Shown: in pieces, positions 1 through 64,000 of the stretch
How the letters are laid out: the number at the start of each line of letters is the position of its first letter
How positions within the stretch are numbered: the first letter of the stretch is position 1
From: Fusobacterium mortiferum ATCC 9817
Lineage (GTDB): Bacteria > Fusobacteriota > Fusobacteriia > Fusobacteriales > Fusobacteriaceae
NCBI RefSeq assembly: GCF_000158195.2
Contig: NZ_GL987988.1
Span: 1,029,978-1,093,977 of the forward strand
Direction of reading: 5' to 3'
DNA length: 64,000 bases
Made by a program: the position numbers and the translations under genes
The notes under the pieces: model-generated
Seen by the model: the letters and a program-made list of their open reading frames with translations, nothing else
The model's database searches: none
What the model was told of the DNA's origin: nothing

Positions 1-1
1 T

Positions 2-154
2 ATAGAACGTAAAGATAATCCTCTAAAGAAAAAACAAGCACTTACAGCTATTTGCTGTAAAATGATTAGGATATTTTTTACAATTTTATCAAAAGGAATT
101 AAATATGATGAAACTAAGATGTTACATGATATAAAAAGACCTGTAGCAGCTTAA
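2..154 (+). CDS. IS110-family transposase, C-terminal fragment (cut by window edge)
   Basis: The reading frame is open from the window edge to a TAA and encodes the last 50 residues of a larger protein. The pattern of basic residues, KKKQALTAICCKMIR, then a hydrophobic stretch, ILSKGIKYDE and a short tail, matches the C-terminal end of IS110/IS116/IS902 transposases (DEDD plus serine recombinases). The catalytic parts lie outside the window, so activity cannot be judged. It is followed by about 300 bases of non-coding DNA, as in IS110-family elements whose long non-coding end is downstream of the gene. The family call rests on a short tail only. Confidence 0.6.
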   Translation: MERKDNPLKKKQALTAICCKMIRIFFTILSKGIKYDETKMLHDIKRPVAA

Positions 155-444
155 AAAAGCTAAAAAAATTAAATTTAAGGTAAACGTCCATTGAAAAATG
201 CTTAAATTTAAAATAAACATAAAAAACAAATAAGAGCAGAAGTCTAATATTCACACCATTAGAGTAAGAACTCAGCAAAGGAGCAAAAAGACACTCAAAT
301 TATGGAGATACAGAACGAAGGAATTTAGGTCAAAGAACCAGATAGAAATAGGAGGTTAGTATCCATAAAATTTTTGAGAAATAAGCCTTCATACCCAAAA
401 ATAAAAGAGACGTTCAATTTTGTTATGCAAAAATTTAAAATAAA
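155..444 (+). mobile_element. Non-coding right end of the IS110-type element, candidate bridge-RNA region
   Basis: No reading frame of note is present. A perfect 6-bp stem (243-248 with 258-263, TCTAAT/ATTAGA) with a 9-base loop sits 90 bases after the transposase stop. The stretch is less AT-extreme than the surrounding DNA, as expected of a functional RNA. IS110-family elements encode a bridge RNA in a non-coding end, and in the IS1111 subgroup this end lies downstream of the gene. Placing such an RNA here is inference; the exact right boundary of the element is not visible because this family has no long inverted ends. Confidence 0.35.
184..444. repeat. Imperfect direct repeat flanking the IS non-coding end (184-217 and 410-444)
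   Basis: Both copies start with ACGT(C/T)C, contain ATGC in the middle and end in the identical 14-mer AAATTTAAAATAAA (204-217 and 431-444). They bracket the structured non-coding segment after the transposase. They could be the two sides of the RNA-coding segment, a duplicated binding site for the transposase, or chance similarity in AT-rich DNA outside the 14-mer. Confidence 0.4.
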
Positions 445-448
445 AGGC

Positions 449-475
449 AATAATCTTCATAATTAAGCGATTATT
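449..475. promoter_or_regulatory. Inverted repeat upstream of the cntL-like gene, possible operator
   Basis: AATAATC (449-455) and GATTATT (469-475) form a 7-bp inverted repeat with a 13-base spacer, 41 bases before the first gene of the metallophore operon. Such loci are usually controlled by metal-responsive Fur/Zur-type repressors, whose sites are AT-rich palindromes. The link is inference from position only, and the repeat could belong to the IS end. Confidence 0.25.
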
Positions 476-516
476 TGTGAAAAATAAAAAAATTGACAAA
501 TAAGGAGGGGATAAAT

Positions 517-1293
517 ATGTCAAAATCATTATTATTTGATTTAAAAGTATTAGAATTTAAACTGAAAGAATCTCTAAAATTATATGAAAATACAAAAATA
601 GAGGAGAATTTTGAACTGCTTAAAACTAATATAGATGAATTATGTTCTTTTATTATAAAGAAAGAGAATCATTTAGCTTTTTTTCAAGTTGCTGAAAATA
701 AAGATATTAGAACATATGTTATATCAATTAGAGATTTATCTACTAAAATACTTGGTATTATTGAAAAAGAAGAAGCTAGAAAGATATTAGAAGATGCTAA
801 TAGTTGTTTTCAATATGGAGAAGAACTAAAACTTACTGTAAAACAAGAAATCCATGATTATAAAATGACTTCACAAGATCGTATTTTGTTTGTAGGATCT
901 GGATCTATGCCTATTACTGCATTCACTATTATAAAAGAAACAGGAGCTGAGATTACTTGTGTAGATATTGATAAGGAAGCTTTAGACTTATCAAAAAAAG
1001 TAGCCATAAAATTAGGATTTCCTAATATTATATTTGAAGATGACCTATTTTCTTTACCTTTAAATAAATATTCACATATTATTATTGCTTCTTTAGTTCC
1101 TTTAAAATGTGAAATTTTAGAAAATATTCGTAGTACTATTCCTGCTACAACTAAACTAATTTTACGTTATGGGAATGAATTAAAGGAATTGTTCAATTAT
1201 CCAATATATCAAAAAGAAATAAAAACTTTTATAAAAACAGTTATTAGAGATAGAGATTTTATTTATGATACTCTTCTATTAGAAAAGGAGTGA
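517..1293 (+). CDS. cntL: Nicotianamine-synthase-like aminobutyrate transferase (CntL type)
   Basis: This 258-residue protein fits the bacterial nicotianamine synthase-like family, which moves the aminobutyrate group of S-adenosylmethionine onto an amino acid such as histidine, the first committed step of opine metallophores (staphylopine, pseudopaline). The N-terminal 130 residues are helical. A SAM-binding Rossmann segment follows, ILFVGSGSMPITAF, with an acidic strand end at CVDID about 20 residues later. The ATG at 517 is preferred over an upstream TTG at 493 because AAGGAGGGG lies 6 bases before it. Stop and next start are 3 bases apart, so it is cotranslated with the opine dehydrogenase. 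No histidine racemase (CntK) gene is nearby, so an L-amino acid acceptor is likely. Confidence 0.85.
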   Translation: MSKSLLFDLKVLEFKLKESLKLYENTKIEENFELLKTNIDELCSFIIKKENHLAFFQVAENKDIRTYVISIRDLSTKILGIIEKEEARKILEDANSCFQYGEELKLTVKQEIHDYKMTSQDRILFVGSGSMPITAFTIIKETGAEITCVDIDKEALDLSKKVAIKLGFPNIIFEDDLFSLPLNKYSHIIIASLVPLKCEILENIRSTIPATTKLILRYGNELKELFNYPIYQKEIKTFIKTVIRDRDFIYDTLLLEKE

Positions 1294-1296
1294 GCT

Positions 1297-2601
1297 ATGG
1301 AAAATAATAATATTAATAATGTGTTAATTTTTGGAAATGGTCCAGTTGCTCTTCATTTATATCTAACTTTAAGAAAACAAGGTTCTAATAAAGTTGGTTT
1401 AAAAATTAGAGATAGTTTAAAAGCTCAAAAATTCTATGAAGAATTGAAAAAAGAACAATTCATTTTAGAAGGGAAAGTTAAAACTGAATTACCACTAATT
1501 GCTTATGGGAATACTGAAGTAAAACCTATTATTCAAAACTATAAAGAAATATTAGATGAATGGGAAACTTTTATTTTAGCAACTCCTTGTGATGCTTACT
1601 CTGACTTATTGGAAAATATCCAATTTACCTCACTAAAAAAATTGAAAACAATTGTTTTAGTTTCACCAGAATTAAGTTCTGCTTATTTTATTAAAATTCT
1701 GTTAGAAAAAAGAGGTAGAGATGATATTAATATTATTAGTTTTTCTAATTATTTTGGAGCAACTAATTTAGCAGAAGGAACTTATACTAAAATTATTATT
1801 AATGCCTTAAAAGGGAAGATTTATCTTGCTTCCACTAATGTAAATGATACAGAAATTTTAAAATGGGTAAAATATCTAAAAAATATGGAAATAGAAGGAG
1901 TTATTTGTAAAAATCCACTTATAGCTGAATCTAAAAATATAACTATTTTTGTTCATTCACCATTCTTATTTAATGATGTAAGTTTAAATCAAATTTTTCT
2001 TAAAGATCCTCAAAAAAGATATATTTATAAGCTATATCCAGAAGGACCTATTACAAAATATTCTATTCAAGACATGGTTAATTTATACCATGAAATTATG
2101 GAATTATATAAAAAAATGAAAATAGAAACCTTTAATTTATTAGAATTTTTAAATGATAGCTATCCTGTATTGGAAGAATCTTTACATATAGATGAAATTA
2201 AAAGTTTTATGGACAAGCCAAAAAATGAGCAGATATTTCTTCTTTATGTAAGATATTGTTGTATCCTAATAGATCCTTATTCAGTTCCTGATGAAGAAGG
2301 GAAGTATTTTGATTTTTCAAAAGTGGAATATTCTAAAATATTTTTAGATAAAAATAATAAATGGTGTATCCCACGTAGACCTACTGAAGATTATTCAAAA
2401 TTAAATTTATTATTTTATTTAAGCAAATATTATAATACAACAAATAGTACAATGGAGAAGTGTTTAAAAAAATATGAATTATTTTATAATGGCTTACTTT
2501 CAGAAAAAGGAATAGAAAATATTAATGAAAGTAGCTATCTTCATCAAAGAGGAGATGAAGCTAAAAATTTATATTCTTATATAAATAATTTTATTCTTTA
2601 A
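1297..2601 (+). CDS. cntM: Staphylopine/pseudopaline-type opine dehydrogenase (CntM type, DUF2338)
   Basis: The 434-residue length matches staphylopine dehydrogenases. These enzymes condense the CntL product with pyruvate or 2-oxoglutarate and reduce the imine with NAD(P)H to give the finished opine metallophore. An N-terminal nucleotide-binding motif, VLIFGNGPVALHLYL, is visible at residues 9-23, and the C-terminal two thirds are helical as in the family. The ribosome site (AAGGAG) lies inside the end of the upstream gene. Codon use is GAA/ATT rich, unlike the GAG/ATA-rich core genes. Which keto acid is used cannot be read without a structure-guided alignment. Pairing with a CntL-type gene makes the function secure at family level. 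Confidence 0.87.
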   Translation: MENNNINNVLIFGNGPVALHLYLTLRKQGSNKVGLKIRDSLKAQKFYEELKKEQFILEGKVKTELPLIAYGNTEVKPIIQNYKEILDEWETFILATPCDAYSDLLENIQFTSLKKLKTIVLVSPELSSAYFIKILLEKRGRDDINIISFSNYFGATNLAEGTYTKIIINALKGKIYLASTNVNDTEILKWVKYLKNMEIEGVICKNPLIAESKNITIFVHSPFLFNDVSLNQIFLKDPQKRYIYKLYPEGPITKYSIQDMVNLYHEIMELYKKMKIETFNLLEFLNDSYPVLEESLHIDEIKSFMDKPKNEQIFLLYVRYCCILIDPYSVPDEEGKYFDFSKVEYSKIFLDKNNKWCIPRRPTEDYSKLNLLFYLSKYYNTTNSTMEKCLKKYELFYNGLLSEKGIENINESSYLHQRGDEAKNLYSYINNFIL

Positions 2602-2668
2602 TTTAAATTATTTTATTTAACATATTTATTATTAAAGATCATAATATTAAAAAAAGGAAGTGAAAAGA

Positions 2669-3823
2669 ATGAAAAATTTTAATTACTTTACATCAGAATT
2701 TGTATCTCCTGGACATCCTGATAAAATTTCTGATCAAATAGCCGATTCCATTTTAGATGCTTGTCTAAAAGATGATCCAAATTCAAGAGTTGCTTGTGAA
2801 GTTTTTTGTACTACTGGTTTAGTTGTTGTAGGAGGAGAAATAACAACTTCAACATATATAGATGTACAAGATATAGTTAGAAAAAAAATAGATGAAATTG
2901 GTTATAAACCTGGAATGGGATTTGATTCTAACTGTGGAGTTTTAAATAGTATTCATGCACAATCACCAGATATTGCTATGGGCGTTGATATCGGTGGTGC
3001 TGGTGATCAAGGAATAATGTTTGGTGGTGCTGTTCGAGAAACAGAAGAACTTATGCCTCTTGCACTTGTCTTATCAAGAGAGATATTAGTTAGACTTACT
3101 AATATGATGAAAAATGAAGAAATAAAATGGATAAGACCAGATCAAAAATCACAAGTTACTTTAGCTTATGATGAAAATGGAAAAATTGATCATGTAGATT
3201 CTATAGTTGTTTCAGTACAACATGATGAAGATGTTGCACATAACGAAATTGAAAAAACTGTTATAGAGAAAGTTGTTAAACCAGTTTTAGAAAAATATAA
3301 TTTAAGTTCTGAAAATATAAAATACTATATCAATCCTACTGGAAGATTTGTAATTGGAGGACCTCATGGAGATACAGGTGTTACTGGTAGAAAAATTATA
3401 GTTGATACTTATGGTGGATATTTTAGACATGGTGGAGGAGCTTTCTCTGGTAAAGATCCTTCAAAAGTTGATAGATCAGCTGCTTATGCTGCTAGATGGG
3501 TGGCTAAAAATGTTGTGGCAGCCAATCTTGCAGATAAATGTGAAATTCAATTATCTTATGCAATAGGTGTTCCTCACCCTGTATCTATTAAAGTTGAAAC
3601 TTTTGGTACTTCAAAAGTTGATGAATATAAAATTTCTGAGGCTATTTCAAAAATTTTTGATTTATCTCCAAGAGGAATAGAAAAAGCTCTTGAATTGAGA
3701 GAAGGAAAATTCAAATATCAAAATTTAGCAGCTTACGGACATATTGGAAGAACTGATATTGATACTCCTTGGGAAAGATTGAACAAAGTTGAAGAATTGA
3801 TAAAATACACCAATAAATGTTAA
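2669..3823 (+). CDS. metK: S-adenosylmethionine synthetase MetK
   Basis: MetK makes SAM from methionine and ATP. The 384-residue product carries the family signatures [13 protein letters not shown] near the N terminus, [10 protein letters not shown] around residue 110 and [19 protein letters not shown] around residue 255. The ATG at 2669 is chosen over a GTG at 2660 because AGGAAG (2655-2660) is correctly spaced from it. It lies 67 bases after the opine dehydrogenase in the same direction with no terminator seen between. CntL-type enzymes consume SAM as the aminobutyrate donor, so this copy may be dedicated to metallophore synthesis. Whether the genome holds another metK cannot be seen here. 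Confidence 0.95.
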
Positions 3824-3880
3824 TTATTTTCTAAATAATATTTATTTTTAAATCTAACAACTTCTTATTTATATAAAAAG

Positions 3881-3926
3881 GCCAATTGTAGATTTTTTAA
3901 AAATTTTCACAATAGGCTCTCTTTTT
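3881..3926. terminator. Bidirectional terminator between metK and the convergent exporter gene
   Basis: Arms GCCAATTGT (3881-3889) and ACAATAGGC (3909-3917) pair with one mismatch. A T-rich run follows on the + side (3921-3926) and an A-run precedes the left arm, giving a U-tract on the - strand too. It sits between the 3' ends of convergent genes. Confidence 0.65.
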
Positions 3927-3990
3927 CTGTAAATAATATTCTAAGATTTTATGATATAAATTTTTTGTAATTAAAAAACTATTAATATTT

Positions 3991-4856
3991 TTAAGATTCT
4001 TCTTTTGGAAGTATCATACAAATTGTTGCAGATAAAATTACTAAAATAATTCCAATTATTGAAAGAAAATTGAGTTTCTCTCCTAATATCAAAACAGCAA
4101 GCAAAATACCAAAGACTGGTTCTAAGGCAAGAAATAATCCACTTTTACTTGCTTCACTCCTTTCAAGCCCTTTATTCCAAAACCATCCTGCACCTATACT
4201 ACAGCCAACAACTAGATATAAAAGAACTATAACCCCTTTCAATGAATAGTGCACTTCCCAACTTTTAACTAAAAATAACATTATTGGCAAAGCAAACAAT
4301 GTTCCTAATTGAATAGTCAATGCTGTATAATAATTTGAGTTCATTTTCTTTAGTATTTTTTTTTTGAAAGTCTAACCCAAAAAGAAACAACTATAGTAGA
4401 TAAAAATACCAAAAAACATCCAAAGAAAGATACATTTTCAAGTGCTGAAACACCTACTGTTAATGCTACACCAAAAAAAGCAACAATACCTAATAAGAAA
4501 ACAATAGGAGAGGCTTTTTCTTTAAAAAATATAAATCCAACAATTGTTATCATAACAGGCTCAATACCTATAACTGTTGTTGCACTTGAAGCTGAAGTAA
4601 AACTTAGCCCTATAAACTGTAACATTGAAGTGAGAGGATATGTTAAAATTCCTAAAAGAATTAACAAGAAAAAATCTTTTTTATTAAAATTTCCCTTTTC
4701 TTTATGTATAAAAGAAACAGTCATAGGCAGTAAAATTATACTTGCAAGTACATATCTAATTGCAACAACTAAAGATGGATCAAGCATATCATAAGCAATT
4801 TTACCAGCAATAAATGATGTTCCCCATAAAAATACAGCTATTAAGAGATATATCAT
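3991..4856 (-). pseudogene. EamA/DMT-family exporter, frameshifted at a 10-A tract
   Basis: Two reading frames (4856-4350 and 4344-3991) together encode one EamA/DMT permease of about 288 residues with ten membrane segments in two EamA domains. The first part starts at the N terminus (LLIAVFLWGTSFIAGK) and the second resumes after the break. In the coding sense a run of ten A (complement of T at 4356-4365) is one base short of restoring the frame. The start codon overlaps the stop of the monooxygenase gene as ATGA, so the two are coupled. In Pseudomonas the pseudopaline exporter CntI is of this family, which suggests the same role here. It is either truly off, phase-variable, or a homopolymer sequencing error. 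Confidence 0.75.
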
Positions 4857-6126
4857 ATAGTTCCTCCAAAAATTGTGTCTTGTTTTACTGGTTTAGGAAA
4901 TGTCTTATCAAGAGATAATACAATTTTTCTTGCACGAGAAGCATTTAAAGATAAATTAGGGTCAACAACACCATGTGTATGTTTTCCACCATTCAAATAA
5001 AATATTTTCCCTTTTCCTTCGTATTCTAAAGAATAGTTTTCTGAAATACAAACATTATAATTATCATCTTTTTTTATTTTTGATAATATTTCATCTGAAA
5101 AAATTTCTTTAGGGAAGTATTGTTTATATCCTGTTGCTAAAATTATCATATCAGCAGATATAATCTTTTGATTTTTAGAATAAATATTCTCTATAGTTAC
5201 TTTAATATCTAAATCTTTATCAGTTTCAGTTACATCACAAACTGAGCATTCACTATATATATTAAATTTTATTTGTTTTCCTATCTTTGAGTATCTATTA
5301 GCATATAATATCTGATAAACTTCTTCTATAGTATGAGGGGATGCTCCATCACTTGCAAAACGATATTGTTTATTAAGATTTTCTTTTAATTCAGAAGGAA
5401 GTTTATAAAAATTACTTAATCCCATTTCTGTATAAATTTTATCTTCTGCAAATTGAGAATCTTCCATCTGATGTGTGAATGGTTCACGATAAACCATTGT
5501 AATTGACTCTATATCACTATTTTTATCATTGAATAAATCAACTACTATTTCAAGGGCACTTTGACCTCCCCCTACAATAAGAATATTTTTGGCTCCTTTT
5601 TTTGAATGAAACTGATACTCACTATTATGGAATATTCTTTCATTTAAATTATTTTCAAGAAATTCTGGAATAAGTGGTTTGACCCCAAGAGCCACAGAAA
5701 TATTTTTAGCAAAAATAGGTTTTTGAATATCATTTTTTAAAATAATCTCAAATCCTTCTTCATATTCTTTTATAAGTTTAACTTCATTACCCATCCTTAC
5801 TGTATCTAATTTAGAAATTACCCACTGAATATATTGCTCATATTCCCATCTTAAAGTAAATGAAAAATTTGCAATTATATGTGATTCTAATCTTCCTGTT
5901 TCATATAAAAAATTAAAAAATGAATATTCACTTGTAGGTTTAACCAAACTTATTAAATCTTTCAAATTACTATTTTGTATAGTTGCAAATTTTAATTTCA
6001 TTCCAGGATGCCAAAAAAATCTGTTTTTTTATCCAAAAATAAACTTTTTAATGCAGTATCCTTAAGAAGTATTCCTAAACTCAAATTAAATGGTCCTGCT
6101 CCAATGCCAACTAAATCAAATATCAT
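4853..6126 (-). pseudogene. SidA/IucD/PvdA-type flavin N-monooxygenase, frameshifted near its N terminus
   Basis: Family members N-hydroxylate the side-chain amine of ornithine, lysine or similar amines for siderophore synthesis. The start at 6126 follows GGAGGG; its frame gives the FAD motif DLVGIGAGPFNLSLG and then breaks. The other frame gives PTSEYSFFNFL, the NADPH motif ILIVGGGQSALEI, LATGYK and the C-terminal HTHGVVDPNLSLNASRA. Adding one base in a 7-T or adjacent 7-A run (plus-strand 6013-6019 or 6024-6030) rejoins them through the canonical WHPGM and yields 424 residues, the usual length. It forms an ATGA-coupled operon with the exporter and faces the cntL-cntM-metK operon. The substrate is unknown; no NRPS or acyltransferase partner is visible. 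Confidence 0.8.
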
Positions 6127-6509
6127 TCTATCCCTCCATATACAAATTATTTAAAAATAAAAATATACTTTATTAATATAATATATTATATTTTTATATC
6201 CAACTTTTATTTTTAATATTTATATTTTTATATAAATTCTTAATCTTCCTCTTCATCTACTCTAGTCTAAATTTCTCTATTTATAATTCTAAACCTCTGT
6301 TATTTTCTTTTTCATTTTTTGCTTTCTCTACCCAAGTATCATAAATTATCATTACAGAATAAGTACAAAAATTTGAAGTTTCAGTATATTGACAATAGAT
6401 AATACTTTTAAAATTTTTCCTTAAAATTTACCTCTTAATTATAAAGACATAAAAAATCTTAAAATTATATTTGTAGATTTTAAATAAAAATATTATAATT
6501 ATAAAAAAT
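6127..6509. other. Intergenic region between the monooxygenase and the IS1182 element
   Basis: This stretch is extremely AT-rich. It must hold the - strand promoter of the monooxygenase operon, but no clear -35/-10 pair stands out. On the - strand an open stretch of about 48 codons ends at 6281 and includes YTETSNFCTYSVMIIYDTW. It has no start codon or ribosome site and may be the tail of a decayed gene. Nothing else is recognised. Confidence 0.3.
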
Positions 6510-6647
6510 GGGGCTGTTGCAAATTTAAATAGCCCAAACCTTTGAAATTAGCTGAAGAGCTTTTTTCTCTCTTTAGCTTTTTTCTTTTTACATTAAAAAA
6601 GGTATAAAGTACTCGAAATTTTTTCAAATTTCTAATACAATATACCT

Positions 6648-8126
6648 ATGAAAAACCCAATTAATAATAACACGTATTTTAATTTAATTCAACCTAAAAT
6701 TTTTAATCTTTTACAATATCATATTTCTGAGGATGACCCTGTAAGAAAACTTAGCGCCATTTTGGTGGATATGGATTTTACTAAACTTTTGAAAGTATTT
6801 TCTTACAAAACTAAGGTACATCCTGTTAGAATGTTTGCTATCATTCTTTATGCTTATTCTAGAGGTATTTATTCTACTCGTGATATTGAAAATGCTTGTC
6901 TAGAAAATATTAAGTTTAGATTTCTTTTACAAGATTCTACTCTTCCTGATCATTCTACTATTTCTAGATTTTTGAATAAAATTGAGCATTTACTTCCTGA
7001 TCTATTTGAACAATTTATTAAAAAAATTTTTAAAATGGAAGATATCTCTACTGATAATATTTACATTGATGGTACTAAAATTGAAGCCTATGCTAATAGA
7101 TATTCTTTCGTTTGGAAAAAATCTGTCAAAAATTATTGGAATAAACTTAATGATAAAATTCAAGCTCTTGTTCTTGATTTCAATCAAGAATTTAATTCTA
7201 ATTTATCTTCTTTTTTTGAAATTTATCATTATCTTGAAAATTTAAATATTAATTTTGTTCATGGACGTGGAAAACGAAAATCAAAAGAACAAAAATATTT
7301 TGAACTATGCGCTGAATATTTAGAAAGATATGAAAAATATTCAAAACATTTTCAAAATTTAAAAGAGAGAAACAGCTATTCAAAAACAGATATAGATGCT
7401 ACTTTTATGAGAATGAAAGATGACTACATGAGAAATGGACAATTAAAACCAGGATATAATCTGCAAATTGGAGTTGTAAGTGAATATATTTGTGCTTATG
7501 ATATTTTTTCAAATCCTTCTGATTCAAAAACTCTAATTCCTTTTTTGGAAAAAATCAAATTACTAGATTTAAATATTAAAAATATAGTAGCTGATGCTGG
7601 CTATGAAAGTATAGACAATTATGAATATTTAGAAAAACTAGGATATACTTCATACATAAAGCCAATATATTTTGAAAAATTAAAAACTAGAAAATTTAAA
7701 AAAGATTTAAATAAAGTTGAAAATTTAATATATGACTATGAAGAAAACAAACTTTTTAGAAAAGATGGTTTAGAATTAAAATTTCTTTATTCAAGTAAAA
7801 ATGGGAAAAGACAATATTTTTTTAATCCAGAAACACAAAAGACAATAGGTTACAATGTAAAGTTTAGAATGTTATCTAAAAAATCTCAAGAAAATATATC
7901 AAGCGCTTATGGCAAATGTTTAAGAATGAATAGAAGTATTCAAGTAGAGGGAGCATTTGCAGTTTTAAAAGAAAATATGAAATTAAGAAAATTAAAAGTT
8001 CGAGGAAAAAATAGAGTATTAAGAGAAATTTGCTTATTTTGTCTAGGGTATAATTTAAATCGCTTAATCCAAAGAGGAAAAACTAATAAAAAAGGAACAA
8101 CACTTCATCCTTTAAAAAGGGCGTAA
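6648..8126 (+). CDS. IS1182-family transposase
   Basis: The 492-residue protein has an N-terminal DUF772-type region including DHSTISRFL, followed by the family signature IDGTKIEAYANRYSFVWKKS around residues 138-157. Probable DDE residues are the aspartate in YIDGTK, the aspartate in VADAGYES and the glutamate in QVEGAFAVLKENM. The basic C terminus ends in HPLKRA. The frame is intact and all three acidic residues are present, so it may be active. Upstream, TATACCT (6638-6644) precedes the start with no strong ribosome site, as is common for transposases. Nothing beyond transposition is implied. Confidence 0.93.
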   Translation: MKNPINNNTYFNLIQPKIFNLLQYHISEDDPVRKLSAILVDMDFTKLLKVFSYKTKVHPVRMFAIILYAYSRGIYSTRDIENACLENIKFRFLLQDSTLPDHSTISRFLNKIEHLLPDLFEQFIKKIFKMEDISTDNIYIDGTKIEAYANRYSFVWKKSVKNYWNKLNDKIQALVLDFNQEFNSNLSSFFEIYHYLENLNINFVHGRGKRKSKEQKYFELCAEYLERYEKYSKHFQNLKERNSYSKTDIDATFMRMKDDYMRNGQLKPGYNLQIGVVSEYICAYDIFSNPSDSKTLIPFLEKIKLLDLNIKNIVADAGYESIDNYEYLEKLGYTSYIKPIYFEKLKTRKFKKDLNKVENLIYDYEENKLFRKDGLELKFLYSSKNGKRQYFFNPETQKTIGYNVKFRMLSKKSQENISSAYGKCLRMNRSIQVEGAFAVLKENMKLRKLKVRGKNRVLREICLFCLGYNLNRLIQRGKTNKKGTTLHPLKRA

Positions 8127-8237
8127 AAAATAAAAAAAGAGGGATGTTTTTTTGTATTGCCTAAAAATAAATAAGATATGAAAAATTTTAAGGAATCAAT
8201 AAAATGATTTCTATTTTTTTACATCAAAATAAAAAAT

Positions 8238-8274
8238 GTTGCAAACTAATGATTAAAAATCATTAATTTGCAAC
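8238..8274. repeat. 17-bp hairpin at the right end of the IS1182 element
   Basis: Arms 8238-8254 and 8258-8274 are complementary with one mismatch and a 3-base loop. The right arm overlaps the terminal inverted repeat, so the end repeat is duplicated in inverse orientation inside the element. It could stop read-through or be a transposase-binding structure. Confidence 0.7.
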
Positions 8275-8305
8275 AGCCCCCCAATTATCACACTATATTT
8301 ATTAG

Positions 8306-8391
8306 TGGTGCCTAGAGAGGGACTTGAACCCTCACTCCTTTAGGGGAAACGGATTTTGAGTCCGTCGCGTCTACCATTCCGCCATCCAGGC
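8306..8391 (-). tRNA. tRNA-Leu (anticodon CAA)
   Basis: The reverse strand folds as a type II tRNA with a long variable arm. The acceptor arms GCCTGGA and TCTAGGC pair with one G-T, the T loop reads GGTTCAAGTCC, and the anticodon loop CTCAAAA gives CAA, decoding UUG. The 3' CCA is encoded (8306-8308). Its 3' end faces the accessory island, the usual orientation for integration at tRNA genes. Confidence 0.95.
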
Positions 8392-8471
8392 ATCTACTTT
8401 ATTCATTTATGATATACTATTTTAGGGAGTTTGTCAATAGATTTTTTATCTATCAAAAAAATATTAAATTT

Positions 8472-8487
8472 GGTAACATAGGTTACC
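8472..8487. promoter_or_regulatory. Palindromic operator upstream of hcp
   Basis: GGTAACATAGGTTACC is a perfect inverted repeat with 6-bp arms. A TATATA -10 candidate lies at 8512-8517, which would place the palindrome centre near -44, a class II activator position. Crp/Fnr-family regulators (HcpR in many anaerobes) bind palindromes of this size upstream of hcp. The identity of the regulator is inferred. Confidence 0.55.
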
Positions 8488-8558
8488 GATTTTTTTTAAA
8501 AAATAGAGTATTATATACCTATCTAAGTAAAGAAAAATTCAGATAACAGGAGGAGAAT

Positions 8559-10226
8559 ATGTGTAATAATAAAATGTTTTGTTACCAATGTCAAGAAACA
8601 GCTCAAGGAAAAGGATGTACAGTAATAGGAGTTTGTGGAAAAACAGCAAAGACAGCAAAATTACAAGATCTATTAATATATACAACAAAGGGAGTAGCTC
8701 TTTATAGCTCAATTCTTAGAAAAGAGGGAAAAGTATCACAAGAGATAAATAGATACTTAATCAATTCTCTATTTATAACAATTACAAACGCTAACTTTGA
8801 TGATAATGCTATAATCGAAGAGATAAGAAAAGGAATAAAAATTAGAAAAGAGTTAGAGTTATCATTAAATGAAGAAAATAAAAAAGAGGTAGAAAAGTTT
8901 TCTCATTTAGTAAATTGGCAAGCAGAAACTGATGAGGAGATAGTAGAGTTTTCTAATGAGAAAAAAGTAGGAATATTAAGAACAGAAAATGAAGATGTAA
9001 AATCTCTTAGAGAGTTATTAATCTATGGATTAAAAGGAATGAGTGCTTATGCTGAGCATGCTATGAATTTAGGAAAAACTCAAGATGAGATATTTGCTTT
9101 TATAGAAAAGGGGTTATTAGCAACTGAAGATGATTCTCTAACAGGAGAAGAGTTAACAGCACTTGTATTAGAGTGTGGAAGCTATGGAGTAAAAGTTATG
9201 GCTCTATTAGATGAAGCAAATACTTCTGCTTTTGGAAATCCAGTAATTACAAAAGTAAATATAGGAGTAGGGACAAGACCAGGAATATTAATATCTGGAC
9301 ATGATTTAAATGATTTAAAACAATTACTAGAGCAAAGTGTAGATAGTGGAGTAGATATCTATACTCACTCTGAGATGTTACCAGGACATTACTATCCAGA
9401 GTTAAAAAAATATCCTCATTTCTTTGGAAATTATGGAAATGCTTGGTGGAAACAAAAAGAGGAGTTTGAAAAATTTAATGGTCCAATAGTATTTACAACT
9501 AACTGTATAGTTCCTCCATCAGCAGAAGCAAGTTACAAAGATAGAGTATTTACAACTAATGCTGCTGGATATCCAGGATGGAAAAAAGTAAAAGTAAATG
9601 AAGATGGAACAAAAGATTTTTCTGAAATAATAGAGTTAGCAAAAACTTGTCAAGCTCCTACTGAATTAGAAAAAGGAGAGATAGTTGGAGGATTTGCTCA
9701 CAATCAAGTTCTATCTTTAGCAGATACTGTTATAGAGAATATAAAATCTGGAGCAATTAGAAAATTTGTAGTAATGGCTGGTTGTGATGGTAGAATGGTA
9801 AGTAGAAATTACTACACAGAGTTTGCTGAGAAATTACCAAAGGATACAATAATTTTAACAGCTGGTTGTGCTAAATATAAGTATAATAAACTAAATTTAG
9901 GAGATATAAATGGAATTCCAAGAGTATTAGATGCTGGACAATGTAATGACTCTTACTCATTAGCTGTGATAGCTCTAAAATTAAAAGAGGTATTTGGATT
10001 GAATGATGTAAATGAATTACCAATAGTATATAATATAGCTTGGTATGAACAAAAAGCTGTAATAGTTTTACTAGCTCTATTATACTTAGGAGTAAAAAAT
10101 ATTCACTTAGGACCAACTTTACCAGCTTTCCTATCACCAAATGTAGCCAAAGTTTTAGTAGAAAATTTTGGAATAGGTGGAATTACTACTGTAGATGAAG
10201 ATTTAAAAAAGTTTGATTTAGTATAA
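8559..10226 (+). CDS. hcp: Hybrid cluster protein Hcp (hydroxylamine/NO reductase)
   Basis: Hcp is a cytoplasmic iron-sulfur protein that removes nitric oxide and hydroxylamine in anaerobes. The 555-residue length fits the short class. The N-terminal cysteines C8, C11, C20 and C26 give the CxxC-x8-C-x5-C spacing of strict-anaerobe members. Hybrid-cluster ligands can be recognised in [29 protein letters not shown] and GQCNDSYS. Codon use is typical of the core genome (GAG, ATA). The start follows AGGAGG at 8550-8555. It is transcribed alone, with a palindromic operator upstream and a terminator at 10235-10290. Confidence 0.96.
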
Positions 10227-10234
10227 TTTATTTT

Positions 10235-10290
10235 AGAAGAAAGTTTACTATATATTTCACTAAGAAAGTATAGAGCTTTCTTCTTTTTTT
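10235..10290 (+). terminator. Terminator after hcp
   Basis: AGAAGAAAG (10235-10243) pairs perfectly with CTTTCTTCT (10276-10284), and the T run extends to 10290. Confidence 0.75.
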
Positions 10291-10375
10291 ACTTAAAGAA
10301 ATTATAATTTTACTTTTAAGAAAAAATAAGAAATTAATTTTATTAAAAAACTACATTAATAACATTTTATAATCA

Positions 10376-10404
10376 TTGACAACTATTTACGAATATATTA
10401 TAAT
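10376..10404 (+). promoter_or_regulatory. Consensus promoter of the flavinylated reductase gene
   Basis: TTGACA (10376-10381), a 17-base spacer and TATAAT (10399-10404) form a perfect sigma-70 promoter. GGGAGG at 10436-10441 is the ribosome site before the ATG at 10450. Strong constitutive transcription is expected unless repressed. Confidence 0.85.
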
Positions 10405-10449
10405 TATAATACATGTAATATATAATAAAATAATTGGGAGGTATTTTTT

Positions 10450-12156
10450 ATGAAAAAAAGACTGATATGCATGATATCTGCATTATCTCTTCTTTTTACA
10501 ACAACTTATGGAGCTACTGTTGAAGGTATTGGTAGCGGATATAAAGGGGATATTAAAGTAAAAGTTACTTATGAGGGGAATGAAATTACTAATGTAGAAG
10601 TAGTAGAACATGAAGAAACTAACTTTACTAAAAAGGCAATGAAACAAATAACTAAAGACATAGTTGCCGCTCAAAGTACAGAAGTTGACAATGTAGCTGG
10701 AGCAACATATACTTGTGAAGGAATAAAAGAGGCTGTAGATGCTGCTGTGGCTGCTGCTGGAATCACTTTAAAAGCTAAGACTCCAGCTAAAGCTGAAGAG
10801 GTAGTAGTAGCTGACACAACAACAGATGTAGTAGTAGTAGGTGGGGGAGGAGCTGGACTTACAGCTGCTATCTCTGCTAAAGAAAAGGGAGTAAATGTAA
10901 TACTTCTTGAAAAGATGGCTATGTTAGGAGGAAATACTAACTACGCAACTGCTGGAATCAATGCTGCTGAATCAAAATTACAAGAGAAATTAGGAGTAGA
11001 GGATAGTGCTGAATTATTCTATCAAGATACTTTAAAAGGTGGAAAAAATAAAAATAATCCTGAATTATTAAAAACTATGACAGAGAATTCTGGAGAGATA
11101 ATCACTTGGTTAGTAGATAGAGGAGCTGATTTAACAGAGGTTACTTATACAGGAGGACAAAGTGTAAAAAGAATCCATAGACCAACTGGTGGAAAAGCTG
11201 TAGGACCTATGATAGTTGCTGCTCTTTCTGAAACAGCTGAAAAACAAGGAATAGATATTAGAACTGAAAGCACAGTAAAAGAGTTACTAAAAGAGGGAGA
11301 TAGAGTAGTAGGAGTTAAAGTAGAACACAAAGGAAAAACTTATACTATCAAAGCTAAGGCAGTGGTAATGGCAACTGGAGGATTTGGAGCTAACCCTGCA
11401 ATGGTAGAAAAATATAAGCCTGAATTAAAAGGATTTGGTTCAACAAATAGCCCTGCTATCACTGGAGAGGGAATTACTATGGTTGAATCTGTTGGTGGAG
11501 CACTAGTAGATATGACTGAAATCCAAACTCACCCTACTGTTGTACACAACAATACAGCTATGATAACTGAGGCTGTAAGAGGAGAGGGAGCTATCCTTGT
11601 AAATAGAGATGGTAAGAGATTTATTAATGAATTAGAGACTAGAGACGTTGTTTCTAAAGCTGAATTAGAGCAAGAAGGAAAGAGTGCTTTCTTAGTATTT
11701 GATGAGACAGTAAGAGAAAAACTTGGAGCTATCAATGGATATATCAATAAAGGATATGCTATCTCTGGAAATGGTTTAGAAGAATTAGCTAAAAAAGTTG
11801 GAATCAACGGAAAAAATCTTGTTGCAACTATGAAACAATACAATGAATATGTAAAAGCTGGAAAAGATACTGAGTTTAATAAAAACATCCTACCTAGAGA
11901 GCTAATAAAAGCTCCTTACTATGCTATTGAGGTTTCACCTGCTGTGCACCATACAATGGGAGGAGTTTCTATCAATACTTCTGCTGAAGTTTTAACAGCT
12001 GATGGAAAAGTAATAAAAGGATTATATGCAGCTGGAGAAATCACTGGTGGAGTACATGGAGCAAATAGAATAGGTGGAAACGCTATGACAGATATAACTG
12101 TATTTGGAAAAATAGCTGGAGAAAGTGCAGCCGAATATTCTAAAGTAACAAAATAA
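10450..12156 (+). CDS. Exported flavinylated flavoprotein reductase (FMN-binding plus fumarate-reductase-like FAD domain)
   Basis: The 568-residue protein has a signal peptide (about 1-21), an FMN-binding domain (about 25-105) and a fumarate reductase/succinate dehydrogenase-type FAD domain. The motif DNVAGATYT (80-88) is the ApbE-type covalent flavinylation site, with Thr86 the likely anchor. The FAD-binding loop GGGGAG is at 131-136. HRPTGG, HTMGGV and HGANRIGGNAM near the C terminus are typical of fumarate, urocanate and related reductases. It probably passes electrons from a membrane donor to an extracytoplasmic enoate acceptor; the substrate cannot be told. It is a single-gene unit with a strong promoter and has a paralog at 60901. 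Confidence 0.88.
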   Translation: MKKRLICMISALSLLFTTTYGATVEGIGSGYKGDIKVKVTYEGNEITNVEVVEHEETNFTKKAMKQITKDIVAAQSTEVDNVAGATYTCEGIKEAVDAAVAAAGITLKAKTPAKAEEVVVADTTTDVVVVGGGGAGLTAAISAKEKGVNVILLEKMAMLGGNTNYATAGINAAESKLQEKLGVEDSAELFYQDTLKGGKNKNNPELLKTMTENSGEIITWLVDRGADLTEVTYTGGQSVKRIHRPTGGKAVGPMIVAALSETAEKQGIDIRTESTVKELLKEGDRVVGVKVEHKGKTYTIKAKAVVMATGGFGANPAMVEKYKPELKGFGSTNSPAITGEGITMVESVGGALVDMTEIQTHPTVVHNNTAMITEAVRGEGAILVNRDGKRFINELETRDVVSKAELEQEGKSAFLVFDETVREKLGAINGYINKGYAISGNGLEELAKKVGINGKNLVATMKQYNEYVKAGKDTEFNKNILPRELIKAPYYAIEVSPAVHHTMGGVSINTSAEVLTADGKVIKGLYAAGEITGGVHGANRIGGNAMTDITVFGKIAGESAAEYSKVTK

Positions 12157-12168
12157 AAAGGCTGTTAT

Positions 12169-12250
12169 AATTTAAGAAATTAAAATAAAGTAAAATAAAT
12201 CAAGAATAATGAAATGAAAGTTATTCTTGATTTTTTAAATTTCTAAGATT
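12169..12250. terminator. Two-tier hairpin, family of intergenic repeats (copy 1)
   Basis: The inner stem AATCAAGAATAA (12198-12209) with TTATTCTTGATT (12221-12232) is perfect. An outer imperfect stem joins AATTTAAGAAATT (12169-12181) to the segment near 12238-12250. It lies between convergent genes and has T-rich flanks. The design recurs at 24075-24171, and the inner stem at 29233-29276. Confidence 0.65.
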
Positions 12251-12259
12251 ATTTTAATA

Positions 12260-12583
12260 TTAAATTATACGAATTAAAAGCATATAACAAAAAGTACTTA
12301 GAATAATTGTCATATACATATTTAATTTTAATTTAGGTGAGATTATAACAACTATACAAGCTATTAACTCTGGAAGAAAACTATTGATATTTTTAAAATT
12401 TATATTACGTAGGCAATAAACTACTAAAATAATCATAATAGCAGGTGGGAGAACTCCACCTAGATATTTTACTTTTTCTGGTAACTCTCTATTTCCAAAG
12501 ATTAGAAAAGGGATTGCTCTAGTGAGCCAAGTTACAATAGCTGCTATGAAAATTACTAAGATTATATATGTTAAATTTTCCAT
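12260..12583 (-). CDS. azlD: AzlD branched-chain amino acid exporter subunit
   Basis: This small membrane protein of 107 residues has four hydrophobic segments. LTRAIPFLIFG in the first third is the AzlD family hallmark. AzlC and AzlD together export branched-chain amino acids and azaleucine. The start lies 3 bases after the azlC stop, so the pair is cotranslated. It converges on the flavinylated reductase gene across a bidirectional hairpin. Confidence 0.9.
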   Translation of the reverse strand: MENLTYIILVIFIAAIVTWLTRAIPFLIFGNRELPEKVKYLGGVLPPAIMIILVVYCLRNINFKNINSFLPELIACIVVIISPKLKLNMYMTIILSTFCYMLLIRII

Positions 12584-12585
12584 AA

Positions 12586-13263
12586 TTACTCCACTCCAAT
12601 TTTTTCTTTTAAAATTGTCAAAATAACTACTGTCAGAGATAAAGCTGGGATTAAAAACCTATCTGCTCCTAAAATAATGTAGAAGAAGAGAGAGGAAAAT
12701 AATCCAGTGAGAGCAGGGATTTTACTTTTACAATTCTTCCATTGACTAACAACTATATATAGGAAAAAAGCTGTTGCTGAAAAATCAATTCCTCTCATAT
12801 CCCAAGGAATAAAATTCCCTAAATAACTTCCTAATATACAACCAAAAATCCAATACATGTGATTTACAAATGAGATATAGAAATCTACTTTTTCTCTATC
12901 TAAATTTTCTTCATACTTTACAGAACAAAGAATAGAGTATGTTTCATCAGTTAAGGTTAAAACCATATATGGATATTTCCAACCCATTTTACGAAATTTT
13001 TCTATGAAAGCTACCCCATAAAAAATATGACGAGCATTGATAAAAAAACTCATAATAGCTACTGTAATAAGCGGAGCATGAGCTTGTAACAGAGAAACCA
13101 TAACTATTTGTAATGAACCAGCATAGATAAAAAATCCAGCTACAAGTGATAGAAAAGGTGGATAACCAGCATCTCCCATCAAAATTCCAAAAGCTATTCC
13201 TATAAAAAGATAAGTAAAAAATATAGGAAAGGTTTGTTTGATAGCAAAATTAAACTCTTTCAT
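12586..13263 (-). CDS. azlC: AzlC branched-chain amino acid exporter subunit
   Basis: The 225-residue permease has about seven membrane segments and AzlC-family features: IGIAFGILMGDAGYPP near the N terminus, FFINARHIFYG around residue 75 and LTDETYSI around residue 105. It is the large subunit partner of AzlD just downstream. The start follows AGGGGAG. No leader or LRP-type regulator gene is present next to it. Confidence 0.93.
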   Translation of the reverse strand: MKEFNFAIKQTFPIFFTYLFIGIAFGILMGDAGYPPFLSLVAGFFIYAGSLQIVMVSLLQAHAPLITVAIMSFFINARHIFYGVAFIEKFRKMGWKYPYMVLTLTDETYSILCSVKYEENLDREKVDFYISFVNHMYWIFGCILGSYLGNFIPWDMRGIDFSATAFFLYIVVSQWKNCKSKIPALTGLFSSLFFYIILGADRFLIPALSLTVVILTILKEKIGVE

Positions 13264-13382
13264 AAAATCTCCCCTTTTGATAAAATAAAATTAAAAATTA
13301 TATCAGATAATTTAATATTTTAGCATAAAAATGAAGGGGTGTAAATTCTAAAAATCAAATAAAAATTAGATAACTGTAAATA

Positions 13383-13430
13383 AAAAAAGAGCTATTATCT
13401 GGTAGCAACATTAACCAGAATAACTCTTTT
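13383..13430. terminator. Bidirectional terminator downstream of yjdM
   Basis: A-rich flank, arms AGAGCTATTATCTGGT (from 13388) and ACCAGAATAACTCT (to about 13427) and a T run form a long stem with a small bulge. It ends the yjdM transcript on the - strand. Confidence 0.7.
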
Positions 13431-13445
13431 TATAATTAAGATTTA

Positions 13446-13781
13446 TTAAATTTTTTTAACAAATTCAGATTTTAATTTCATAGCTCCAATTCCATCAATT
13501 TTGCAATCAATGTCATGATCACCATCTACAAGTCGAATATTTTTTACCTTAGTACCTATTTTTACAACAAGAGAGCTACCCTTAACTTTTAAATCTTTTA
13601 TTACAGTAACTGTATCTCCATCTTGTAAGATATTTCCATTGGCATCTTTTATAACTTTTGTTTCTTCCTCTTCTGATTCACTTTCTAAAGTCCATTCATA
13701 AGCACATTCTGGACAAATTAATAAGTTTCCATCTTCATATACATATTCAGAATTACATTTTGGACAATTTGGTAATGACAT
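13446..13781 (-). CDS. yjdM: YjdM (PhnA-type) zinc-ribbon protein
   Basis: The 111-residue protein has an N-terminal zinc ribbon, with CPKC at 6-9 and CPEC around 23-26, an acidic linker (ESESEEEET), and the conserved C-terminal PhnA/YjdM domain containing [15 protein letters not shown] and [11 protein letters not shown]. The family was once linked to phosphonate use, but its real role is unclear. It is a single gene with AGGAAA upstream and a terminator downstream. Confidence 0.93.
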
Positions 13782-13855
13782 TTATTTCCTCCGTTTTTAA
13801 ATTAATTCTACCTATTATATCATAGAAAATATATAATTTCAAATACAAAATTAGT

Positions 13856-14764
13856 TTACTTCTTTCTTCTAAGAGCTACAATACAACCTACAAGTACAAG
13901 AGCAGCTCCTAATCCTTGAATTAAGCTAATTTTTTCATGTAGGAAAAGATATCCTATAATAGCAGTGGCAGGAGGGATAGTAAGTTTTAAAACATTTAGA
14001 ACTACTACTCCCTGTTTTTGTATGATAAAGAAAGTCATAACCATTCCTACAAATATTGAGTACATTCCTGTAAGAAGAACTATTACAATTTTATCAGCAG
14101 AAGCAGAGAGTAACTCTGTAATATTTCCACTGAAAATGGAGATAGTAAAAAATAGAATACTTGTCAATATAGATGAACAACTACTGATAACCATAGAGTG
14201 TATATGTTTAGCTGTATCTTTTACCACAAAACTTTGTATTGCTTGTATGATTACTGTTCCAGCAAGGAGAAGTATTCCTGTTAAAAAATCTGAACTAGAT
14301 GAACTTTTATTAGCTCCATTTAAAACAAAGATAAATGAACCTAAAAGAGCAATAATACCACCAAAAATAAAGTGAAGCTCTTTTATTTTTTCTCTCTCAT
14401 CTAAAAATATTATTCCAGCAATAATAACAGAAAAAGGCATACTTAAAATTCCAAATATACTTCCAGCAAGAGCAGAAGTTTTACTAAGTCCCCCTACAAA
14501 ACAATACATATTTCCTGCTGTAAGAAAAGCTATAAGTATAAGTCTTGGAAATAATCTAAAATTATTTTTCAATTTCAAAAGTTCAGATTTAAATTTAAAA
14601 CTTGAAACAGATATAAAAAGTAATCCTCCAGCTAAAAACATAAGAGCATTAGTATTAACTGTTTGAAAAATTGTGCTTATATAACGAATGAGCGGATAAC
14701 CAAATCCCATAAAAAGAATGTAGATTAAAGCTGCTATTTGATTTTCTTTCTCTTTTATAATCAT
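13856..14764 (-). CDS. EamA/DMT-family transporter
   Basis: The 302-residue membrane protein has ten predicted hydrophobic segments in two EamA repeats, including GFGYPLIRY in the first and LHEKISLIQGLGAALVLVGC at the end of the second. Members export amino acids, metabolites or nucleotides; the substrate cannot be read from sequence. It lies 12 bases after the TauE-like gene, so they form a two-gene operon. Unlike the EamA gene in the island, this frame is intact and the codon use is core-like. Confidence 0.88.
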   Translation of the reverse strand: MIIKEKENQIAALIYILFMGFGYPLIRYISTIFQTVNTNALMFLAGGLLFISVSSFKFKSELLKLKNNFRLFPRLILIAFLTAGNMYCFVGGLSKTSALAGSIFGILSMPFSVIIAGIIFLDEREKIKELHFIFGGIIALLGSFIFVLNGANKSSSSSDFLTGILLLAGTVIIQAIQSFVVKDTAKHIHSMVISSCSSILTSILFFTISIFSGNITELLSASADKIVIVLLTGMYSIFVGMVMTFFIIQKQGVVVLNVLKLTIPPATAIIGYLFLHEKISLIQGLGAALVLVGCIVALRRKK

Positions 14765-14776
14765 TTTTTCTCCTCA

Positions 14777-15493
14777 TTAAAAAAATATTAATTTTAAACC
14801 ACTTATTAAACTAACAATTAGAATAAATTTTTCAAAAACATTTTGATTCATTTTTTCAACAAAATATTTTCCAGCAAAAACTCCCACAAAAACAAATGGG
14901 ATAGCTACACTTGTAAGTTTAAAAGTTTCAAGATGGATATTATTTAAAACTAAAACATATAAAGTTGCCTTGATAATATTTACTATAAAGTAAAACCAAG
15001 TTCTTGTACCATAAAATTTATCTCTATCCATTTTAATATTAAGAAGATATATACTCATCATTGGACCAGAAACATTTCCAATAAAAGCAGCTATTCCTCC
15101 TAAAAATCCAAAAAGAAAACTTAATTTTGAAAAATCTATTTTAAGACTTTTTAATAAAGTGAGAGTACCTATAATTAAGATAATGATTCCCATACTTTTT
15201 TTAAAAATCTCATCAGAGATATTGTTACCAAAGATAACAGCTACAATAATTCCTAAAACTGTAAGAGGAAGTATTTTAAATAGTACTTTTTTTTCTACAT
15301 CTTTTCTATATAGATACATAACTATAAGGTCAGAGACAATAACTGGAATAATAATTATTCCAGCAGATGCCTTTCCTCCATATACACTAGCTAAGATAGG
15401 AGAAAATACTAAAGCAGCTGGTATTCCTAATTTACTTAGGCCACACCCAAGCCCCAATCCTATCATTCCTAAAATCTCTAAATACGACATCAA
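14777..15493 (-). CDS. TauE/SafE-family anion permease
   Basis: The 238-residue membrane protein has about eight hydrophobic segments and glycine-rich TauE/SafE motifs: GLGCGLSKLGIPAALVF at the N terminus and GFLGGIAAFIGNVSGPMMS in the middle. Members carry sulfite, sulfoacetate or similar anions. It is the first gene of the operon with the downstream EamA transporter, suggesting export of related metabolites. The start follows AAGGAGG. Confidence 0.88.
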   Translation of the reverse strand: MMSYLEILGMIGLGLGCGLSKLGIPAALVFSPILASVYGGKASAGIIIIPVIVSDLIVMYLYRKDVEKKVLFKILPLTVLGIIVAVIFGNNISDEIFKKSMGIIILIIGTLTLLKSLKIDFSKLSFLFGFLGGIAAFIGNVSGPMMSIYLLNIKMDRDKFYGTRTWFYFIVNIIKATLYVLVLNNIHLETFKLTSVAIPFVFVGVFAGKYFVEKMNQNVFEKFILIVSLISGLKLIFF

Positions 15494-15598
15494 ACCTCCT
15501 TAAATTCAATGCAAGTTTTTTTAAAATATGTTATAATTATATTACAGAAGTATTGTAGCATAAAAAATATTTTTTTTATAGAGAGTAAGGAGAAATTT

Positions 15599-15646
15599 AT
15601 GAAGATAAACCATATTTTAATTGTAACAGTGACCTCTCTCCTCTAA
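15599..15646 (+). CDS. 15-residue leader ORF ahead of the CNNM/CorC gene
   Basis: An ATG preceded by AAGGAG (15587-15592) opens a 15-codon frame, MKINHILIVTVTSLL, that ends 46 bases before the next gene. The pyrimidine-rich end of the ORF (CTCTCTCC) could pair with its own ribosome site (GGAGA) and with the GAGAAGGAGAG of the next gene. This arrangement suggests translation-coupled control, but it could be a chance ORF. Confidence 0.35.
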   Translation: MKINHILIVTVTSLL

Positions 15647-15691
15647 AGTGAAATATTAAAAATTTAAATTTTATTAGAGAAGGAGAGTAAT

Positions 15692-17011
15692 ATGAGTATA
15701 GGAATGAGAATTTTTTTGATAATAATATTGATGGGGATTTGTATGTTCCTCTCAATAAGTGAAATATCTCTCGCTTCTGCTAGAAAATTAAAATTACAAG
15801 TGATGGCAGATGAGGGAAGTAAAAACGCTTTAAAGGTAATGAAGATACAACGTGCATCTGGAGATTTTTTTACAGCTGTACAGATAGGGACAAATGCTGT
15901 ATCTATATTAGCAGGTATAGTGGGAGATGGAATAGCAGCACCATATATAGAGAGTTTTATCCAAGGGTATATCCCAGCACTTTCATCAAATTCTAAATTT
16001 ATAGGGGAAGTGATATCTTTTCTATTGATAACAGGATTTTTTATAGAGTTTGCAGATTTAGTGCCAAGACGTATGGCAATGGTATCACCAGAGAAAATAT
16101 CCACAGTGATAGTTGCTCCTATGAGTGTATTGATAAAGATAGTAAAACCTCTTATCTTAATTTTTAATGGGACAGCAAATTTTATTTTTAAGCTTTTTGG
16201 AATTCCTTTGGTAAGAGAGGAGAGTATTACATATGATGATATTTTTGCTATGGTAGATGCTGGAGCAGAAGCAGGAGTAGTACAGAAAAAAGAACACTCA
16301 CTTATAGAAAATATTTTTGAATTGGAGTCAAGATGGGTATCCTCTATAATGACAACTAGAGATAGTATAGTATATTTAACTATAAATGAGGAAGAGGAGA
16401 GTATAAAGGATAAAATAGCTAATAACCCTCACTCAAAATTTTTAGTTTGTGAAAATGATATAGATTCAATATTGGGATATGTAAGCTCTAAAGATATTTT
16501 ACCTAAAATATTAAATGGGGAAGTAGAGGGATTAAAAAATATTAAAGGGATTTATAATAAAAATCTTTTAGTAATTCCAAATACTTTGACTTTATCAGAA
16601 GCCTTAGATAGATTTAACGAAGCAAGAGATGACTTTGCTATAATTTTAAATGAATATGGATTAGTAGTGGGATTGATTACTTTAAATGATGTAGTTAATA
16701 CTCTTATGGGAGATATAGTACATCAAAATTTTGATGAACAGATAATAGCTAGAGGAGAGGGCTCTTGGCTTATAGATGGAGCTACTCCAGTAGAGGATGT
16801 AAAAAAAGTTTTAGATGATATAGAAAAATTTCCTGAAGAGGATACATATGAAACTATTGCAGGATTTATGATGTATATGTTGAAAAGTATACCTAAAAAA
16901 GGAGCTGTAGTAGATTTTGAAAATTATACATTTGAAGTGGTAGATGTAGATAGATTTAAGATAGACCAACTTTTAGTAACTAGAAAAAATAGTACAGAAA
17001 ATATTAACTAA
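15692..17011 (+). CDS. CNNM/CorC-type membrane protein with CBS pair
   Basis: The 439-residue protein has an N-terminal DUF21/CNNM membrane domain (about 1-190) with hydrophobic segments and SEISLASARKLK, a CBS pair (about 205-335) and a C-terminal CorC_HlyC domain (about 350-430) including DGATPVEDV and TYETIAGFMMY. Family members affect magnesium/cobalt or sodium-linked magnesium efflux; older annotations call them hemolysins. GAAGGAGAG precedes the start. A short leader ORF lies upstream, and the MATE gene follows 22 bases downstream. Confidence 0.9.
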   Translation: MSIGMRIFLIIILMGICMFLSISEISLASARKLKLQVMADEGSKNALKVMKIQRASGDFFTAVQIGTNAVSILAGIVGDGIAAPYIESFIQGYIPALSSNSKFIGEVISFLLITGFFIEFADLVPRRMAMVSPEKISTVIVAPMSVLIKIVKPLILIFNGTANFIFKLFGIPLVREESITYDDIFAMVDAGAEAGVVQKKEHSLIENIFELESRWVSSIMTTRDSIVYLTINEEEESIKDKIANNPHSKFLVCENDIDSILGYVSSKDILPKILNGEVEGLKNIKGIYNKNLLVIPNTLTLSEALDRFNEARDDFAIILNEYGLVVGLITLNDVVNTLMGDIVHQNFDEQIIARGEGSWLIDGATPVEDVKKVLDDIEKFPEEDTYETIAGFMMYMLKSIPKKGAVVDFENYTFEVVDVDRFKIDQLLVTRKNSTENIN

Positions 17012-17033
17012 AGAATTTGGGAGATGATTACAA

Positions 17034-18382
17034 ATGGATTTGTTAAAAGAGTGGAGAAGGAATAAAAAGGTATTTGCTGCTATTATGACAATAGCTCTAC
17101 CAGCTATTGCTGATTTATTTGCACAGACACTATTGGGATTTTTTGATATGCTTATGGTTGGTAGGCTTGGACCAGAGGCTATTAGTTCTGTTGGAGTAGG
17201 AAATGCCCCATTGAATGCTGTAACTCCTATCTTTTTTGCTGTAAGTATAGGTACTACTGCTCTAGTAAGTCGTGCCTATGGTTCTAGAGATAGAAAAGAG
17301 GGGAAAAATGCTTTAGCTCAAAGTTTGATACTCTCTATTCCGATCTCTTTGGGAATCACTTTACTTCTTTTTATATTTAGAGAGAAAACATTGGAGCTAG
17401 TAGGAAGAGCAGATGATATGAACTTAGTTATGACAAACCAATACTATTCAACAGTTCTATTGGGTATGCCATTTCTATGTTTTAATGTGGTATTTTTTGC
17501 TGCTTATAGGTCTATATCTAAGGCCAATATGCCAATGATAGCTAATATTTTAAGTATTTTTTCTAATATTTTATTTAACTATCTATTTATTTTCGTATTT
17601 GGTTGGGGAGTAATGGGAGCTGGAATAGCTACAACAATTTCTCGTGGAATGATAACTTGTATCTTTATATACACCACATTCTTTACAAAAAGGTTTTGGG
17701 TATCTATACCTTTACAAAATTAAAAGTTTTTGATAAGAAGATGTCCATAAGAATTTTAAAAGTTGGAATACCAGCAGCTATTGAGCAAGGGGTATTTAGA
17801 ATTGGTATGTTAATATTTGAGATGATGGTAATATCCTTGGGAACTATGGCATATACAGCTCACAAGATAGCTCTTACAGCTGAATCATTTTCATATAATA
17901 TGGGATTTGGATTTGCTGTGGCTGGAACAGCTCTAGTAGGACAACAATTAGGAAAAGGTTCGGCTAAAGACGCCCATAGAGATGCATTAGCTACTACAAC
18001 TTTGGCTATATTTGCTATGTCAATATTTGGGTTGATGTTTTTTATCTTGCCAGGAACTATTATCTATATGTTTACTGATGAGCCAGAGATAAAGGAGATG
18101 GCAACAGTAGCACTTAGACTTGTTTCTATCTGTCAACCTTTCCAAGCTGTATCAATGGTTTTGAGTGGTTGTTTAAGAGGAGCTGGAGATACAAAGGCTG
18201 TACTTTGGATAACTACAATAGGTATGTATGTAATAAGAATACCACTTACATATTTTTTCCTATATAAGATAGATACAGGACTTTCTGGAGCTTGGATAGT
18301 TATGACAATAGACTTGGCTTTCAGAAGTATGGCTTGTTATAGAGTATTCAAAAAAGGAAAATGGAGCTATGTAAGTGTATAG
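17034..18382 (+). pseudogene. MATE-family efflux pump, frameshifted in the middle
   Basis: Two overlapping frames (17034-17723 and 17603-18382) encode the two halves of one MATE transporter. The first half gives DLFAQTLLGFFDMLMVGRLGPEAISSVG and five to six membrane segments; the second gives ILKVGIPAAIEQGVFR, GQQLGKG and CLRGAGDTK. One missing base between about 17686 and 17725, for example in CAAAATT, joins them into 449 residues, the normal length. Members extrude drugs and cationic compounds using sodium or proton gradients. It may be a true lesion or a sequencing error; both halves are otherwise well preserved. Confidence 0.85.
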
Positions 18383-18391
18383 GAGAGGTGT

Positions 18392-21010
18392 ATGGGTATA
18401 AATTTTAGATATATAGATTATGGAGTAAAATTCATAGATGTTTATTCTAGAAAAGATGAAAAGGAAAGAGAAAAGCTCTATATATTTTCAGATAACAGAA
18501 TGAAGGATATCTTTTCTAAAAAGATGTCAGAAAAGCTCTTTGAGGAGTCAGCAACTCTTATAACTATGGAAGAGTTCAAGGATAGAATTTTTTATACAGA
18601 TAAAATTATTTTAAAAGAGGCTAAGAGAATCTTAGCCTTTTTCAAGTGTATACCACAAAATATAAAAGATGAGCTAGGGATAGTTACTTACTATGATGTG
18701 ATAGATATAGCTAACAATTTTTTTACTTATTATAGAGAGCTATTGGTGAATGAGGTAGAAGAGTTAAGTAAATATTCCCATTGGCAAAAAAAATATTTAG
18801 GATATTTTTCAGAGATAAAAAAATTCTTTGATAAATTGTGTGAGGAGTATAACTATCTTCCAAGTGATTGGTTAGAGAGAAGAGAAAATTATAGAGATAT
18901 ATGGTTAGAGAACTTTAGTAAGATAATATTTGTAGATATGGTGGAGTTTCCTAAAATATATATAGAGCTTATAAAAGAGTTGAGCAGTAAAAAAGATATA
19001 GAGATAGCTATACAGATGAAAAAGGGAGATTTTAATGAGGAAGAGTTTAAAATAAATAGAGTAACCATTCCAGAGAAAATAAAAAATATAGAGATATATC
19101 AATTTAAAGATGAGTTAGAAGAGGCTTTATCGCTGATTTATCTAAAAAAAATAGAAAAATATGAGATATACTCTCCAGCTCCTGAAAGAAATATTTTCTC
19201 AAAAATCTTTCCTAGCTACTTTGTTCCATCACAAAATTTTACAATGAACGATACAAAACTATATAAATTTTTAAATATTCAGTTAGATATAATATCAAGT
19301 GAAGAGGGAAAGTTAGGAAGAGTCTATCAAATCTCTAAGTTTCTTTCTGCTTTTGAAGAGAGAATATTTAAAGATTATTATAATATAAGTGAAGTGGAGT
19401 TTAATCTTTTAAATAGTTGTGCTATGGAAGGGTATAAGTATATCTCAAGAAAAATCTTACAAGAGGAGTGGTTTGAGAAAAATATGCCACTGGATTTTTT
19501 AGAGAAATTAAATGAGATTATCTTTGATATAGAGAGTATTACCTATATTTCCAATACCAATGAGCTATATATCTATTTTAAAGAGCATATAAAGATGGAA
19601 AGATTTATTGAGGAGAATCTGGATAATACAGATATTTTTGATAAATTTTTTGAAATATTTGGGATAATAAAAAGTAATGAGGTAATGAAAATTCACTCTA
19701 ATTTCAATGAGTATTTTGGAGATAAGATGGGAATATCTCTCTATAGACTTCTTATCCAATATATGAAGGATTTAACAATAAAGAGTAATATAAAATATGG
19801 ACAAGATATCGTTCTTATAAAGGGAATGGACTTTGTAAGATATAGTGAGGAGCATAAGGATATCAACTATTTTTTAAATATAACAGATGAGTATCTACCT
19901 AAAAATTTAAATGATAATCTAATTTTAACAGAGAAGCAGAGAAAAGAACTAGGTATTACCACAAAAGAGGAGAAAAGAGAGATAGAGAGATATAGATTTT
20001 TTCAAGCTATATTTAGCGGAAAAGATTGTGTAATCTTTACTAAGAAAGATGAAGAGAAAGGTGTAGAGATATCTCCATTTTTAGAGGAGATAATATTGAA
20101 ATACTCCCTACCTCTTTTAAAAACTCCTGTACAAAATAGAAATAGTATCAATATGCTAAAAAAATCTCTAGTAGGGGTGGAGTTGGGATATTCTCAAAGT
20201 AGTGATGAAAGATACATAAAAGATTCTGAGGATTTCAAAGAGGGAAAACTTCAAATAGGAGCTTATGACTATGATAATCTTATAAAATGTCCACTTAGTT
20301 TTTATTTCTCTAATATAGAGGGATTAACTCATAGTCTAAAATATGAGGATAAAGATATCAGTAGTAGAGTCTTAGGAATAATAGTGCATAAAGTTTTAGA
20401 AGAGTATGTAAACTCTATTTGGAAAAAAGTTTTACAAGATGGAATAGGAGAGGTAGAGTATTCTGAAGTGGAAGAAAGAATGAAAAAAGCTTTTAAAAAG
20501 GAGAGAGCTAAGATACCTCTACATATGGACAACTATTCTGAAGAAATAATGATACCTATAATAAGTAGAAATATAGTGAGATTTTTTAAAGATTTAAAAG
20601 CAAACTATGAGGGGATAGCTATTAAAAGATTTCAAAGTGAGAAGAGTTCCTATGAAAATACTCCATTTTATTCTGGAGATATAGATGTATATCTGAGAGG
20701 AAGAGCAGATTTGGTAATAGAGAGTGAGATAGGTAACGAGATAATAGATTATAAGACGGGAAATAAGCAAGATGGACAGTTAGATTACTATACAATAATA
20801 CTGTATGGAGAGTCTGGACAAGCTAAAAAATTGGTATTTAATGCTTGGAAAGGAAAGATAGAGAGAGAGGATAAGGTAGTTCTTACAAGGGAGAAATTAG
20901 AGGAAAATATAAAAAATTTTGTAGACTCTCAAGAATATATGAGGGCAGAGAAGAAAACGCCTTGTACAACCTGTGAGTATTATAATATCTGTGGAAGAGG
21001 TAGAGAGTAA
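18392..21010 (+). CDS. addB: AddB-like iron-sulfur nuclease subunit
   Basis: The 872-residue protein is the likely AddB partner of the helicase-nuclease encoded next. The C terminus holds the RecB-type nuclease motif IIDYKTGNK, with catalytic aspartate and lysine. A probable Fe-S cluster uses the cysteine in LIKCPLSFYF about 240 residues from the end and the C-terminal trio CTTCEYYNICGRG. The N-terminal helicase-like part lacks an obvious Walker A, as is usual for AddB. Its stop overlaps the start of addA by one base (TAATG). The complex processes double-strand ends for recombination. Confidence 0.82.
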   Translation: MGINFRYIDYGVKFIDVYSRKDEKEREKLYIFSDNRMKDIFSKKMSEKLFEESATLITMEEFKDRIFYTDKIILKEAKRILAFFKCIPQNIKDELGIVTYYDVIDIANNFFTYYRELLVNEVEELSKYSHWQKKYLGYFSEIKKFFDKLCEEYNYLPSDWLERRENYRDIWLENFSKIIFVDMVEFPKIYIELIKELSSKKDIEIAIQMKKGDFNEEEFKINRVTIPEKIKNIEIYQFKDELEEALSLIYLKKIEKYEIYSPAPERNIFSKIFPSYFVPSQNFTMNDTKLYKFLNIQLDIISSEEGKLGRVYQISKFLSAFEERIFKDYYNISEVEFNLLNSCAMEGYKYISRKILQEEWFEKNMPLDFLEKLNEIIFDIESITYISNTNELYIYFKEHIKMERFIEENLDNTDIFDKFFEIFGIIKSNEVMKIHSNFNEYFGDKMGISLYRLLIQYMKDLTIKSNIKYGQDIVLIKGMDFVRYSEEHKDINYFLNITDEYLPKNLNDNLILTEKQRKELGITTKEEKREIERYRFFQAIFSGKDCVIFTKKDEEKGVEISPFLEEIILKYSLPLLKTPVQNRNSINMLKKSLVGVELGYSQSSDERYIKDSEDFKEGKLQIGAYDYDNLIKCPLSFYFSNIEGLTHSLKYEDKDISSRVLGIIVHKVLEEYVNSIWKKVLQDGIGEVEYSEVEERMKKAFKKERAKIPLHMDNYSEEIMIPIISRNIVRFFKDLKANYEGIAIKRFQSEKSSYENTPFYSGDIDVYLRGRADLVIESEIGNEIIDYKTGNKQDGQLDYYTIILYGESGQAKKLVFNAWKGKIEREDKVVLTREKLEENIKNFVDSQEYMRAEKKTPCTTCEYYNICGRGRE

Positions 21011-24000
21011 TGGGAAAAAAATTGATATTGAAGGCAAGTGCTGGAACAGGAAAGACATATAGATTATCTCTTGAATATATAGCCTCTCTTATGGTGGGAA
21101 TAGATTTTAAAGATATTTTGGTAATGACATTTACAAAAAAAGCCACTGCAGAGATTAAAGAGAGAATTTTAAAATTTTTAAAAGAGATTTGTGAAAGTGA
21201 AGAGAAAAGAGTTGAGATAGAGAAAAATCTTCAAAATATATATGGAGATGTTTTTTCTTTTGAGATATCCAAAGTAAAAAAGATTTATAAAAATATTGTT
21301 GAGAATAAAGATAAATTAAAAATCTACACAATAGACTCATTTACTAATACCATCTTTAAAAAGGCAATAGCTCCATATCTAAAAATCTACTCATATGAGA
21401 TAGTAGATGAAGAGGAGAATAGGAAAATCCTTATTAGAACCTTTGAAAAACTTTTTGAAAATAGAGAGGACTTCAACCTTTTTAAAAGTTTTTTAGAGGA
21501 TAATAGCGAAAAAGATATGGATAGGTATGTGGAGCTTATTAGAAATATTATAAATCAAAGATGGAAGATGATTCTCCTAGGAAAAAATTTAGAAAAGAAA
21601 GAACCTCTTGATTATAAACCAGCTCTTCCAATACTAGAAAAGCAGGAAGAGATTTTAAAAGAGATAGCTGGGATAAAGGGAAAGCCCTTTGATGATTTGG
21701 TAAAAAAAGATTATAGGGGATATTTTTCTTCAAAGGATAAGGGAGAGTATTTAAAGGAAAATTATAATATTTTTCTTAAGGATAAATTTTGGAGTGGTGT
21801 GAAGGTAAAATCTAAAAAAGGGGATATAGACTCTCAACTTGAGGATTTAAACTATCTATATGTGGAGTTTAAAGATAATCTTGGAAGAGAGATGTACAAC
21901 AGACTTGTAATTCCATATGAGGAGAAACTTTTGCAAACCATTGAGAAAATCTATACTATCTATGATGAGATAAAATTTAGAGAGAAGAGATTTACTCATA
22001 CAGATATAAATAACTATACCTTTAAATATTTAGAAGAAAAAGAGCTTGGATTTATAGATGAAAATGGGCTTACTGAGGAATTTTTTGAGATTATAGATGG
22101 TAGACTTAGAAGTGTATTTATAGATGAATTCCAAGATACAAGTATTTTACAGTGGAGAATACTGAAAAATATCTTAGATAAGAGTGAGAATATCATCTGT
22201 GTAGGAGATGAGAAACAGAGTATCTATGGTTGGAGAGGAGGAGAGAAAAAACTTTTTGAAAATCTTGCTCAGATAATAGATGGAGAAGAGGAAGAGTTAG
22301 ATACCTGCTTTAGAAGTAAAAAAAATATAGTAGAGTATACAAATGAAGTCTTTAGGGATATAGCTGATAAAAGTGTAGATGTATATCCTCCTAATTGTGA
22401 TTGGAAATTTAATAGTGTAGGGTATAGAGAGAGTGAAGAGTCAGGTTTTATAAAACTTCTTACTGAAGAAGAGGAGAGAGAGACTCTTGAAGTTATGATA
22501 GATGAGATAGAGAAAAACTTCTCAACTAATTACAGTGGTATAGGAATTTTGGCTAGAACTAAAAAAACTTTAGAGAGAATAGCTTTTTCATTGGGAGAGA
22601 GAGGAATACCATATACTTTAGAGTCTGATACAAGTATAATAGAGAGCAGAGGAATAGGTGGAATCTATGCTCTTATCTCTTGGCTTGTAAAAAAAGATTT
22701 TTTATCACTACTAGATTTTTTACGTTCAGATTTAGTAAATATCTCAGCTCCGACTTTAAAAGAGATAATTAAAAAAAGAGATGAGGTAGAGAGTTATTTG
22801 TACAGTGATGGCTCTATTGATATAGAAGAGGATATTTTTTCTACTTTAAAGGATATCTACATAAATTATACTAATCACTGTGGAGAAACAGAGTTTTTAA
22901 CCTATGAGATGTTACTTAGAATAGGGATTGGAAATAGATTTCAAAATGATGAAGATACTTTAAATATCTTTGGATTTTATAAACTGCTTAAGGAGTATAG
23001 ATATTTTAATGATTTTCTGATTGAATACGAGGAAAATAATCAAAAAGAGAAATTTAAAAAGATATCAGCTGGAAGTAGTAATACAATCTCTCTTATGACA
23101 ATTCATAAATCTAAAGGATTAGAGTTTGATACACTATTTTATTTTATTCCTAGTAAACCAAGAAATAGTGGAGATAAGGGAATGGAGTTTTATTTTGAGA
23201 TGGATAAAAACTATTCCCAAGTAAAATCTTATCTGATAACAGATAATAAATTTAATAATATTTTAGAAAGTGTAGAAGAGATAGATTATCTAGAGGAAAA
23301 GAGATTGAAATGGGAGCACGAGGAGATAAATAATCTCTATGTTGCTCTTACTCGTCCTAAAAATAATATTTTTGTAGTGGTAGAAAAGATAGAGGATATA
23401 GAAAATTCTAATTTCGCAACTTTATTAAAAAATAGAGATAGAGGAGAGGTAATTTTAAACAAGGTAGAAAAAGAAGATAATTTAAAAGGAATAGAATATG
23501 ATATGAAACTCTCTACTCCAATAGTTGCCCATAAGAGTGATAAAGAGGAAAATCAAAGAGAGGGAATAAATAAGATATATTCTCATACTCTTCAGATAGA
23601 AGGAAAAAGAGTAAGAGGAATAATTATACACTATTTCTTAGAAAATATTTTACATTGGGAAGAAAAAGAGATAGAGCTATCTAAAAAGCTTACCTATGCT
23701 AAATATATCTCTGTAGTTGGGGAAAAAGAGATGAATGAGTTACTTTCTAAAGAGAATATAGATTATATTTATGAGAGATGTAGAAATATTTTTGATACCC
23801 ATTGGGACTTTATATATAGAGAGTATCCAACATATCTTAAAATAGATGGAGAGAATAGAAATTTTAGAATAGATAGATTGATGATAAAGCTACCAACAGA
23901 GAAAGAAAAAGGGATTATCTATATAGCTGACTATAAAACAGGTAAGTATGATGAGGAGCAGTTAGAAAATTATAAGTTGTCAATGATAGAGAGAGTAAAA

Positions 24001-24063
24001 AGAAATGGAAGAGATATAGAGGAGTTTGAAATAATTACTGAGTATATAGAGTTAGATATGTAA
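21010..24063 (+). CDS. addA: AddA-like UvrD/RecB-family helicase-nuclease
   Basis: The 1017-residue protein has Walker A ASAGTGKT (about 8-15), LVMTFTKKAT, the DEFQDTS helicase motif II (about residue 374), GDEKQSIYGWRGG and LMTIHKSKGLEF, all superfamily I helicase motifs. The C-terminal RecB-type nuclease motif IADYKTGKYDEEQLENY is intact. It overlaps addB and together they resect DNA ends for RecA-mediated repair. The length is somewhat below Bacillus AddA (about 1230). Confidence 0.9.
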   Translation: MGKKLILKASAGTGKTYRLSLEYIASLMVGIDFKDILVMTFTKKATAEIKERILKFLKEICESEEKRVEIEKNLQNIYGDVFSFEISKVKKIYKNIVENKDKLKIYTIDSFTNTIFKKAIAPYLKIYSYEIVDEEENRKILIRTFEKLFENREDFNLFKSFLEDNSEKDMDRYVELIRNIINQRWKMILLGKNLEKKEPLDYKPALPILEKQEEILKEIAGIKGKPFDDLVKKDYRGYFSSKDKGEYLKENYNIFLKDKFWSGVKVKSKKGDIDSQLEDLNYLYVEFKDNLGREMYNRLVIPYEEKLLQTIEKIYTIYDEIKFREKRFTHTDINNYTFKYLEEKELGFIDENGLTEEFFEIIDGRLRSVFIDEFQDTSILQWRILKNILDKSENIICVGDEKQSIYGWRGGEKKLFENLAQIIDGEEEELDTCFRSKKNIVEYTNEVFRDIADKSVDVYPPNCDWKFNSVGYRESEESGFIKLLTEEEERETLEVMIDEIEKNFSTNYSGIGILARTKKTLERIAFSLGERGIPYTLESDTSIIESRGIGGIYALISWLVKKDFLSLLDFLRSDLVNISAPTLKEIIKKRDEVESYLYSDGSIDIEEDIFSTLKDIYINYTNHCGETEFLTYEMLLRIGIGNRFQNDEDTLNIFGFYKLLKEYRYFNDFLIEYEENNQKEKFKKISAGSSNTISLMTIHKSKGLEFDTLFYFIPSKPRNSGDKGMEFYFEMDKNYSQVKSYLITDNKFNNILESVEEIDYLEEKRLKWEHEEINNLYVALTRPKNNIFVVVEKIEDIENSNFATLLKNRDRGEVILNKVEKEDNLKGIEYDMKLSTPIVAHKSDKEENQREGINKIYSHTLQIEGKRVRGIIIHYFLENILHWEEKEIELSKKLTYAKYISVVGEKEMNELLSKENIDYIYERCRNIFDTHWDFIYREYPTYLKIDGENRNFRIDRLMIKLPTEKEKGIIYIADYKTGKYDEEQLENYKLSMIERVKRNGRDIEEFEIITEYIELDM

Positions 24064-24074
24064 AGGAGCTATTG

Positions 24075-24171
24075 CAATTTAAGAAATTAATAATTCAAGA
24101 ATGACTTCTTTATCAGTATAATATTGTCATTTTTGAATGTTATTCTCTCTCATAGTAAATTTCTTAAATTG
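24075..24171. repeat. Two-tier hairpin repeat (copy 2) after addA
   Basis: The outer stem CAATTTAAGAAATT (24075-24088) with AATTTCTTAAATTG (24158-24171) is perfect over 14 bp. The inner stem TTCAAGAATGAC (24094-24105) with GTCATTTTTGAA (24126-24137) has one mismatch. The same inner sequence recurs at 29233-29276, and the outer sequence at 12169-12181. Confidence 0.75.
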
Positions 24172-24200
24172 AAATCGTGATATAGGAGAAGTAAAGGAAA

Positions 24201-24270
24201 AGGAAAAAAATTTACTGTAATGAGCATTGCGTAAGCACTAGCGATTGGAAGTAAACTTTTTTCCTTTTAT
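24201..24270. repeat. Second hairpin, GGAAAAAAATTTACT type
   Basis: A purine-rich arm ending in AAATTTACT pairs with AAGTAAACTTTTTTCC about 40 bases on, with GAGCATTGCGTAAGCACTAG in the loop. A half copy of the left arm plus loop start (AAATTTACTGTAATAAGCATT) lies at 29334-29354 after ogt, next to copy 3 of the two-tier hairpin, so the two modules travel together. The rest of the 24.06-24.51 kb gap shows only the small ORF below. Confidence 0.55.
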
Positions 24271-24371
24271 ATTATTAAATGTTTTTATTTTTTGATTTCA
24301 ATTTAAGACTACAATATCCACTCTTTTAAATTAATTTTAAGGGGTATGGTTTTATAATTTGGAGTAAACAT

Positions 24372-24425
24372 ATGGCTAAAAAATTAGATGCTATGAGCTC
24401 TTTAAATAGTGTTTTTAGAGGGTGA
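24372..24425 (+). CDS. 17-residue ORF, possible gene remnant
   Basis: ATG with GGAG nine bases upstream opens MAKKLDAMSSLNSVFRG and stops. The composition looks like the start of a real protein, so it may be a truncated gene or a small peptide. No function is recognised. Confidence 0.2.
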   Translation: MAKKLDAMSSLNSVFRG

Positions 24426-24515
24426 GTTTAAAGTAAGAATTATTGGGGTATAGAGAAGATAAAAATAGTGGATAATTTCACTATTTTATAATAAATAGCA
24501 AAATTATCCACTATA

Positions 24516-25856
24516 TTAAAATTTCTTTCTTAAAATTAGTAAGATTCCTCCACCTATAAATAAAACTATTGTCAGTGTAGAAAATAGAGGAAAGAATCCT
24601 ATATTTTGAACTACTCCAGCTATTTTTCCTGAGATAATACTTCCAAAGCACATAGTCATATACCAAATTCCCATAAAAATAGTAGAGAGTTGCTTAGGTG
24701 CTAGCCTATTGAAAGTAGCTATTCCAACAGGAGCAGTACAAAGCTCAGATATAGTATTAAATAGGAAAGCTAAAACTATAAAAATCATATTAGCTTTTGA
24801 CACATCTCTAGTGATATGTGAAGAGATGCTCATAAATAAAAATGCTATCCCCATAGAAAATAATCCAACAGATATTTTTATAGGAGCATCTACTTTATAT
24901 TTTTTTAATTTCTCCCATAAAATAACTAAAAATGGAGAAAAAATAATTCCTGATATCGCATTTAGAGCTGGGAACCAAGGAACTGGAACAACGAAACTTC
25001 CCAAATTTCTATCTACATGATCTCTAGCATAGAGAGTAATAGAACTAAAAGATTGATAGAAAGCTGTCCAGAATAAAATAACAAAGATAGAAATAATTCC
25101 CATCAACTTTATATTTTTAATCTCCTCTTTAGAAAAATTAAAAGAAAGAGTAAAGTTTTTATTATTTGTTGTATTTTTATATGGTTTCTTTCCTAAGTCT
25201 CCTAAAAATTTAGGGGCTAGATAGAAGAATAACAATGTCCAAATAATAGCTATAATACTACATACTAAAAACATAGGTCTATATCCAAATTTAAGAATAT
25301 TTCCTTGGAGATCTACAGTAGCCATAAATTTATCAGCAATAAGTCCAGCTGTAAATGGAGCTAAGAATGAACCAAGATTTATAAACATATAGAAAAGACT
25401 GTATGCAATCTCTTTTTCGCTAGGTTTTTTATCAGCATAGATATTTCCTACAAGGTTTGTACAATTAGCTTTAAAAAATCCATTTCCTATCATTATTCCC
25501 AATAGACCTAGATATAGAATATTTTTATCTCCACCTCTACTAAAGAACAGTAAGAAATTACCTAGAGAGATAAAAAATCCTCCTAAGATTATAGATTTTT
25601 GTTGACCAATATAGAAGTCTGAAAGCCAACCTCCAATTAGTGGAGTAAGATGTAATACTCCTACAAAGAAACCATAGAGAGAAGTCGCTTCAATAATTGA
25701 TAATCCCATTCCACCTTTAGATACAGCAGTAGTAAAATATAGAACCAGAATAGTTGCTATTCCGTGATATGAAAATCTTTCCCAAGTGATAGTAAAACAC
25801 ATTAACCAAAATGATTTTGGATATTTGCTCTTTAAGTATTGAAAAATTGAATTCAT
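24516..25856 (-). CDS. POT/PTR-family proton-dependent oligopeptide transporter
   Basis: The 446-residue protein has about twelve to fourteen membrane segments. The N-terminal WERFSYHGIATILVLYF matches the E-R-F-x-Y-Y/H-G signature of POT transporters, and GFFKANCTNLVGNIY fits the PTR2 second signature. It would import di- and tripeptides, relevant to an amino-acid-fermenting anaerobe. It stands alone on the - strand. Confidence 0.9.
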   Translation of the reverse strand: MNSIFQYLKSKYPKSFWLMCFTITWERFSYHGIATILVLYFTTAVSKGGMGLSIIEATSLYGFFVGVLHLTPLIGGWLSDFYIGQQKSIILGGFFISLGNFLLFFSRGGDKNILYLGLLGIMIGNGFFKANCTNLVGNIYADKKPSEKEIAYSLFYMFINLGSFLAPFTAGLIADKFMATVDLQGNILKFGYRPMFLVCSIIAIIWTLLFFYLAPKFLGDLGKKPYKNTTNNKNFTLSFNFSKEEIKNIKLMGIISIFVILFWTAFYQSFSSITLYARDHVDRNLGSFVVPVPWFPALNAISGIIFSPFLVILWEKLKKYKVDAPIKISVGLFSMGIAFLFMSISSHITRDVSKANMIFIVLAFLFNTISELCTAPVGIATFNRLAPKQLSTIFMGIWYMTMCFGSIISGKIAGVVQNIGFFPLFSTLTIVLFIGGGILLILRKKF

Positions 25857-25947
25857 AGTAACCTCATTTAATTTTTAGGATAATAAAAGGAACTGTCTTA
25901 TTTTAATAATAACAAAACAGTTTCCCTAAAAGTTTTGTATTTATTAA

Positions 25948-26289
25948 TTAAAATTTCATTTTAGAAAAATGATTTTTTCCAGCTCCACATGGTGGACATA
26001 CCCATTCCTCTGAAATTTCAGCAAAAGGAGTACCAGCAGGGATACCGTGCTCTACATCTCCAACAGCAGGATCGTATACATATCCACAAACTTCACAAAC
26101 ATATAAATCTTTTTCAGAAGTGTTATGCTCTACAACTTCTGAGAAATGATCTTTTGAAACACCACAAGGTGGGCAAAGCCAATCTTCAGGTAATGATTCA
26201 AAAGGAGTACCAGCAGGGATACCGTGCTCTACATCTCCAACAGCAGGATCGTATACATATCCACAAATTTCACACATATACTTTTTCAT
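25948..26289 (-). CDS. Tandem two-domain rubredoxin
   Basis: The 113-residue protein holds two rubredoxin domains. Iron ligands are C6, C9, C39 and C42 in the first and C65, C68, C98 and C101 in the second, each as CxxCG and CPPCG. The sequences [20 protein letters not shown] are identical in both domains. Most rubredoxins have one domain of about 52 residues. It is a cytoplasmic one-electron carrier, likely for oxygen or peroxide detoxification. AGGTTT upstream is a weak ribosome site. Confidence 0.95.
26023..26267 (-). repeat. 68-bp perfect direct repeat inside the rubredoxin gene
   Basis: Bases 26023-26090 and 26200-26267 are identical, 177 bases (59 codons) apart, while the sequence around them differs at many sites. 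This points to a recent duplication or gene conversion between the two domains. Confidence 0.9.
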
Positions 26290-26370
26290 TTTAAACCTCC
26301 AATTTTTAAAGTAATTTATAATTTTTTATATTGCTGAGTATATTATACACTTTTTTTGAATAAAGTTATA

Positions 26371-26847
26371 CTATTTTTTCAAAACTTCTCCTAGACATTC
26401 AGTCAAATAATAATTATATCTACAAATTTCTCTACTTATATTAAGTAATAATTTAGAAAAAAGTTTAATATTATTTTTTGAGAGAGCATGAAAAGAGAAT
26501 TTTGATAAAGAGATAAGTGTAGTATCTTCTACACAAATAGAAGTAGCTAAATAAGGCATTATTCCAATTAATGCTAGTTGTCCAAAACAATCCCCTTTTT
26601 TATAATTTTTTAAATTGTAAATTTTAGAATCAATCTCATATTCTAATTTTATTTCTCCCTCAGCTATAAGATAAATAGCTTCAGGGGAATCTCCTTGTGA
26701 AAAGATTTTTTCTCCAGATTTAATTTTTGTTATCTCTGTATAGGATAAAAATTCTGTAACTTCGTCCTTAGAAAAAGCTCCTAATATAGGAAAAGAATTA
26801 AGATTTTTTAAAATTTCAGTATAATTTTCAAGGTTATTTTTCTCCAT
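26371..26847 (-). CDS. Cyclic-nucleotide-binding-domain protein without DNA-binding domain
   Basis: The 158-residue protein is a Crp/Fnr-type cNMP-binding domain with KIKSGEKIFSQGDSPEAIYLIAEG and KKGDCFGQLALIG, ending in a helix. The C-terminal helix-turn-helix of true Crp/Fnr regulators is missing, since the frame stops after ECLGEVLKK. It may be a ligand sensor acting on another protein, or a truncated regulator. No neighbour suggests a partner. Confidence 0.82.
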   Translation of the reverse strand: MEKNNLENYTEILKNLNSFPILGAFSKDEVTEFLSYTEITKIKSGEKIFSQGDSPEAIYLIAEGEIKLEYEIDSKIYNLKNYKKGDCFGQLALIGIMPYLATSICVEDTTLISLSKFSFHALSKNNIKLFSKLLLNISREICRYNYYLTECLGEVLKK

Positions 26848-26926
26848 AATATTTCCTCCTTCTACTTTTTGTATATTCTACAGAAAAAAGAATTTTCCTT
26901 TTTTTATTTTAAAAAATTAATTTTAC

Positions 26927-26955
26927 TTGAATACTCTGCTTTTTGATGTTACAAT
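26927..26955 (+). promoter_or_regulatory. Promoter of the L,D-transpeptidase operon
   Basis: TTGAAT (26927-26932), a 17-base spacer and TACAAT (26950-26955) lie 39 bases before the start codon. Confidence 0.6.
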
Positions 26956-26993
26956 TATAGTATAAAAAATTTTAGATAGGTGATATTGATATT

Positions 26994-28157
26994 ATGAAAA
27001 TTTTTAAAATTTTTATTTTACAAATAGTTATAGGAATAATTGCTATGGCTTATTCTGGACAATCAGACTGGTCAACTATGGCAGTCTATGATAATAAAAT
27101 CCCTGAAAATATAGCTGTAAATGAAAAATATGGAGAGCATCCAGAAGTATTAGATTATGTTTTTGTAAGAGCTAGAACAGCTAATATGAGAGAATTGCCT
27201 TCAACTTCAGGAAAAATAATAGGAAAATATCCATATGATACAAAATTAATTGCTTTAGAAAAAGTATTAAATTATGGAAATCTTTGGTTTTATGTAGAGG
27301 ATTCAAAAGGAAATAGAGGATATGTTTCTGCTAATGTAGTTAGAAAAAGAACTTTTAGATTCCAAAAAGCTATGGATAAAATAGTAGAATTAGAAAATTT
27401 TATGAAGGAGCAAAGAGCTTTAGGAAGGGAGATAGCTAGTACTAACTCATATATACCTAATCCTAATAACCAAAATTTTAAAAGAGAAAAGGATAAGTAT
27501 GGGACTACTTTAGATCAAAGTAGTATTGGAACTTCTGTTATCAATGGAGAAGAAATATATATTCCAGATAGATCAATACTATCTGTTATAGAAAAAGGAA
27601 AAACTACTTCAAGAGTAAAAGTAGCAAATATTCCAGAAGAGTTAATTGTTCCAAATTCATCTATTTCAAGGAATCCAAAGATACAAAATGAGTTTTTTAA
27701 AGTTATTGCTATAGATGTATCTAATCAAAATATGATAGTTTTTGAAAAGAATAGTGAAGGTATATGGGAGGTTATCTCATATGTTTATAGTAAAACTGGA
27801 ATAGAAAGTAAGTTAGGTTTTGAAACTCCAAAAGGATTTTTTATATCTCCTATGGCAAAGTATATTATGCCATATAATAGTGAGATAGGAGAAAAAGAGG
27901 GATATGCAAGATTTGCTATCAGATTTTCTGGTGGAGGATATCTGCATGGAACACCTATTAACTATGATGAAGAGATAAATAAAGAGTTTTTTATGAAACA
28001 AAAAGAGAGAACATTAGGAACTTTTACAGGAACAAGAAAATGTATTAGAACTACTGAGGAGCAAGCAAAATTTCTTTTTGATTGGATTGTAAGTAAGCCA
28101 AATAAAAAGTATAATGAGCAAAGACCAGATAAGAATGTTATGTTTGTAATTTTCTAA
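26994..28157 (+). CDS. Exported SH3-domain L,D-transpeptidase (YkuD)
   Basis: The 387-residue protein has a signal peptide (about 1-20), a bacterial SH3 domain (about 48-108) with VRARTANMRELPSTSGKIIG, and a C-terminal YkuD domain (about 235-387). The catalytic pattern is seen as HGTPI followed about 30 residues later by TRKCIR, with the nucleophilic cysteine in CIR; the usual SHGC is replaced by TRKC. L,D-transpeptidases cross-link peptidoglycan or attach lipoproteins. It is followed 12 bases on by an OmpA-like lipoprotein gene, so the pair may link outer membrane and wall. Confidence 0.85.
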   Translation: MKIFKIFILQIVIGIIAMAYSGQSDWSTMAVYDNKIPENIAVNEKYGEHPEVLDYVFVRARTANMRELPSTSGKIIGKYPYDTKLIALEKVLNYGNLWFYVEDSKGNRGYVSANVVRKRTFRFQKAMDKIVELENFMKEQRALGREIASTNSYIPNPNNQNFKREKDKYGTTLDQSSIGTSVINGEEIYIPDRSILSVIEKGKTTSRVKVANIPEELIVPNSSISRNPKIQNEFFKVIAIDVSNQNMIVFEKNSEGIWEVISYVYSKTGIESKLGFETPKGFFISPMAKYIMPYNSEIGEKEGYARFAIRFSGGGYLHGTPINYDEEINKEFFMKQKERTLGTFTGTRKCIRTTEEQAKFLFDWIVSKPNKKYNEQRPDKNVMFVIF

Positions 28158-28169
28158 AGAGGTGTATAG

Positions 28170-28727
28170 ATGAAAAAGATATTTATGGTATTGTCTTTAG
28201 TTGGAGTTATAGCAGGTTGTACTTCAACACAGGGACAATTTAAAGAGATAACTATAAAAGAAAGTGAAACACAATATATTTTAGAAGATGTAACAACTAC
28301 TGAAAAACCTCTCGAAGATATAATAGTTTTCAATGAAGAGGGAGTAGTTATAAGAAAAGATGGGAATAACTTAGTGCTATCTATGCCAGTAGAGATTTTA
28401 TTTGATTTTGATAGTTCAAAGGTAAAGGAAGGAGTAAAAGAGAGTTTAAATACTCTAGGAAAAGCTTTAGCTGAAAATAAAGATATAAAGCTAAAGATAG
28501 ATGGACATACTGATTATATAGGAACAGAGCAGTATAATTTAAATCTTTCTCTTAAAAGGGCTAATTCAATAAAAAATTATTTAATAGGAAGGGGAGTTTC
28601 TGCTAATAATATCTCAATAGAGGGATATGGAAAACAAAATCCTGTGGCAAATAACTCAACTGAGGCTGGAAGAGCAAAGAATAGAAGAGTGGAGTTTATT
28701 ATTTCAAGGGATAAAGTGATTTTTTAA
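28170..28727 (+). CDS. OmpA-family outer-membrane lipoprotein
   Basis: The 185-residue product has a lipoprotein signal with lipobox VIAGC (cysteine 17) and a C-terminal OmpA/Pal peptidoglycan-binding domain (about 75-182): FDFDSSKVKEG, DGHTDYIGTEQYN, LKRANSIKNYL and AKNRRVEFII. The aspartate and arginine of this pattern bind diaminopimelate in the wall. It tethers outer membrane to peptidoglycan. It lies between the L,D-transpeptidase and ogt; its stop overlaps the ogt start (TAATG). Confidence 0.92.
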   Translation: MKKIFMVLSLVGVIAGCTSTQGQFKEITIKESETQYILEDVTTTEKPLEDIIVFNEEGVVIRKDGNNLVLSMPVEILFDFDSSKVKEGVKESLNTLGKALAENKDIKLKIDGHTDYIGTEQYNLNLSLKRANSIKNYLIGRGVSANNISIEGYGKQNPVANNSTEAGRAKNRRVEFIISRDKVIF

Positions 28728-29188
28728 TGAGATGTTTTTCTAAGTACAACTCTCCAATAGGTAATCTTTATCTAGTAGAAGAGGAAGGAAAGTTAATAAG
28801 AGTTACCTTTAATGAGATTCCAGCAGATTGTAAAGAGAAAGAGAGTAATTTTTTTATTGAATGTAAAAAACAGTTAGATGAGTATTTTGTTGGCAGTAGA
28901 AAAGAGTTTGATATTCCATTAAAACTTTATGGAACAGAGTTTCAAATAAAAGTTTGGAAGGCACTAGAAGTAATTCCTTATGGAGAAACTAAAAGCTACA
29001 AAGATATAGCTATTTGTATAGATAATCCTAAGGGATGTAGAGCGGTGGGATTAGCTAACAATAGGAACCCTATACCGATTATTATTCCGTGTCACAGAGT
29101 GATAGGAGCTAATGGAAAATTAGTAGGCTATGGTGGCGGAATAGATAAAAAAATCTTTCTTTTAGAGTTAGAAAAAAATAAAAAATAG
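28727..29188 (+). CDS. ogt: Methylated-DNA-protein cysteine methyltransferase
   Basis: Ogt repairs O6-methylguanine by moving the alkyl group to its own cysteine. The 153-residue protein carries the PCHRVIGANGKLVGYGGG active site (cysteine about 122) and the upstream IPYGETKSYKDIA helix-turn-helix region. The start codon overlaps the previous stop by one base, so translation is coupled to the lipoprotein gene. There is no AraC-type Ada domain. Confidence 0.95.
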   Translation: MRCFSKYNSPIGNLYLVEEEGKLIRVTFNEIPADCKEKESNFFIECKKQLDEYFVGSRKEFDIPLKLYGTEFQIKVWKALEVIPYGETKSYKDIAICIDNPKGCRAVGLANNRNPIPIIIPCHRVIGANGKLVGYGGGIDKKIFLLELEKNKK

Positions 29189-29232
29189 TTGAGAAATTAT
29201 TATAACTTAAAAACTAAAATAACTACAAATAT

Positions 29233-29354
29233 TTCAAGAATGACTTTTATTCTTTTCAATCTTTGTCATTCTTGAATTTTTATATTCTCAATAAATTTTT
29301 TATTAAAATTGGAGTAGAGATAAAAAAGGAAAAAATTTACTGTAATAAGCATTT
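29233..29354. repeat. Intergenic hairpin repeat (copy 3) after ogt
   Basis: TTCAAGAATGAC (29233-29244) and GTCATTCTTGAA (29265-29276) form a perfect 12-bp stem, identical in sequence to the inner stem of the copy after addA. About 58 bases on, AAATTTACTGTAATAAGCATT (29334-29354) repeats the second module of that locus. It probably ends the ogt transcript. Confidence 0.7.
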
Positions 29355-29406
29355 GAAAACATAAAATTAAGAGAAAAAAATATCCTTATGATTAAAAATT
29401 GAATGT

Positions 29407-29435
29407 TTGAAAAATGACATCAAATATGCTATAAT
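29407..29435 (+). promoter_or_regulatory. Promoter of the DUF116-TPR-TonB run
   Basis: TTGAAA (29407-29412), 17 bases and TATAAT (29430-29435) lie 31 bases before the first start codon. No clear terminator follows until after nhaC, so a long transcript is possible. Confidence 0.7.
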
Positions 29436-29466
29436 TACTTAGGATATATAATTGAAGAGGTAAAAG

Positions 29467-29994
29467 ATGAAAGGAAATTTTTTCACAAAAATAGTTTATG
29501 AGTTTTATTATCTCTCTTTTTTTCTATCAGAACGAAAAAAGAAACAGAAAGAGAAAAGTAATATAGCAAATAAATTTTTGAAATATAATAACGAGAGAGT
29601 TTTAAAAAATATAAAAGATAAGAAGATAAATAAAGTTTTAATACTTCTTCCCCATTGTTTACAAAAATATAGTTGTCCATTGAAGATAACTTCAAGTATA
29701 GAAAATTGTAAAAAGTGTGGTCAATGTGTAATAGGAGATTTTTTAAAAATAAAATCAGAGTTTCCTGTGGAAGTAAAAGTAGCTACAGGAGGAACATTAG
29801 CAAGAAAACATATAAAGGATACAAGACCAGATTTAGTAATGGCAGTAGCATGTAAAAGAGATTTAGTATCGGGAATACATGATGCTTATCCAGTAAATGT
29901 CTATGGGATTTTTAATGAGATTCCAAATGAACCTTGTATAGATACCACTGTATCAATACAAAAAGTTAGGGAGTTTTTAAAAGAGATATTTTAA
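29467..29994 (+). CDS. DUF116-family cysteine-rich protein
   Basis: The 175-residue protein matches the DUF116 family: a short basic N-terminal segment, then LLPHCLQKYSCPLKI, CKKCGQC and, near the end, AVACKRDLVSGI and NEPCIDT. The spaced cysteines suggest a metal or Fe-S site. The function is unknown. It opens the run that leads into the TPR and TonB genes, 21 bases upstream of the TPR gene. Confidence 0.85.
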   Translation: MKGNFFTKIVYEFYYLSFFLSERKKKQKEKSNIANKFLKYNNERVLKNIKDKKINKVLILLPHCLQKYSCPLKITSSIENCKKCGQCVIGDFLKIKSEFPVEVKVATGGTLARKHIKDTRPDLVMAVACKRDLVSGIHDAYPVNVYGIFNEIPNEPCIDTTVSIQKVREFLKEIF

Positions 29995-30015
29995 TTAGCA
30001 GATAGGAGGTAGAAC

Positions 30016-32844
30016 TTGAAGAAAAAATATTTTATAATAGCTCTTTTGTTTGCATTGGGAGTTTCAACCCTTGCTTCAGAGAGAGATGATTTAGCTTTTG
30101 TAGATGAATTATATAAACAGAAGAAATTTGATATGGCTATAGTTGAGTCAAAGAGTTTTTTAGATAAATATCCTACATCAAAATATAGTAAGAGTATACA
30201 GGATAGAATAGCTAAGGTATATTTTTTACAAGGAGATTACTCCAATGCTATCAAATATTTTAAGATTTTATTGATAAATAATGATTTAAAAGAGAAAGAT
30301 AAAAATGAGATAAGATATTATCTAGTGAGATGTTATGCTGGGATAGGAGATAAAAATTCTAGTGAAGAGTATTTAAAATTGATAGATACTAAAAATGAGT
30401 ACTATGAAAAAGCTATATATGACACAGGGACTACTTATCTAAGTCAAGAAAATTACCCTTTAGCAGAGGAAAGTTTTCAAAGGATAATAGCACTCAATGG
30501 AAAGTATTACAATGATGCTATACTAAGTATGTCTTTACTATCTTATAATAAAGGAGATTATAACAGAAGTATAGCTTATTTAAATCAATATGCACAACTA
30601 AAGGATAAAAAAAATATAGTATTTATGAATTATCTATTGGGGTCGTCATATTATAAGTTAAATCAAGTAGATTTAGCAACAAGATATTTTGAAGAGTCTG
30701 TAAAAGAGAGTAAGGATAGTACCTATGGAAGAAAGGCAAGCTTAAATCTTGTAGAGATATATAGTAATAAAGGGGAGCTAGAAAAAGCTCAAGGAAAGAT
30801 AGATATCCTGCAAAATACTCCTGATTATAGTGAAGGAATGAGAATTTTAGGAGATTCTTATGCAACTAAGGGAGATTATCAAAAGGCAATAGAGTGTTAT
30901 AATAAATCGAATGATTTTTCTAATCCTAAACTACTTTATAGCTATGGATTTTCTCTTTATAAGTTAGATAGATTAAAAGAAGCTCAAGCATATTTTGAAA
31001 GTTTAAAGAAAAGTTCCTACTATAACCAAGCTATTTACTATATCTTTGCTATTGATTATAAATTAGGAAATTATAAAAAGATTATAAATAATAGAGATGA
31101 AGTGAAAAAATTAGTAGTAAATCAAAAGGATATAGAGAGTATCAATGTAATTATAGCTAACTCTGCCTATGAATTAGGAGATTATAAACTTTCTAAAGAT
31201 TACTATGGAAGAAATTATACTCTTAAGCCAAATATAGAAAGCTTATATAGAATAATTGTAATAGATAATAAAATAGATGATTTAGATGATATAAAATTGA
31301 GATTTTCTGAATATAAAAATAAATTTCCTAGTGATACAAAATATAGAAAAAACATATATTTATCAGTAGGAGAGTTATATTATAAAAAAGGAATGTTTGA
31401 TGAGAGTGCTAATACTTATAAAGAGTATCTAGCTACAAATAAGGATTTTGATATTTTAGATAACTTAGTAACTATACTACTAGCCCAACAAAAATATAGT
31501 GAGATGATGACTTATCTAGATGGAGCAGATAGCTCTCCAAATAGTGTTTACTTAAGGGGAATAGCTTCAATGGGAATGGGGAAATATCAAGATGCTAGCA
31601 ATTATTTTATAATAGTTGAACAAGATACAACTACTACACCAGAGCTAATGGAAAAGATAAAGTTTAATAAATTGAGAAATGCTTTTCTTTGGGAAAAATA
31701 TGAGGATGCCATAAAATATGGGGAGGAGTATATATCTCAATATCCAAATGGAGAGAATAGAGCAGAGGTTTTAGATAAGACAGCTTTAAGTTACTTTAGA
31801 ATGGATAATTTTGAAAAGAGCAAAGAGTATTATACACAGTTACAAAGTATACCGAATTATAATGAGTATGCAACTTTCCAAATAGCTGACTCATACTATG
31901 CTCAAGGAAAATATGATGAAGCATTGGGAAAATATCAAGAAGTATACACAAAATATCCAGATAGTAAGTATGGAGAAAGTGCTAACTATTGGTATTTGAA
32001 CTCTTTAATTAACTTAAAAAAATATGATGAGTTTGAGAAAGCTAAAGAGGAGTTTATAAAAAAATATCCAAACTCTGAGATGAAAGAAAATATATATATC
32101 TTAGCTGGGCAACTTTATGAGAGAAAAGGGGATAAAGATAGTTCTCTAGCTACCTATGAAAAACTTTATACGACTACAAATGATAGTGATATAAAGGAAA
32201 AAACAGCTACTAAGATATTGGATATCCAATTAGCTACAAATAAATTAGATGAAGCAGTAAAATATATATCTGGAATAGGAAATATAGAGATAAAGAGTTA
32301 TTATAATGCTCAATTATATGAAAAGCAAGGTAAAAAAGAGGAAGCTTTAAAAGAGTATGAAAATCTTTTTGCTGGAAGTAAGTATAAAGACTTTGCTGGA
32401 ATAAATTTAGGAAATTATTATTTTGATAAAAAAGATTATGCAAAGGCAAGAGAGTATTATTCAGGAGTGGAGAGTTTAGAGAGTACCCCATATAAAGATT
32501 ATGCTCTGTATCAAATTTCCAATATAGATGAATTAGAAGAAAAAACAGAGAGTGCTTTAAGAGGGTTTACAAAGGGATATATACTTTATAGTGGAGATTA
32601 TTCAAATCTTTCAAAATTAAAAGCAGCACAGTTGGATGAAAAATTAGGTAAAGAGGAGGATGCTTCAAAACTTTATAAGGAGCTGTACTCTGTGGAAAAA
32701 TTCCAATATAGAAGTTTTGTGTTGGAAAAGATGATTTACTATACACTAAAGAGTGGAAATAAAATAGAAGCTAAAAAATATTATAATGAGCTTCAAAAAA
32801 TAGATAAACCAGCTTCAGAAAAATATAATCAATTTTTTAACTAG
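30016..32844 (+). CDS. Large exported tetratricopeptide-repeat protein
   Basis: The 942-residue protein starts with TTG after AGGAGG (30004-30009) and has a signal peptide (about 1-20). The rest is a long array of TPR-like helix pairs with recurring patterns such as GDYSNAIKYFK, GDYQKAIECYN and GKYDEALGKYQ. It would sit in the periplasm as a scaffold. Being directly followed by ExbB/ExbD/TonB-type genes, it may couple that energised complex to an outer-membrane or wall process. No catalytic domain is seen. Confidence 0.8.
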   Translation: MKKKYFIIALLFALGVSTLASERDDLAFVDELYKQKKFDMAIVESKSFLDKYPTSKYSKSIQDRIAKVYFLQGDYSNAIKYFKILLINNDLKEKDKNEIRYYLVRCYAGIGDKNSSEEYLKLIDTKNEYYEKAIYDTGTTYLSQENYPLAEESFQRIIALNGKYYNDAILSMSLLSYNKGDYNRSIAYLNQYAQLKDKKNIVFMNYLLGSSYYKLNQVDLATRYFEESVKESKDSTYGRKASLNLVEIYSNKGELEKAQGKIDILQNTPDYSEGMRILGDSYATKGDYQKAIECYNKSNDFSNPKLLYSYGFSLYKLDRLKEAQAYFESLKKSSYYNQAIYYIFAIDYKLGNYKKIINNRDEVKKLVVNQKDIESINVIIANSAYELGDYKLSKDYYGRNYTLKPNIESLYRIIVIDNKIDDLDDIKLRFSEYKNKFPSDTKYRKNIYLSVGELYYKKGMFDESANTYKEYLATNKDFDILDNLVTILLAQQKYSEMMTYLDGADSSPNSVYLRGIASMGMGKYQDASNYFIIVEQDTTTTPELMEKIKFNKLRNAFLWEKYEDAIKYGEEYISQYPNGENRAEVLDKTALSYFRMDNFEKSKEYYTQLQSIPNYNEYATFQIADSYYAQGKYDEALGKYQEVYTKYPDSKYGESANYWYLNSLINLKKYDEFEKAKEEFIKKYPNSEMKENIYILAGQLYERKGDKDSSLATYEKLYTTTNDSDIKEKTATKILDIQLATNKLDEAVKYISGIGNIEIKSYYNAQLYEKQGKKEEALKEYENLFAGSKYKDFAGINLGNYYFDKKDYAKAREYYSGVESLESTPYKDYALYQISNIDELEEKTESALRGFTKGYILYSGDYSNLSKLKAAQLDEKLGKEEDASKLYKELYSVEKFQYRSFVLEKMIYYTLKSGNKIEAKKYYNELQKIDKPASEKYNQFFN

Positions 32845-32856
32845 GAGGATAAAACT

Positions 32857-33201
32857 ATGAAAAAACTATTAGCTGTAACATTTTTATTATCAACTATGGC
32901 AGTGATGGGTGCTGATGAAGGAGTAGCAGTTTTTGACAAAGAGGTACAAGGAGTAAATAAAGAGCAACTAGAAATAAGAGAGATACCAACAGAAGAGGTT
33001 ATCTTAAAAAGTCAAAAGGTTGAGTCTGGAGCTATCAAAGTAACTAATGATAACTATCAAAACCAAAATCAAAAAATAAAAGTTGTACAAGGAGAGAAAT
33101 CAGCTCTTGAAGATGAGCTATCACAAGGTGTAGAAGAAAAATCTTTCTGGAAATATATTTTAGGTGGATTAGGAGTAGTAGCTTTAATTATAGCTTTATA
33201 G
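32857..33201 (+). CDS. Small secreted protein with C-terminal anchor
   Basis: The 114-residue product has a signal peptide (MKKLLAVTFLLSTMAVMGA) and a single C-terminal hydrophobic segment (YILGGLGVVALIIAL), with a charged middle part. No family is recognised. It lies between the TPR gene and the ExbB-like gene, 12 bases after the former, suggesting it is part of the same envelope complex. Confidence 0.6.
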   Translation: MKKLLAVTFLLSTMAVMGADEGVAVFDKEVQGVNKEQLEIREIPTEEVILKSQKVESGAIKVTNDNYQNQNQKIKVVQGEKSALEDELSQGVEEKSFWKYILGGLGVVALIIAL

Positions 33202-33233
33202 CATAGGAAATTGTAGATAATTTAGGAGGACAG

Positions 33234-33845
33234 ATGTACTATTTAACAAACGGTGGAATACTAATGTACGTAATACTTATTATGTCTATAATAGGATTAA
33301 GTGCAGTAATAGAGAGATTTATACATTTTAGAAAATATGAAAAAGATAACAGAACTACTTTAAATAAAGAGTTAAGAGTGATGATAGAACAAGGAAATAT
33401 AATAGATGTAGTAAAGAAACTTCATCCAGAAAAATCAGCTGTTTCAAGAGTATTAAAGGTAGTTTTATATGATTACTATAACAATCCAAATTCAAGTATA
33501 GAGAAGCTAGAGGAAAAAGGAAAAGAAAGAGCAATGGCAGAGATAGCTGGATTAGAAAAAAATATGTGGATTATCTCTCTAGTAGCACATCTAACTCCTT
33601 TTGTAGGGTTACTAGGAACAGTAACAGGAATGATAAAAGCTTTCCAAGCTGTATCTATATATGGGACAGGAGATGCTTCTGTATTGGCAAAAGGAATATC
33701 TGAAGCATTATTTACAACAGCAGGAGGATTATTTGTAGCTATCCCAGCTCTTATATTTTATAATTATTTCAATAAGAAGATAGATAAAATAATATCTGAT
33801 ATGGAGATAACAACAACTGAACTTTTAAATATGTTTAGAAAGTAG
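33234..33845 (+). CDS. exbB: ExbB/TolQ-family proton channel subunit
   Basis: The 203-residue protein has three hydrophobic segments and the MotA/TolQ/ExbB signature LTPFVGLLGTVTGMIKAF (about 121-138) and GISEALFTTAGGLFVAIPAL. With ExbD it turns proton flow into movement of TonB in the periplasm. It is encoded together with ExbD and TonB homologs just downstream. AGGAGG precedes the start. Confidence 0.93.
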   Translation: MYYLTNGGILMYVILIMSIIGLSAVIERFIHFRKYEKDNRTTLNKELRVMIEQGNIIDVVKKLHPEKSAVSRVLKVVLYDYYNNPNSSIEKLEEKGKERAMAEIAGLEKNMWIISLVAHLTPFVGLLGTVTGMIKAFQAVSIYGTGDASVLAKGISEALFTTAGGLFVAIPALIFYNYFNKKIDKIISDMEITTTELLNMFRK

Positions 33846-33854
33846 GAGAATATT

Positions 33855-34286
33855 ATGAAATTAGAGAGAAGAAGGAGAAGAGGAGAGGGCTTGATTGAGC
33901 TAACTCCCCTTATAGATGTAGTATTTCTTTTACTAATATTTTTCATGGTAGCAACTACTTTTGATGATGTAAAAGGTGGTATAAAAATAGAGTTACCACA
34001 ATCTACAATAAGAGAGATAGCTGAAGTAAAAGAGATACAAATTATAGTTGATAAAGATAAGAATATGATACTTAACTTTAAAGAAAATGGAAAAACTGAA
34101 CAAATAAGTGTCAATAAAGATAGTTTAAAAGCAAGATTAGCAGAAAAATTAGCAGAGTCTAAGGAGAAAAATGTAATCATCAGTGCAGATAAAAAATTAG
34201 ATTATGGTTATATAGTAGAGATAATGAGTATATCTAAAGAAGCTGGAGCAAACTCATTAGATATAGATACTGCAGATAAAAAATAA
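33855..34286 (+). CDS. exbD: ExbD/TolR-family subunit
   Basis: The 143-residue protein has the N-terminal segment LIELTPLIDVVFLLLIFFMV, with the conserved membrane aspartate (about residue 21) that carries protons, and a periplasmic ExbD/TolR domain. It lies 9 bases after the ExbB gene and 9 before the TonB gene. Confidence 0.93.
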   Translation: MKLERRRRRGEGLIELTPLIDVVFLLLIFFMVATTFDDVKGGIKIELPQSTIREIAEVKEIQIIVDKDKNMILNFKENGKTEQISVNKDSLKARLAEKLAESKEKNVIISADKKLDYGYIVEIMSISKEAGANSLDIDTADKK

Positions 34287-34295
34287 GGAGGGCTT

Positions 34296-35234
34296 ATGAA
34301 AAAAGATGATGGAATAAGTATACTCCTTTCAATAATTATAAATATAATCATAGTTTTATTAATTCCAAGTCTGTCTGCTAATAAAGTTGAAAATAAAAAG
34401 ATAAAGATAGGATTAGTCGCCTATGAAAATAAAAATAGGACTAAACTAGAGGGACAAAAAAATAGCAATACATCTCAGAAGAAAACTGTTGAAGAGTTGA
34501 AGAAAATACCACCTAAAAAAGAAGTAACAAAGGTGGAGAAACCAGTAGAGAAAAAGCAAGAGGTAAAAAAGGAAGAGAAGAAAACTACACCAAAGTCTGA
34601 TAAGATAGATTTATCTGCTTTAAATAATATAGCTAGTAGTGTATCTGTGCCTAAGGTAGAGGTAATGACAAGTGTTCAACCTAAGTCAAGCGGATATAGA
34701 GAGGTAGCAGTATTAGAAACCCCTAAGAAAGAGCTTCAAAGTGGAGTAACTTCTAAAAGTAAAGCAAGTGAAAATATAACTTTATCTAAGGAGTTAATCT
34801 CAGCAGAAAATGAGAAGTTAGAATTAAATGATGAGGATAAGATAGCATTTAATTCTGAAATAGGGAAAGACTCATCTTTTGATAGAATATTACAAATCTC
34901 AGGGGAAACAGAGGGGTTACCTAGTGGTTATAGATTAGGAACAGAAGATGGTGATATAGTAGCTAGATGGGATACTTCTAACAGGGAGCCAGTATATCCT
35001 GAGTCTGCTCAATTAAAGGGATTACATGGAAGTGTAAAAATAAGAATGAATATAGATGAAAATGGAAATGTAAAAACCCTCAAATTAGAAAAAGGAAGTG
35101 GTGTTCCAGAAATAAATAATGCTATTGAAGAAGTAGGAAGAACTTGGAAAATCTATTTGAGTAAAAATGGATTAAGTGTAAAAGGAGATGTAATCCTAGA
35201 GTATAATTTTACATTGAAAGGGAAAGTAAACTAA
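34296..35234 (+). CDS. tonB: TonB-family energy transducer
   Basis: The 312-residue protein has an N-terminal membrane anchor (about 8-26), a lysine/glutamate/proline-rich periplasmic linker (about 70-100) and a C-terminal TonB domain (about 225-312) with YPESAQLKGLHGSVKIRMNI. TonB passes energy to outer-membrane receptors, such as those taking up metal chelates. No TonB-dependent receptor is encoded in this window. Confidence 0.87.
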   Translation: MKKDDGISILLSIIINIIIVLLIPSLSANKVENKKIKIGLVAYENKNRTKLEGQKNSNTSQKKTVEELKKIPPKKEVTKVEKPVEKKQEVKKEEKKTTPKSDKIDLSALNNIASSVSVPKVEVMTSVQPKSSGYREVAVLETPKKELQSGVTSKSKASENITLSKELISAENEKLELNDEDKIAFNSEIGKDSSFDRILQISGETEGLPSGYRLGTEDGDIVARWDTSNREPVYPESAQLKGLHGSVKIRMNIDENGNVKTLKLEKGSGVPEINNAIEEVGRTWKIYLSKNGLSVKGDVILEYNFTLKGKVN

Positions 35235-35257
35235 TTTGTATTAAAGAGGTGGAAGAG

Positions 35258-36649
35258 TTGGTTCTTTTAGGATTTAGATTAGAAAAAACTTTAAAGGAAG
35301 AATTAGAAAATAATTATGAAAATGAGTTAACTTTTGCAGATAATATAACTGATTTTATAGATTATTTAAAAAATAAAAAATATGAAGCTATAATAATTGA
35401 GGAAAAAAATTTACAGGAAGAAGCTTTAATAAACCTTATAAAAAAAGTTGGAGAACATCAAAAGAAAGGTGTTATAATTGTACTAGGAGAAACATCTAAT
35501 TTAAAAGTAGTAGCAGGAAGTGTTAAAGCAGGAGCTTATGATTATATTTTAAAACCTGTAGAAACACCAACTATAATTAAGATTATAGAAAAATCTGTAA
35601 AGGATTATAAACTTTTAGCTGAGAGAATAGATAAGCATAAAAGCTCAGGAGATAAATTAATAGGGCAAACTAAAGAGATAGTAGAGCTATATAAGATGAT
35701 AGGTAAGGTAGCTACAAGTAGAGTTCCTGTTCTAGTAGTAGGAGAGAAAGGAACAGGAAAGACAAGTGTGGCAAAAGCTATTCATCAATTTAGTGACTGG
35801 GCAAATAAGCCATTACTTAGTATAAACTGTACATCTTTCCAAAATGAGCTTTTAGAAAGAAAAATGTTTGGATATGAAAAAGGGGCTTTTAAAGGTGCAG
35901 TATTTCCACAAATAGGAGAGCTAGAAAAAGCTAATGGTGGAACATTACATCTAGGAAATATAGAATCATTAAGTTTAGATTTACAATCTAAAGTACTTTA
36001 CTTCTTAGAAGAGGGAGAGTTTTTTAGAATGGGAGGAGCAGCACCGATTAAAATAGATGTAAGAGTTGTTGCAACTACTTGTGAAAACCTTGAGGAGCTA
36101 ATTAATCAAGGAAAATTTATTGATGAGTTATATAGAAAGTTGAGAGTTCTTGAAGTAAATATTCCACCTTTGAGAGATAGAAAAGATGATATTCCACTTA
36201 TAGTAGACCACTATCTATTAGAGTGTAATGATGAGTTACATAAAAATGTAAAAGGTATAAGTAAGCCAGCTCTTAAAAAAATGTTAAGATATGAATGGCC
36301 AGGAAACGTAAATGAATTAAAAAATGCTGTAAAATCTGCTGTAGCTTTATGTAGAGGGACTTCAATCTTAATAGAGGATTTACCTAGTAATGTTTTAGGA
36401 ACAAAAATTACTAAGAAAAAAGGTGAAGGACAAATCTATGATTTAAAAGAATGGATAAAATCTGAAATAATGGAATATAAAAATAATAATCAGATGGATT
36501 ATTATGGAAATATAATCTCAAAGGTAGAAAAAGAATTGATTCGTCAAGTGTTAGAAATGACTAATGGTAAAAAAGTAGAAACTGCTGAGATATTAGGAAT
36601 TACTAGAAATACTTTGAGAACTAAGATGAGTAATTATGGTTTGGAGTAA
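35258..36649 (+). CDS. Degenerate NtrC-family AAA+ regulator
   Basis: The protein has a receiver-like N-terminal domain, an AAA+ domain and a Fis-type helix-turn-helix (AEILGITRNTLRTKM). I prefer the TTG at 35258, since AAGAGGTGG is then well spaced; a GTG at 35249 would overlap it. Walker A GEKGTGKT is intact. Three functional sites are altered: the receiver phosphate-acceptor region reads IIIEEKN with glutamates, Walker B reads TLHLGNI where the family has LDEI, and the sigma-54 contact loop is GAFKGA instead of GAFTGA. It therefore probably binds ATP but does not act as a normal sigma-54 activator. It lies between tonB and dnaX. Confidence 0.82.
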   Translation: MVLLGFRLEKTLKEELENNYENELTFADNITDFIDYLKNKKYEAIIIEEKNLQEEALINLIKKVGEHQKKGVIIVLGETSNLKVVAGSVKAGAYDYILKPVETPTIIKIIEKSVKDYKLLAERIDKHKSSGDKLIGQTKEIVELYKMIGKVATSRVPVLVVGEKGTGKTSVAKAIHQFSDWANKPLLSINCTSFQNELLERKMFGYEKGAFKGAVFPQIGELEKANGGTLHLGNIESLSLDLQSKVLYFLEEGEFFRMGGAAPIKIDVRVVATTCENLEELINQGKFIDELYRKLRVLEVNIPPLRDRKDDIPLIVDHYLLECNDELHKNVKGISKPALKKMLRYEWPGNVNELKNAVKSAVALCRGTSILIEDLPSNVLGTKITKKKGEGQIYDLKEWIKSEIMEYKNNNQMDYYGNIISKVEKELIRQVLEMTNGKKVETAEILGITRNTLRTKMSNYGLE

Positions 36650-36652
36650 AAT

Positions 36653-38104
36653 ATGCATATAACATTATATAGAAAGTATAGACCAAAAAACTTTGAAGAA
36701 GTAGCTGGACAGAAAGAGATAGTAAAAACTATAAAAACTTCTTTAAGAAATGGTAAAACTTCACATGCTTATCTATTTACAGGACCTAGGGGAGTAGGGA
36801 AAACTACATTAGCTAGACTTATAGCCAAGGGGGTAAATTGTCTAGAAAATGGAATTACTGATGAACCATGTAATAGATGTGAAAATTGTTTAGCAATAAA
36901 TAATGGGACATTTTTAGATATGGTAGAGATAGATGCTGCTTCTAATAGAGGAATAGATGAGATAAGACAATTAAAAGAGAAAATAAATTATCAACCTGTA
37001 AAGGGAAGAAAAAAAATCTACATAATAGATGAGGTTCACATGCTCACAAAGGAGGCTTTTAATGCTTTACTTAAGACTTTAGAAGAACCGCCAGAACATG
37101 TTATCTTCATATTAGCAACAACAGAAGCTGATAAAATACTACCTACAATAATCTCAAGATGTCAAAGATATGATTTTAAAACTCTTTCACTAAATGATAT
37201 GAAAGAGCAATTAAGATTTATTGGAAAAAATGAGGGAGTAGATATATCAGATGATGTATTGGAACTAATCTATGAAAGCTCTGGTGGAAGTGTGAGAGAT
37301 GCTGTATCTATCCTTGAAAGAATAATGGTAACTTGTTTAGGAGAGGAGATTACTTTAGAAAAAAGTGAAGAGGTACTAGGAGTAACTTCTGCTAAAAAAA
37401 TGGAAGAGTTTTTAATGGAGATTAAAGAAAAAAATTATACAAAGCTAGTTAAAACTTTAGATAGTTTTTGGAATGACTCTGTTGAAATAGAACTATTTTT
37501 TAAAGATTTTGCTAAGTATTGTAAAGGACTTATGGCAAAAGGAGAGCTAGAAATAGAGAAGGGACTTACTATTATTGGTTGTATTTTTGACTCTTTAAAT
37601 AAGTTTAAATATGAAGAAGATAAAAGACTTGTTGGTTATGTAATAGTAGATAATCTTATGAAAAGAACAGTTAAACCAACAGAGATAATTGTAGAGAGAG
37701 TGGTAGAAAAAGAGATTACTCCTACAAAGGAAGAGATAAAATCAGAGAGAAAAGAAAAATTAGAGGGAATAACTCTTGAGTATATAGCAGGAAAATGGAA
37801 TGAAATTGTAAAAGAAGCTAAGAGGGAGAAAATTACTTTAGGAGCTTTTCTTATTACTGCTAAGCCATATAAATTAGAAGATGATATTCTATATATTGGA
37901 TTTGATACAGAGAGCAGTTTCTGTAAAGAGCAGATGGAAAATAGTGCCTATAATGATGTATTTACAGAAGTAGTAAGAAAAATAATTAATCCTAAATTAA
38001 AGTTAAAATATATCACTATTGGAAAGAAAAAAGAGATAGAGAAAGATAGTGGAGATTTTACAAAAAAAATAGTGGATTTCTTTGGTGGAGAAATTATGGT
38101 ATAA
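36653..38104 (+). CDS. dnaX: DNA polymerase III gamma/tau subunit
   Basis: The 483-residue clamp-loader ATPase starts with LYRKYRP and has Walker A GPRGVGKTT (about 44-52), the zinc-binding cysteines in EPCNRCENC, DEVHMLTKEAFNALLKTLEEPP and the SRC finger ISRCQRYDF. The C-terminal third is the polymerase-binding tau region. It starts 3 bases after the regulator gene. It loads the sliding clamp during replication. Confidence 0.96.
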   Translation: MHITLYRKYRPKNFEEVAGQKEIVKTIKTSLRNGKTSHAYLFTGPRGVGKTTLARLIAKGVNCLENGITDEPCNRCENCLAINNGTFLDMVEIDAASNRGIDEIRQLKEKINYQPVKGRKKIYIIDEVHMLTKEAFNALLKTLEEPPEHVIFILATTEADKILPTIISRCQRYDFKTLSLNDMKEQLRFIGKNEGVDISDDVLELIYESSGGSVRDAVSILERIMVTCLGEEITLEKSEEVLGVTSAKKMEEFLMEIKEKNYTKLVKTLDSFWNDSVEIELFFKDFAKYCKGLMAKGELEIEKGLTIIGCIFDSLNKFKYEEDKRLVGYVIVDNLMKRTVKPTEIIVERVVEKEITPTKEEIKSERKEKLEGITLEYIAGKWNEIVKEAKREKITLGAFLITAKPYKLEDDILYIGFDTESSFCKEQMENSAYNDVFTEVVRKIINPKLKLKYITIGKKKEIEKDSGDFTKKIVDFFGGEIMV

Positions 38105-38116
38105 TATGGAGGAAAA

Positions 38117-38926
38117 ATGTTTTTACTAAGTAGTGTATTATCAATAGTTCTTCTTTTCCTTCTTTCTCTTCTTATGCCAGTGATGAGTTTTGCTCTTCCT
38201 ATTTATAAGATAAAGAAGATGAAGAATTTTACTTTTAGGGAGAAGGTAATAGTCAATATTATAGTTATAATATTGATAGGTTTAATCAATCCTTGGTTGA
38301 TACCATTTTATTTAGGATTTTTTGTAGTGATTGAATCTCTTTATAATTATTTTATCTTTAAAGGAGATAGAATAAAAAAATTTGATAGAATAGTGATTAT
38401 TTCACTGATAACAACAGCTATTATGACAATGTTACTATTTTTATTAAAAGATGATATCAATAATAATATGGGACTTCTTATGGAAGTATATGAGAAAAAT
38501 TTTCAAATAAGTAAAGCTGAGAGTTTAGAAGTATTTGAAATGATAAAAAATAGTGCTGTATACTATATATTTATCTATGCAATTTTATCTGTATTTACAA
38601 TGTATATCTCTTTAGATATAAAGGATTACTCTCAGTGGGAAATCTCATTTGAATGGTTATTAATGTATTTGTTAGGATATTTTGCTATTCATCTGTTTAA
38701 GATAGATAATTTTTATACTAACAATATTTTAGGAATAGGTGAGTATATCTTTATATTTTTTGGAGTAAAAACTTTGTATTCAGTTTTTAGTAAAAAAATA
38801 AAATATAAAGGAATAGCAAATATGATAGCTATTATGCTAGGATTATTATTTCCTTTCGGAACTTTTATAATAGGAGTTTTTGGAGGATTTAAAATAGATA
38901 AAATCAAAATAAATGAAAAAAAATAA
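38117..38926 (+). CDS. Membrane protein, DUF2232/YybS-like
   Basis: The 269-residue protein has about seven to eight hydrophobic segments. In Firmicutes a DUF2232 (YybS) protein stands upstream of rplI-dnaB in the same order, which supports the assignment more than the sequence does. The function is unknown. RBS GGAGG lies 7 bases before the ATG. Confidence 0.6.
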   Translation: MFLLSSVLSIVLLFLLSLLMPVMSFALPIYKIKKMKNFTFREKVIVNIIVIILIGLINPWLIPFYLGFFVVIESLYNYFIFKGDRIKKFDRIVIISLITTAIMTMLLFLLKDDINNNMGLLMEVYEKNFQISKAESLEVFEMIKNSAVYYIFIYAILSVFTMYISLDIKDYSQWEISFEWLLMYLLGYFAIHLFKIDNFYTNNILGIGEYIFIFFGVKTLYSVFSKKIKYKGIANMIAIMLGLLFPFGTFIIGVFGGFKIDKIKINEKK

Positions 38927-38941
38927 TTGGAGGATAGAAAA

Positions 38942-39391
38942 ATGGCAAAATTACAAGTAATACTTACACAAGATGTAGCTGGACAAGGAAGAAAAGGAGA
39001 TATCGTATCTGTATCAGATGGATATGCTCACAATTTTTTAATAAAAAATAATAAAGGAATTCTTGCAACTCCAGAAGAACTAAAAAAAATAGAAAACAGA
39101 AAGAAAAAAGAGGAAAAAAGACAACAAGAGGAAAAAATAAAATCTGAAGAGTTAAAAAAAGTTATAGAAGCTAAAAAAGTTGAAATAGCTGTAAAAACAG
39201 GGGAAAATGGAAAGTTATTTGGAGCTATAACTAACAAAGAGGTAGCAGCAGCTCTTGAGCAAACATTTGGATTAAAAATAGATAGAAAGAAAATAGAGTG
39301 TAATATAAAAAGTTTAGGAGAGCATGTTGCATTTGTAAAACTTCATACAGATGTAAAGGCTGAGGTAAAAATAGTAGCTAAAGCTCAATAG
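38942..39391 (+). CDS. rplI: 50S ribosomal protein L9
   Basis: The 149-residue product has the L9 signature GRKGDIVSVSDGYAHNFLI and the long charged helix typical of L9, then a C-terminal RNA-binding domain with KTGENGKLFGAITNKEV. The ATG at 38942 is used rather than the TTG at 38927, because GGAGG (38929-38933) precedes it and the family starts at MAKLQVIL or similar. Confidence 0.96.
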   Translation: MAKLQVILTQDVAGQGRKGDIVSVSDGYAHNFLIKNNKGILATPEELKKIENRKKKEEKRQQEEKIKSEELKKVIEAKKVEIAVKTGENGKLFGAITNKEVAAALEQTFGLKIDRKKIECNIKSLGEHVAFVKLHTDVKAEVKIVAKAQ

Positions 39392-39410
39392 TTTTATTTG
39401 AGGAGTAAAA

Positions 39411-40751
39411 ATGCTAGATATAGAAAATTTAAAAAAAGTTCCTAGTAGTATAGAGGCAGAGAAATCTGTCCTAGGAGGAATATTTCTAAAGCCAGATATA
39501 TTTGGGGATGTAGTAGAGATACTACATCCTAATGATTTCTATAAGAATGGACATAAGTTAATATATGAGGCTATGAGAGATATCTATAATAGTGGAACAG
39601 GAATAGACCCTATTGTAGTAGTAAATAAATTGAAAAAAAATGAGAAGTTTGATGAGTTAGTAGGAGAGCAACTGTTATTTGATATAATTTCAGATGTGCC
39701 TACTGCGGCTAATATAATAGAATATGCTAAAATTGTTAAGGAAAAAGCTACTCTCAGAAGATTAGGAGAGGTAGGAACAAAAATAGTTGAACTTGCCTAT
39801 GAAGGTTATGAAGAGGTAGATAATATCCTTGACAAAGCTGAGGGAATGATATTTAAGATTTCAGAGAATGTAGATTCTAAGGATTTAGTGAGCTTAAAAG
39901 ATGTAATAGCCCAAGAGTTTGTAAGATTAGAAAAAGTTTATCAAAATAAGGGAGTAGCTACAGGAATATCATCTGGTTTCTCAGATTTTGACCAGATGAC
40001 AAGTGGTTTTCATCCATCTGATTTAATTATTCTAGCAGCTAGACCAGCTATGGGAAAGACAGCTTTTGCTCTAAACTTAGCACTAAATGCGGCTATGAAA
40101 AGTAAAAAGGGTGTCTTGTTATTTAGTTTGGAGATGTCTAGTTCTCAATTGCTACAAAGACTTCTTTCAATAGAGGCTGGGATAGGACTTCAAAAAATAA
40201 GAAATGGTTTTTTAGATCCAGATGACTGGGGAAAATTAGGGCTTGCAAGTATGAAGCTGTCAAATTCAGAGATAAATATAGCTGACTTACCCAATGTAAA
40301 TGTATTAGAGATAAGAGCTATTGCTAGAAGATTAAAAGCAGCTGGAAAACTTGATATGATTATCATAGATTATCTTCAACTTATAAAAGGAAATAGTACT
40401 CGTGGAGATAATAGACAGCAAGAAATTTCTGAAATTTCTAGAGCTTTAAAGGGAATAGCTAGAGAGTTAGATATCCCGATAATAGCTTTATCACAATTAT
40501 CCAGAGCAACTGAGCAAAGAGCAGATAGAAGACCTATGCTTTCAGACTTAAGAGAGTCTGGAGCTATTGAGCAAGATGCTGATATGGTAATGTTTTTATA
40601 TAGAGATGATTATTACAACGAAGATTCTGAGGATAAAGGGCTTACTGAAGTAATTATAGGTAAACAGAGAAATGGACCAGTAGGAACTATAAAACTCAGA
40701 TTTTTCCATGAGTATACTAGATTTGAGAATTTTACTTCAAGAATTGAATAG
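39411..40751 (+). CDS. dnaB: Replicative DNA helicase DnaB
   Basis: The 446-residue protein has the N-terminal DnaB domain (PSSIEAEKSVLGGIFL) and a RecA-fold helicase domain with Walker A ARPAMGKTAFALN (about 205-217), FSLEMSSSQLLQR, IIDYLQL and SDLRESGAIEQDADMV. There is no intein. It follows rplI by 19 bases. Confidence 0.97.
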   Translation: MLDIENLKKVPSSIEAEKSVLGGIFLKPDIFGDVVEILHPNDFYKNGHKLIYEAMRDIYNSGTGIDPIVVVNKLKKNEKFDELVGEQLLFDIISDVPTAANIIEYAKIVKEKATLRRLGEVGTKIVELAYEGYEEVDNILDKAEGMIFKISENVDSKDLVSLKDVIAQEFVRLEKVYQNKGVATGISSGFSDFDQMTSGFHPSDLIILAARPAMGKTAFALNLALNAAMKSKKGVLLFSLEMSSSQLLQRLLSIEAGIGLQKIRNGFLDPDDWGKLGLASMKLSNSEINIADLPNVNVLEIRAIARRLKAAGKLDMIIIDYLQLIKGNSTRGDNRQQEISEISRALKGIARELDIPIIALSQLSRATEQRADRRPMLSDLRESGAIEQDADMVMFLYRDDYYNEDSEDKGLTEVIIGKQRNGPVGTIKLRFFHEYTRFENFTSRIE

Positions 40752-40772
40752 ATTAAGAGAGGATTGATATAA

Positions 40773-41993
40773 GTGAAAAAAGTTGAATTATTAGCTCCAG
40801 TAGGTAATATGGAGAAATTTAAAATGGCTCTACACTATGGTGCAGATGCAGTATTCTTAGGTGGAAAGATGTTTAATCTAAGAGCTGGAAGTAATAACCT
40901 TTCAGATGAAGAGTTAGAGTATGCTGTAAATTATGCACATGAGAGAGGAAAGAAAGTTTATGTTACATTAAATGTAATCCCTCATAACCAAGAGTTAGAA
41001 CTATTACCTGACTATGTAAAATTTTTAGATAGAATAGGAGTAGATGGAGTAATTGTAGCTGATCTTGGAGTTTTCCAAATAGTAAAAGAAAACTCTAATC
41101 TTTCTATCAGTGTAAGTACACAAGCAAGTAATACAAACTGGCGTTCTGTAAAGATGTGGAAAGATTTAGGAGCTAGAAGAGTTGTATTAGCAAGAGAGAT
41201 TTCATTGGATAATATAGCTGAAATTAGAGCTAAAGTTCCTGATATAGAGTTAGAGGTATTTGTACATGGAGCTATGTGCATGGCTATTTCTGGAAGATGC
41301 TTACTAAGTAACTATATGACTGGAAGAGATGCCAATAGAGGAGATTGTGCTCAAGCATGTAGATGGAAATATAATCTTGTAGAGGAAACAAGACCAGGAG
41401 AGTATATGCCTGTATATGAAGATGAGCATGGGACATATATTTTCAACTCAAGAGATTTATGTACAATAGAGATTATAGATAAAATCCTAGATTTAGGTGT
41501 AGATTCTCTAAAAATAGAGGGAAGAATGAAAGGTATATACTATGTAGCTAATGCTGTAAAAGTATATAGAGATGCCATAGATAGTTACTATTCTGGAAAT
41601 TATCAATATAACCCTAAATGGTTAGAAGAATTAGAGTCTACTTCAAATAGAAGTTATACAAAAGGATTCTATTTAGGAAGAGCTGGAGTAGAATCTCAAA
41701 ACTATAATGATAGAAATTCATATAGCCAAACACATCAACTAGTAGCTAAGGTAGAGCAAAAATTACCTAACAATGAGTATATTCTTGCTATAAGAAATAG
41801 ATTATTAGTTGGAGAAAAATTAGAAGTAGTAAGTCCTGGAATAAGTGTAAGAGAGATAACTTTACCAACTATGATACTTATGAACAAAGATAAAGAGGTA
41901 GGAGAGGTAGAAGCGGCTAATCCGAACTCATTTGTTAAGATAAAATTAGATGAAGAACTAAATGAATTAGATATGCTAAGAAAAAAAATCTAA
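40773..41993 (+). CDS. U32-family peptidase / tRNA or rRNA hydroxylation protein
   Basis: The 406-residue protein starts with GTG after AGAGG. It has ELLAPVGNMEKFKMAL near the N terminus, VFVHGAMCMAISGRCLLSNYM, and a cysteine set in GDCAQACRWKY, all typical of U32 proteins. The family includes collagenase-like proteins and the RlhA/TrhP enzymes that hydroxylate rRNA or tRNA. The length and cysteine pattern favour an RNA hydroxylation role of the TrhP type. Confidence 0.88.
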   Translation: MKKVELLAPVGNMEKFKMALHYGADAVFLGGKMFNLRAGSNNLSDEELEYAVNYAHERGKKVYVTLNVIPHNQELELLPDYVKFLDRIGVDGVIVADLGVFQIVKENSNLSISVSTQASNTNWRSVKMWKDLGARRVVLAREISLDNIAEIRAKVPDIELEVFVHGAMCMAISGRCLLSNYMTGRDANRGDCAQACRWKYNLVEETRPGEYMPVYEDEHGTYIFNSRDLCTIEIIDKILDLGVDSLKIEGRMKGIYYVANAVKVYRDAIDSYYSGNYQYNPKWLEELESTSNRSYTKGFYLGRAGVESQNYNDRNSYSQTHQLVAKVEQKLPNNEYILAIRNRLLVGEKLEVVSPGISVREITLPTMILMNKDKEVGEVEAANPNSFVKIKLDEELNELDMLRKKI

Positions 41994-42011
41994 AAAATTA
42001 GGGGGATAGTT

Positions 42012-42566
42012 ATGAAAAAACTATTAGTAATGGGAATATTAGTTTTAAGCTCAATATCTTTTGCTAAATTAGAGGTACCAGAAGATGTAGAGAAAAATAT
42101 AAATAAATCAGCTAGAAGTTTTGATGGTTCTCAAAGAATGAACTATATAAATTGGCAAAAAAGGTCATATTTAAGAATGGATGAGGTAGCTAAAGAATCT
42201 GGAATACCACAGGAAGAATATGCTAGAATAAAGGCTAAACTTGAGAGAATGTATGGAAGTAACTATGCAAAACAGCTCCAAGTATTACCAGATGAGATAA
42301 ACGATTACAAAGATGTGGTAAAAAGAGTAGAAGAGGCTACAAAGGGAAATGTTATAGTAGATGAAGAGGTAAACCAAAGAGCAAAAGAGGAGATAGTTAA
42401 AACTTTAAATGCTGTAAAAGTTCCTAAAGAAATCTTAGAGGTTTATCAAAAATCTGCTGAAGAGTTATTCCCAAATAACTATCCTAAACAACAGCAATTT
42501 TTAAGTATATGTATAAAAGATTACTTTGAGATACTACCACTATTAAAAAAAGAATTAAATAAATAA
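42012..42566 (+). CDS. Exported protein of unknown function
   Basis: The 184-residue product has a signal peptide (MKKLLVMGILVLSSISFA) and a helical, charged mature part with NYPKQQQFLSICIKDYF near the end. No family is recognised. It follows the U32 gene by 18 bases and probably shares its transcript. Confidence 0.6.
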   Translation: MKKLLVMGILVLSSISFAKLEVPEDVEKNINKSARSFDGSQRMNYINWQKRSYLRMDEVAKESGIPQEEYARIKAKLERMYGSNYAKQLQVLPDEINDYKDVVKRVEEATKGNVIVDEEVNQRAKEEIVKTLNAVKVPKEILEVYQKSAEELFPNNYPKQQQFLSICIKDYFEILPLLKKELNK

Positions 42567-42619
42567 ATTTTAAAAGGTCAATATTTTTTACAAAAAGTCT
42601 AAATTTTTGAAAAAAAATG

Positions 42620-42648
42620 TTGACTTTTTTGTCAATGTAAAGTATATT
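42620..42648 (+). promoter_or_regulatory. Promoter and overlapping palindrome upstream of nhaC
   Basis: TTGACT (42620-42625), a 17-base spacer and TATATT (42643-42648) form a promoter. TTGAC-N6-GTCAA (42620-42635) is a perfect palindrome covering the -35 box, so a repressor bound here would block it. Confidence 0.65.
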
Positions 42649-42695
42649 AAATTGTTAAAAAAAATATTTAAAACAAAGGAGTTGATAGGAGAGAA

Positions 42696-44078
42696 ATGAA
42701 AAAGAGACAAGTATCCCTTTCTTGTGCATTACTTCCAATAATATTTTTGGTTGTAATACTTTTTTATTCAGTACAGATAGCTAAACTAGAAGTACATATT
42801 CCAATATTTATTTCTGCTATATTTGCAGGTTTTGTGGCATTGATATGTAAATATGCTACTTGGGACGAATTAGAAGATGGAGTTGTAGAAACCATAAAGA
42901 TGTCTATGAGAGCTATACTTATTCTTATGATAATAGGAATGGTTATAGGAAGTTGGATTTTATCAGGAATAGTTCCATCAATGATATACTATGGTTTAAA
43001 GATTATCAATCCATTAGTATTTTTACCAGTTACAGTTATAATATGTTCAATAGTATCTCTTTCTACTGGAAGTTCGTGGAGTACAGCTTCGACGGTGGGA
43101 ATAGCCCTAGTAGGAATAGGAGAAGGGCTGGGATTACCTAGACCAGTGATAGCAGGAGCAATAATATCTGGAGCATATTTTGGAGATAAACTTTCTCCAA
43201 TGTCAGATACAACTACATTGGCACCAGCTATGGCAGGAGCCACACTATTTGATCATATAAAACATATGCTTTATTCAACTGTACCAGCATATATATTTAC
43301 ACTGGTTGGATTTATTATATTGGGAATAAAACACAGTTCAGGTGGAGAGGTAGATACTGCTCAAGTTAATGAGATATTAAATGCACTATCTAATTCATTT
43401 AATATTAGTCCATTTCTACTATTAATTCCAGTGTTTGTAATAGGAATGGTGGTTATGAAAGTGCCAGCTATTCCAGGATTGTTTGCAGGTTCTTTAATAG
43501 GAGGAGCTGCTGCTATGCTTTTCCAAGGTGCTTCTTTAAAAGATGCACTATACTCTTTACATTATGGATTTAGTGGAAGTACAGGAAATGCCATGGTAGA
43601 TGAGTTGTTAAATAGAGGAGGAATGAACTCTATGATGTGGACTGTATCTATTATTCTATGTGCTATGACATTTGGTGGAATAATGGAGAAGTCTGGAATG
43701 TTAGGAAGAATAGCTCAAGAAATATTGAGATTTGCTAATACAACAGGTAAATTAATTTTGGCAACACTATTGACACCTATGTTTATTAATTCAGTAGCTG
43801 GAGATCAATATCTTTCAATAGTTATTCCTGGAAGAATGTTTAAGGAGAGTTATGAGAAAAGAGGACTTGCTCCTAAAAATCTTTCAAGAGCCTTAGAGGA
43901 TTCAGGAACAATGACATCAGCACTTATTCCTTGGAATACATGTGGAGCCTTTATGATGGGGGCTTTAGGAGTAGGAGCTTGGGTGTATGTACCATATTGT
44001 CTATTTAATATAATCTCTCCAATAATTTCAGCATTTTATGGATTTACTGGAATTACAATAGAGAAGATAGAGAAATAA
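42696..44078 (+). CDS. nhaC: NhaC-family sodium/proton antiporter
   Basis: The 460-residue membrane protein has about eleven hydrophobic segments and NhaC-type motifs SLSTGSSWSTASTVGIAL (about 122-139), SGAYFGDKLSPMSDTT and NSVAGDQYLSIVIPGRMF. Members exchange sodium for protons, and some carry malate/lactate. The start follows AAGGAG at 42677-42682 or a weaker site nearer; the ATG at 42696 is kept. A terminator follows at 44099. Confidence 0.9.
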   Translation: MKKRQVSLSCALLPIIFLVVILFYSVQIAKLEVHIPIFISAIFAGFVALICKYATWDELEDGVVETIKMSMRAILILMIIGMVIGSWILSGIVPSMIYYGLKIINPLVFLPVTVIICSIVSLSTGSSWSTASTVGIALVGIGEGLGLPRPVIAGAIISGAYFGDKLSPMSDTTTLAPAMAGATLFDHIKHMLYSTVPAYIFTLVGFIILGIKHSSGGEVDTAQVNEILNALSNSFNISPFLLLIPVFVIGMVVMKVPAIPGLFAGSLIGGAAAMLFQGASLKDALYSLHYGFSGSTGNAMVDELLNRGGMNSMMWTVSIILCAMTFGGIMEKSGMLGRIAQEILRFANTTGKLILATLLTPMFINSVAGDQYLSIVIPGRMFKESYEKRGLAPKNLSRALEDSGTMTSALIPWNTCGAFMMGALGVGAWVYVPYCLFNIISPIISAFYGFTGITIEKIEK

Positions 44079-44098
44079 AATAATCTGATTGATATATG

Positions 44099-44132
44099 AG
44101 AGTAGTTATTTGGTTGAAATAGCTACTCTTTT
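44099..44132 (+). terminator. Terminator after nhaC
   Basis: AGAGTAGTTATTT (44101 region) pairs with AAATAGCTACTCT (44117-44129) with one mismatch and a TTTT tail. Confidence 0.75.
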
Positions 44133-44180
44133 AATTTTTCTTTATCTAATTTAATAATTACTCAGCCAGCAAATTAATTT

Positions 44181-44350
44181 AAGAAAACTCAAAGAATTGT
44201 GTAATTTATGAAGAGAAGTTAGATTAACTCAGCGAAGTCGAACGCTAAAAAATACAATAAGTCAAAGACTTAACCCTTGTATTTTTAGTGAGATAAGTTT
44301 ATAGTTAATCAACTTCTTGGAATATGGAACAATTCTTAGTTTTCTTTTTA
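44181..44350. repeat. Nested-hairpin repeat, copy A
   Basis: Three concentric stems plus a tip are visible. The outer stem joins AAGAAAACT..AAGAATTG to CAATTCTTAGTTTTCTT. The middle one joins AGAAGTTAGATTAACT (44214-44229) to AGTTAATCAACTTCT (44303-44317). The inner one joins CTAAAAAATACAA (44245-44257) to TTGTATTTTTAG (44277-44288), with the tip AAGTC-AAA-GACTT. A second copy at 47281-47452 differs by paired changes that keep the stems. The outer stem with its T tail looks like a terminator. The remainder of the 44.08-44.49 kb gap holds two terminators only. Confidence 0.85.
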
Positions 44351-44390
44351 AATCATAAATAGTTGAACATTAATTTAATATCTAATAAAG

Positions 44391-44423
44391 AATAAAAAAG
44401 AAGAAAGCTCTACAGAACTTTCT
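44391..44423 (-). terminator. Terminator after ptsG
   Basis: In the - sense, AGAAAG and CTTTCT (plus 44402-44407 and 44418-44423) pair and are followed by a U tract (complement of A at 44393-44400). Confidence 0.6.
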
Positions 44424-44488
44424 CCTTTTTCCACCCATACTTATATTTAAAAGTTTCTAATAATACCCATATGACCTTAAACAGTATC

Positions 44489-45976
44489 TTAAATTCCGGT
44501 CATTTTCTTTAAATCGTTGCAGATAAATTGTGCCTTTGAACCAAATATTGCTTGAATTCCGTGAGCTCCAACTTTTAATACTCCAGAAGCACCTAATGTC
44601 TTTAAGACATCATCTTTAACTATTGAAGTATCTTTAACTTCCACTCTTAATCTAGTGATACAAGAGTCTAGAGATAAAAGATTTTCTTTTCCACCTAAAG
44701 CTTCTAAAACTCCAACAGCTAAAGCATCTCCATCAACAGCTTTTGTTTCTTCTGAATCAGAAGTTGCAGCATCTCTACCAGGAGTTTTTAAATCAAATTT
44801 TCTAATAGCAAATCTAAATCCAAAATAGTATATAACAGAGAAACAAAGTCCAACTATAATAACCATATACCATCTAGTTTCAAATCCACTTGTACCAGTT
44901 AAAACACCAAATACGATATAGTCTATTAATCCACCAGAGAAAGTCATACCTATTCTAACTTGGAATAAGTTCATTAACATAAATGAAAGTCCAGCAAATA
45001 GACAGTGAATTCCATATAATACAGGAGCTACGAATAAGAATGAGAACTCTAATGGCTCAGTAATTCCTGTTAAGAAAGCTGTAAGAGCTGCAGAGAATAA
45101 AATTCCTCCAACTAATTTTTTATTTTCTGGTCTAGCTTCTTGATACATAGCTAAAGCAGCAGCAGGTAATCCAAACATCATAAATACGAATTTTCCTGTT
45201 AAGAATTTTCCAGCACCTTGGTATGTAGCTGAAGAGAAAGAGTGTACTCCATCTTTTAACATAGCAAACCAGATAGCTTGGTCCCCTTGTACTACTTGTC
45301 CAGCTTGAGTAGTATACTCTCCAAATTGGTACCAGAAAGGAGCATAGAAAATGTGGTGTAATCCAAATGGGATTAAAGCTCTTTCTATAATTCCAAAGAT
45401 AAATGTAGATATATTTGTATTTACTTCGTTAGCTAAGAAAGATAATTTTGCTAGTCCAATTTGAACTGGTTGCCATATTGTAGGCATAGCTAATCCAACT
45501 AAGAAAGCTAATATAGCTGTCATAATAGGAACTAATCTTTTTCCAGCAAAGAACCCTAAGAAAGCTGGTAGTTCAGTTTTATAGAATTTTTTATAACATA
45601 TAGCTGCTATTATACCTGCTATTAATCCACCAAAAACTCCAGTTTGAAGAGTAGGGATTCCTAATACCATAGCATAAGATAAATCTCCACTAGCTACTCC
45701 AACAGCAGCATCTGTCATAATTCCCATAGTAGTATTCATTATCAAAATAGCTACTACAGCAGCTAGAGCGGCAATACCATCTCCACCTACTAGTCCTATG
45801 GCTGCTCCTATGGCAAATAGTAAAGGTAAGTTTGAAAATATTATTTGTCCAGCTTGCTCCATAAGTGTAAAATGTAATTTGTTTCCAAAGGCTAAGAATA
45901 ATCCTGCTGCTGGAAGAATAGCAACTGGAGTCATCAGAGCTTTTCCAATTTTTTGAACTTCTGCAAAGATTTTCAT
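44489..45976 (-). CDS. ptsG: PTS glucose/N-acetylglucosamine-type IICB permease
   Basis: The 495-residue protein has an EIIC membrane domain (about 1-385), with [18 protein letters not shown] at the start, the sugar-binding [15 protein letters not shown] and about ten segments. A C-terminal EIIB domain (about 415-495) has the phosphorylated cysteine in [13 protein letters not shown]. It has no EIIA domain, so a separate EIIA-Glc type protein must serve it. Sequence favours glucose over GlcNAc, but the sugar is not proven. It is divergent from the Mu-transposase-like gene, which may regulate it. Confidence 0.88.
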
Positions 45977-46016
45977 AAAAATTCCTCCATAATTTTTTTT
46001 AATTTTCTATGATATA

Positions 46017-46045
46017 AATATAACTCAACTTCTTAAAAAAGTCAA
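46017..46045 (-). promoter_or_regulatory. Promoter of ptsG
   Basis: In the - sense TTGACT (46045-46040), a 17-base spacer and TATATT (46022-46017) match the consensus well. An 18-bp repeat copy (46052-46069) lies just upstream of the -35 box. Confidence 0.75.
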
Positions 46046-46051
46046 TAATTT

Positions 46052-46200
46052 TTTCAAAATAATTGAGCCATTTTTATTTTAAATTGATTTTTTTAAAAAA
46101 ATAGTGTATGATTTTATTATAATAAAATTAAAGATTAGGGGATAATTTTTATGAAAGAAGATAAAGAATTAGAGATAACACGTTTCAAAATAATTGAGCC
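46052..46200. repeat. 18-bp direct repeat at 46052-46069 and 46183-46200
   Basis: TTTCAAAATAATTGAGCC occurs twice, 131 bases apart. One copy is in the divergent intergenic region next to the ptsG -35 box, the other 32 bases inside the coding sequence of the DNA-binding protein gene. Two copies in this layout suggest binding sites for that protein (autoregulation and ptsG control). Confidence 0.6.
46084..46112 (+). promoter_or_regulatory. Promoter of the Mu-transposase-like gene
   Basis: TTGATT (46084-46089), 17 bases and TATGAT (46107-46112), 38 bases before the ATG. Confidence 0.6.
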
Positions 46201-47266
46201 TTTTTTGAAAAAGAAAAAGAAGCTCAAGGAGATAGAAGAAGAGGAAAATATCTCTTATGCTACTCTTAAGAGATGGGTAAATGCCTATAAAAAAAATGGA
46301 ATAATTGGACTTGAAAAAAAATCAAGAGAAGATAAAAATTCTTTTAGAAATATAGATGAAGATGGAATAGAAAAAATAAAAAGTGTGTGTAGGGAATCTG
46401 GAGAAACAAGTATAACAAAACTCTATGCAAACTGTAAGAAAAAATTTCCAGAAACTTTTTCTATAAGTTATGCTACTTTTTATAGAGTAGTTAATAATAT
46501 TGATGAGTTTTTTAATAAAACAACAGTAAAATATATGGAAAAGATAAAAAAAGAGAATCAGTGTTATTTAGTGTTTGATGTACCTTTATATGTACTAGTT
46601 GACGACTTTTTTTCTAATAAAAAGGTTGTTCCAAGATTACTTATTATGCTTGACTCAGCTTCTTTAGAGCCTATCAATTTTGCCATTGACTACTATTTTT
46701 CAAATTTTTATTCACTTTTAGGATTTATTAGAGAGGGAATTTTAAAAGTTTCTATAAAAAATGATAAATTTATAATTCCTAAGGAGATTTTAGTAGCTTC
46801 TAAAAATATAAATAACAAGAAGATTTTAAAAGAGATATATAATGAGCTAGGGATAAAAATAAGTGAACACTATACAGAAAATAGTGAGGTTCATAAATTT
46901 ATAGATTTTATAAAAAGGGATATAGAGGAGTTTTATAAAAAAAATAATTATGAATTGACATTGTTAAAACTTACAGAGTTTTTAAGCAATTATATATATG
47001 TTCAAAAGAAAGAGTACGCTTTTTCAATTAATTATAATATGTTAAATAGTATCAAATATCTTCGTCAGTTAGATATATTTTTACAACTAACAACAAGGAA
47101 GATAACAGATTCTAAAGTGAGAGTAAAGAATTTTCAGTATATATCTTCAATTTTAAAAGGATTGAATGGACAAGATATCTTTGTGAAGTTCTCGCCAATC
47201 AATCCTAAAATTATCTATCTTTTTGCACAGAATACCTATATAGGTATTGCGAATATTGTAAATTAG
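46151..47266 (+). CDS. Mu-transposase/integrase-like DNA-binding protein, catalytic site degenerate
   Basis: The 371-residue protein has two N-terminal helix-turn-helix units, with ISYATLKRWVNAYKKNGIIGL (about 35-55) and FSISYATFYRVVNN, as in Mu A and IS481/IS3-like integrases. The middle part resembles an rve fold: VLVDDFF and LLIMLDSASLEPINFAI match the first two acidic positions. The usual C-terminal conserved patch is replaced by SEHYTENSEVHKFIDFI, so the third acidic residue is uncertain. No inverted ends are seen. It is divergent from ptsG and may be a domesticated transposase acting as a regulator. Confidence 0.6.
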   Translation: MKEDKELEITRFKIIEPFLKKKKKLKEIEEEENISYATLKRWVNAYKKNGIIGLEKKSREDKNSFRNIDEDGIEKIKSVCRESGETSITKLYANCKKKFPETFSISYATFYRVVNNIDEFFNKTTVKYMEKIKKENQCYLVFDVPLYVLVDDFFSNKKVVPRLLIMLDSASLEPINFAIDYYFSNFYSLLGFIREGILKVSIKNDKFIIPKEILVASKNINNKKILKEIYNELGIKISEHYTENSEVHKFIDFIKRDIEEFYKKNNYELTLLKLTEFLSNYIYVQKKEYAFSINYNMLNSIKYLRQLDIFLQLTTRKITDSKVRVKNFQYISSILKGLNGQDIFVKFSPINPKIIYLFAQNTYIGIANIVN

Positions 47267-47280
47267 AAATTCTCACTTAA

Positions 47281-47452
47281 AAATAAAACTTGAAGAATTG
47301 TGTAATTTATGAAGAGAAGTTAGATTAACTCAGCGAAATCAAACGCTAAAAAACACAACTGTTTGAGCGAAGTGAGTTTTGTGTTTTTAGTGAGATAAGC
47401 TATAGTTAATCAACTTCTTGGAATATGGAGCAATTCTTAGTTTTATTTTATA
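47281..47452. repeat. Nested-hairpin repeat, copy B
   Basis: It has the same outer, middle and inner stems as copy A at 44181-44350. The inner stem is CTAAAAAACACAA with TTGTGTTTTTAG (T-A replaced by C-G) and the outer stem has AATAAAACT with AGTTTTATT (G-C replaced by T-A). The tip differs completely (TGTTTGAGCGAAGTGAGT). It lies between the 3' ends of convergent genes. Confidence 0.85.
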
Positions 47453-47478
47453 GCCTATATTTGAATAATCACTATATC

Positions 47479-48099
47479 TTATCTAATAAAATTTGTTTTT
47501 ATAGGAGATTCATACTCTCCTCTCTCTACTCCAGCTTTTTTTCCAGCTTCTATACATTTTAATAGCCAAGAAAAGTTTTGAGCTAGAGTTCTAAGAGTTT
47601 GTAACCCTTCTTCATCTTTCATAACTTCTTCAAGAGTATTTCCGTGAATTTGATTCCAATATTGTGATGTAACTATTGGCATATTTGAAATACTAAAATA
47701 TTTATTTAATCTATCAAAAGAAGATGAAGCTCCACCACGTCTACAAGAAACAATAGAAGTACCAAGTTTTCCAGCCATTTTCTTTCCATAAGCAACAAAT
47801 AATCTATCTAAAAAAGCTGTAACTTGAGCAGAAGGACCTGCAAAATATACAGGAGAACCTACCACTATTCCATCTATACTATCTAATTTTTCTCCTACTC
47901 TATTTACCTCATCATCATTAAAACATCTTCCAGTTTTTTTACAATGACCACAACCTATACAACCAGCTACTGCCTTTTTTCCAAGATATACTATCTCAGT
48001 TTCTACACCATTTTGAGAAAAAACTTTTTCCATCTCTTTTAACCCAGTGTAAGTACAACCTTTTTCATTAGGACTTCCATTAATTAATAAAACTTTCAT
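47479..48099 (-). CDS. Flavodoxin-fold NAD(P)H:FMN oxidoreductase
   Basis: The 206-residue protein has the flavodoxin-like FMN-binding start LLINGSPNEKGCTYTGL, the cysteine-rich CIGCGHCKKTGRCF (an Fe-S-type patch seen in iron-sulfur flavoproteins), GSPVYFAGPSAQVTAFLDR and CRRGGASSSFDRL. Family members reduce quinones, nitro compounds or protect against oxidants. It is downstream of tdk in one operon, 16 bases apart. Confidence 0.87.
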   Translation of the reverse strand: MKVLLINGSPNEKGCTYTGLKEMEKVFSQNGVETEIVYLGKKAVAGCIGCGHCKKTGRCFNDDEVNRVGEKLDSIDGIVVGSPVYFAGPSAQVTAFLDRLFVAYGKKMAGKLGTSIVSCRRGGASSSFDRLNKYFSISNMPIVTSQYWNQIHGNTLEEVMKDEEGLQTLRTLAQNFSWLLKCIEAGKKAGVERGEYESPIKTNFIR

Positions 48100-48115
48100 A
48101 AGACACTCCTCTTTA

Positions 48116-48676
48116 CTATTTTTCTTTATGTTCTAAAAAACATTTTAAACAAACACCTTTAAAGTGATTTCCTATAATTATCTCTCCACCATCTTTATTT
48201 TGACTTTCATCAACTAGAATATTCATAGTAGCTTTGGCATCTCCACATACTTCACATACAGTTGGTATTTCTACAATCTTAGTAACAAATGGCAGCATAT
48301 ATGAAACAGTATCAAATAGCTCTCCCATAAAGTTTGACATAAGACCATATCCAAAAACTAGAGTTTTAGAATCTCTAATTATTTTTACCAAGTCATTAAC
48401 TTGTGCTTTAGTTATAAATTGTATCTCATCTATTAGAATAAGATTAGGTTTATTTTCTAACCACCAAGTATAAAGGTTAAAATCATGGTTAAGAACAATA
48501 GCATCCATTCCCTCTTTTAATGCTCTGCTCTTTATTTTTCCTCCATCTCTAGTGTTTGTAGCTGGTTGAAATACAGCTACTTTTTTTCCAGCCATCATAT
48601 TTCTATGAGCAGTAAGAATAAGTTCAGCACTTTTTCTAGCTCCTACTACTGAATAATAAAAGACAAATTTACCCAT
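48116..48676 (-). CDS. tdk: Thymidine kinase
   Basis: The 186-residue enzyme phosphorylates thymidine. It shows a P-loop near the N terminus (FYYSVVGARKSAELIL), LILIDEIQFITKAQV (Walker B and active site), the lasso/substrate segment VFGYGLMSNFMGELF, and zinc-binding cysteines in CEVCGDAKAT and CLKC near the end. The P-loop lacks the usual GK pair order (GARKS), which is unusual. Confidence 0.88.
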   Translation of the reverse strand: MGKFVFYYSVVGARKSAELILTAHRNMMAGKKVAVFQPATNTRDGGKIKSRALKEGMDAIVLNHDFNLYTWWLENKPNLILIDEIQFITKAQVNDLVKIIRDSKTLVFGYGLMSNFMGELFDTVSYMLPFVTKIVEIPTVCEVCGDAKATMNILVDESQNKDGGEIIIGNHFKGVCLKCFLEHKEK

Positions 48677-48759
48677 TAACTTCTCCTTATATAAAAATTT
48701 TTTTAAGAATATTATACCACAAAATATAGAAAAATAGGTGTTATCTTATAAAATTAAAA

Positions 48760-48854
48760 AGTGTACACTTATAAAAGTGTTGACTTATTTAAAAAATGCT
48801 GATATAACTATATATAAGGTGTTTGATAAAATTTAACACAAATAAGTGTACACT
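48760..48854. promoter_or_regulatory. Operator pair and promoter of the gluconeogenic regulator-ppdK operon
   Basis: The palindrome AGTGTACACT occurs at 48760-48769 and 48845-48854. Between them lie TTGACT (48780-48785), a 17-base spacer and TATAAC (48803-48808). The two operators flank the promoter, one upstream of the -35 box and one in the leader just before the ribosome site (AGGAGG 48859-48864), a layout suited to repression by looping or roadblock. Confidence 0.75.
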
Positions 48855-48869
48855 ATATAGGAGGAATTT

Positions 48870-49472
48870 ATGAGTCTTACTCAAAGACAAAAAACAATAG
48901 TTGAGATAGTAAAAGAGAATCAACCTATTATAGGAGATGAGATAGCTAAAAGACTTTCACTTACTAGATCAGCTTTAAGAACAGATTTTTCAATTCTTAC
49001 TGGAAAAGGAATATTAAAATCTAAACCAAAGGTTGGGTATATATATCAAGAGAGAAAAGAGAAAAAATATATTCATGAGATAATGGGACCAGTGGTGTCA
49101 GTGGAGAGTAATTTATCTGTATATGATACTATTTTACAAATATTTGCTAAAGATGTAGGAACAATTTTTATAACAGAGGGAGAAAATCTTGTAGGAATAG
49201 TTTCAAGAAAAGATTTACTTAAGATAGCTATAGGAAAAACAGATATAAATAAGGTTCCAATCAATGTAATAATGACAAGAATGCCAAATATAATCTACTG
49301 TGAAGAGAATGATGAGATAGTAGAGGTAGTAAAAAAATTAATAGAGCATCAAATAGATTCTCTACCAGTTTTAAAAATAAAAGAGGTAAGAGGGAAAAAG
49401 GTATACAAGATAGTAGGAAGGGTAACAAAGACTAATATAACAAAACTATTTTTAGAAAATTTTGAAAAATAA
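48870..49472 (+). CDS. CcpN-like HTH-CBS transcription regulator
   Basis: The 200-residue protein has an N-terminal winged helix (about 1-60: SLTQRQKTIVEIV, GDEIAKRLSLTRSALRTDF) and two CBS domains (about 75-200), as in CcpN, which represses gluconeogenic genes in Bacillus according to energy state. It is encoded directly before ppdK (14 bases), with two likely operator copies upstream. It probably controls its own operon and maybe fbp. Confidence 0.87.
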   Translation: MSLTQRQKTIVEIVKENQPIIGDEIAKRLSLTRSALRTDFSILTGKGILKSKPKVGYIYQERKEKKYIHEIMGPVVSVESNLSVYDTILQIFAKDVGTIFITEGENLVGIVSRKDLLKIAIGKTDINKVPINVIMTRMPNIIYCEENDEIVEVVKKLIEHQIDSLPVLKIKEVRGKKVYKIVGRVTKTNITKLFLENFEK

Positions 49473-49486
49473 AAGGAGAGGTTAAA

Positions 49487-52054
49487 ATGAAAAGAGTTTA
49501 TTTATTTGCAGAGGGAAATAAGAGTATGATAAATTTATTGGGAGGAAAAGGTGGTAACCTAGCTGAGATGAAGAAAATAGGATTACCTATTCCAGAGGGG
49601 ATTATCATATCTACTGAAGCTTGTAAAGAATATTATGGGAATGGGGAGCTTTTAAGCGAAGAGTTAAAAAATGAGGTATTAGAACAAATAAATAAACTAG
49701 AGGAAATGACAGGAAAAAAATTTGAAGGCGAAAAACCATTGCTTGTTTCAGTAAGGTCTGGAGCACCTGTGTCTATGCCTGGAATGATGGATACTATATT
49801 AAATCTAGGTATGAATGATAAGACAGCAGAAAATATGGTAAAAATCTTTGAAAATGAAAACTTTGTATATGATTTATATTTTAGATTTATTCAAATGTTC
49901 TCTGAGATAGTTATGGGAGTAGAAAAAGAGTTATTCTTTGAATTGAGAAAAAAATTAAAAGGAAGAGTTTCTAACCAAGAGCTAATCAATAGAGCTAAGA
50001 TAATGTATTGGGAAGAAACAGGTAAGTTTTTCCCAGAGAGTGCTAAAGAACAGTTGTTTATGGCTATAAACTCTATATTTAAATCTTGGGAAAATGAGAG
50101 AGCAAAAGTATATAGAAGAATAAATAGAATAGATGACAGTATGGGAACAGCAGTGGTAGTTCAAGAGATGGTATTTGGAAACTTAAATGAAAAATCAGGA
50201 ACAGGGGTAGCCTTTACAAGAAATCCATCTACTGGAGAGAAACATGTATTTGGAGAGTATTTATTGAAAGCTCAAGGAGAGGATATAGTAGCTGGAATTA
50301 GAACTCCTGAACCAATTGATAGATTAAAAGAGGAATTACCATCTGTTTATGAAGAGTTCTTAAAGATAGCTGATATTTTAGAGAAGCACAATAAAGATAT
50401 GCAAGATATAGAGTTTACTATTGAAGATGGAAAACTTTTCTTATTACAAACAAGAAATGGTAAGAGAAGTCCATATGCAGCTATAAAAATTGCTGTAGAT
50501 ATGGTAAAAGAGGGGCTTTTAACTAAAGAGGAAGCAATAATGAAAGTAGACCCTGCTGTATTACCACAATTATTACATGGAAACTTTGAACCAGCTGCTT
50601 TAAAAAATGCTACACTATTAGGTAAAGGATTAGCTGGTTCTGCTGGAGTAGCTATTGGTAGAGTGGTATTTGCTTCTGAAAGAGTGCACACTAAAGAGAT
50701 GACTATACTTGTGAGAGAGGAAACATCTCCAGAAGATATTAAAGGAATAAGTTTAGCTCAAGGAATAGTAACAGTAAAAGGTGGAGCAACTTCTCACGGA
50801 GCTGTTGTGGCAAGAGGTATGGGAAAATGTTGTGTAACAGGTTGTGGAGATATCAAGATAGATGATATAAGAAGAGAGATGACAATCAATGGTTATACAG
50901 TAAAAGAGGGAGAGTTTATCTCAATCAGTGGATATACAGGAGAGATTTATCTTGGAAAAGTAGGACTTACAAAGCCACAATTTGATGATAACTTAAAAGA
51001 GTTTGTAAGTTGGTGTAAAGAGATAAAAAGATTAGGAATAAGAATGAATGCTGATACAGTAACAGATGCTCAATTAGGAAAAGGATTTGGAGCTGAGGGA
51101 ATAGGACTTTGTAGAACTGAGCATATGTTTTTCCAAAAAGATAAAATTTGGACAATTAGAGGTATGATACTTAGCCATGATACTGATGAGGTAGCAAGAG
51201 CCTTAGAAAAGATGCACCAATTACAAAGAGAGGATTTCTATAATATATTTAAAGTAGTAGAAAATGATGTAGTTATAGTAAGACTTCTTGACCCACCTTT
51301 ACATGAATTTTTACCAAAAGAGCAAAAAGATAAAGAGAAGATGGCTGAAATTCTAGGAGTATCACTTGAAGAGATAGAGAGAAGAGTAAGAAATCTAAAA
51401 GATGAAAACCCTATGCTAGGGCATAGAGGGTGTAGACTTGCTGTAACTCGTCCAGAACTATATAATGTACAAGCTAGAGCAATAATAGAAGCTGGAATAC
51501 AATGTAAGAGAGAGGGACTAGATGTTAAACCTGAGATAATGATACCTTTAATAATAGGAGCAAAAGAGTTATTATTTATTAAGAAAAATCTAATTGCAGA
51601 GATAGAAAAGGTATTTGAAGAGCAAGGTATGAGAATAGATTATAAACTAGGAACTATGATGGAAACTCCAAGAGCTTGTTTACTTGCTGATGAGATAGGA
51701 GCAGAGGTGGATTTCTTCTCATTTGGAACTAATGACTTAACTCAAACTACTATGGGACTTTCAAGAGATGACTCAGTTAAATTTATGCCAGAGTATTATG
51801 AAAATGGAATATTAAAAGTTGAGCCTTTTGCAACAATAGATGAAAGAGGAGTAGGAAAATTAGTAAAACTAGCTGTAGAACTTGGAAGAAAAAATCCACA
51901 TATAGAGATGGGAGTATGTGGAGAGCATGGTGGAGATCCTAAGAGTATAGAGTTCTTTGAACAAGTAGGATTAGATTATGTAAGCTGTTCTCCATTTAGA
52001 GTTTTAGTAGCTATAGTTGCTGCAGCTCAAAGTCATATAAAATATAGAAGATAG
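49487..52054 (+). CDS. ppdK: Pyruvate, phosphate dikinase
   Basis: The 855-residue enzyme interconverts pyruvate and phosphoenolpyruvate with ATP and phosphate. It has an N-terminal nucleotide-binding part (GGKGGNLAEMKKIGLPIPEG, SVRSGAPVSMPGMMDTILNL), the phospho-histidine motif GGATSHGAVVARGMGK (about 424-439) and a C-terminal PEP domain with HRGCRLAVTRPELY and GTNDLTQTTMGLSRDD. It is cotranscribed with the CcpN-like regulator and followed by fbp, giving a gluconeogenic block. No PPDK regulatory protein gene is adjacent. Confidence 0.97.
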   Translation: MKRVYLFAEGNKSMINLLGGKGGNLAEMKKIGLPIPEGIIISTEACKEYYGNGELLSEELKNEVLEQINKLEEMTGKKFEGEKPLLVSVRSGAPVSMPGMMDTILNLGMNDKTAENMVKIFENENFVYDLYFRFIQMFSEIVMGVEKELFFELRKKLKGRVSNQELINRAKIMYWEETGKFFPESAKEQLFMAINSIFKSWENERAKVYRRINRIDDSMGTAVVVQEMVFGNLNEKSGTGVAFTRNPSTGEKHVFGEYLLKAQGEDIVAGIRTPEPIDRLKEELPSVYEEFLKIADILEKHNKDMQDIEFTIEDGKLFLLQTRNGKRSPYAAIKIAVDMVKEGLLTKEEAIMKVDPAVLPQLLHGNFEPAALKNATLLGKGLAGSAGVAIGRVVFASERVHTKEMTILVREETSPEDIKGISLAQGIVTVKGGATSHGAVVARGMGKCCVTGCGDIKIDDIRREMTINGYTVKEGEFISISGYTGEIYLGKVGLTKPQFDDNLKEFVSWCKEIKRLGIRMNADTVTDAQLGKGFGAEGIGLCRTEHMFFQKDKIWTIRGMILSHDTDEVARALEKMHQLQREDFYNIFKVVENDVVIVRLLDPPLHEFLPKEQKDKEKMAEILGVSLEEIERRVRNLKDENPMLGHRGCRLAVTRPELYNVQARAIIEAGIQCKREGLDVKPEIMIPLIIGAKELLFIKKNLIAEIEKVFEEQGMRIDYKLGTMMETPRACLLADEIGAEVDFFSFGTNDLTQTTMGLSRDDSVKFMPEYYENGILKVEPFATIDERGVGKLVKLAVELGRKNPHIEMGVCGEHGGDPKSIEFFEQVGLDYVSCSPFRVLVAIVAAAQSHIKYRR

Positions 52055-52060
52055 AAAATA

Positions 52061-52111
52061 AAGAAAACTAAAGAATTGTGGAGTTTTGAAGCAATTCTTA
52101 GTTTTCTTTTT
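52061..52111 (+). terminator. Terminator after ppdK, short form of the nested-hairpin repeat
   Basis: AAGAAAACTAAAGAATTG (52061-52078) pairs with CAATTCTTAGTTTTCTT (52092-52108), with a T tail. It equals the outer stem of copies A and B but has a 13-base loop instead of their internal hairpins. Confidence 0.8.
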
Positions 52112-52141
52112 ATAATAAAATACAGAAATTAAGGAGAGAAT

Positions 52142-54097
52142 ATGGGTACTAGAGATGAGAATTTAGAGCTAAAATATTTAAAACTGTTATCTACAAAATT
52201 TAGAAATATCTCTGAAACTACAACAGAGATAATCAACTTACAAGCAATATTGAATTTACCAAAGGGAACAGAACATTTCTTAACAGACATACATGGTGAG
52301 TATGATGCTTTTCATCATGTGTTAAAAAATGGTTCTGGAACTATAAAAGAGAAGATAAATGATATATTTAAAGATGAGCTAAGTAATTATGATAAAAAAG
52401 AGTTAGCTAGTGTCATATATTATCCTACTAAAAAGGTAGATTATATAATGAAAAATGGGCAAAATTTAGATAAATGGCTAAAGAACACTATATATAGAAT
52501 GATAGAGATATGTAGTATGACAGCTTCTAAATATACTAGTTCAAAGGTAAGAAAAGCTATGCCACAAGATTTTGCCTATGTATTGCAAGAGCTAATCTAT
52601 GAAAGAAAAGAGTTACCTAATAGAAAAGAGTATGTAGAAAATATTATAGATACTATTATCTCTATTGGAAGAGCAAAGGAGTTTATAAAAGCAATAGCCG
52701 ATTTGATACAAAGACTTATGATAGATAAATTACATATAATAGGAGATATCTATGATAGAGGAAGTAGTCCACATCTAATTATGGATTCACTTATGAAACA
52801 TCATAATACTGATATTCAATGGGGTAACCATGATATGTTATGGATAGGGGCAGGGCTTGGAAATAGAGCTTGTATTGCCAATGTAGTAAGAATTTGTGCT
52901 AGATATTCCAATACAGATATATTAGAGGAAGCTTATGGAATAAATATGCTTCCACTAGCTACCTTTGCTATGGAAACTTATGGAGATGATGAGTGTAAAA
53001 ACTTTATTCCTAAAGGAGAGAGAAAGAGTCATTTGATGGCTCAAATACATAAGGCTATCTCTATAATACAATTTAAAATAGAAGGGGAGATGGCAAAAAG
53101 AAATCCAGATTTTGATTTGATGGATAGACAGCTTTTAGATAAGATAGATTTTGATAGAGGAGTAGTAGAGGTAGAGGGAAAGGAGTATGAATTAAACGAT
53201 AGAAACTTTCCTACAATAGATAGAGAAAACCCATATCTTCTTACAAAGGAAGAGGAAGATGTAATGGAAAAATTAGAGAGATTTTTTGTAAATAGTGAAA
53301 GATTACAAAAACATATAGAGTTTTTCTTTACTAATGGAAGTGTCTACCTAAAATATAACTCTAATCTACTTTATCATGGTTGTATTCCTCTTAATGAAGA
53401 TGGGGAGCTAAGAGAGGTTACTCTTCTTGGAGAAAAATTAAAAGGGAAAAAATATTTAGATAAAATAGAGGAGCTTGTAAGAGAAGCTTATTATTATAGA
53501 AAGAAAAAGGATAAGAAAATATTTTATAATGATTTTTTATGGTATCTATGGTGTGGAAAAAATTCTCCACTTTTTGGTAAAGATGCTATGAAAACTTTTG
53601 AAAGATATTTTATAGATGATAAGAGTATACATGTAGAGAGAAAAAATCCATATTATAGTTATTGTAATGAAGAGAGTACTTGTAGAAAAATATTAGAAGA
53701 GTTTGGATTAAATCCTAATATATCACATATTATAAATGGACATGTACCTGTAAAAACTCTTAAAGGGGAGAGTCCTGTAAAAGCTAATGGAAGATTGTAT
53801 ATAATAGATGGAGGATTTTCTAAAGCTTACCAAAAAGAAACAGGTATAGCTGGATATACTCTTATATATAACTCTTATGGACTTAAAATAGTAGCTCATG
53901 AACCTTTTGAATCAGTAGAAAAAGCTGTAAAAGAGGGAAGGGATATTATCTCATCTACAAGATTAATAGAGGATACAAGTATAAATAGAATAAGAGTAAA
54001 AGATACAGATATAGGAAAAGAGCTACAAACTCAAGTAAATGATTTAAAGAAACTTTTAAATGCTTATAATAAAGGTTTAATTTCTCAAACTATCTAA
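52142..54097 (+). CDS. fbp: Class III fructose-1,6-bisphosphatase
   Basis: The 651-residue length is typical of the class III (Firmicute-type) enzyme. Calcineurin-like metal motifs are visible: DIHGEYDAFHHVL (about 49-61), GDIYDRGSSPHLIMD (about 205), WGNHDMLW (about 227) and HIINGHVPVKT near residue 537. It removes the 1-phosphate in gluconeogenesis. AAGGAGAG precedes the ATG. It follows ppdK with a terminator between. Confidence 0.96.
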   Translation: MGTRDENLELKYLKLLSTKFRNISETTTEIINLQAILNLPKGTEHFLTDIHGEYDAFHHVLKNGSGTIKEKINDIFKDELSNYDKKELASVIYYPTKKVDYIMKNGQNLDKWLKNTIYRMIEICSMTASKYTSSKVRKAMPQDFAYVLQELIYERKELPNRKEYVENIIDTIISIGRAKEFIKAIADLIQRLMIDKLHIIGDIYDRGSSPHLIMDSLMKHHNTDIQWGNHDMLWIGAGLGNRACIANVVRICARYSNTDILEEAYGINMLPLATFAMETYGDDECKNFIPKGERKSHLMAQIHKAISIIQFKIEGEMAKRNPDFDLMDRQLLDKIDFDRGVVEVEGKEYELNDRNFPTIDRENPYLLTKEEEDVMEKLERFFVNSERLQKHIEFFFTNGSVYLKYNSNLLYHGCIPLNEDGELREVTLLGEKLKGKKYLDKIEELVREAYYYRKKKDKKIFYNDFLWYLWCGKNSPLFGKDAMKTFERYFIDDKSIHVERKNPYYSYCNEESTCRKILEEFGLNPNISHIINGHVPVKTLKGESPVKANGRLYIIDGGFSKAYQKETGIAGYTLIYNSYGLKIVAHEPFESVEKAVKEGRDIISSTRLIEDTSINRIRVKDTDIGKELQTQVNDLKKLLNAYNKGLISQTI

Positions 54098-54120
54098 AAG
54101 ATTAAAAAATTTTAATCTTT
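54097..54120. terminator. Bidirectional terminator after fbp
   Basis: AAAGATTAAAA (54097-54107) and TTTTAATCTTT (54110-54120) form a perfect 11-bp stem; the first base overlaps the fbp stop. Confidence 0.7.
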
Positions 54121-54185
54121 ATTTAATAAAATATTAAAGAAAAAATGATATATTACATATGTTATTAAAGATAGTAGGAGGAAAA

Positions 54186-55547
54186 ATGAAAAAAAGATTA
54201 GGATTATTAGCTCTGACTGCTGTATTAACATCAGTGGCTTATGGAGCTTCTATCGACCACATTCAAACATATACACCAGAATATTTAGGAAACCAAGCTC
54301 AAAATGGTATGATAAATAACGTTTCTGTTTATTATAACCCAGCTGGTATTGTAAACTTAGAAAAGGGAACTTATGTTCATATAGGAGCTCAATTAGCTGT
54401 TGGACATGAGAAGATGGAATATAATGACAAAGATTATAAGGCTGACTTATTTCAACCTATACCTAACTTTGCTTTGTATAAAGTAGAAGATGATTCTGCT
54501 CTTTATTGGACATTTGGTGGAATAGCAGGTGGAGGAGACCTTAAATATGATGATGGAGTAGCTGGTACAGCTGTAATTCCTGATATAGTAAATGGAATGG
54601 GTGGAATAAATATTGGAGGATATCTAATTAAAGATTTAAAGGATGCTGGTTCATCAGCAGAAGGAAAAAATCTTTATGCTCAAACTACTTTAGGTAAAGT
54701 TTGGAAAATTGATAATAAACTATCACTATCAGCAGCTGGTAGATTAGTTTATGGTATTAGAGAGTTAAAAGGTGATTTAAATTTAATAAGTGATGATAAA
54801 TTATCTCAAGGAATGATAGATAAATTTTTTGGTGGGAAAATTCATGCTGATATAGATTCAGAAAGAACAGCTTGGGGTTATGGATTTCAATTAGGAGTTA
54901 ATTATCAAGCTACTGAAAAATTAAATTTGGCAATGAGATATGATAGTAGAGTAAAGTTAGATTTTGAAGCAAAGGGAAGTAAAAATGATGTTCCAGTATT
55001 AAATTTAGGATTTGGAAGTTTTTATCCTGAATATATGCCTGGAACTAAAACAAGAAGAGATTTACCAGCTATATTAGCAGCAGGTATGTCATATAAAGTA
55101 ACTGATAATTGGACAGTTGGATTATCAGGAAATTATTATTTTAATAAAGATGCTAAAATGGATGAAGTAGTAGGAATAGCAGAAATAGGTGGACATCAAA
55201 TAAAAGGAATAGAAGCTGAGTATGATAATGGTTATGAGATAGCATTAGGAACAGAATATAGAATAAATCCTAAGTGGGCAGTACTAGGTGGAGTAAACTA
55301 TGCTTATACAGGAGCTAAATATACTTCTTATGATGATGTAGAGTTTGCTCTTGATTCAATAATGGTAGGAACAGGATTAAAATATAATCCAGATGAAACA
55401 AGTGAATGGGTATTTACAGTAGCTCATTATTTTTATGATTCTGAAGAAGGACATTTCTCAGAGAAGTATAAGGGAATGGGAATCTCAAATCCAGAATATA
55501 GTAAAAGTATAACTGCCTTTGGAGTAGGATATACTAAGAGATTTTAA
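54186..55547 (+). CDS. OmpP1/FadL-family outer-membrane protein
   Basis: The 453-residue product has a signal peptide (about 1-20), the N-terminal hatch pattern NNVSVYYNPAGIVNLEKGTYVHIG of FadL proteins, alternating beta strands and a terminal aromatic residue (TKRF). FadL porins admit hydrophobic compounds. The ATG at 54186 follows AGGAGG (54177-54182); an upstream in-frame ATG at 54159 lacks a ribosome site. A TetR regulator gene follows and may control it. Confidence 0.85.
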   Translation: MKKRLGLLALTAVLTSVAYGASIDHIQTYTPEYLGNQAQNGMINNVSVYYNPAGIVNLEKGTYVHIGAQLAVGHEKMEYNDKDYKADLFQPIPNFALYKVEDDSALYWTFGGIAGGGDLKYDDGVAGTAVIPDIVNGMGGINIGGYLIKDLKDAGSSAEGKNLYAQTTLGKVWKIDNKLSLSAAGRLVYGIRELKGDLNLISDDKLSQGMIDKFFGGKIHADIDSERTAWGYGFQLGVNYQATEKLNLAMRYDSRVKLDFEAKGSKNDVPVLNLGFGSFYPEYMPGTKTRRDLPAILAAGMSYKVTDNWTVGLSGNYYFNKDAKMDEVVGIAEIGGHQIKGIEAEYDNGYEIALGTEYRINPKWAVLGGVNYAYTGAKYTSYDDVEFALDSIMVGTGLKYNPDETSEWVFTVAHYFYDSEEGHFSEKYKGMGISNPEYSKSITAFGVGYTKRF

Positions 55548-55572
55548 TAGAATTTGTTAAGGAGGAAAGCAT

Positions 55573-56145
55573 ATGCCAAAAAAACCAATATTTACAAAGG
55601 AGCAAGTATATAAGACTGCCTTTGAAGTATTTAAAATTGAGGGGATAGATGGAATTAGTGCTAGAAACCTTGCAAAATCATTGGGAGCATCTCCAGCACC
55701 AATATATAGTTTTTATAGTTCGATAGATACTTTAAAAAATGAATTACTTGATGAAGCTAAAAAACTTTTCCTTGATTATGTAAAAAAAGAGAGAACAGAT
55801 TCTATATTTTTAAATATAGGAATGGGTATCTGTATATTTGCTAGAGAGGAAAAAGAGTTATTCCAAGCTATCTTTTTAAGAGAGAGTTTAGGAAAAAGAA
55901 ACGAAGTAATAAGAGAGTTTAGAGATTTAATAAAAGATGAGATGTCAAAGGATAGTAGATTTGATAATCTTGATGAAGAATTTAAAACAAATCTTTATAT
56001 AGATTGTTGGATGTACGCTCATGGCTTTGCTACTCTTATAGCTACAAATTATTATGAAAACATAACTGATGAGGTTATAAAAGAGAGATTGATGGAAGCA
56101 GCAGCTACCATAGTCTATAAGAGATTAGAAGATTACCAAAAATAA
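55573..56145 (+). CDS. TetR/AcrR-family regulator
   Basis: The 190-residue protein has an N-terminal helix-turn-helix (about 8-50: VYKTAFEVFKIEGIDGISARN, KSLGASPAPIYSFYSS) and a C-terminal ligand domain. It lies 26 bases downstream of the FadL gene and probably shares its transcript, suggesting it senses a hydrophobic compound carried by that porin. Confidence 0.88.
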   Translation: MPKKPIFTKEQVYKTAFEVFKIEGIDGISARNLAKSLGASPAPIYSFYSSIDTLKNELLDEAKKLFLDYVKKERTDSIFLNIGMGICIFAREEKELFQAIFLRESLGKRNEVIREFRDLIKDEMSKDSRFDNLDEEFKTNLYIDCWMYAHGFATLIATNYYENITDEVIKERLMEAAATIVYKRLEDYQK

Positions 56146-56148
56146 TTT

Positions 56149-56170
56149 GAGAGAGGAATTTTCCTCTCTC
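56149..56170. terminator. Bidirectional terminator between tetR-type gene and the dipeptidase gene
   Basis: GAGAGAGGAA (56149-56158) and TTCCTCTCTC (56161-56170) form a perfect 10-bp stem with T tails on both sides. Confidence 0.85.
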
Positions 56171-56174
56171 ATTT

Positions 56175-57140
56175 TTAATCTTTTAAAATTGTTTCTATTA
56201 CTCTCATAAAGTTTTCAAAAGCTATCTTTCTAATATCACTTTCACTGTAACCTCTTCTATATAATTCATCTATTACAGCCATAGCCTTAGAAGCGTTTTC
56301 TAATCCTTGTGGATTTATCTCTTCCTCTTTTTTATCAGCATATAGATATTCACAGAAATCAAATCCTAGAGCTACATGTCTTACTCCTACAAGAGAGATG
56401 ATATATTCTATATGGTCAACAAATCTTTCTAAATTTTGTTTATATGAATCAATAGCTACAAATCCTTTATAGGCATTGATACCAATTACTCCATCTCTAC
56501 TAGCAATAGCTTTTATCTGTTCATCAGTGAGATTTCTCTTATGATTACATAGAGATTTAGCATTTGAGTGTGAAGCTATAAATGGTTTAGTTGTATTGTT
56601 GTAGATATCCCAAAAAGTTTTTTCATTAGCATGGGAAACATCTATAATCATTCCTAACTCTTCCATTTTTTTTACAGCTTCTATTCCAATAGAAGTAAGT
56701 CCTCTCTCTTCATTTCCAGCTACTCCAGTAGCTAAATCATTCTCTTCATTCCAAGTGAGAGAAGCGTGTCTAAATCCTAATTCATATAGAGTGTCCAACC
56801 AATCAAGGTTAGTTCCAATAGCTCTAAGTCCCTCTACTCCCATAAGGACACTTAGTTTTTCCTCTACAATTCCTCTATTAAAATCTCCTTTTTTCTTGAT
56901 AATATTAAATATATCAGAATTATTTTTTATTTCATGAATTGTAGAGTTGATTAGATGAAACATCTCTTTTTCATCATCTTGTCCCTCTCTATGCTCAAGA
57001 TAAGCTATAAAAATTCCCCCTATAATATGACCAGCCTTAAGTCTATCATAGTGATATTTTTTTACAATATTTTCCTCTCCTAATTTTCTTTTTTCTGCTA
57101 CATCATACCAAATATCAGCATGTCCATCAAAAATCTTCAT
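56175..57140 (-). CDS. Membrane-dipeptidase-type zinc peptidase (M19)
   Basis: The 321-residue enzyme shows the M19 signature: DGHADIW near the N terminus (metal-binding His and Asp), GVEGLRAIG, LGMIIDVSHANEKTFWDI, FIASHSNAKSLCNHKRNL and LGFDFCEYL. It cleaves dipeptides, often with D-residues, in the cytoplasm as there is no signal peptide. It is the last gene of a - strand group with two small genes upstream. Confidence 0.93.
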   Translation of the reverse strand: MKIFDGHADIWYDVAEKRKLGEENIVKKYHYDRLKAGHIIGGIFIAYLEHREGQDDEKEMFHLINSTIHEIKNNSDIFNIIKKKGDFNRGIVEEKLSVLMGVEGLRAIGTNLDWLDTLYELGFRHASLTWNEENDLATGVAGNEERGLTSIGIEAVKKMEELGMIIDVSHANEKTFWDIYNNTTKPFIASHSNAKSLCNHKRNLTDEQIKAIASRDGVIGINAYKGFVAIDSYKQNLERFVDHIEYIISLVGVRHVALGFDFCEYLYADKKEEEINPQGLENASKAMAVIDELYRRGYSESDIRKIAFENFMRVIETILKD

Positions 57141-57172
57141 AGTGCCCCCTTTATGTTCTACTTATCTATTAT

Positions 57173-57457
57173 TTAGAAGAAAATTATCTCTGCCTCTGCT
57201 TCATACCAAGGTCCCTCTTCATCTTCTCCCTCAGTTACAAAAAATTCTATCTGTACATCTTCTAAAGTGATTCCTACTGAATGAAGTTCGTCATCTTGGA
57301 AGAACTCTATTTTTTTAAATTTTGTATTCTCAAGCCTTTCAGCTATATCTTCTCTAGTTCCAGCTAATTCTATTAAATCCTCTTCAAGAGTGTAACCTCT
57401 TTTTTCAAACTCTTTAGCTATTGTTCCTATTTTTTTTAATAATTTTTCAGATAACAT
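57173..57457 (-). CDS. Small acidic protein of unknown function
   Basis: The 94-residue protein is rich in glutamate and aspartate, with DDELHSVGITLEDVQIEFFVTE-type alternating strands and the acidic TEGEDEEGPWYEAEAE near the end. No family is recognised. AGGTAGG upstream serves as the ribosome site. It lies between a 48-residue ORF and the M19 dipeptidase gene on the - strand. Confidence 0.65.
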   Translation of the reverse strand: MLSEKLLKKIGTIAKEFEKRGYTLEEDLIELAGTREDIAERLENTKFKKIEFFQDDELHSVGITLEDVQIEFFVTEGEDEEGPWYEAEAEIIFF

Positions 57458-57465
57458 CTATACAC

Positions 57466-57612
57466 CTACCTCAATTTAAAAATTGTTTTTAATTTATTGA
57501 ATTTTTTTACTATTGTCAATATAAATTTTATTTTTTTCATTTCCATTGGAATTTTATCTAAAGCTTTTTCCATTTGTTTTTCTATCTCTTCTTCAGTTAA
57601 ATTTTTTTTCAA
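57466..57612 (-). CDS. 48-residue basic protein, unannotated small gene
   Basis: A TTG start at 57612, five bases after AAGGAG, opens MKKNLTEEEIEKQMEKALDK and ends RFK-rich with KLKTIFKLR; the stop lies 9 bases before the next ATG. An in-frame ATG five codons upstream lacks a ribosome site. The acidic N-terminal helix followed by a hydrophobic and then basic helix suggests a membrane-associated or RNA-binding small protein. No function is known. Codon use is core-like. Confidence 0.55.
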   Translation of the reverse strand: MKKNLTEEEIEKQMEKALDKIPMEMKKIKFILTIVKKFNKLKTIFKLR

Positions 57613-57789
57613 AGTAACTCCTTTCATAAATATTAACACTTTCTATTATCTATTATATAATATATTTAATCTATTGAAAATAGGTATTTAAAAAAATTAA
57701 TTTTTCTTTAAATGATTCTTAGAATGTGATATAATTTAATGTAGAAAATAATTTGCAGAAGGTTTTTGCTAGAATAACAAGGAGAGATA

Positions 57790-58149
57790 ATGTTTTTTAT
57801 AGGAGTCTTTGGTATAGGAAATAAAAATAAAAATTTAGGTGAGGTTACTTTCAAATGTACAGGCTGTATAGGAGATAAGTTTTCTTTGTTGGAATTAAGT
57901 AGAAGTTTTGATATCTTTTTTATTCCAGTTTTTAAATATAGTAAAGAGTATATTATAGTTTGTAATAAGTGTAGAAGTGTTTATAAATTAAAAAATGACT
58001 CCATTACAAAGGTTTTAGAAAAAAGAGAAGTAGAGTACGAAGATATTGAAAAAATAATATTAGAAACAAATACCTGTCCCTATTGTGGTACTAATATAGC
58101 TGGTAGTTTCTCTTATTGTCCAAAATGTGGAAAATCTTTAAAGGATTAA
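57790..58149 (+). CDS. Zinc-ribbon protein
   Basis: The 119-residue protein has two zinc-binding units: a first with CTGC (about 24-27) and CNKC (about 57-60), and a C-terminal CPYC...CPKCGK ribbon. FFIPVFKYSKEY between them is typical of zinc-ribbon_15/DUF-type small proteins of unknown role. It is followed 22 bases later by a LysE transporter gene. Confidence 0.8.
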   Translation: MFFIGVFGIGNKNKNLGEVTFKCTGCIGDKFSLLELSRSFDIFFIPVFKYSKEYIIVCNKCRSVYKLKNDSITKVLEKREVEYEDIEKIILETNTCPYCGTNIAGSFSYCPKCGKSLKD

Positions 58150-58171
58150 GTTTATTAATGGAGGTAAAAAA

Positions 58172-58792
58172 TTGATTTTAACAACATTAAAAGGTGTAAT
58201 TACAGGACTAATACTTTCTCTACCATTTGGACCTGTAGGTATATACTGTATGGAAAAAACTATGATAGAAGGGCAAAAAAAAGGATATATTTCAGCTTTA
58301 GGAATGGTAACAATTGATATTTTTTATGGACTTATAGCTCTTTTATTTATAACTAATGTGGAAGATTTTATTGTAAAGTATGAATCTTGGTTACAAATAT
58401 TAGTAGCTATTTTCCTTCTTTTTATAGGGTGGAAAAAATTTGAAAAGAGAGAAAAAATAAAAAAGATAGAGTGTACTCCAAGTGGAATGATAAAAGATTA
58501 TTTTACAACATTTTTTTTAGCATTAGCAAATATTTCTGGAATATTTACTATACTTGTAATTTTTACAACATTACAAGTACATTCAGAGGAACCATCAATA
58601 GTAGCACCTTTTATAGCTACAGGAATATTTTTAGGTGGAGCTACTGAATGGTTTATTACAACATATATTATTGCTAATTTTACTAAAGTATTACATGAGG
58701 AAAGGCTTATAAAAATATCTCAAATTTCAGGAGGAATTATTTTCGCTTTTGGAATACTGATACTAGCAAAATGTATTTTAAAGATTTTATAA
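58172..58792 (+). CDS. LysE-family amino acid exporter
   Basis: The 206-residue membrane protein has about six hydrophobic segments and the LysE/RhtB start GLILSLPFGPVGIYCMEKTMIEG. The start codon is TTG, after GGAGG at 58159-58163. Members export basic or other amino acids. It lies between the zinc-ribbon gene and mnmA in one direction. Confidence 0.85.
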   Translation: MILTTLKGVITGLILSLPFGPVGIYCMEKTMIEGQKKGYISALGMVTIDIFYGLIALLFITNVEDFIVKYESWLQILVAIFLLFIGWKKFEKREKIKKIECTPSGMIKDYFTTFFLALANISGIFTILVIFTTLQVHSEEPSIVAPFIATGIFLGGATEWFITTYIIANFTKVLHEERLIKISQISGGIIFAFGILILAKCILKIL

Positions 58793-58804
58793 GAGGAGTA
58801 GAGA

Positions 58805-59878
58805 ATGGAAAATAGAGAGTTTGATAAATATGTAACTTATGATGAAAAAAATAAAAATATAAAGATAGCAGTAGCTATGAGTGGTGGAGTGGATTCTTCT
58901 ACTGTAGCATATATTTTAAAAAAACAAGGATATGATTTAATAGGAATAACTATGAGAACTTGTAATCCTGAAGACGAAGATGCTAAAAAAGTATGTGAGG
59001 ATTTAGGAATTCCTCACTATGTATTAGATGCAACAAAAGAGTTTAAAACTAAAGTTATGGATTATTTTATAGAGGAGTATTTACAAGGTAAAACACCTAA
59101 TCCATGTATGGTTTGTAACAAGCATATAAAATTTGGAATGCTTATAGATTTTGCTCGTTCAAAGGGAGCTGACTTTATGGCAACAGGACACTATACACAA
59201 TTAAAAGATGGAGTTTTATCAATGGGAGATGACCCAAACAAAGACCAAGTATATTTTCTTTCGCAAATTAATAAAGAAAATTTAAAATATTTAATGTTCC
59301 CAATTGGAGATTTAGAGAAACCAAAAGTAAGAGAGTTAGCTGAGCAATTAGGAGTAAGGGTATATGCTAAAAAAGACTCTCAAGAGATATGCTTTGTAGA
59401 AGATGGAAAACTAAAAGAGTTTTTACTTGAAAATACAAAGGGAAGAGCTGGGAAAAAAGGAAATATTGTTACAACTGATGGGAAAGTTTTGGGAAAACAC
59501 AATGGATTAGCATTTTATACAATTGGACAAAGAAAAGGACTTGGAATATCTCAAGAAAAACCTCTATATGTAATAGAGTTAGATAGTAAAAATAATAATG
59601 TAATAGTAGGAGATAATGAGCAACTATTTAAAGGTGAACTTATTGCTGAAAATGTAAATTTAATATCTTTTGATAGATTAGAGGAATTAAATGGAGTGGT
59701 TTGTTGGGCAAAAACTCGTTCAAGAGATAAATTACATAAATGTCAACTGGAAGTTTTAGAAAATGGAAATGTAAAAGTAAGATTTATAGAGGATAAAGTA
59801 AGGGCAGTAACTCCAGGACAAGGAGTAGTTTTCTATAATGAAGAGAAAAAAGTTTTAGGAAGTGGATTTATAATTTAA
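58805..59878 (+). CDS. mnmA: tRNA 2-thiouridine synthase MnmA
   Basis: The 357-residue enzyme thiolates U34 of tRNA-Lys, -Glu and -Gln. It shows the PP-loop SGGVDSS (about 26-32), NPCMVCNKHIKFG with the first catalytic cysteine (about residue 100), DQVYFLSQI and the second cysteine in SQEICFVEDG. It carries an extra N-terminal 20 residues before the usual KIAVAMSGG start. Confidence 0.96.
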   Translation: MENREFDKYVTYDEKNKNIKIAVAMSGGVDSSTVAYILKKQGYDLIGITMRTCNPEDEDAKKVCEDLGIPHYVLDATKEFKTKVMDYFIEEYLQGKTPNPCMVCNKHIKFGMLIDFARSKGADFMATGHYTQLKDGVLSMGDDPNKDQVYFLSQINKENLKYLMFPIGDLEKPKVRELAEQLGVRVYAKKDSQEICFVEDGKLKEFLLENTKGRAGKKGNIVTTDGKVLGKHNGLAFYTIGQRKGLGISQEKPLYVIELDSKNNNVIVGDNEQLFKGELIAENVNLISFDRLEELNGVVCWAKTRSRDKLHKCQLEVLENGNVKVRFIEDKVRAVTPGQGVVFYNEEKKVLGSGFII

Positions 59879-59897
59879 GGATATACAGAGGTGGATT

Positions 59898-60668
59898 ATG
59901 ACAATCAATAGAGTAAAGTATTATTATTTTAGTCCTACAAATACAACAAAAAAAGTTGTAGAAAAGATAGCTAGAGGGATAGGAAAAGATATAATAGAGG
60001 AAAATATTACTTTTATAGAGAAAAATAGTAAAGAGTATGTAAATGAAGAGGATACTCTTGTAATAGTAGGAGTTCCTGTCTATGGTGGTAGAGTTCCTCA
60101 AATAATATTGGAAACTTTAAGAGGAATAAAGGGTAGTGGGTATGCTGTTCCTGTAGTAGTATATGGAAATAGAGCTTATGAAGATGCTCTTGTAGAGTTA
60201 GAGGATATATTAGAAAAAAATGGTTTTTCTATTTTAGCTGGAGGAGCTTTTATAGGTGAACACTCATATACTAGAAAAGTTGGAACTAATAGACCTGATA
60301 GTAATGATTTAGATATAGCTTTTAATTTTGGAAAAAAAATAGCAGAAAAGATAGAGAGAGAAGATTATTTTAGGCCAAATCTTTTAGGTAATCGTCCATA
60401 TAAACCAGATATGCCAGTAAGAGTATTTGCTCCTGCTTCTAATGATAAATGTATTTTATGTAAAAAATGTTGGAAAGTATGTCCAGTAGGAGCTATTGAT
60501 AGTAATAATCCTACAAATGTGGATATAGAAAAATGTATACACTGTTATGCTTGTATAAAAATTTGTGAATTTGAGGGAAGAGAGGTAATAAATAATCCTG
60601 TTCAACCTATAATAGAGATGTTAGAAAGCAAATTTAGAGAGAGAAAAGAGCCAGAACTATTTCTTTAA
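59898..60668 (+). CDS. EFR1-type flavodoxin-ferredoxin fusion
   Basis: The 256-residue protein has an N-terminal flavodoxin-like domain (about 1-150: YYYFSPTNTTKKVVEKIA, VGVPVYGGRVPQII) and a C-terminal 2[4Fe-4S] ferredoxin (CILCKKCWKVCPVGAI and CIHCYACIKICEF). EFR1 proteins are small electron carriers of anaerobes. It is followed by a terminator; the second flavinylated reductase starts after it. Confidence 0.9.
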   Translation: MTINRVKYYYFSPTNTTKKVVEKIARGIGKDIIEENITFIEKNSKEYVNEEDTLVIVGVPVYGGRVPQIILETLRGIKGSGYAVPVVVYGNRAYEDALVELEDILEKNGFSILAGGAFIGEHSYTRKVGTNRPDSNDLDIAFNFGKKIAEKIEREDYFRPNLLGNRPYKPDMPVRVFAPASNDKCILCKKCWKVCPVGAIDSNNPTNVDIEKCIHCYACIKICEFEGREVINNPVQPIIEMLESKFRERKEPELFL

Positions 60669-60682
60669 ATAAAAAAATAAGA

Positions 60683-60736
60683 GAAGAAATTATTATCTGA
60701 ACTTAGAAGTTTGGAATGATAATTTCTTCTTTTTTA
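60683..60736 (+). terminator. Terminator after the EFR1 gene
   Basis: GAAGAAATTATTATC (60683-60697) pairs with GATAATTTCTTC (60718-60729) with one bulge and a long T run. Confidence 0.75.
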
Positions 60737-60837
60737 TTTTATATTTTGAAAAGATTATATTAAATAATTTTAAAATAAAAATTAACTTTATTTGTTATAA
60801 AAGTACTATAAACAATTAAAAAGTTTATAAAAATTAT

Positions 60838-60866
60838 TTTACAGGAAAAATAAAAAATAGTATAAT
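60838..60866 (+). promoter_or_regulatory. Promoter of the second flavinylated reductase gene
   Basis: TTTACA (60838-60843), 17 bases and TATAAT (60861-60866), then GGAGGAAAG before the ATG at 60901. Confidence 0.75.
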
Positions 60867-60900
60867 AACAAAGAATGACTAAAAATGGAGGAAAGAAAGT

Positions 60901-62574
60901 ATGAAAAAATTGATATTAAGTTTTTTATTAGCTTGTACTACTCTATCATTTTCTAATGAGATGAAAGAGTATGATGGAAAAGGAGGAGGGTTTTCTGGAG
61001 ATATACAATTAAAAGTTGTAACAGATGGAGAGAAAATAGAAGATATAAAGTTAATATCTGATAAAGAAACTTCTCATATTATCTCAAGAGCTTTTCCTAT
61101 AATGAAAGAAAGAATTTTAAAAGCACAATCTCCAATAGTTGACAGTGTATCAGGAGCAACTTATACTTCAACAGGAATAAAAAGAGCAGTAGGACAAGCA
61201 ATGAAAAAAGCTGGGAAAGATTTTGGAAGAATAAACTTTAAAACTTCAGCACCAGAGCAACCAGTAGCATATTTAGAGCCTGTAAATACAGATTTAGTAA
61301 TTATAGGTGGAGGACCAGCTGGATTAACGGCAGCTATCTCAGCTAAGGAAGGTGGACTCAATAATATAATTTTAATTGAAAAAATGGATATTTTAAGTGG
61401 AAATGGTAAATATGATATGAACTTCTATGATTTAATAAACTCAGAAGCTCAAAGAAAAGCAGGAGTAGAGGACTCTGTTGAAAAATTAATAGCAGATAAT
61501 AGCAATCCACTTGATACTCCAGAGCGTATAAGAGCTCAAGCAGAGGGAGCGTATGTGCTAGATAATTGGCTTAGAGGTATGGGAATAGAATTAAATTACT
61601 ATTATGGAAGTAGAGGACATATGGCTGAAAAAGATGCCTACGCAGGAGCTCATATCCAAGATAAGATGGAGAAAAGAGTAAAAGAGTTAGGAATAGATGT
61701 TCGTACTGGGACAAAAGGACTTGACTTAATAATGAAGGATGGTAAGGTATCAGGAGTAAAAGTACAAAATAAAAATAATTTCTATGATATAAACTCTAAG
61801 GCAGTTATTATAGCTACTGGAGGATTTTCAGCTAATAAAGAGCTGTTAAAGAGATATGTTCCTGGTTCAGAAGTTTTTCAAACATCTAACCAAATAGGAG
61901 CTACTGGAGATTTTATACCAGTATTTGAAAAAAATAATTTTAAAGTAGAAAACCTAGAAGTATTAAATATATTCCCATTTATTATCAGTAAAACAAGAGA
62001 TTTAACAGGTGGGGGAGATGGATTCATTCTAGTTAATAAAGATGGAAAAAGATTTACAAGTGAAAGTATAACTTATGCTACTAGATTTGAAACAGCTCAA
62101 AAGATTTTAGCTCAAAAAGATTCTGCGGCTTTTTATATCTATGACCAAAGATTATATGATTCAAGTTATCGTTTACAAAAATATACAGCTTTAGGATATC
62201 ATACAAAAGCCCAAACTTTAGATGAGTTGGCAGATAAATTAGGAATTGATAAAAATAATTTAAAAGTTACTGTGGAAGAGTTTAATAAAGCTGTAAGAGG
62301 AGAGAAGAAAGATGAATTTAGAGAGAAACCTACTAAATTTGAATTTGCTTCACAAGGACCTTATTATGGAGTACAAGTAGAATCAGCTGTACATATGACA
62401 AGAGGTGGAGTAGTAGCTGATGAAAAAACACAAGTAATAGATAATAATAATCAAGTAGTAGAGGGAGTATACGCTGCTGGAGAAGTAGCTAATAGTAACT
62501 CTGGAGCTTATAGTGCTGCTGTTATATTTGGACGTATTGCAGGACAAGAGGCTGCTAAATATATCAATAAATAA
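60901..62574 (+). CDS. Second exported flavinylated flavoprotein reductase
   Basis: The 557-residue protein has a signal peptide (about 1-18), an FMN-binding domain with flavinylation motif DSVSGATYT (81-89, Thr87 the likely anchor), an FAD domain with GGGPAG (136-141) and VHMTRGGVV and GEVANSNSGAYSAAVIFGRIAGQ near the end. It is a paralog of the protein at 10450 but the C-terminal substrate patch differs: NSNSGAYSAAV replaces HGANRIGGNAM. A different acceptor is likely. It has its own promoter and terminator. Confidence 0.88.
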   Translation: MKKLILSFLLACTTLSFSNEMKEYDGKGGGFSGDIQLKVVTDGEKIEDIKLISDKETSHIISRAFPIMKERILKAQSPIVDSVSGATYTSTGIKRAVGQAMKKAGKDFGRINFKTSAPEQPVAYLEPVNTDLVIIGGGPAGLTAAISAKEGGLNNIILIEKMDILSGNGKYDMNFYDLINSEAQRKAGVEDSVEKLIADNSNPLDTPERIRAQAEGAYVLDNWLRGMGIELNYYYGSRGHMAEKDAYAGAHIQDKMEKRVKELGIDVRTGTKGLDLIMKDGKVSGVKVQNKNNFYDINSKAVIIATGGFSANKELLKRYVPGSEVFQTSNQIGATGDFIPVFEKNNFKVENLEVLNIFPFIISKTRDLTGGGDGFILVNKDGKRFTSESITYATRFETAQKILAQKDSAAFYIYDQRLYDSSYRLQKYTALGYHTKAQTLDELADKLGIDKNNLKVTVEEFNKAVRGEKKDEFREKPTKFEFASQGPYYGVQVESAVHMTRGGVVADEKTQVIDNNNQVVEGVYAAGEVANSNSGAYSAAVIFGRIAGQEAAKYINK

Positions 62575-62585
62575 AAGTATAGGAG

Positions 62586-62617
62586 CTGATATAGAGAATT
62601 TCTCTATATCAGTTTTT
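62586..62617 (+). terminator. Terminator after the second reductase gene
   Basis: CTGATATAGAGA (62586-62597) and TCTCTATATCAG (62601-62612) form a perfect 12-bp stem with a T tail. Confidence 0.85.
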
Positions 62618-62777
62618 ATTTTTAATATATATAGTAAAATGTATAAAAAATATTAATTTTAATAGGAATTATTACAGAAATATATTAAAAAACTATACAT
62701 TTATAAAAAAATAGTATATAATATTTATAATAAAAAAATTGAATCTATAAATTCTAAAATGATAAGGGGGAAATTCA

Positions 62778-64000
62778 ATGTTTTTATCACCAGAAGAGAA
62801 ACTATTAAGATTAAGAAAGAAATATAAAATAACTCAAGGGGAACTAGTAGGGGAAGATATAACAAGAGTTTTTTTAGGAATGATAGAGATTGGAAAGAGA
62901 TCTCTTACAGAAAAGACTGCCAAATTATTATGTAAAAACTTTCATAAAATTTTCGAAGAGAGAGGAATAACAGATAGAATATCTTTAGCAGACTTAATGA
63001 AAACAAAAGAGAAGCAGGCTATAGAATTTCTAAATGAGATGTTAAAAAGTGAAATAAATATTAGCAACGAAAATTTATGGATAATAGAAGAAGCACTTTA
63101 TGAGCTTGAGCCTAAAGAGAGAAGTGAATTTTGTGAAAAACTTTATATTAGATTTAAAAATAGAGAGAGGTATACATTAGCTAGAGAATATCTTTTAAAA
63201 TCTTTCCATGGAGTAAGAAAGATAAAAAATCTGAAAGATAAATTACAGGATATGTTTTTTATCTGTGAAAATATAGGAGATTTTCAAGGAGCAATCTATA
63301 CTTATAGAAAATTTTCATCTTGGTTACCAAAAGAAAAACTTACACCAGAAAATGAAAAATTAAAGTATTCATATGCTAGAGCTTTAATAGAAATAAAAGA
63401 GTATGATGAAGCACTAGAGATTATAAACTATCTACATAAAAAAACTAAAAATGAAGATACATTATATATAGTTAGAAATTTATTAGCTAGAGTTTATAAA
63501 GAACAAAATAGGATAGAAGATACTATAAAAGAGTACTCTTCTTTAGCAAAAGGAAAAGAATCGCAAGAAAAAGTATTGGCTTATTGTGAGATTATAAAAA
63601 TAGGTTTAGAACTATCTGATAAGGATTTAATAAAAAAATATTATGAAAAATGTAAGAGTATTGTTTCAGAGTTTGTAGAAAGCACCTTAGAAACTTTTGA
63701 TATTTTTTATATTTTAGCAAAGGGAGCAAAAGAACTAGGAAAAATAAAAGAAACAAAGGCTTATTATATGGAAGCTCTAGTTGTAGGTAGAGTATTAAAA
63801 AATTTAGAAAAAGAGAGAGTAGCTATAATAGGAGAACTATTCGAAGTTTTAGATAAGAGTGATTTTTACTCTGTACAAAGTATAGAAGTAGAGTATTTAG
63901 AACTTTTAAAAACAACTAAAGATTATCAAGGAGCTTTAAAAATACTAGATTATTATAGAAAATATCTCCCTAATGAGCTTCCACAAAAATTTGACCTATT
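62778..64000 (+). CDS. HTH-TPR regulator, 5' part (runs off the window)
   Basis: The frame opens at an ATG after AAGGGGG (62764-62770) and is open to the window edge, giving at least 407 residues. An N-terminal XRE-type helix-turn-helix (about 5-60: LLRLRKKYKITQGELVG, FLGMIEIGKRSL) is followed by helical TPR-like repeats such as GDFQGAIYTYRKF and KDYQGALKILDYY. This HTH-plus-TPR layout resembles peptide-sensing (RRNPP-like) or stage-specific regulators, though a Gram-negative host makes peptide sensing uncertain. No partner peptide gene is visible. Confidence 0.75.
   Translation, partial: MFLSPEEKLLRLRKKYKITQGELVGEDITRVFLGMIEIGKRSLTEKTAKLLCKNFHKIFEERGITDRISLADLMKTKEKQAIEFLNEMLKSEINISNENLWIIEEALYELEPKERSEFCEKLYIRFKNRERYTLAREYLLKSFHGVRKIKNLKDKLQDMFFICENIGDFQGAIYTYRKFSSWLPKEKLTPENEKLKYSYARALIEIKEYDEALEIINYLHKKTKNEDTLYIVRNLLARVYKEQNRIEDTIKEYSSLAKGKESQEKVLAYCEIIKIGLELSDKDLIKKYYEKCKSIVSEFVESTLETFDIFYILAKGAKELGKIKETKAYYMEALVVGRVLKNLEKERVAIIGELFEVLDKSDFYSVQSIEVEYLELLKTTKDYQGALKILDYYRKYLPNELPQKFDL

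Follow-up and report, generated by a model that had tools for sequence, protein, structure and literature searches.

The stretch of DNA analysed here (the window) comprises 64,000 nucleotides of Fusobacterium mortiferum ATCC 9817, whose genome (2.67 Mb; referred to below as G000) was also searched as a whole. Two copies of one repeat lie within it: copy A (44181-44350) occupies the gap between converging genes for a Na+/H+ antiporter and a PTS permease, and copy B (47282-47451) lies directly 3' of a 371-codon gene. Each is predicted to fold as a single nested hairpin (-52.1 kcal/mol for A, -52.0 kcal/mol for B), the nested layers of which number four if the degraded ends lying outermost in copy A are taken as a further layer. 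From the outside inwards these are GTAACTACTCAGC...GCTGAGTAGTTAC (layer 1, or L1), AAGAAAACTCAAAGAATTG...CAATTCTTAGTTTTCTT (layer 2, or L2), AAGAGAAGTTAGATTAACT...AGTTAATCAACTTCTT (layer 3, or L3) and CAGCGAAA..GAACGCTAAAAA...TTTTTAGTGAGATAAGC (layer 4, or L4), followed by the tip. R1 and R2 in the following list are covariance models that are defined in the next section.

44154-44166 (+): decayed left end of layer 1 of copy A, ATAATTACTCAGC, with 2 mismatches to the intact form GTAACTACTCAGC
near 44362-44375: eroded right counterpart of that end
44181-44350 (+): copy A, layers 2-4 and tip; 183.7 bits with R1
44181-44201 (+): left arm of layer 2 of copy A, the terminator-like outer stem; partner 44330-44346
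44211-44229 (+): left arm of layer 3 of copy A; partner 44303-44318
44230-44257 (+): left side of layer 4 of copy A (CAGCGAA..GAACGCTAAAAAATACAA), with conserved internal loops; partner about 44277-44298
44258-44276 (+): tip of copy A, type 1 (TAAGTC-AAA-GACTTA..), a form that in this analysis was confined to loci from Fusobacteriota
47282-47451 (+): copy B, layers 2-4 and tip; 186.5 bits with R1
47327-47410 (+): core of copy B, matching R2, the model from other phyla only (52.9 bits, E 4e-13)
47359-47379 (+): tip of copy B (type 2): CTGTYTGARYGAARYGAGTTT, the motif type found widely, its loop having G first and A last
52060-52113 (+): layer 2 alone, lying between ppdK and fbp as a hairpin with a T-run; the genome of the sister species (G009) has it in identical form

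Elsewhere in the window (25964-26280) there are two direct repeats of 140 nt, 84% identical and 177 nt apart from start to start.

When A and B are compared in an alignment built without reference to structure, five stem pairs are found to differ outside the exchanged tip, two of them in both partners and three in a single partner, with none broken. The two-sided changes (inner T-A to C-G, outer G-C to T-A) are exactly those named in a preliminary description of this DNA, and the one-sided changes all keep the pairing (G.T to A-T, G.T to G-C and T-A to T.G). The tip is exchanged between the copies (TAAGTCAAAGACTTAACCC as against CTGTTTGAGCGAAGTGAGTTT), as had also been noticed, and within the tip stem one pair is altered on both sides and one on a single side. 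That description spoke of three concentric stems kept in both copies; kept they are, but four layers are counted. It was right that the outer stem stands by itself behind ppdK.

Copy number, fold and wider family

The source genome yields 52 matches by BLAST and 54 with R1, a covariance model made from 24 of its own copies, this being the kind of search for further copies that had been proposed at the outset. Elsewhere R1 gives 62 matches in G004, 38 in G006, 20 in a member of another genus (G018) and 25-27 in the sister species G009, with fewer in others. Both-side changes that keep the pairing affect 19 of 55 pairs among the 24 own-genome copies in an alignment not fitted to structure (A1), a result which, together with the numbers of BLAST and covariance-model matches, places the observation far beyond chance. 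An alignment of 56 members (A3) shows such changes at 49 of 55 pairs, with 94.1% of cells paired (69.7% when shuffled) and 698 double-change cells (189 when shuffled, 90-171 when slid); A3 was fitted to the structure, and the unfitted A1 points the same way. As controls for R1, true copies read as their reverse complements reach only 24-41 bits, and over 1.93 Mb of G009 the 25 copies all have at least 67 bits, with no other stretch exceeding 42 bits, so that the members from other genera, which score 53-90 bits, are more than any AT-rich hairpin.

The observation that began this work is therefore real: the element is present about 55 times in the genome, and it preserves its shape as its letters vary. 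The internal loops, too, are kept across species and phyla. It had been argued further that paired change is strong evidence of a selected fold, and here a distinction is needed. Conservation of the fold is borne out, but paired change taken by itself is no proof of selection, since templated correction of imperfect palindromes gives the same pattern.

The type 2 tip, CTGTYTGARYGAARYGAGTTT, occurs in at least 119 matching stretches (about 4 would be expected by our own chance estimate at equal base frequencies), and the carriers among the matches listed include Bacteroidales, Clostridia, Burkholderiales, Desulfobacterota, Sulfurimonas, Flavobacteria, Pasteurellaceae and others. Most of these matches top a long hairpin with a bulge on its left side. 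A gap-free alignment of 47 of the sequences, none of them from Fusobacteriota, has 85.0% of its cells paired (61.1% when shuffled) and 206 double-change cells (66 when shuffled, 47-101 when slid); it must be remembered that the tip in alignment A5 is invariant by construction, having been the search key. The model R2, made from this 47-sequence alignment, finds copy B with the score listed above and misses copy A, which has the other tip. It gives 20 matches in G009, 33 in G000 and 105-124 in G027, a genome from another family of the same order, where the hairpins form BIME-like inverted doublets about 20 nt apart. Many compound units are also seen in G027 (L415-L434, e.g. 445032-445224), in which an inverted pair is flanked by two further terminator-like hairpins. 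Counts of the tip motif in Arcicella and Noviherbaspirillum are 54-70, as against 0-2 for the reversed control, while the count for one Ralstonia (24) is weaker because the reversed control is also high (60).

The element belongs to a far larger, apparently unnamed group that extends over many bacterial phyla. In Rfam it scores above no family's gathering cut-off, the matches being unrelated or sub-threshold only, and the literature searched (most subscription journals lay outside its scope) contained no account of such repeats in Fusobacterium and nothing relevant with GAGCGAAGCGAG. No common neighbour gene emerged among 80 loci in other phyla. Carriage by phages or plasmids was considered as a means of spread and rejected, as there were no phage matches, one viral contig identified by the tip motif, and one match in a plasmid record, that of a 0.96-Mb Ilyobacter replicon. 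At several loci in other phyla (L343, L317, L349 and L291) the hairpin often has another repeated hairpin next to it, CTTTTGTTACTTTTGCATCAAGGTAAAAGTAA for instance, as though the two formed part of a composite repeat.

Shells, exchange of cores and movement

What surrounds the core varies considerably. Layer 2 may occur alone, L1 and L2 may together form a shell (L033, L034), and shells may carry extra tip hairpins (L022, L025, L030). A different outer family (family 2, ATTCAAGAATGACG...) is found round the same core at L028, L029, L035 and L036, L011 has family-2-like ends with a family-1 core, and L031 has a reversed family-2 core within an L1 and L2 shell. The suggestion that the repeat is nested in terminators consequently applies in part: layer 2 alone, at 52060-52113, does look like an intrinsic terminator, yet the outer shells of other copies are quite unlike it, so that the core does not always take the place of that terminator's loop. 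In the tips of L022, L025 and L030 there is a multi-hairpin unit (CCAATAGTAG...GAATTTTGG), which makes a third nested element.

Comparison of L014 in G000 with L075 in G009 shows flanks that are about 98% identical and outer arms that are identical, the whole inside being another core; at L018, L021, L029 and L030, too, one locus holds cores that differ or are reversed. Our reading is that cores are exchanged by gene conversion through the shared arms, which would supply enough homology for cores to be swapped between copies.

As regards movement, the 17 elements bounded by L1 show a direct duplication signal at a length of 8 bp and at no other, 9 of them having at least 7 matches out of 8 (0.7% of mismatched pairs do so). 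L002 is flanked by duplicated AATAGTTT, and G009 has a clean empty site there with a single AATAATTT. The end GTAACTACTCAGC also occurs beside an IS66-family transposase gene in the congener G004, a comparison in which one IS end is visible before the contig stops. On the strength of the 8-bp duplications and of this shared end, the subset of copies with an L1 shell has transposed as IS66-type MITEs, and for these the term palindromic mobile repeat, which had been offered as one possibility, is justified. Only the shell of that subset can be assigned to the IS66-type MITEs, many copies having no L1 ends and the core being far better conserved than the shell. No target duplication of 4-12 bp accompanies the family-2 ends. 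The transposase would be an IS66-family enzyme acting in trans, now gone from G000 and present in the congener: PF03050, the IS66 transposase domain, is absent from G000 and G009 and present in G004, and an IS66 element of the own genome is thereby excluded as mobiliser. The IS66-family element L192 (G004:C64:8628-9579), with end GTAACTACTCAGC, is truncated where its contig breaks off. In G004 and G011 many contigs start or stop near these sequences, which indicates that the repeats have broken the assemblies.

Between A and B lies a gene (46151-47266, + strand) that is present as a single copy in 12 of 12 species of the genus and also found in several other genera; its 371-aa product, which combines helix-turn-helix and Mu-transposase C-terminal domains, looks like a domesticated transposase. 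It was considered as a mobiliser and set aside, given its single copy throughout the genus, its not lying regularly beside the hairpins, and the lack (by eye) of an obvious conserved DDE triad.

Position, folded form and likeness to known systems

The copies are intergenic and mostly lie directly behind stop codons, the end of the gene usually being no more than a few tens of bases away. The 38 copies or fragments counted in G000 comprise 23 in convergent gaps and 15 in codirectional ones (8 sense, 7 antisense); in G009, 21 of 25 are codirectional (8 sense, 13 antisense) and 4 convergent. A few loci are common to the two counts. Neither genome has a copy in a divergent gap, even though such gaps make up 21% of the intergenic length in G009, for which we estimate the chance of 0 in 25 at about 0.003. 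Orientation relative to the neighbouring genes is about equally sense and antisense, and in G009 16 copies run with replication and 9 against it, which is not significant. At L005 the place taken by the element in G000 is occupied in G009 by an ordinary terminator. Taken together, the placement behind stop codons, the empty divergent gaps and this replacement make it likely, as judged from structure and position, that the element terminates transcription at 3' ends in both directions. Copies near stop codons would be kept, or at least tolerated, if the palindrome terminates transcription both ways. Such placement is not universal, however, since 8 of 41 intergenic copies in other phyla lie in divergent gaps.

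Whether DNA or RNA is the folded form on which selection acts is a more delicate matter. In very stable DNA mini-hairpins the loop as a rule begins with G and closes with A, and tip loops of the present family, whether of 3, 4 or 5 nt, nearly always have G first and A last; this is so in Fusobacteriota as well, where it was not imposed by the search. One example of the use of the stable GCGAAGC mini-hairpin is PMC4686876. In the variable inner stem of the pan-bacterial set G.T pairs are about as rare as A.C (11 and 9, both small numbers). The Fusobacterium alignment has 76 G.T as against 12 A.C on the sense strand, and 53 of the 76 fall in three pairs; these few fixed G.T pairs favour one strand, as would suit RNA. 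On balance, the absence of orientation bias, the near equality of G.T and A.C and the G...A loops lead us to lean, not strongly, towards DNA. Internal loops also limit every uninterrupted helix of the R1 structure to 10 bp or less. Stem limits for cleavage of palindromes by SbcCD-type enzymes have been quoted (PMC3733652), and it is only an idea that such short helices might spare the element from it.

The reading that we regard as probable is that the element is a non-coding, dispersed nested-hairpin repeat, with internal loops at regular places and a conserved tip, of a REP/BIME-like superfamily spread over many phyla, that it is probably a bidirectional 3'-end terminator, and that its fold is kept for a factor. 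With fold and tip both kept, some factor would recognise the hairpin, more likely as single-stranded DNA or as a cruciform than as RNA. Against this reading, checks of family-2 ends and of neighbour genes brought to light no mobiliser for the copies that lack the IS66-type shell. A bolder version, to which we give somewhat less than even credence, is that of a pan-bacterial, previously unnamed hairpin superfamily with a fixed tip, on whose folded single strand a widely conserved cellular or mobile factor acts; if true, this would account for the way in which paired changes have replaced the letters of the stems, whereas loops and tip persist from one phylum to the next. A structured RNA family (a trans-acting small RNA or a stable 3'-UTR element, with the transcript's fold selected and the copies being members of a gene family or carried-along insertions) would account well for the strong covariation with conserved internal loops, for several G.T pairs fixed on one strand, for the GAAA loops seen in some tips and for sites directly behind stop codons, which are hence often transcribed. 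We consider it unlikely in view of the even division of codirectional copies between sense and antisense in G000 (and 8 to 13 in G009), the lack of an Rfam family matching the hairpin, and the similar numbers of G.T and A.C in the pan-bacterial inner stem.

That last similarity would agree with a mutational bias, as would the swapping of cores: template switching or gene conversion within or between quasi-palindromes would match the arms to one another with no function involved. Such a process should also erase asymmetric internal loops, yet these persist across species and phyla, and the rule for the tip loop holds while stems are fully rewritten, which makes this explanation a little less credible still than the RNA one. 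The case for a mere IS66-derived MITE that captured a palindrome, its core a passenger without a role, draws on the ends, duplications and neighbouring transposase gene described above, and we think it improbable, for the shell is missing from most copies, the far better conserved core is found in quite different shells and in other phyla, and the many inverted doublets of G027 also speak against it. Those doublets, along with the intergenic, hairpin-like nature of the repeats and the Y1 transposases of some relatives, are what would be expected of REP or REPIN sequences moved by RAYT, a Y1 HUH transposase; but the unit is 85-170 nt long, not 20-40, and Y1_Tnp is absent from the hairpin-rich G004, G006, G009, G010, G018, G031, G037 and G039. 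With its presence uncorrelated with the hairpins, a Y1 enzyme is largely refuted as mobiliser, and this is the least probable of the explanations. The two guesses made in the preliminary description, a structured RNA and a palindromic mobile repeat, were each partly right.

For a repeat conserved in its structure, up to about 100 matches per genome and a distribution over many phyla suggest a common recogniser that nobody has named. For Fusobacterium genomics the family accounts for dozens of unannotated intergenic hairpins and for some assembly breaks, and the two sister species offer full, empty, reversed and core-swapped alleles at orthologous loci, which are natural material for the question of DNA versus RNA.

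Among known systems, the intrinsic (Rho-independent) terminators are approached by layer 2 with its T-run behind ppdK, and by elements that lie behind stop codons and in one case replace a terminator; in terms of structure, a stable hairpin with a T-run behind a gene is present both at 52060-52113 and in layer 2 of the copies. The full element differs in being far larger than termination needs, in its conserved loops and tip, and in being repeated. With IS66-family MITEs it shares GTAA-type ends, an 8-bp target duplication, a non-coding nature and a congener's IS66 transposase with the same end, but this is true only of the outermost shell of a subset, and the hairpin core exists without it. 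ERIC, BOX and Correia (NEMIS) elements are intergenic palindromes of 100-250 nt, each known from one lineage. They resemble the present element in size, long hairpin, intergenic position, modular insides and MITE-like behaviour, whereas its core spans phyla and its stems are rewritten by paired change. Integron attC sites are also palindromes conserved in structure. The REP, BIME and REPIN sequences of enterobacteria and pseudomonads are likewise dispersed intergenic palindromes near stop codons, occurring as singles and inverted doublets (here in G027) with a conserved foldback. The present element is several times longer than these, with nested helices and conserved internal loops; it spans phyla, many of its carriers have no RAYT, and its conserved part is the tip and not the foot. 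RAYT-associated REPs bear a GTAG or CGTC tag at the foot (PMC3733652). By the length of its unit and the absence of Y1 matches from the carriers named above, the element is no member of the RAYT-associated REPs; it probably works like a REP/BIME repeat combined with a terminator.
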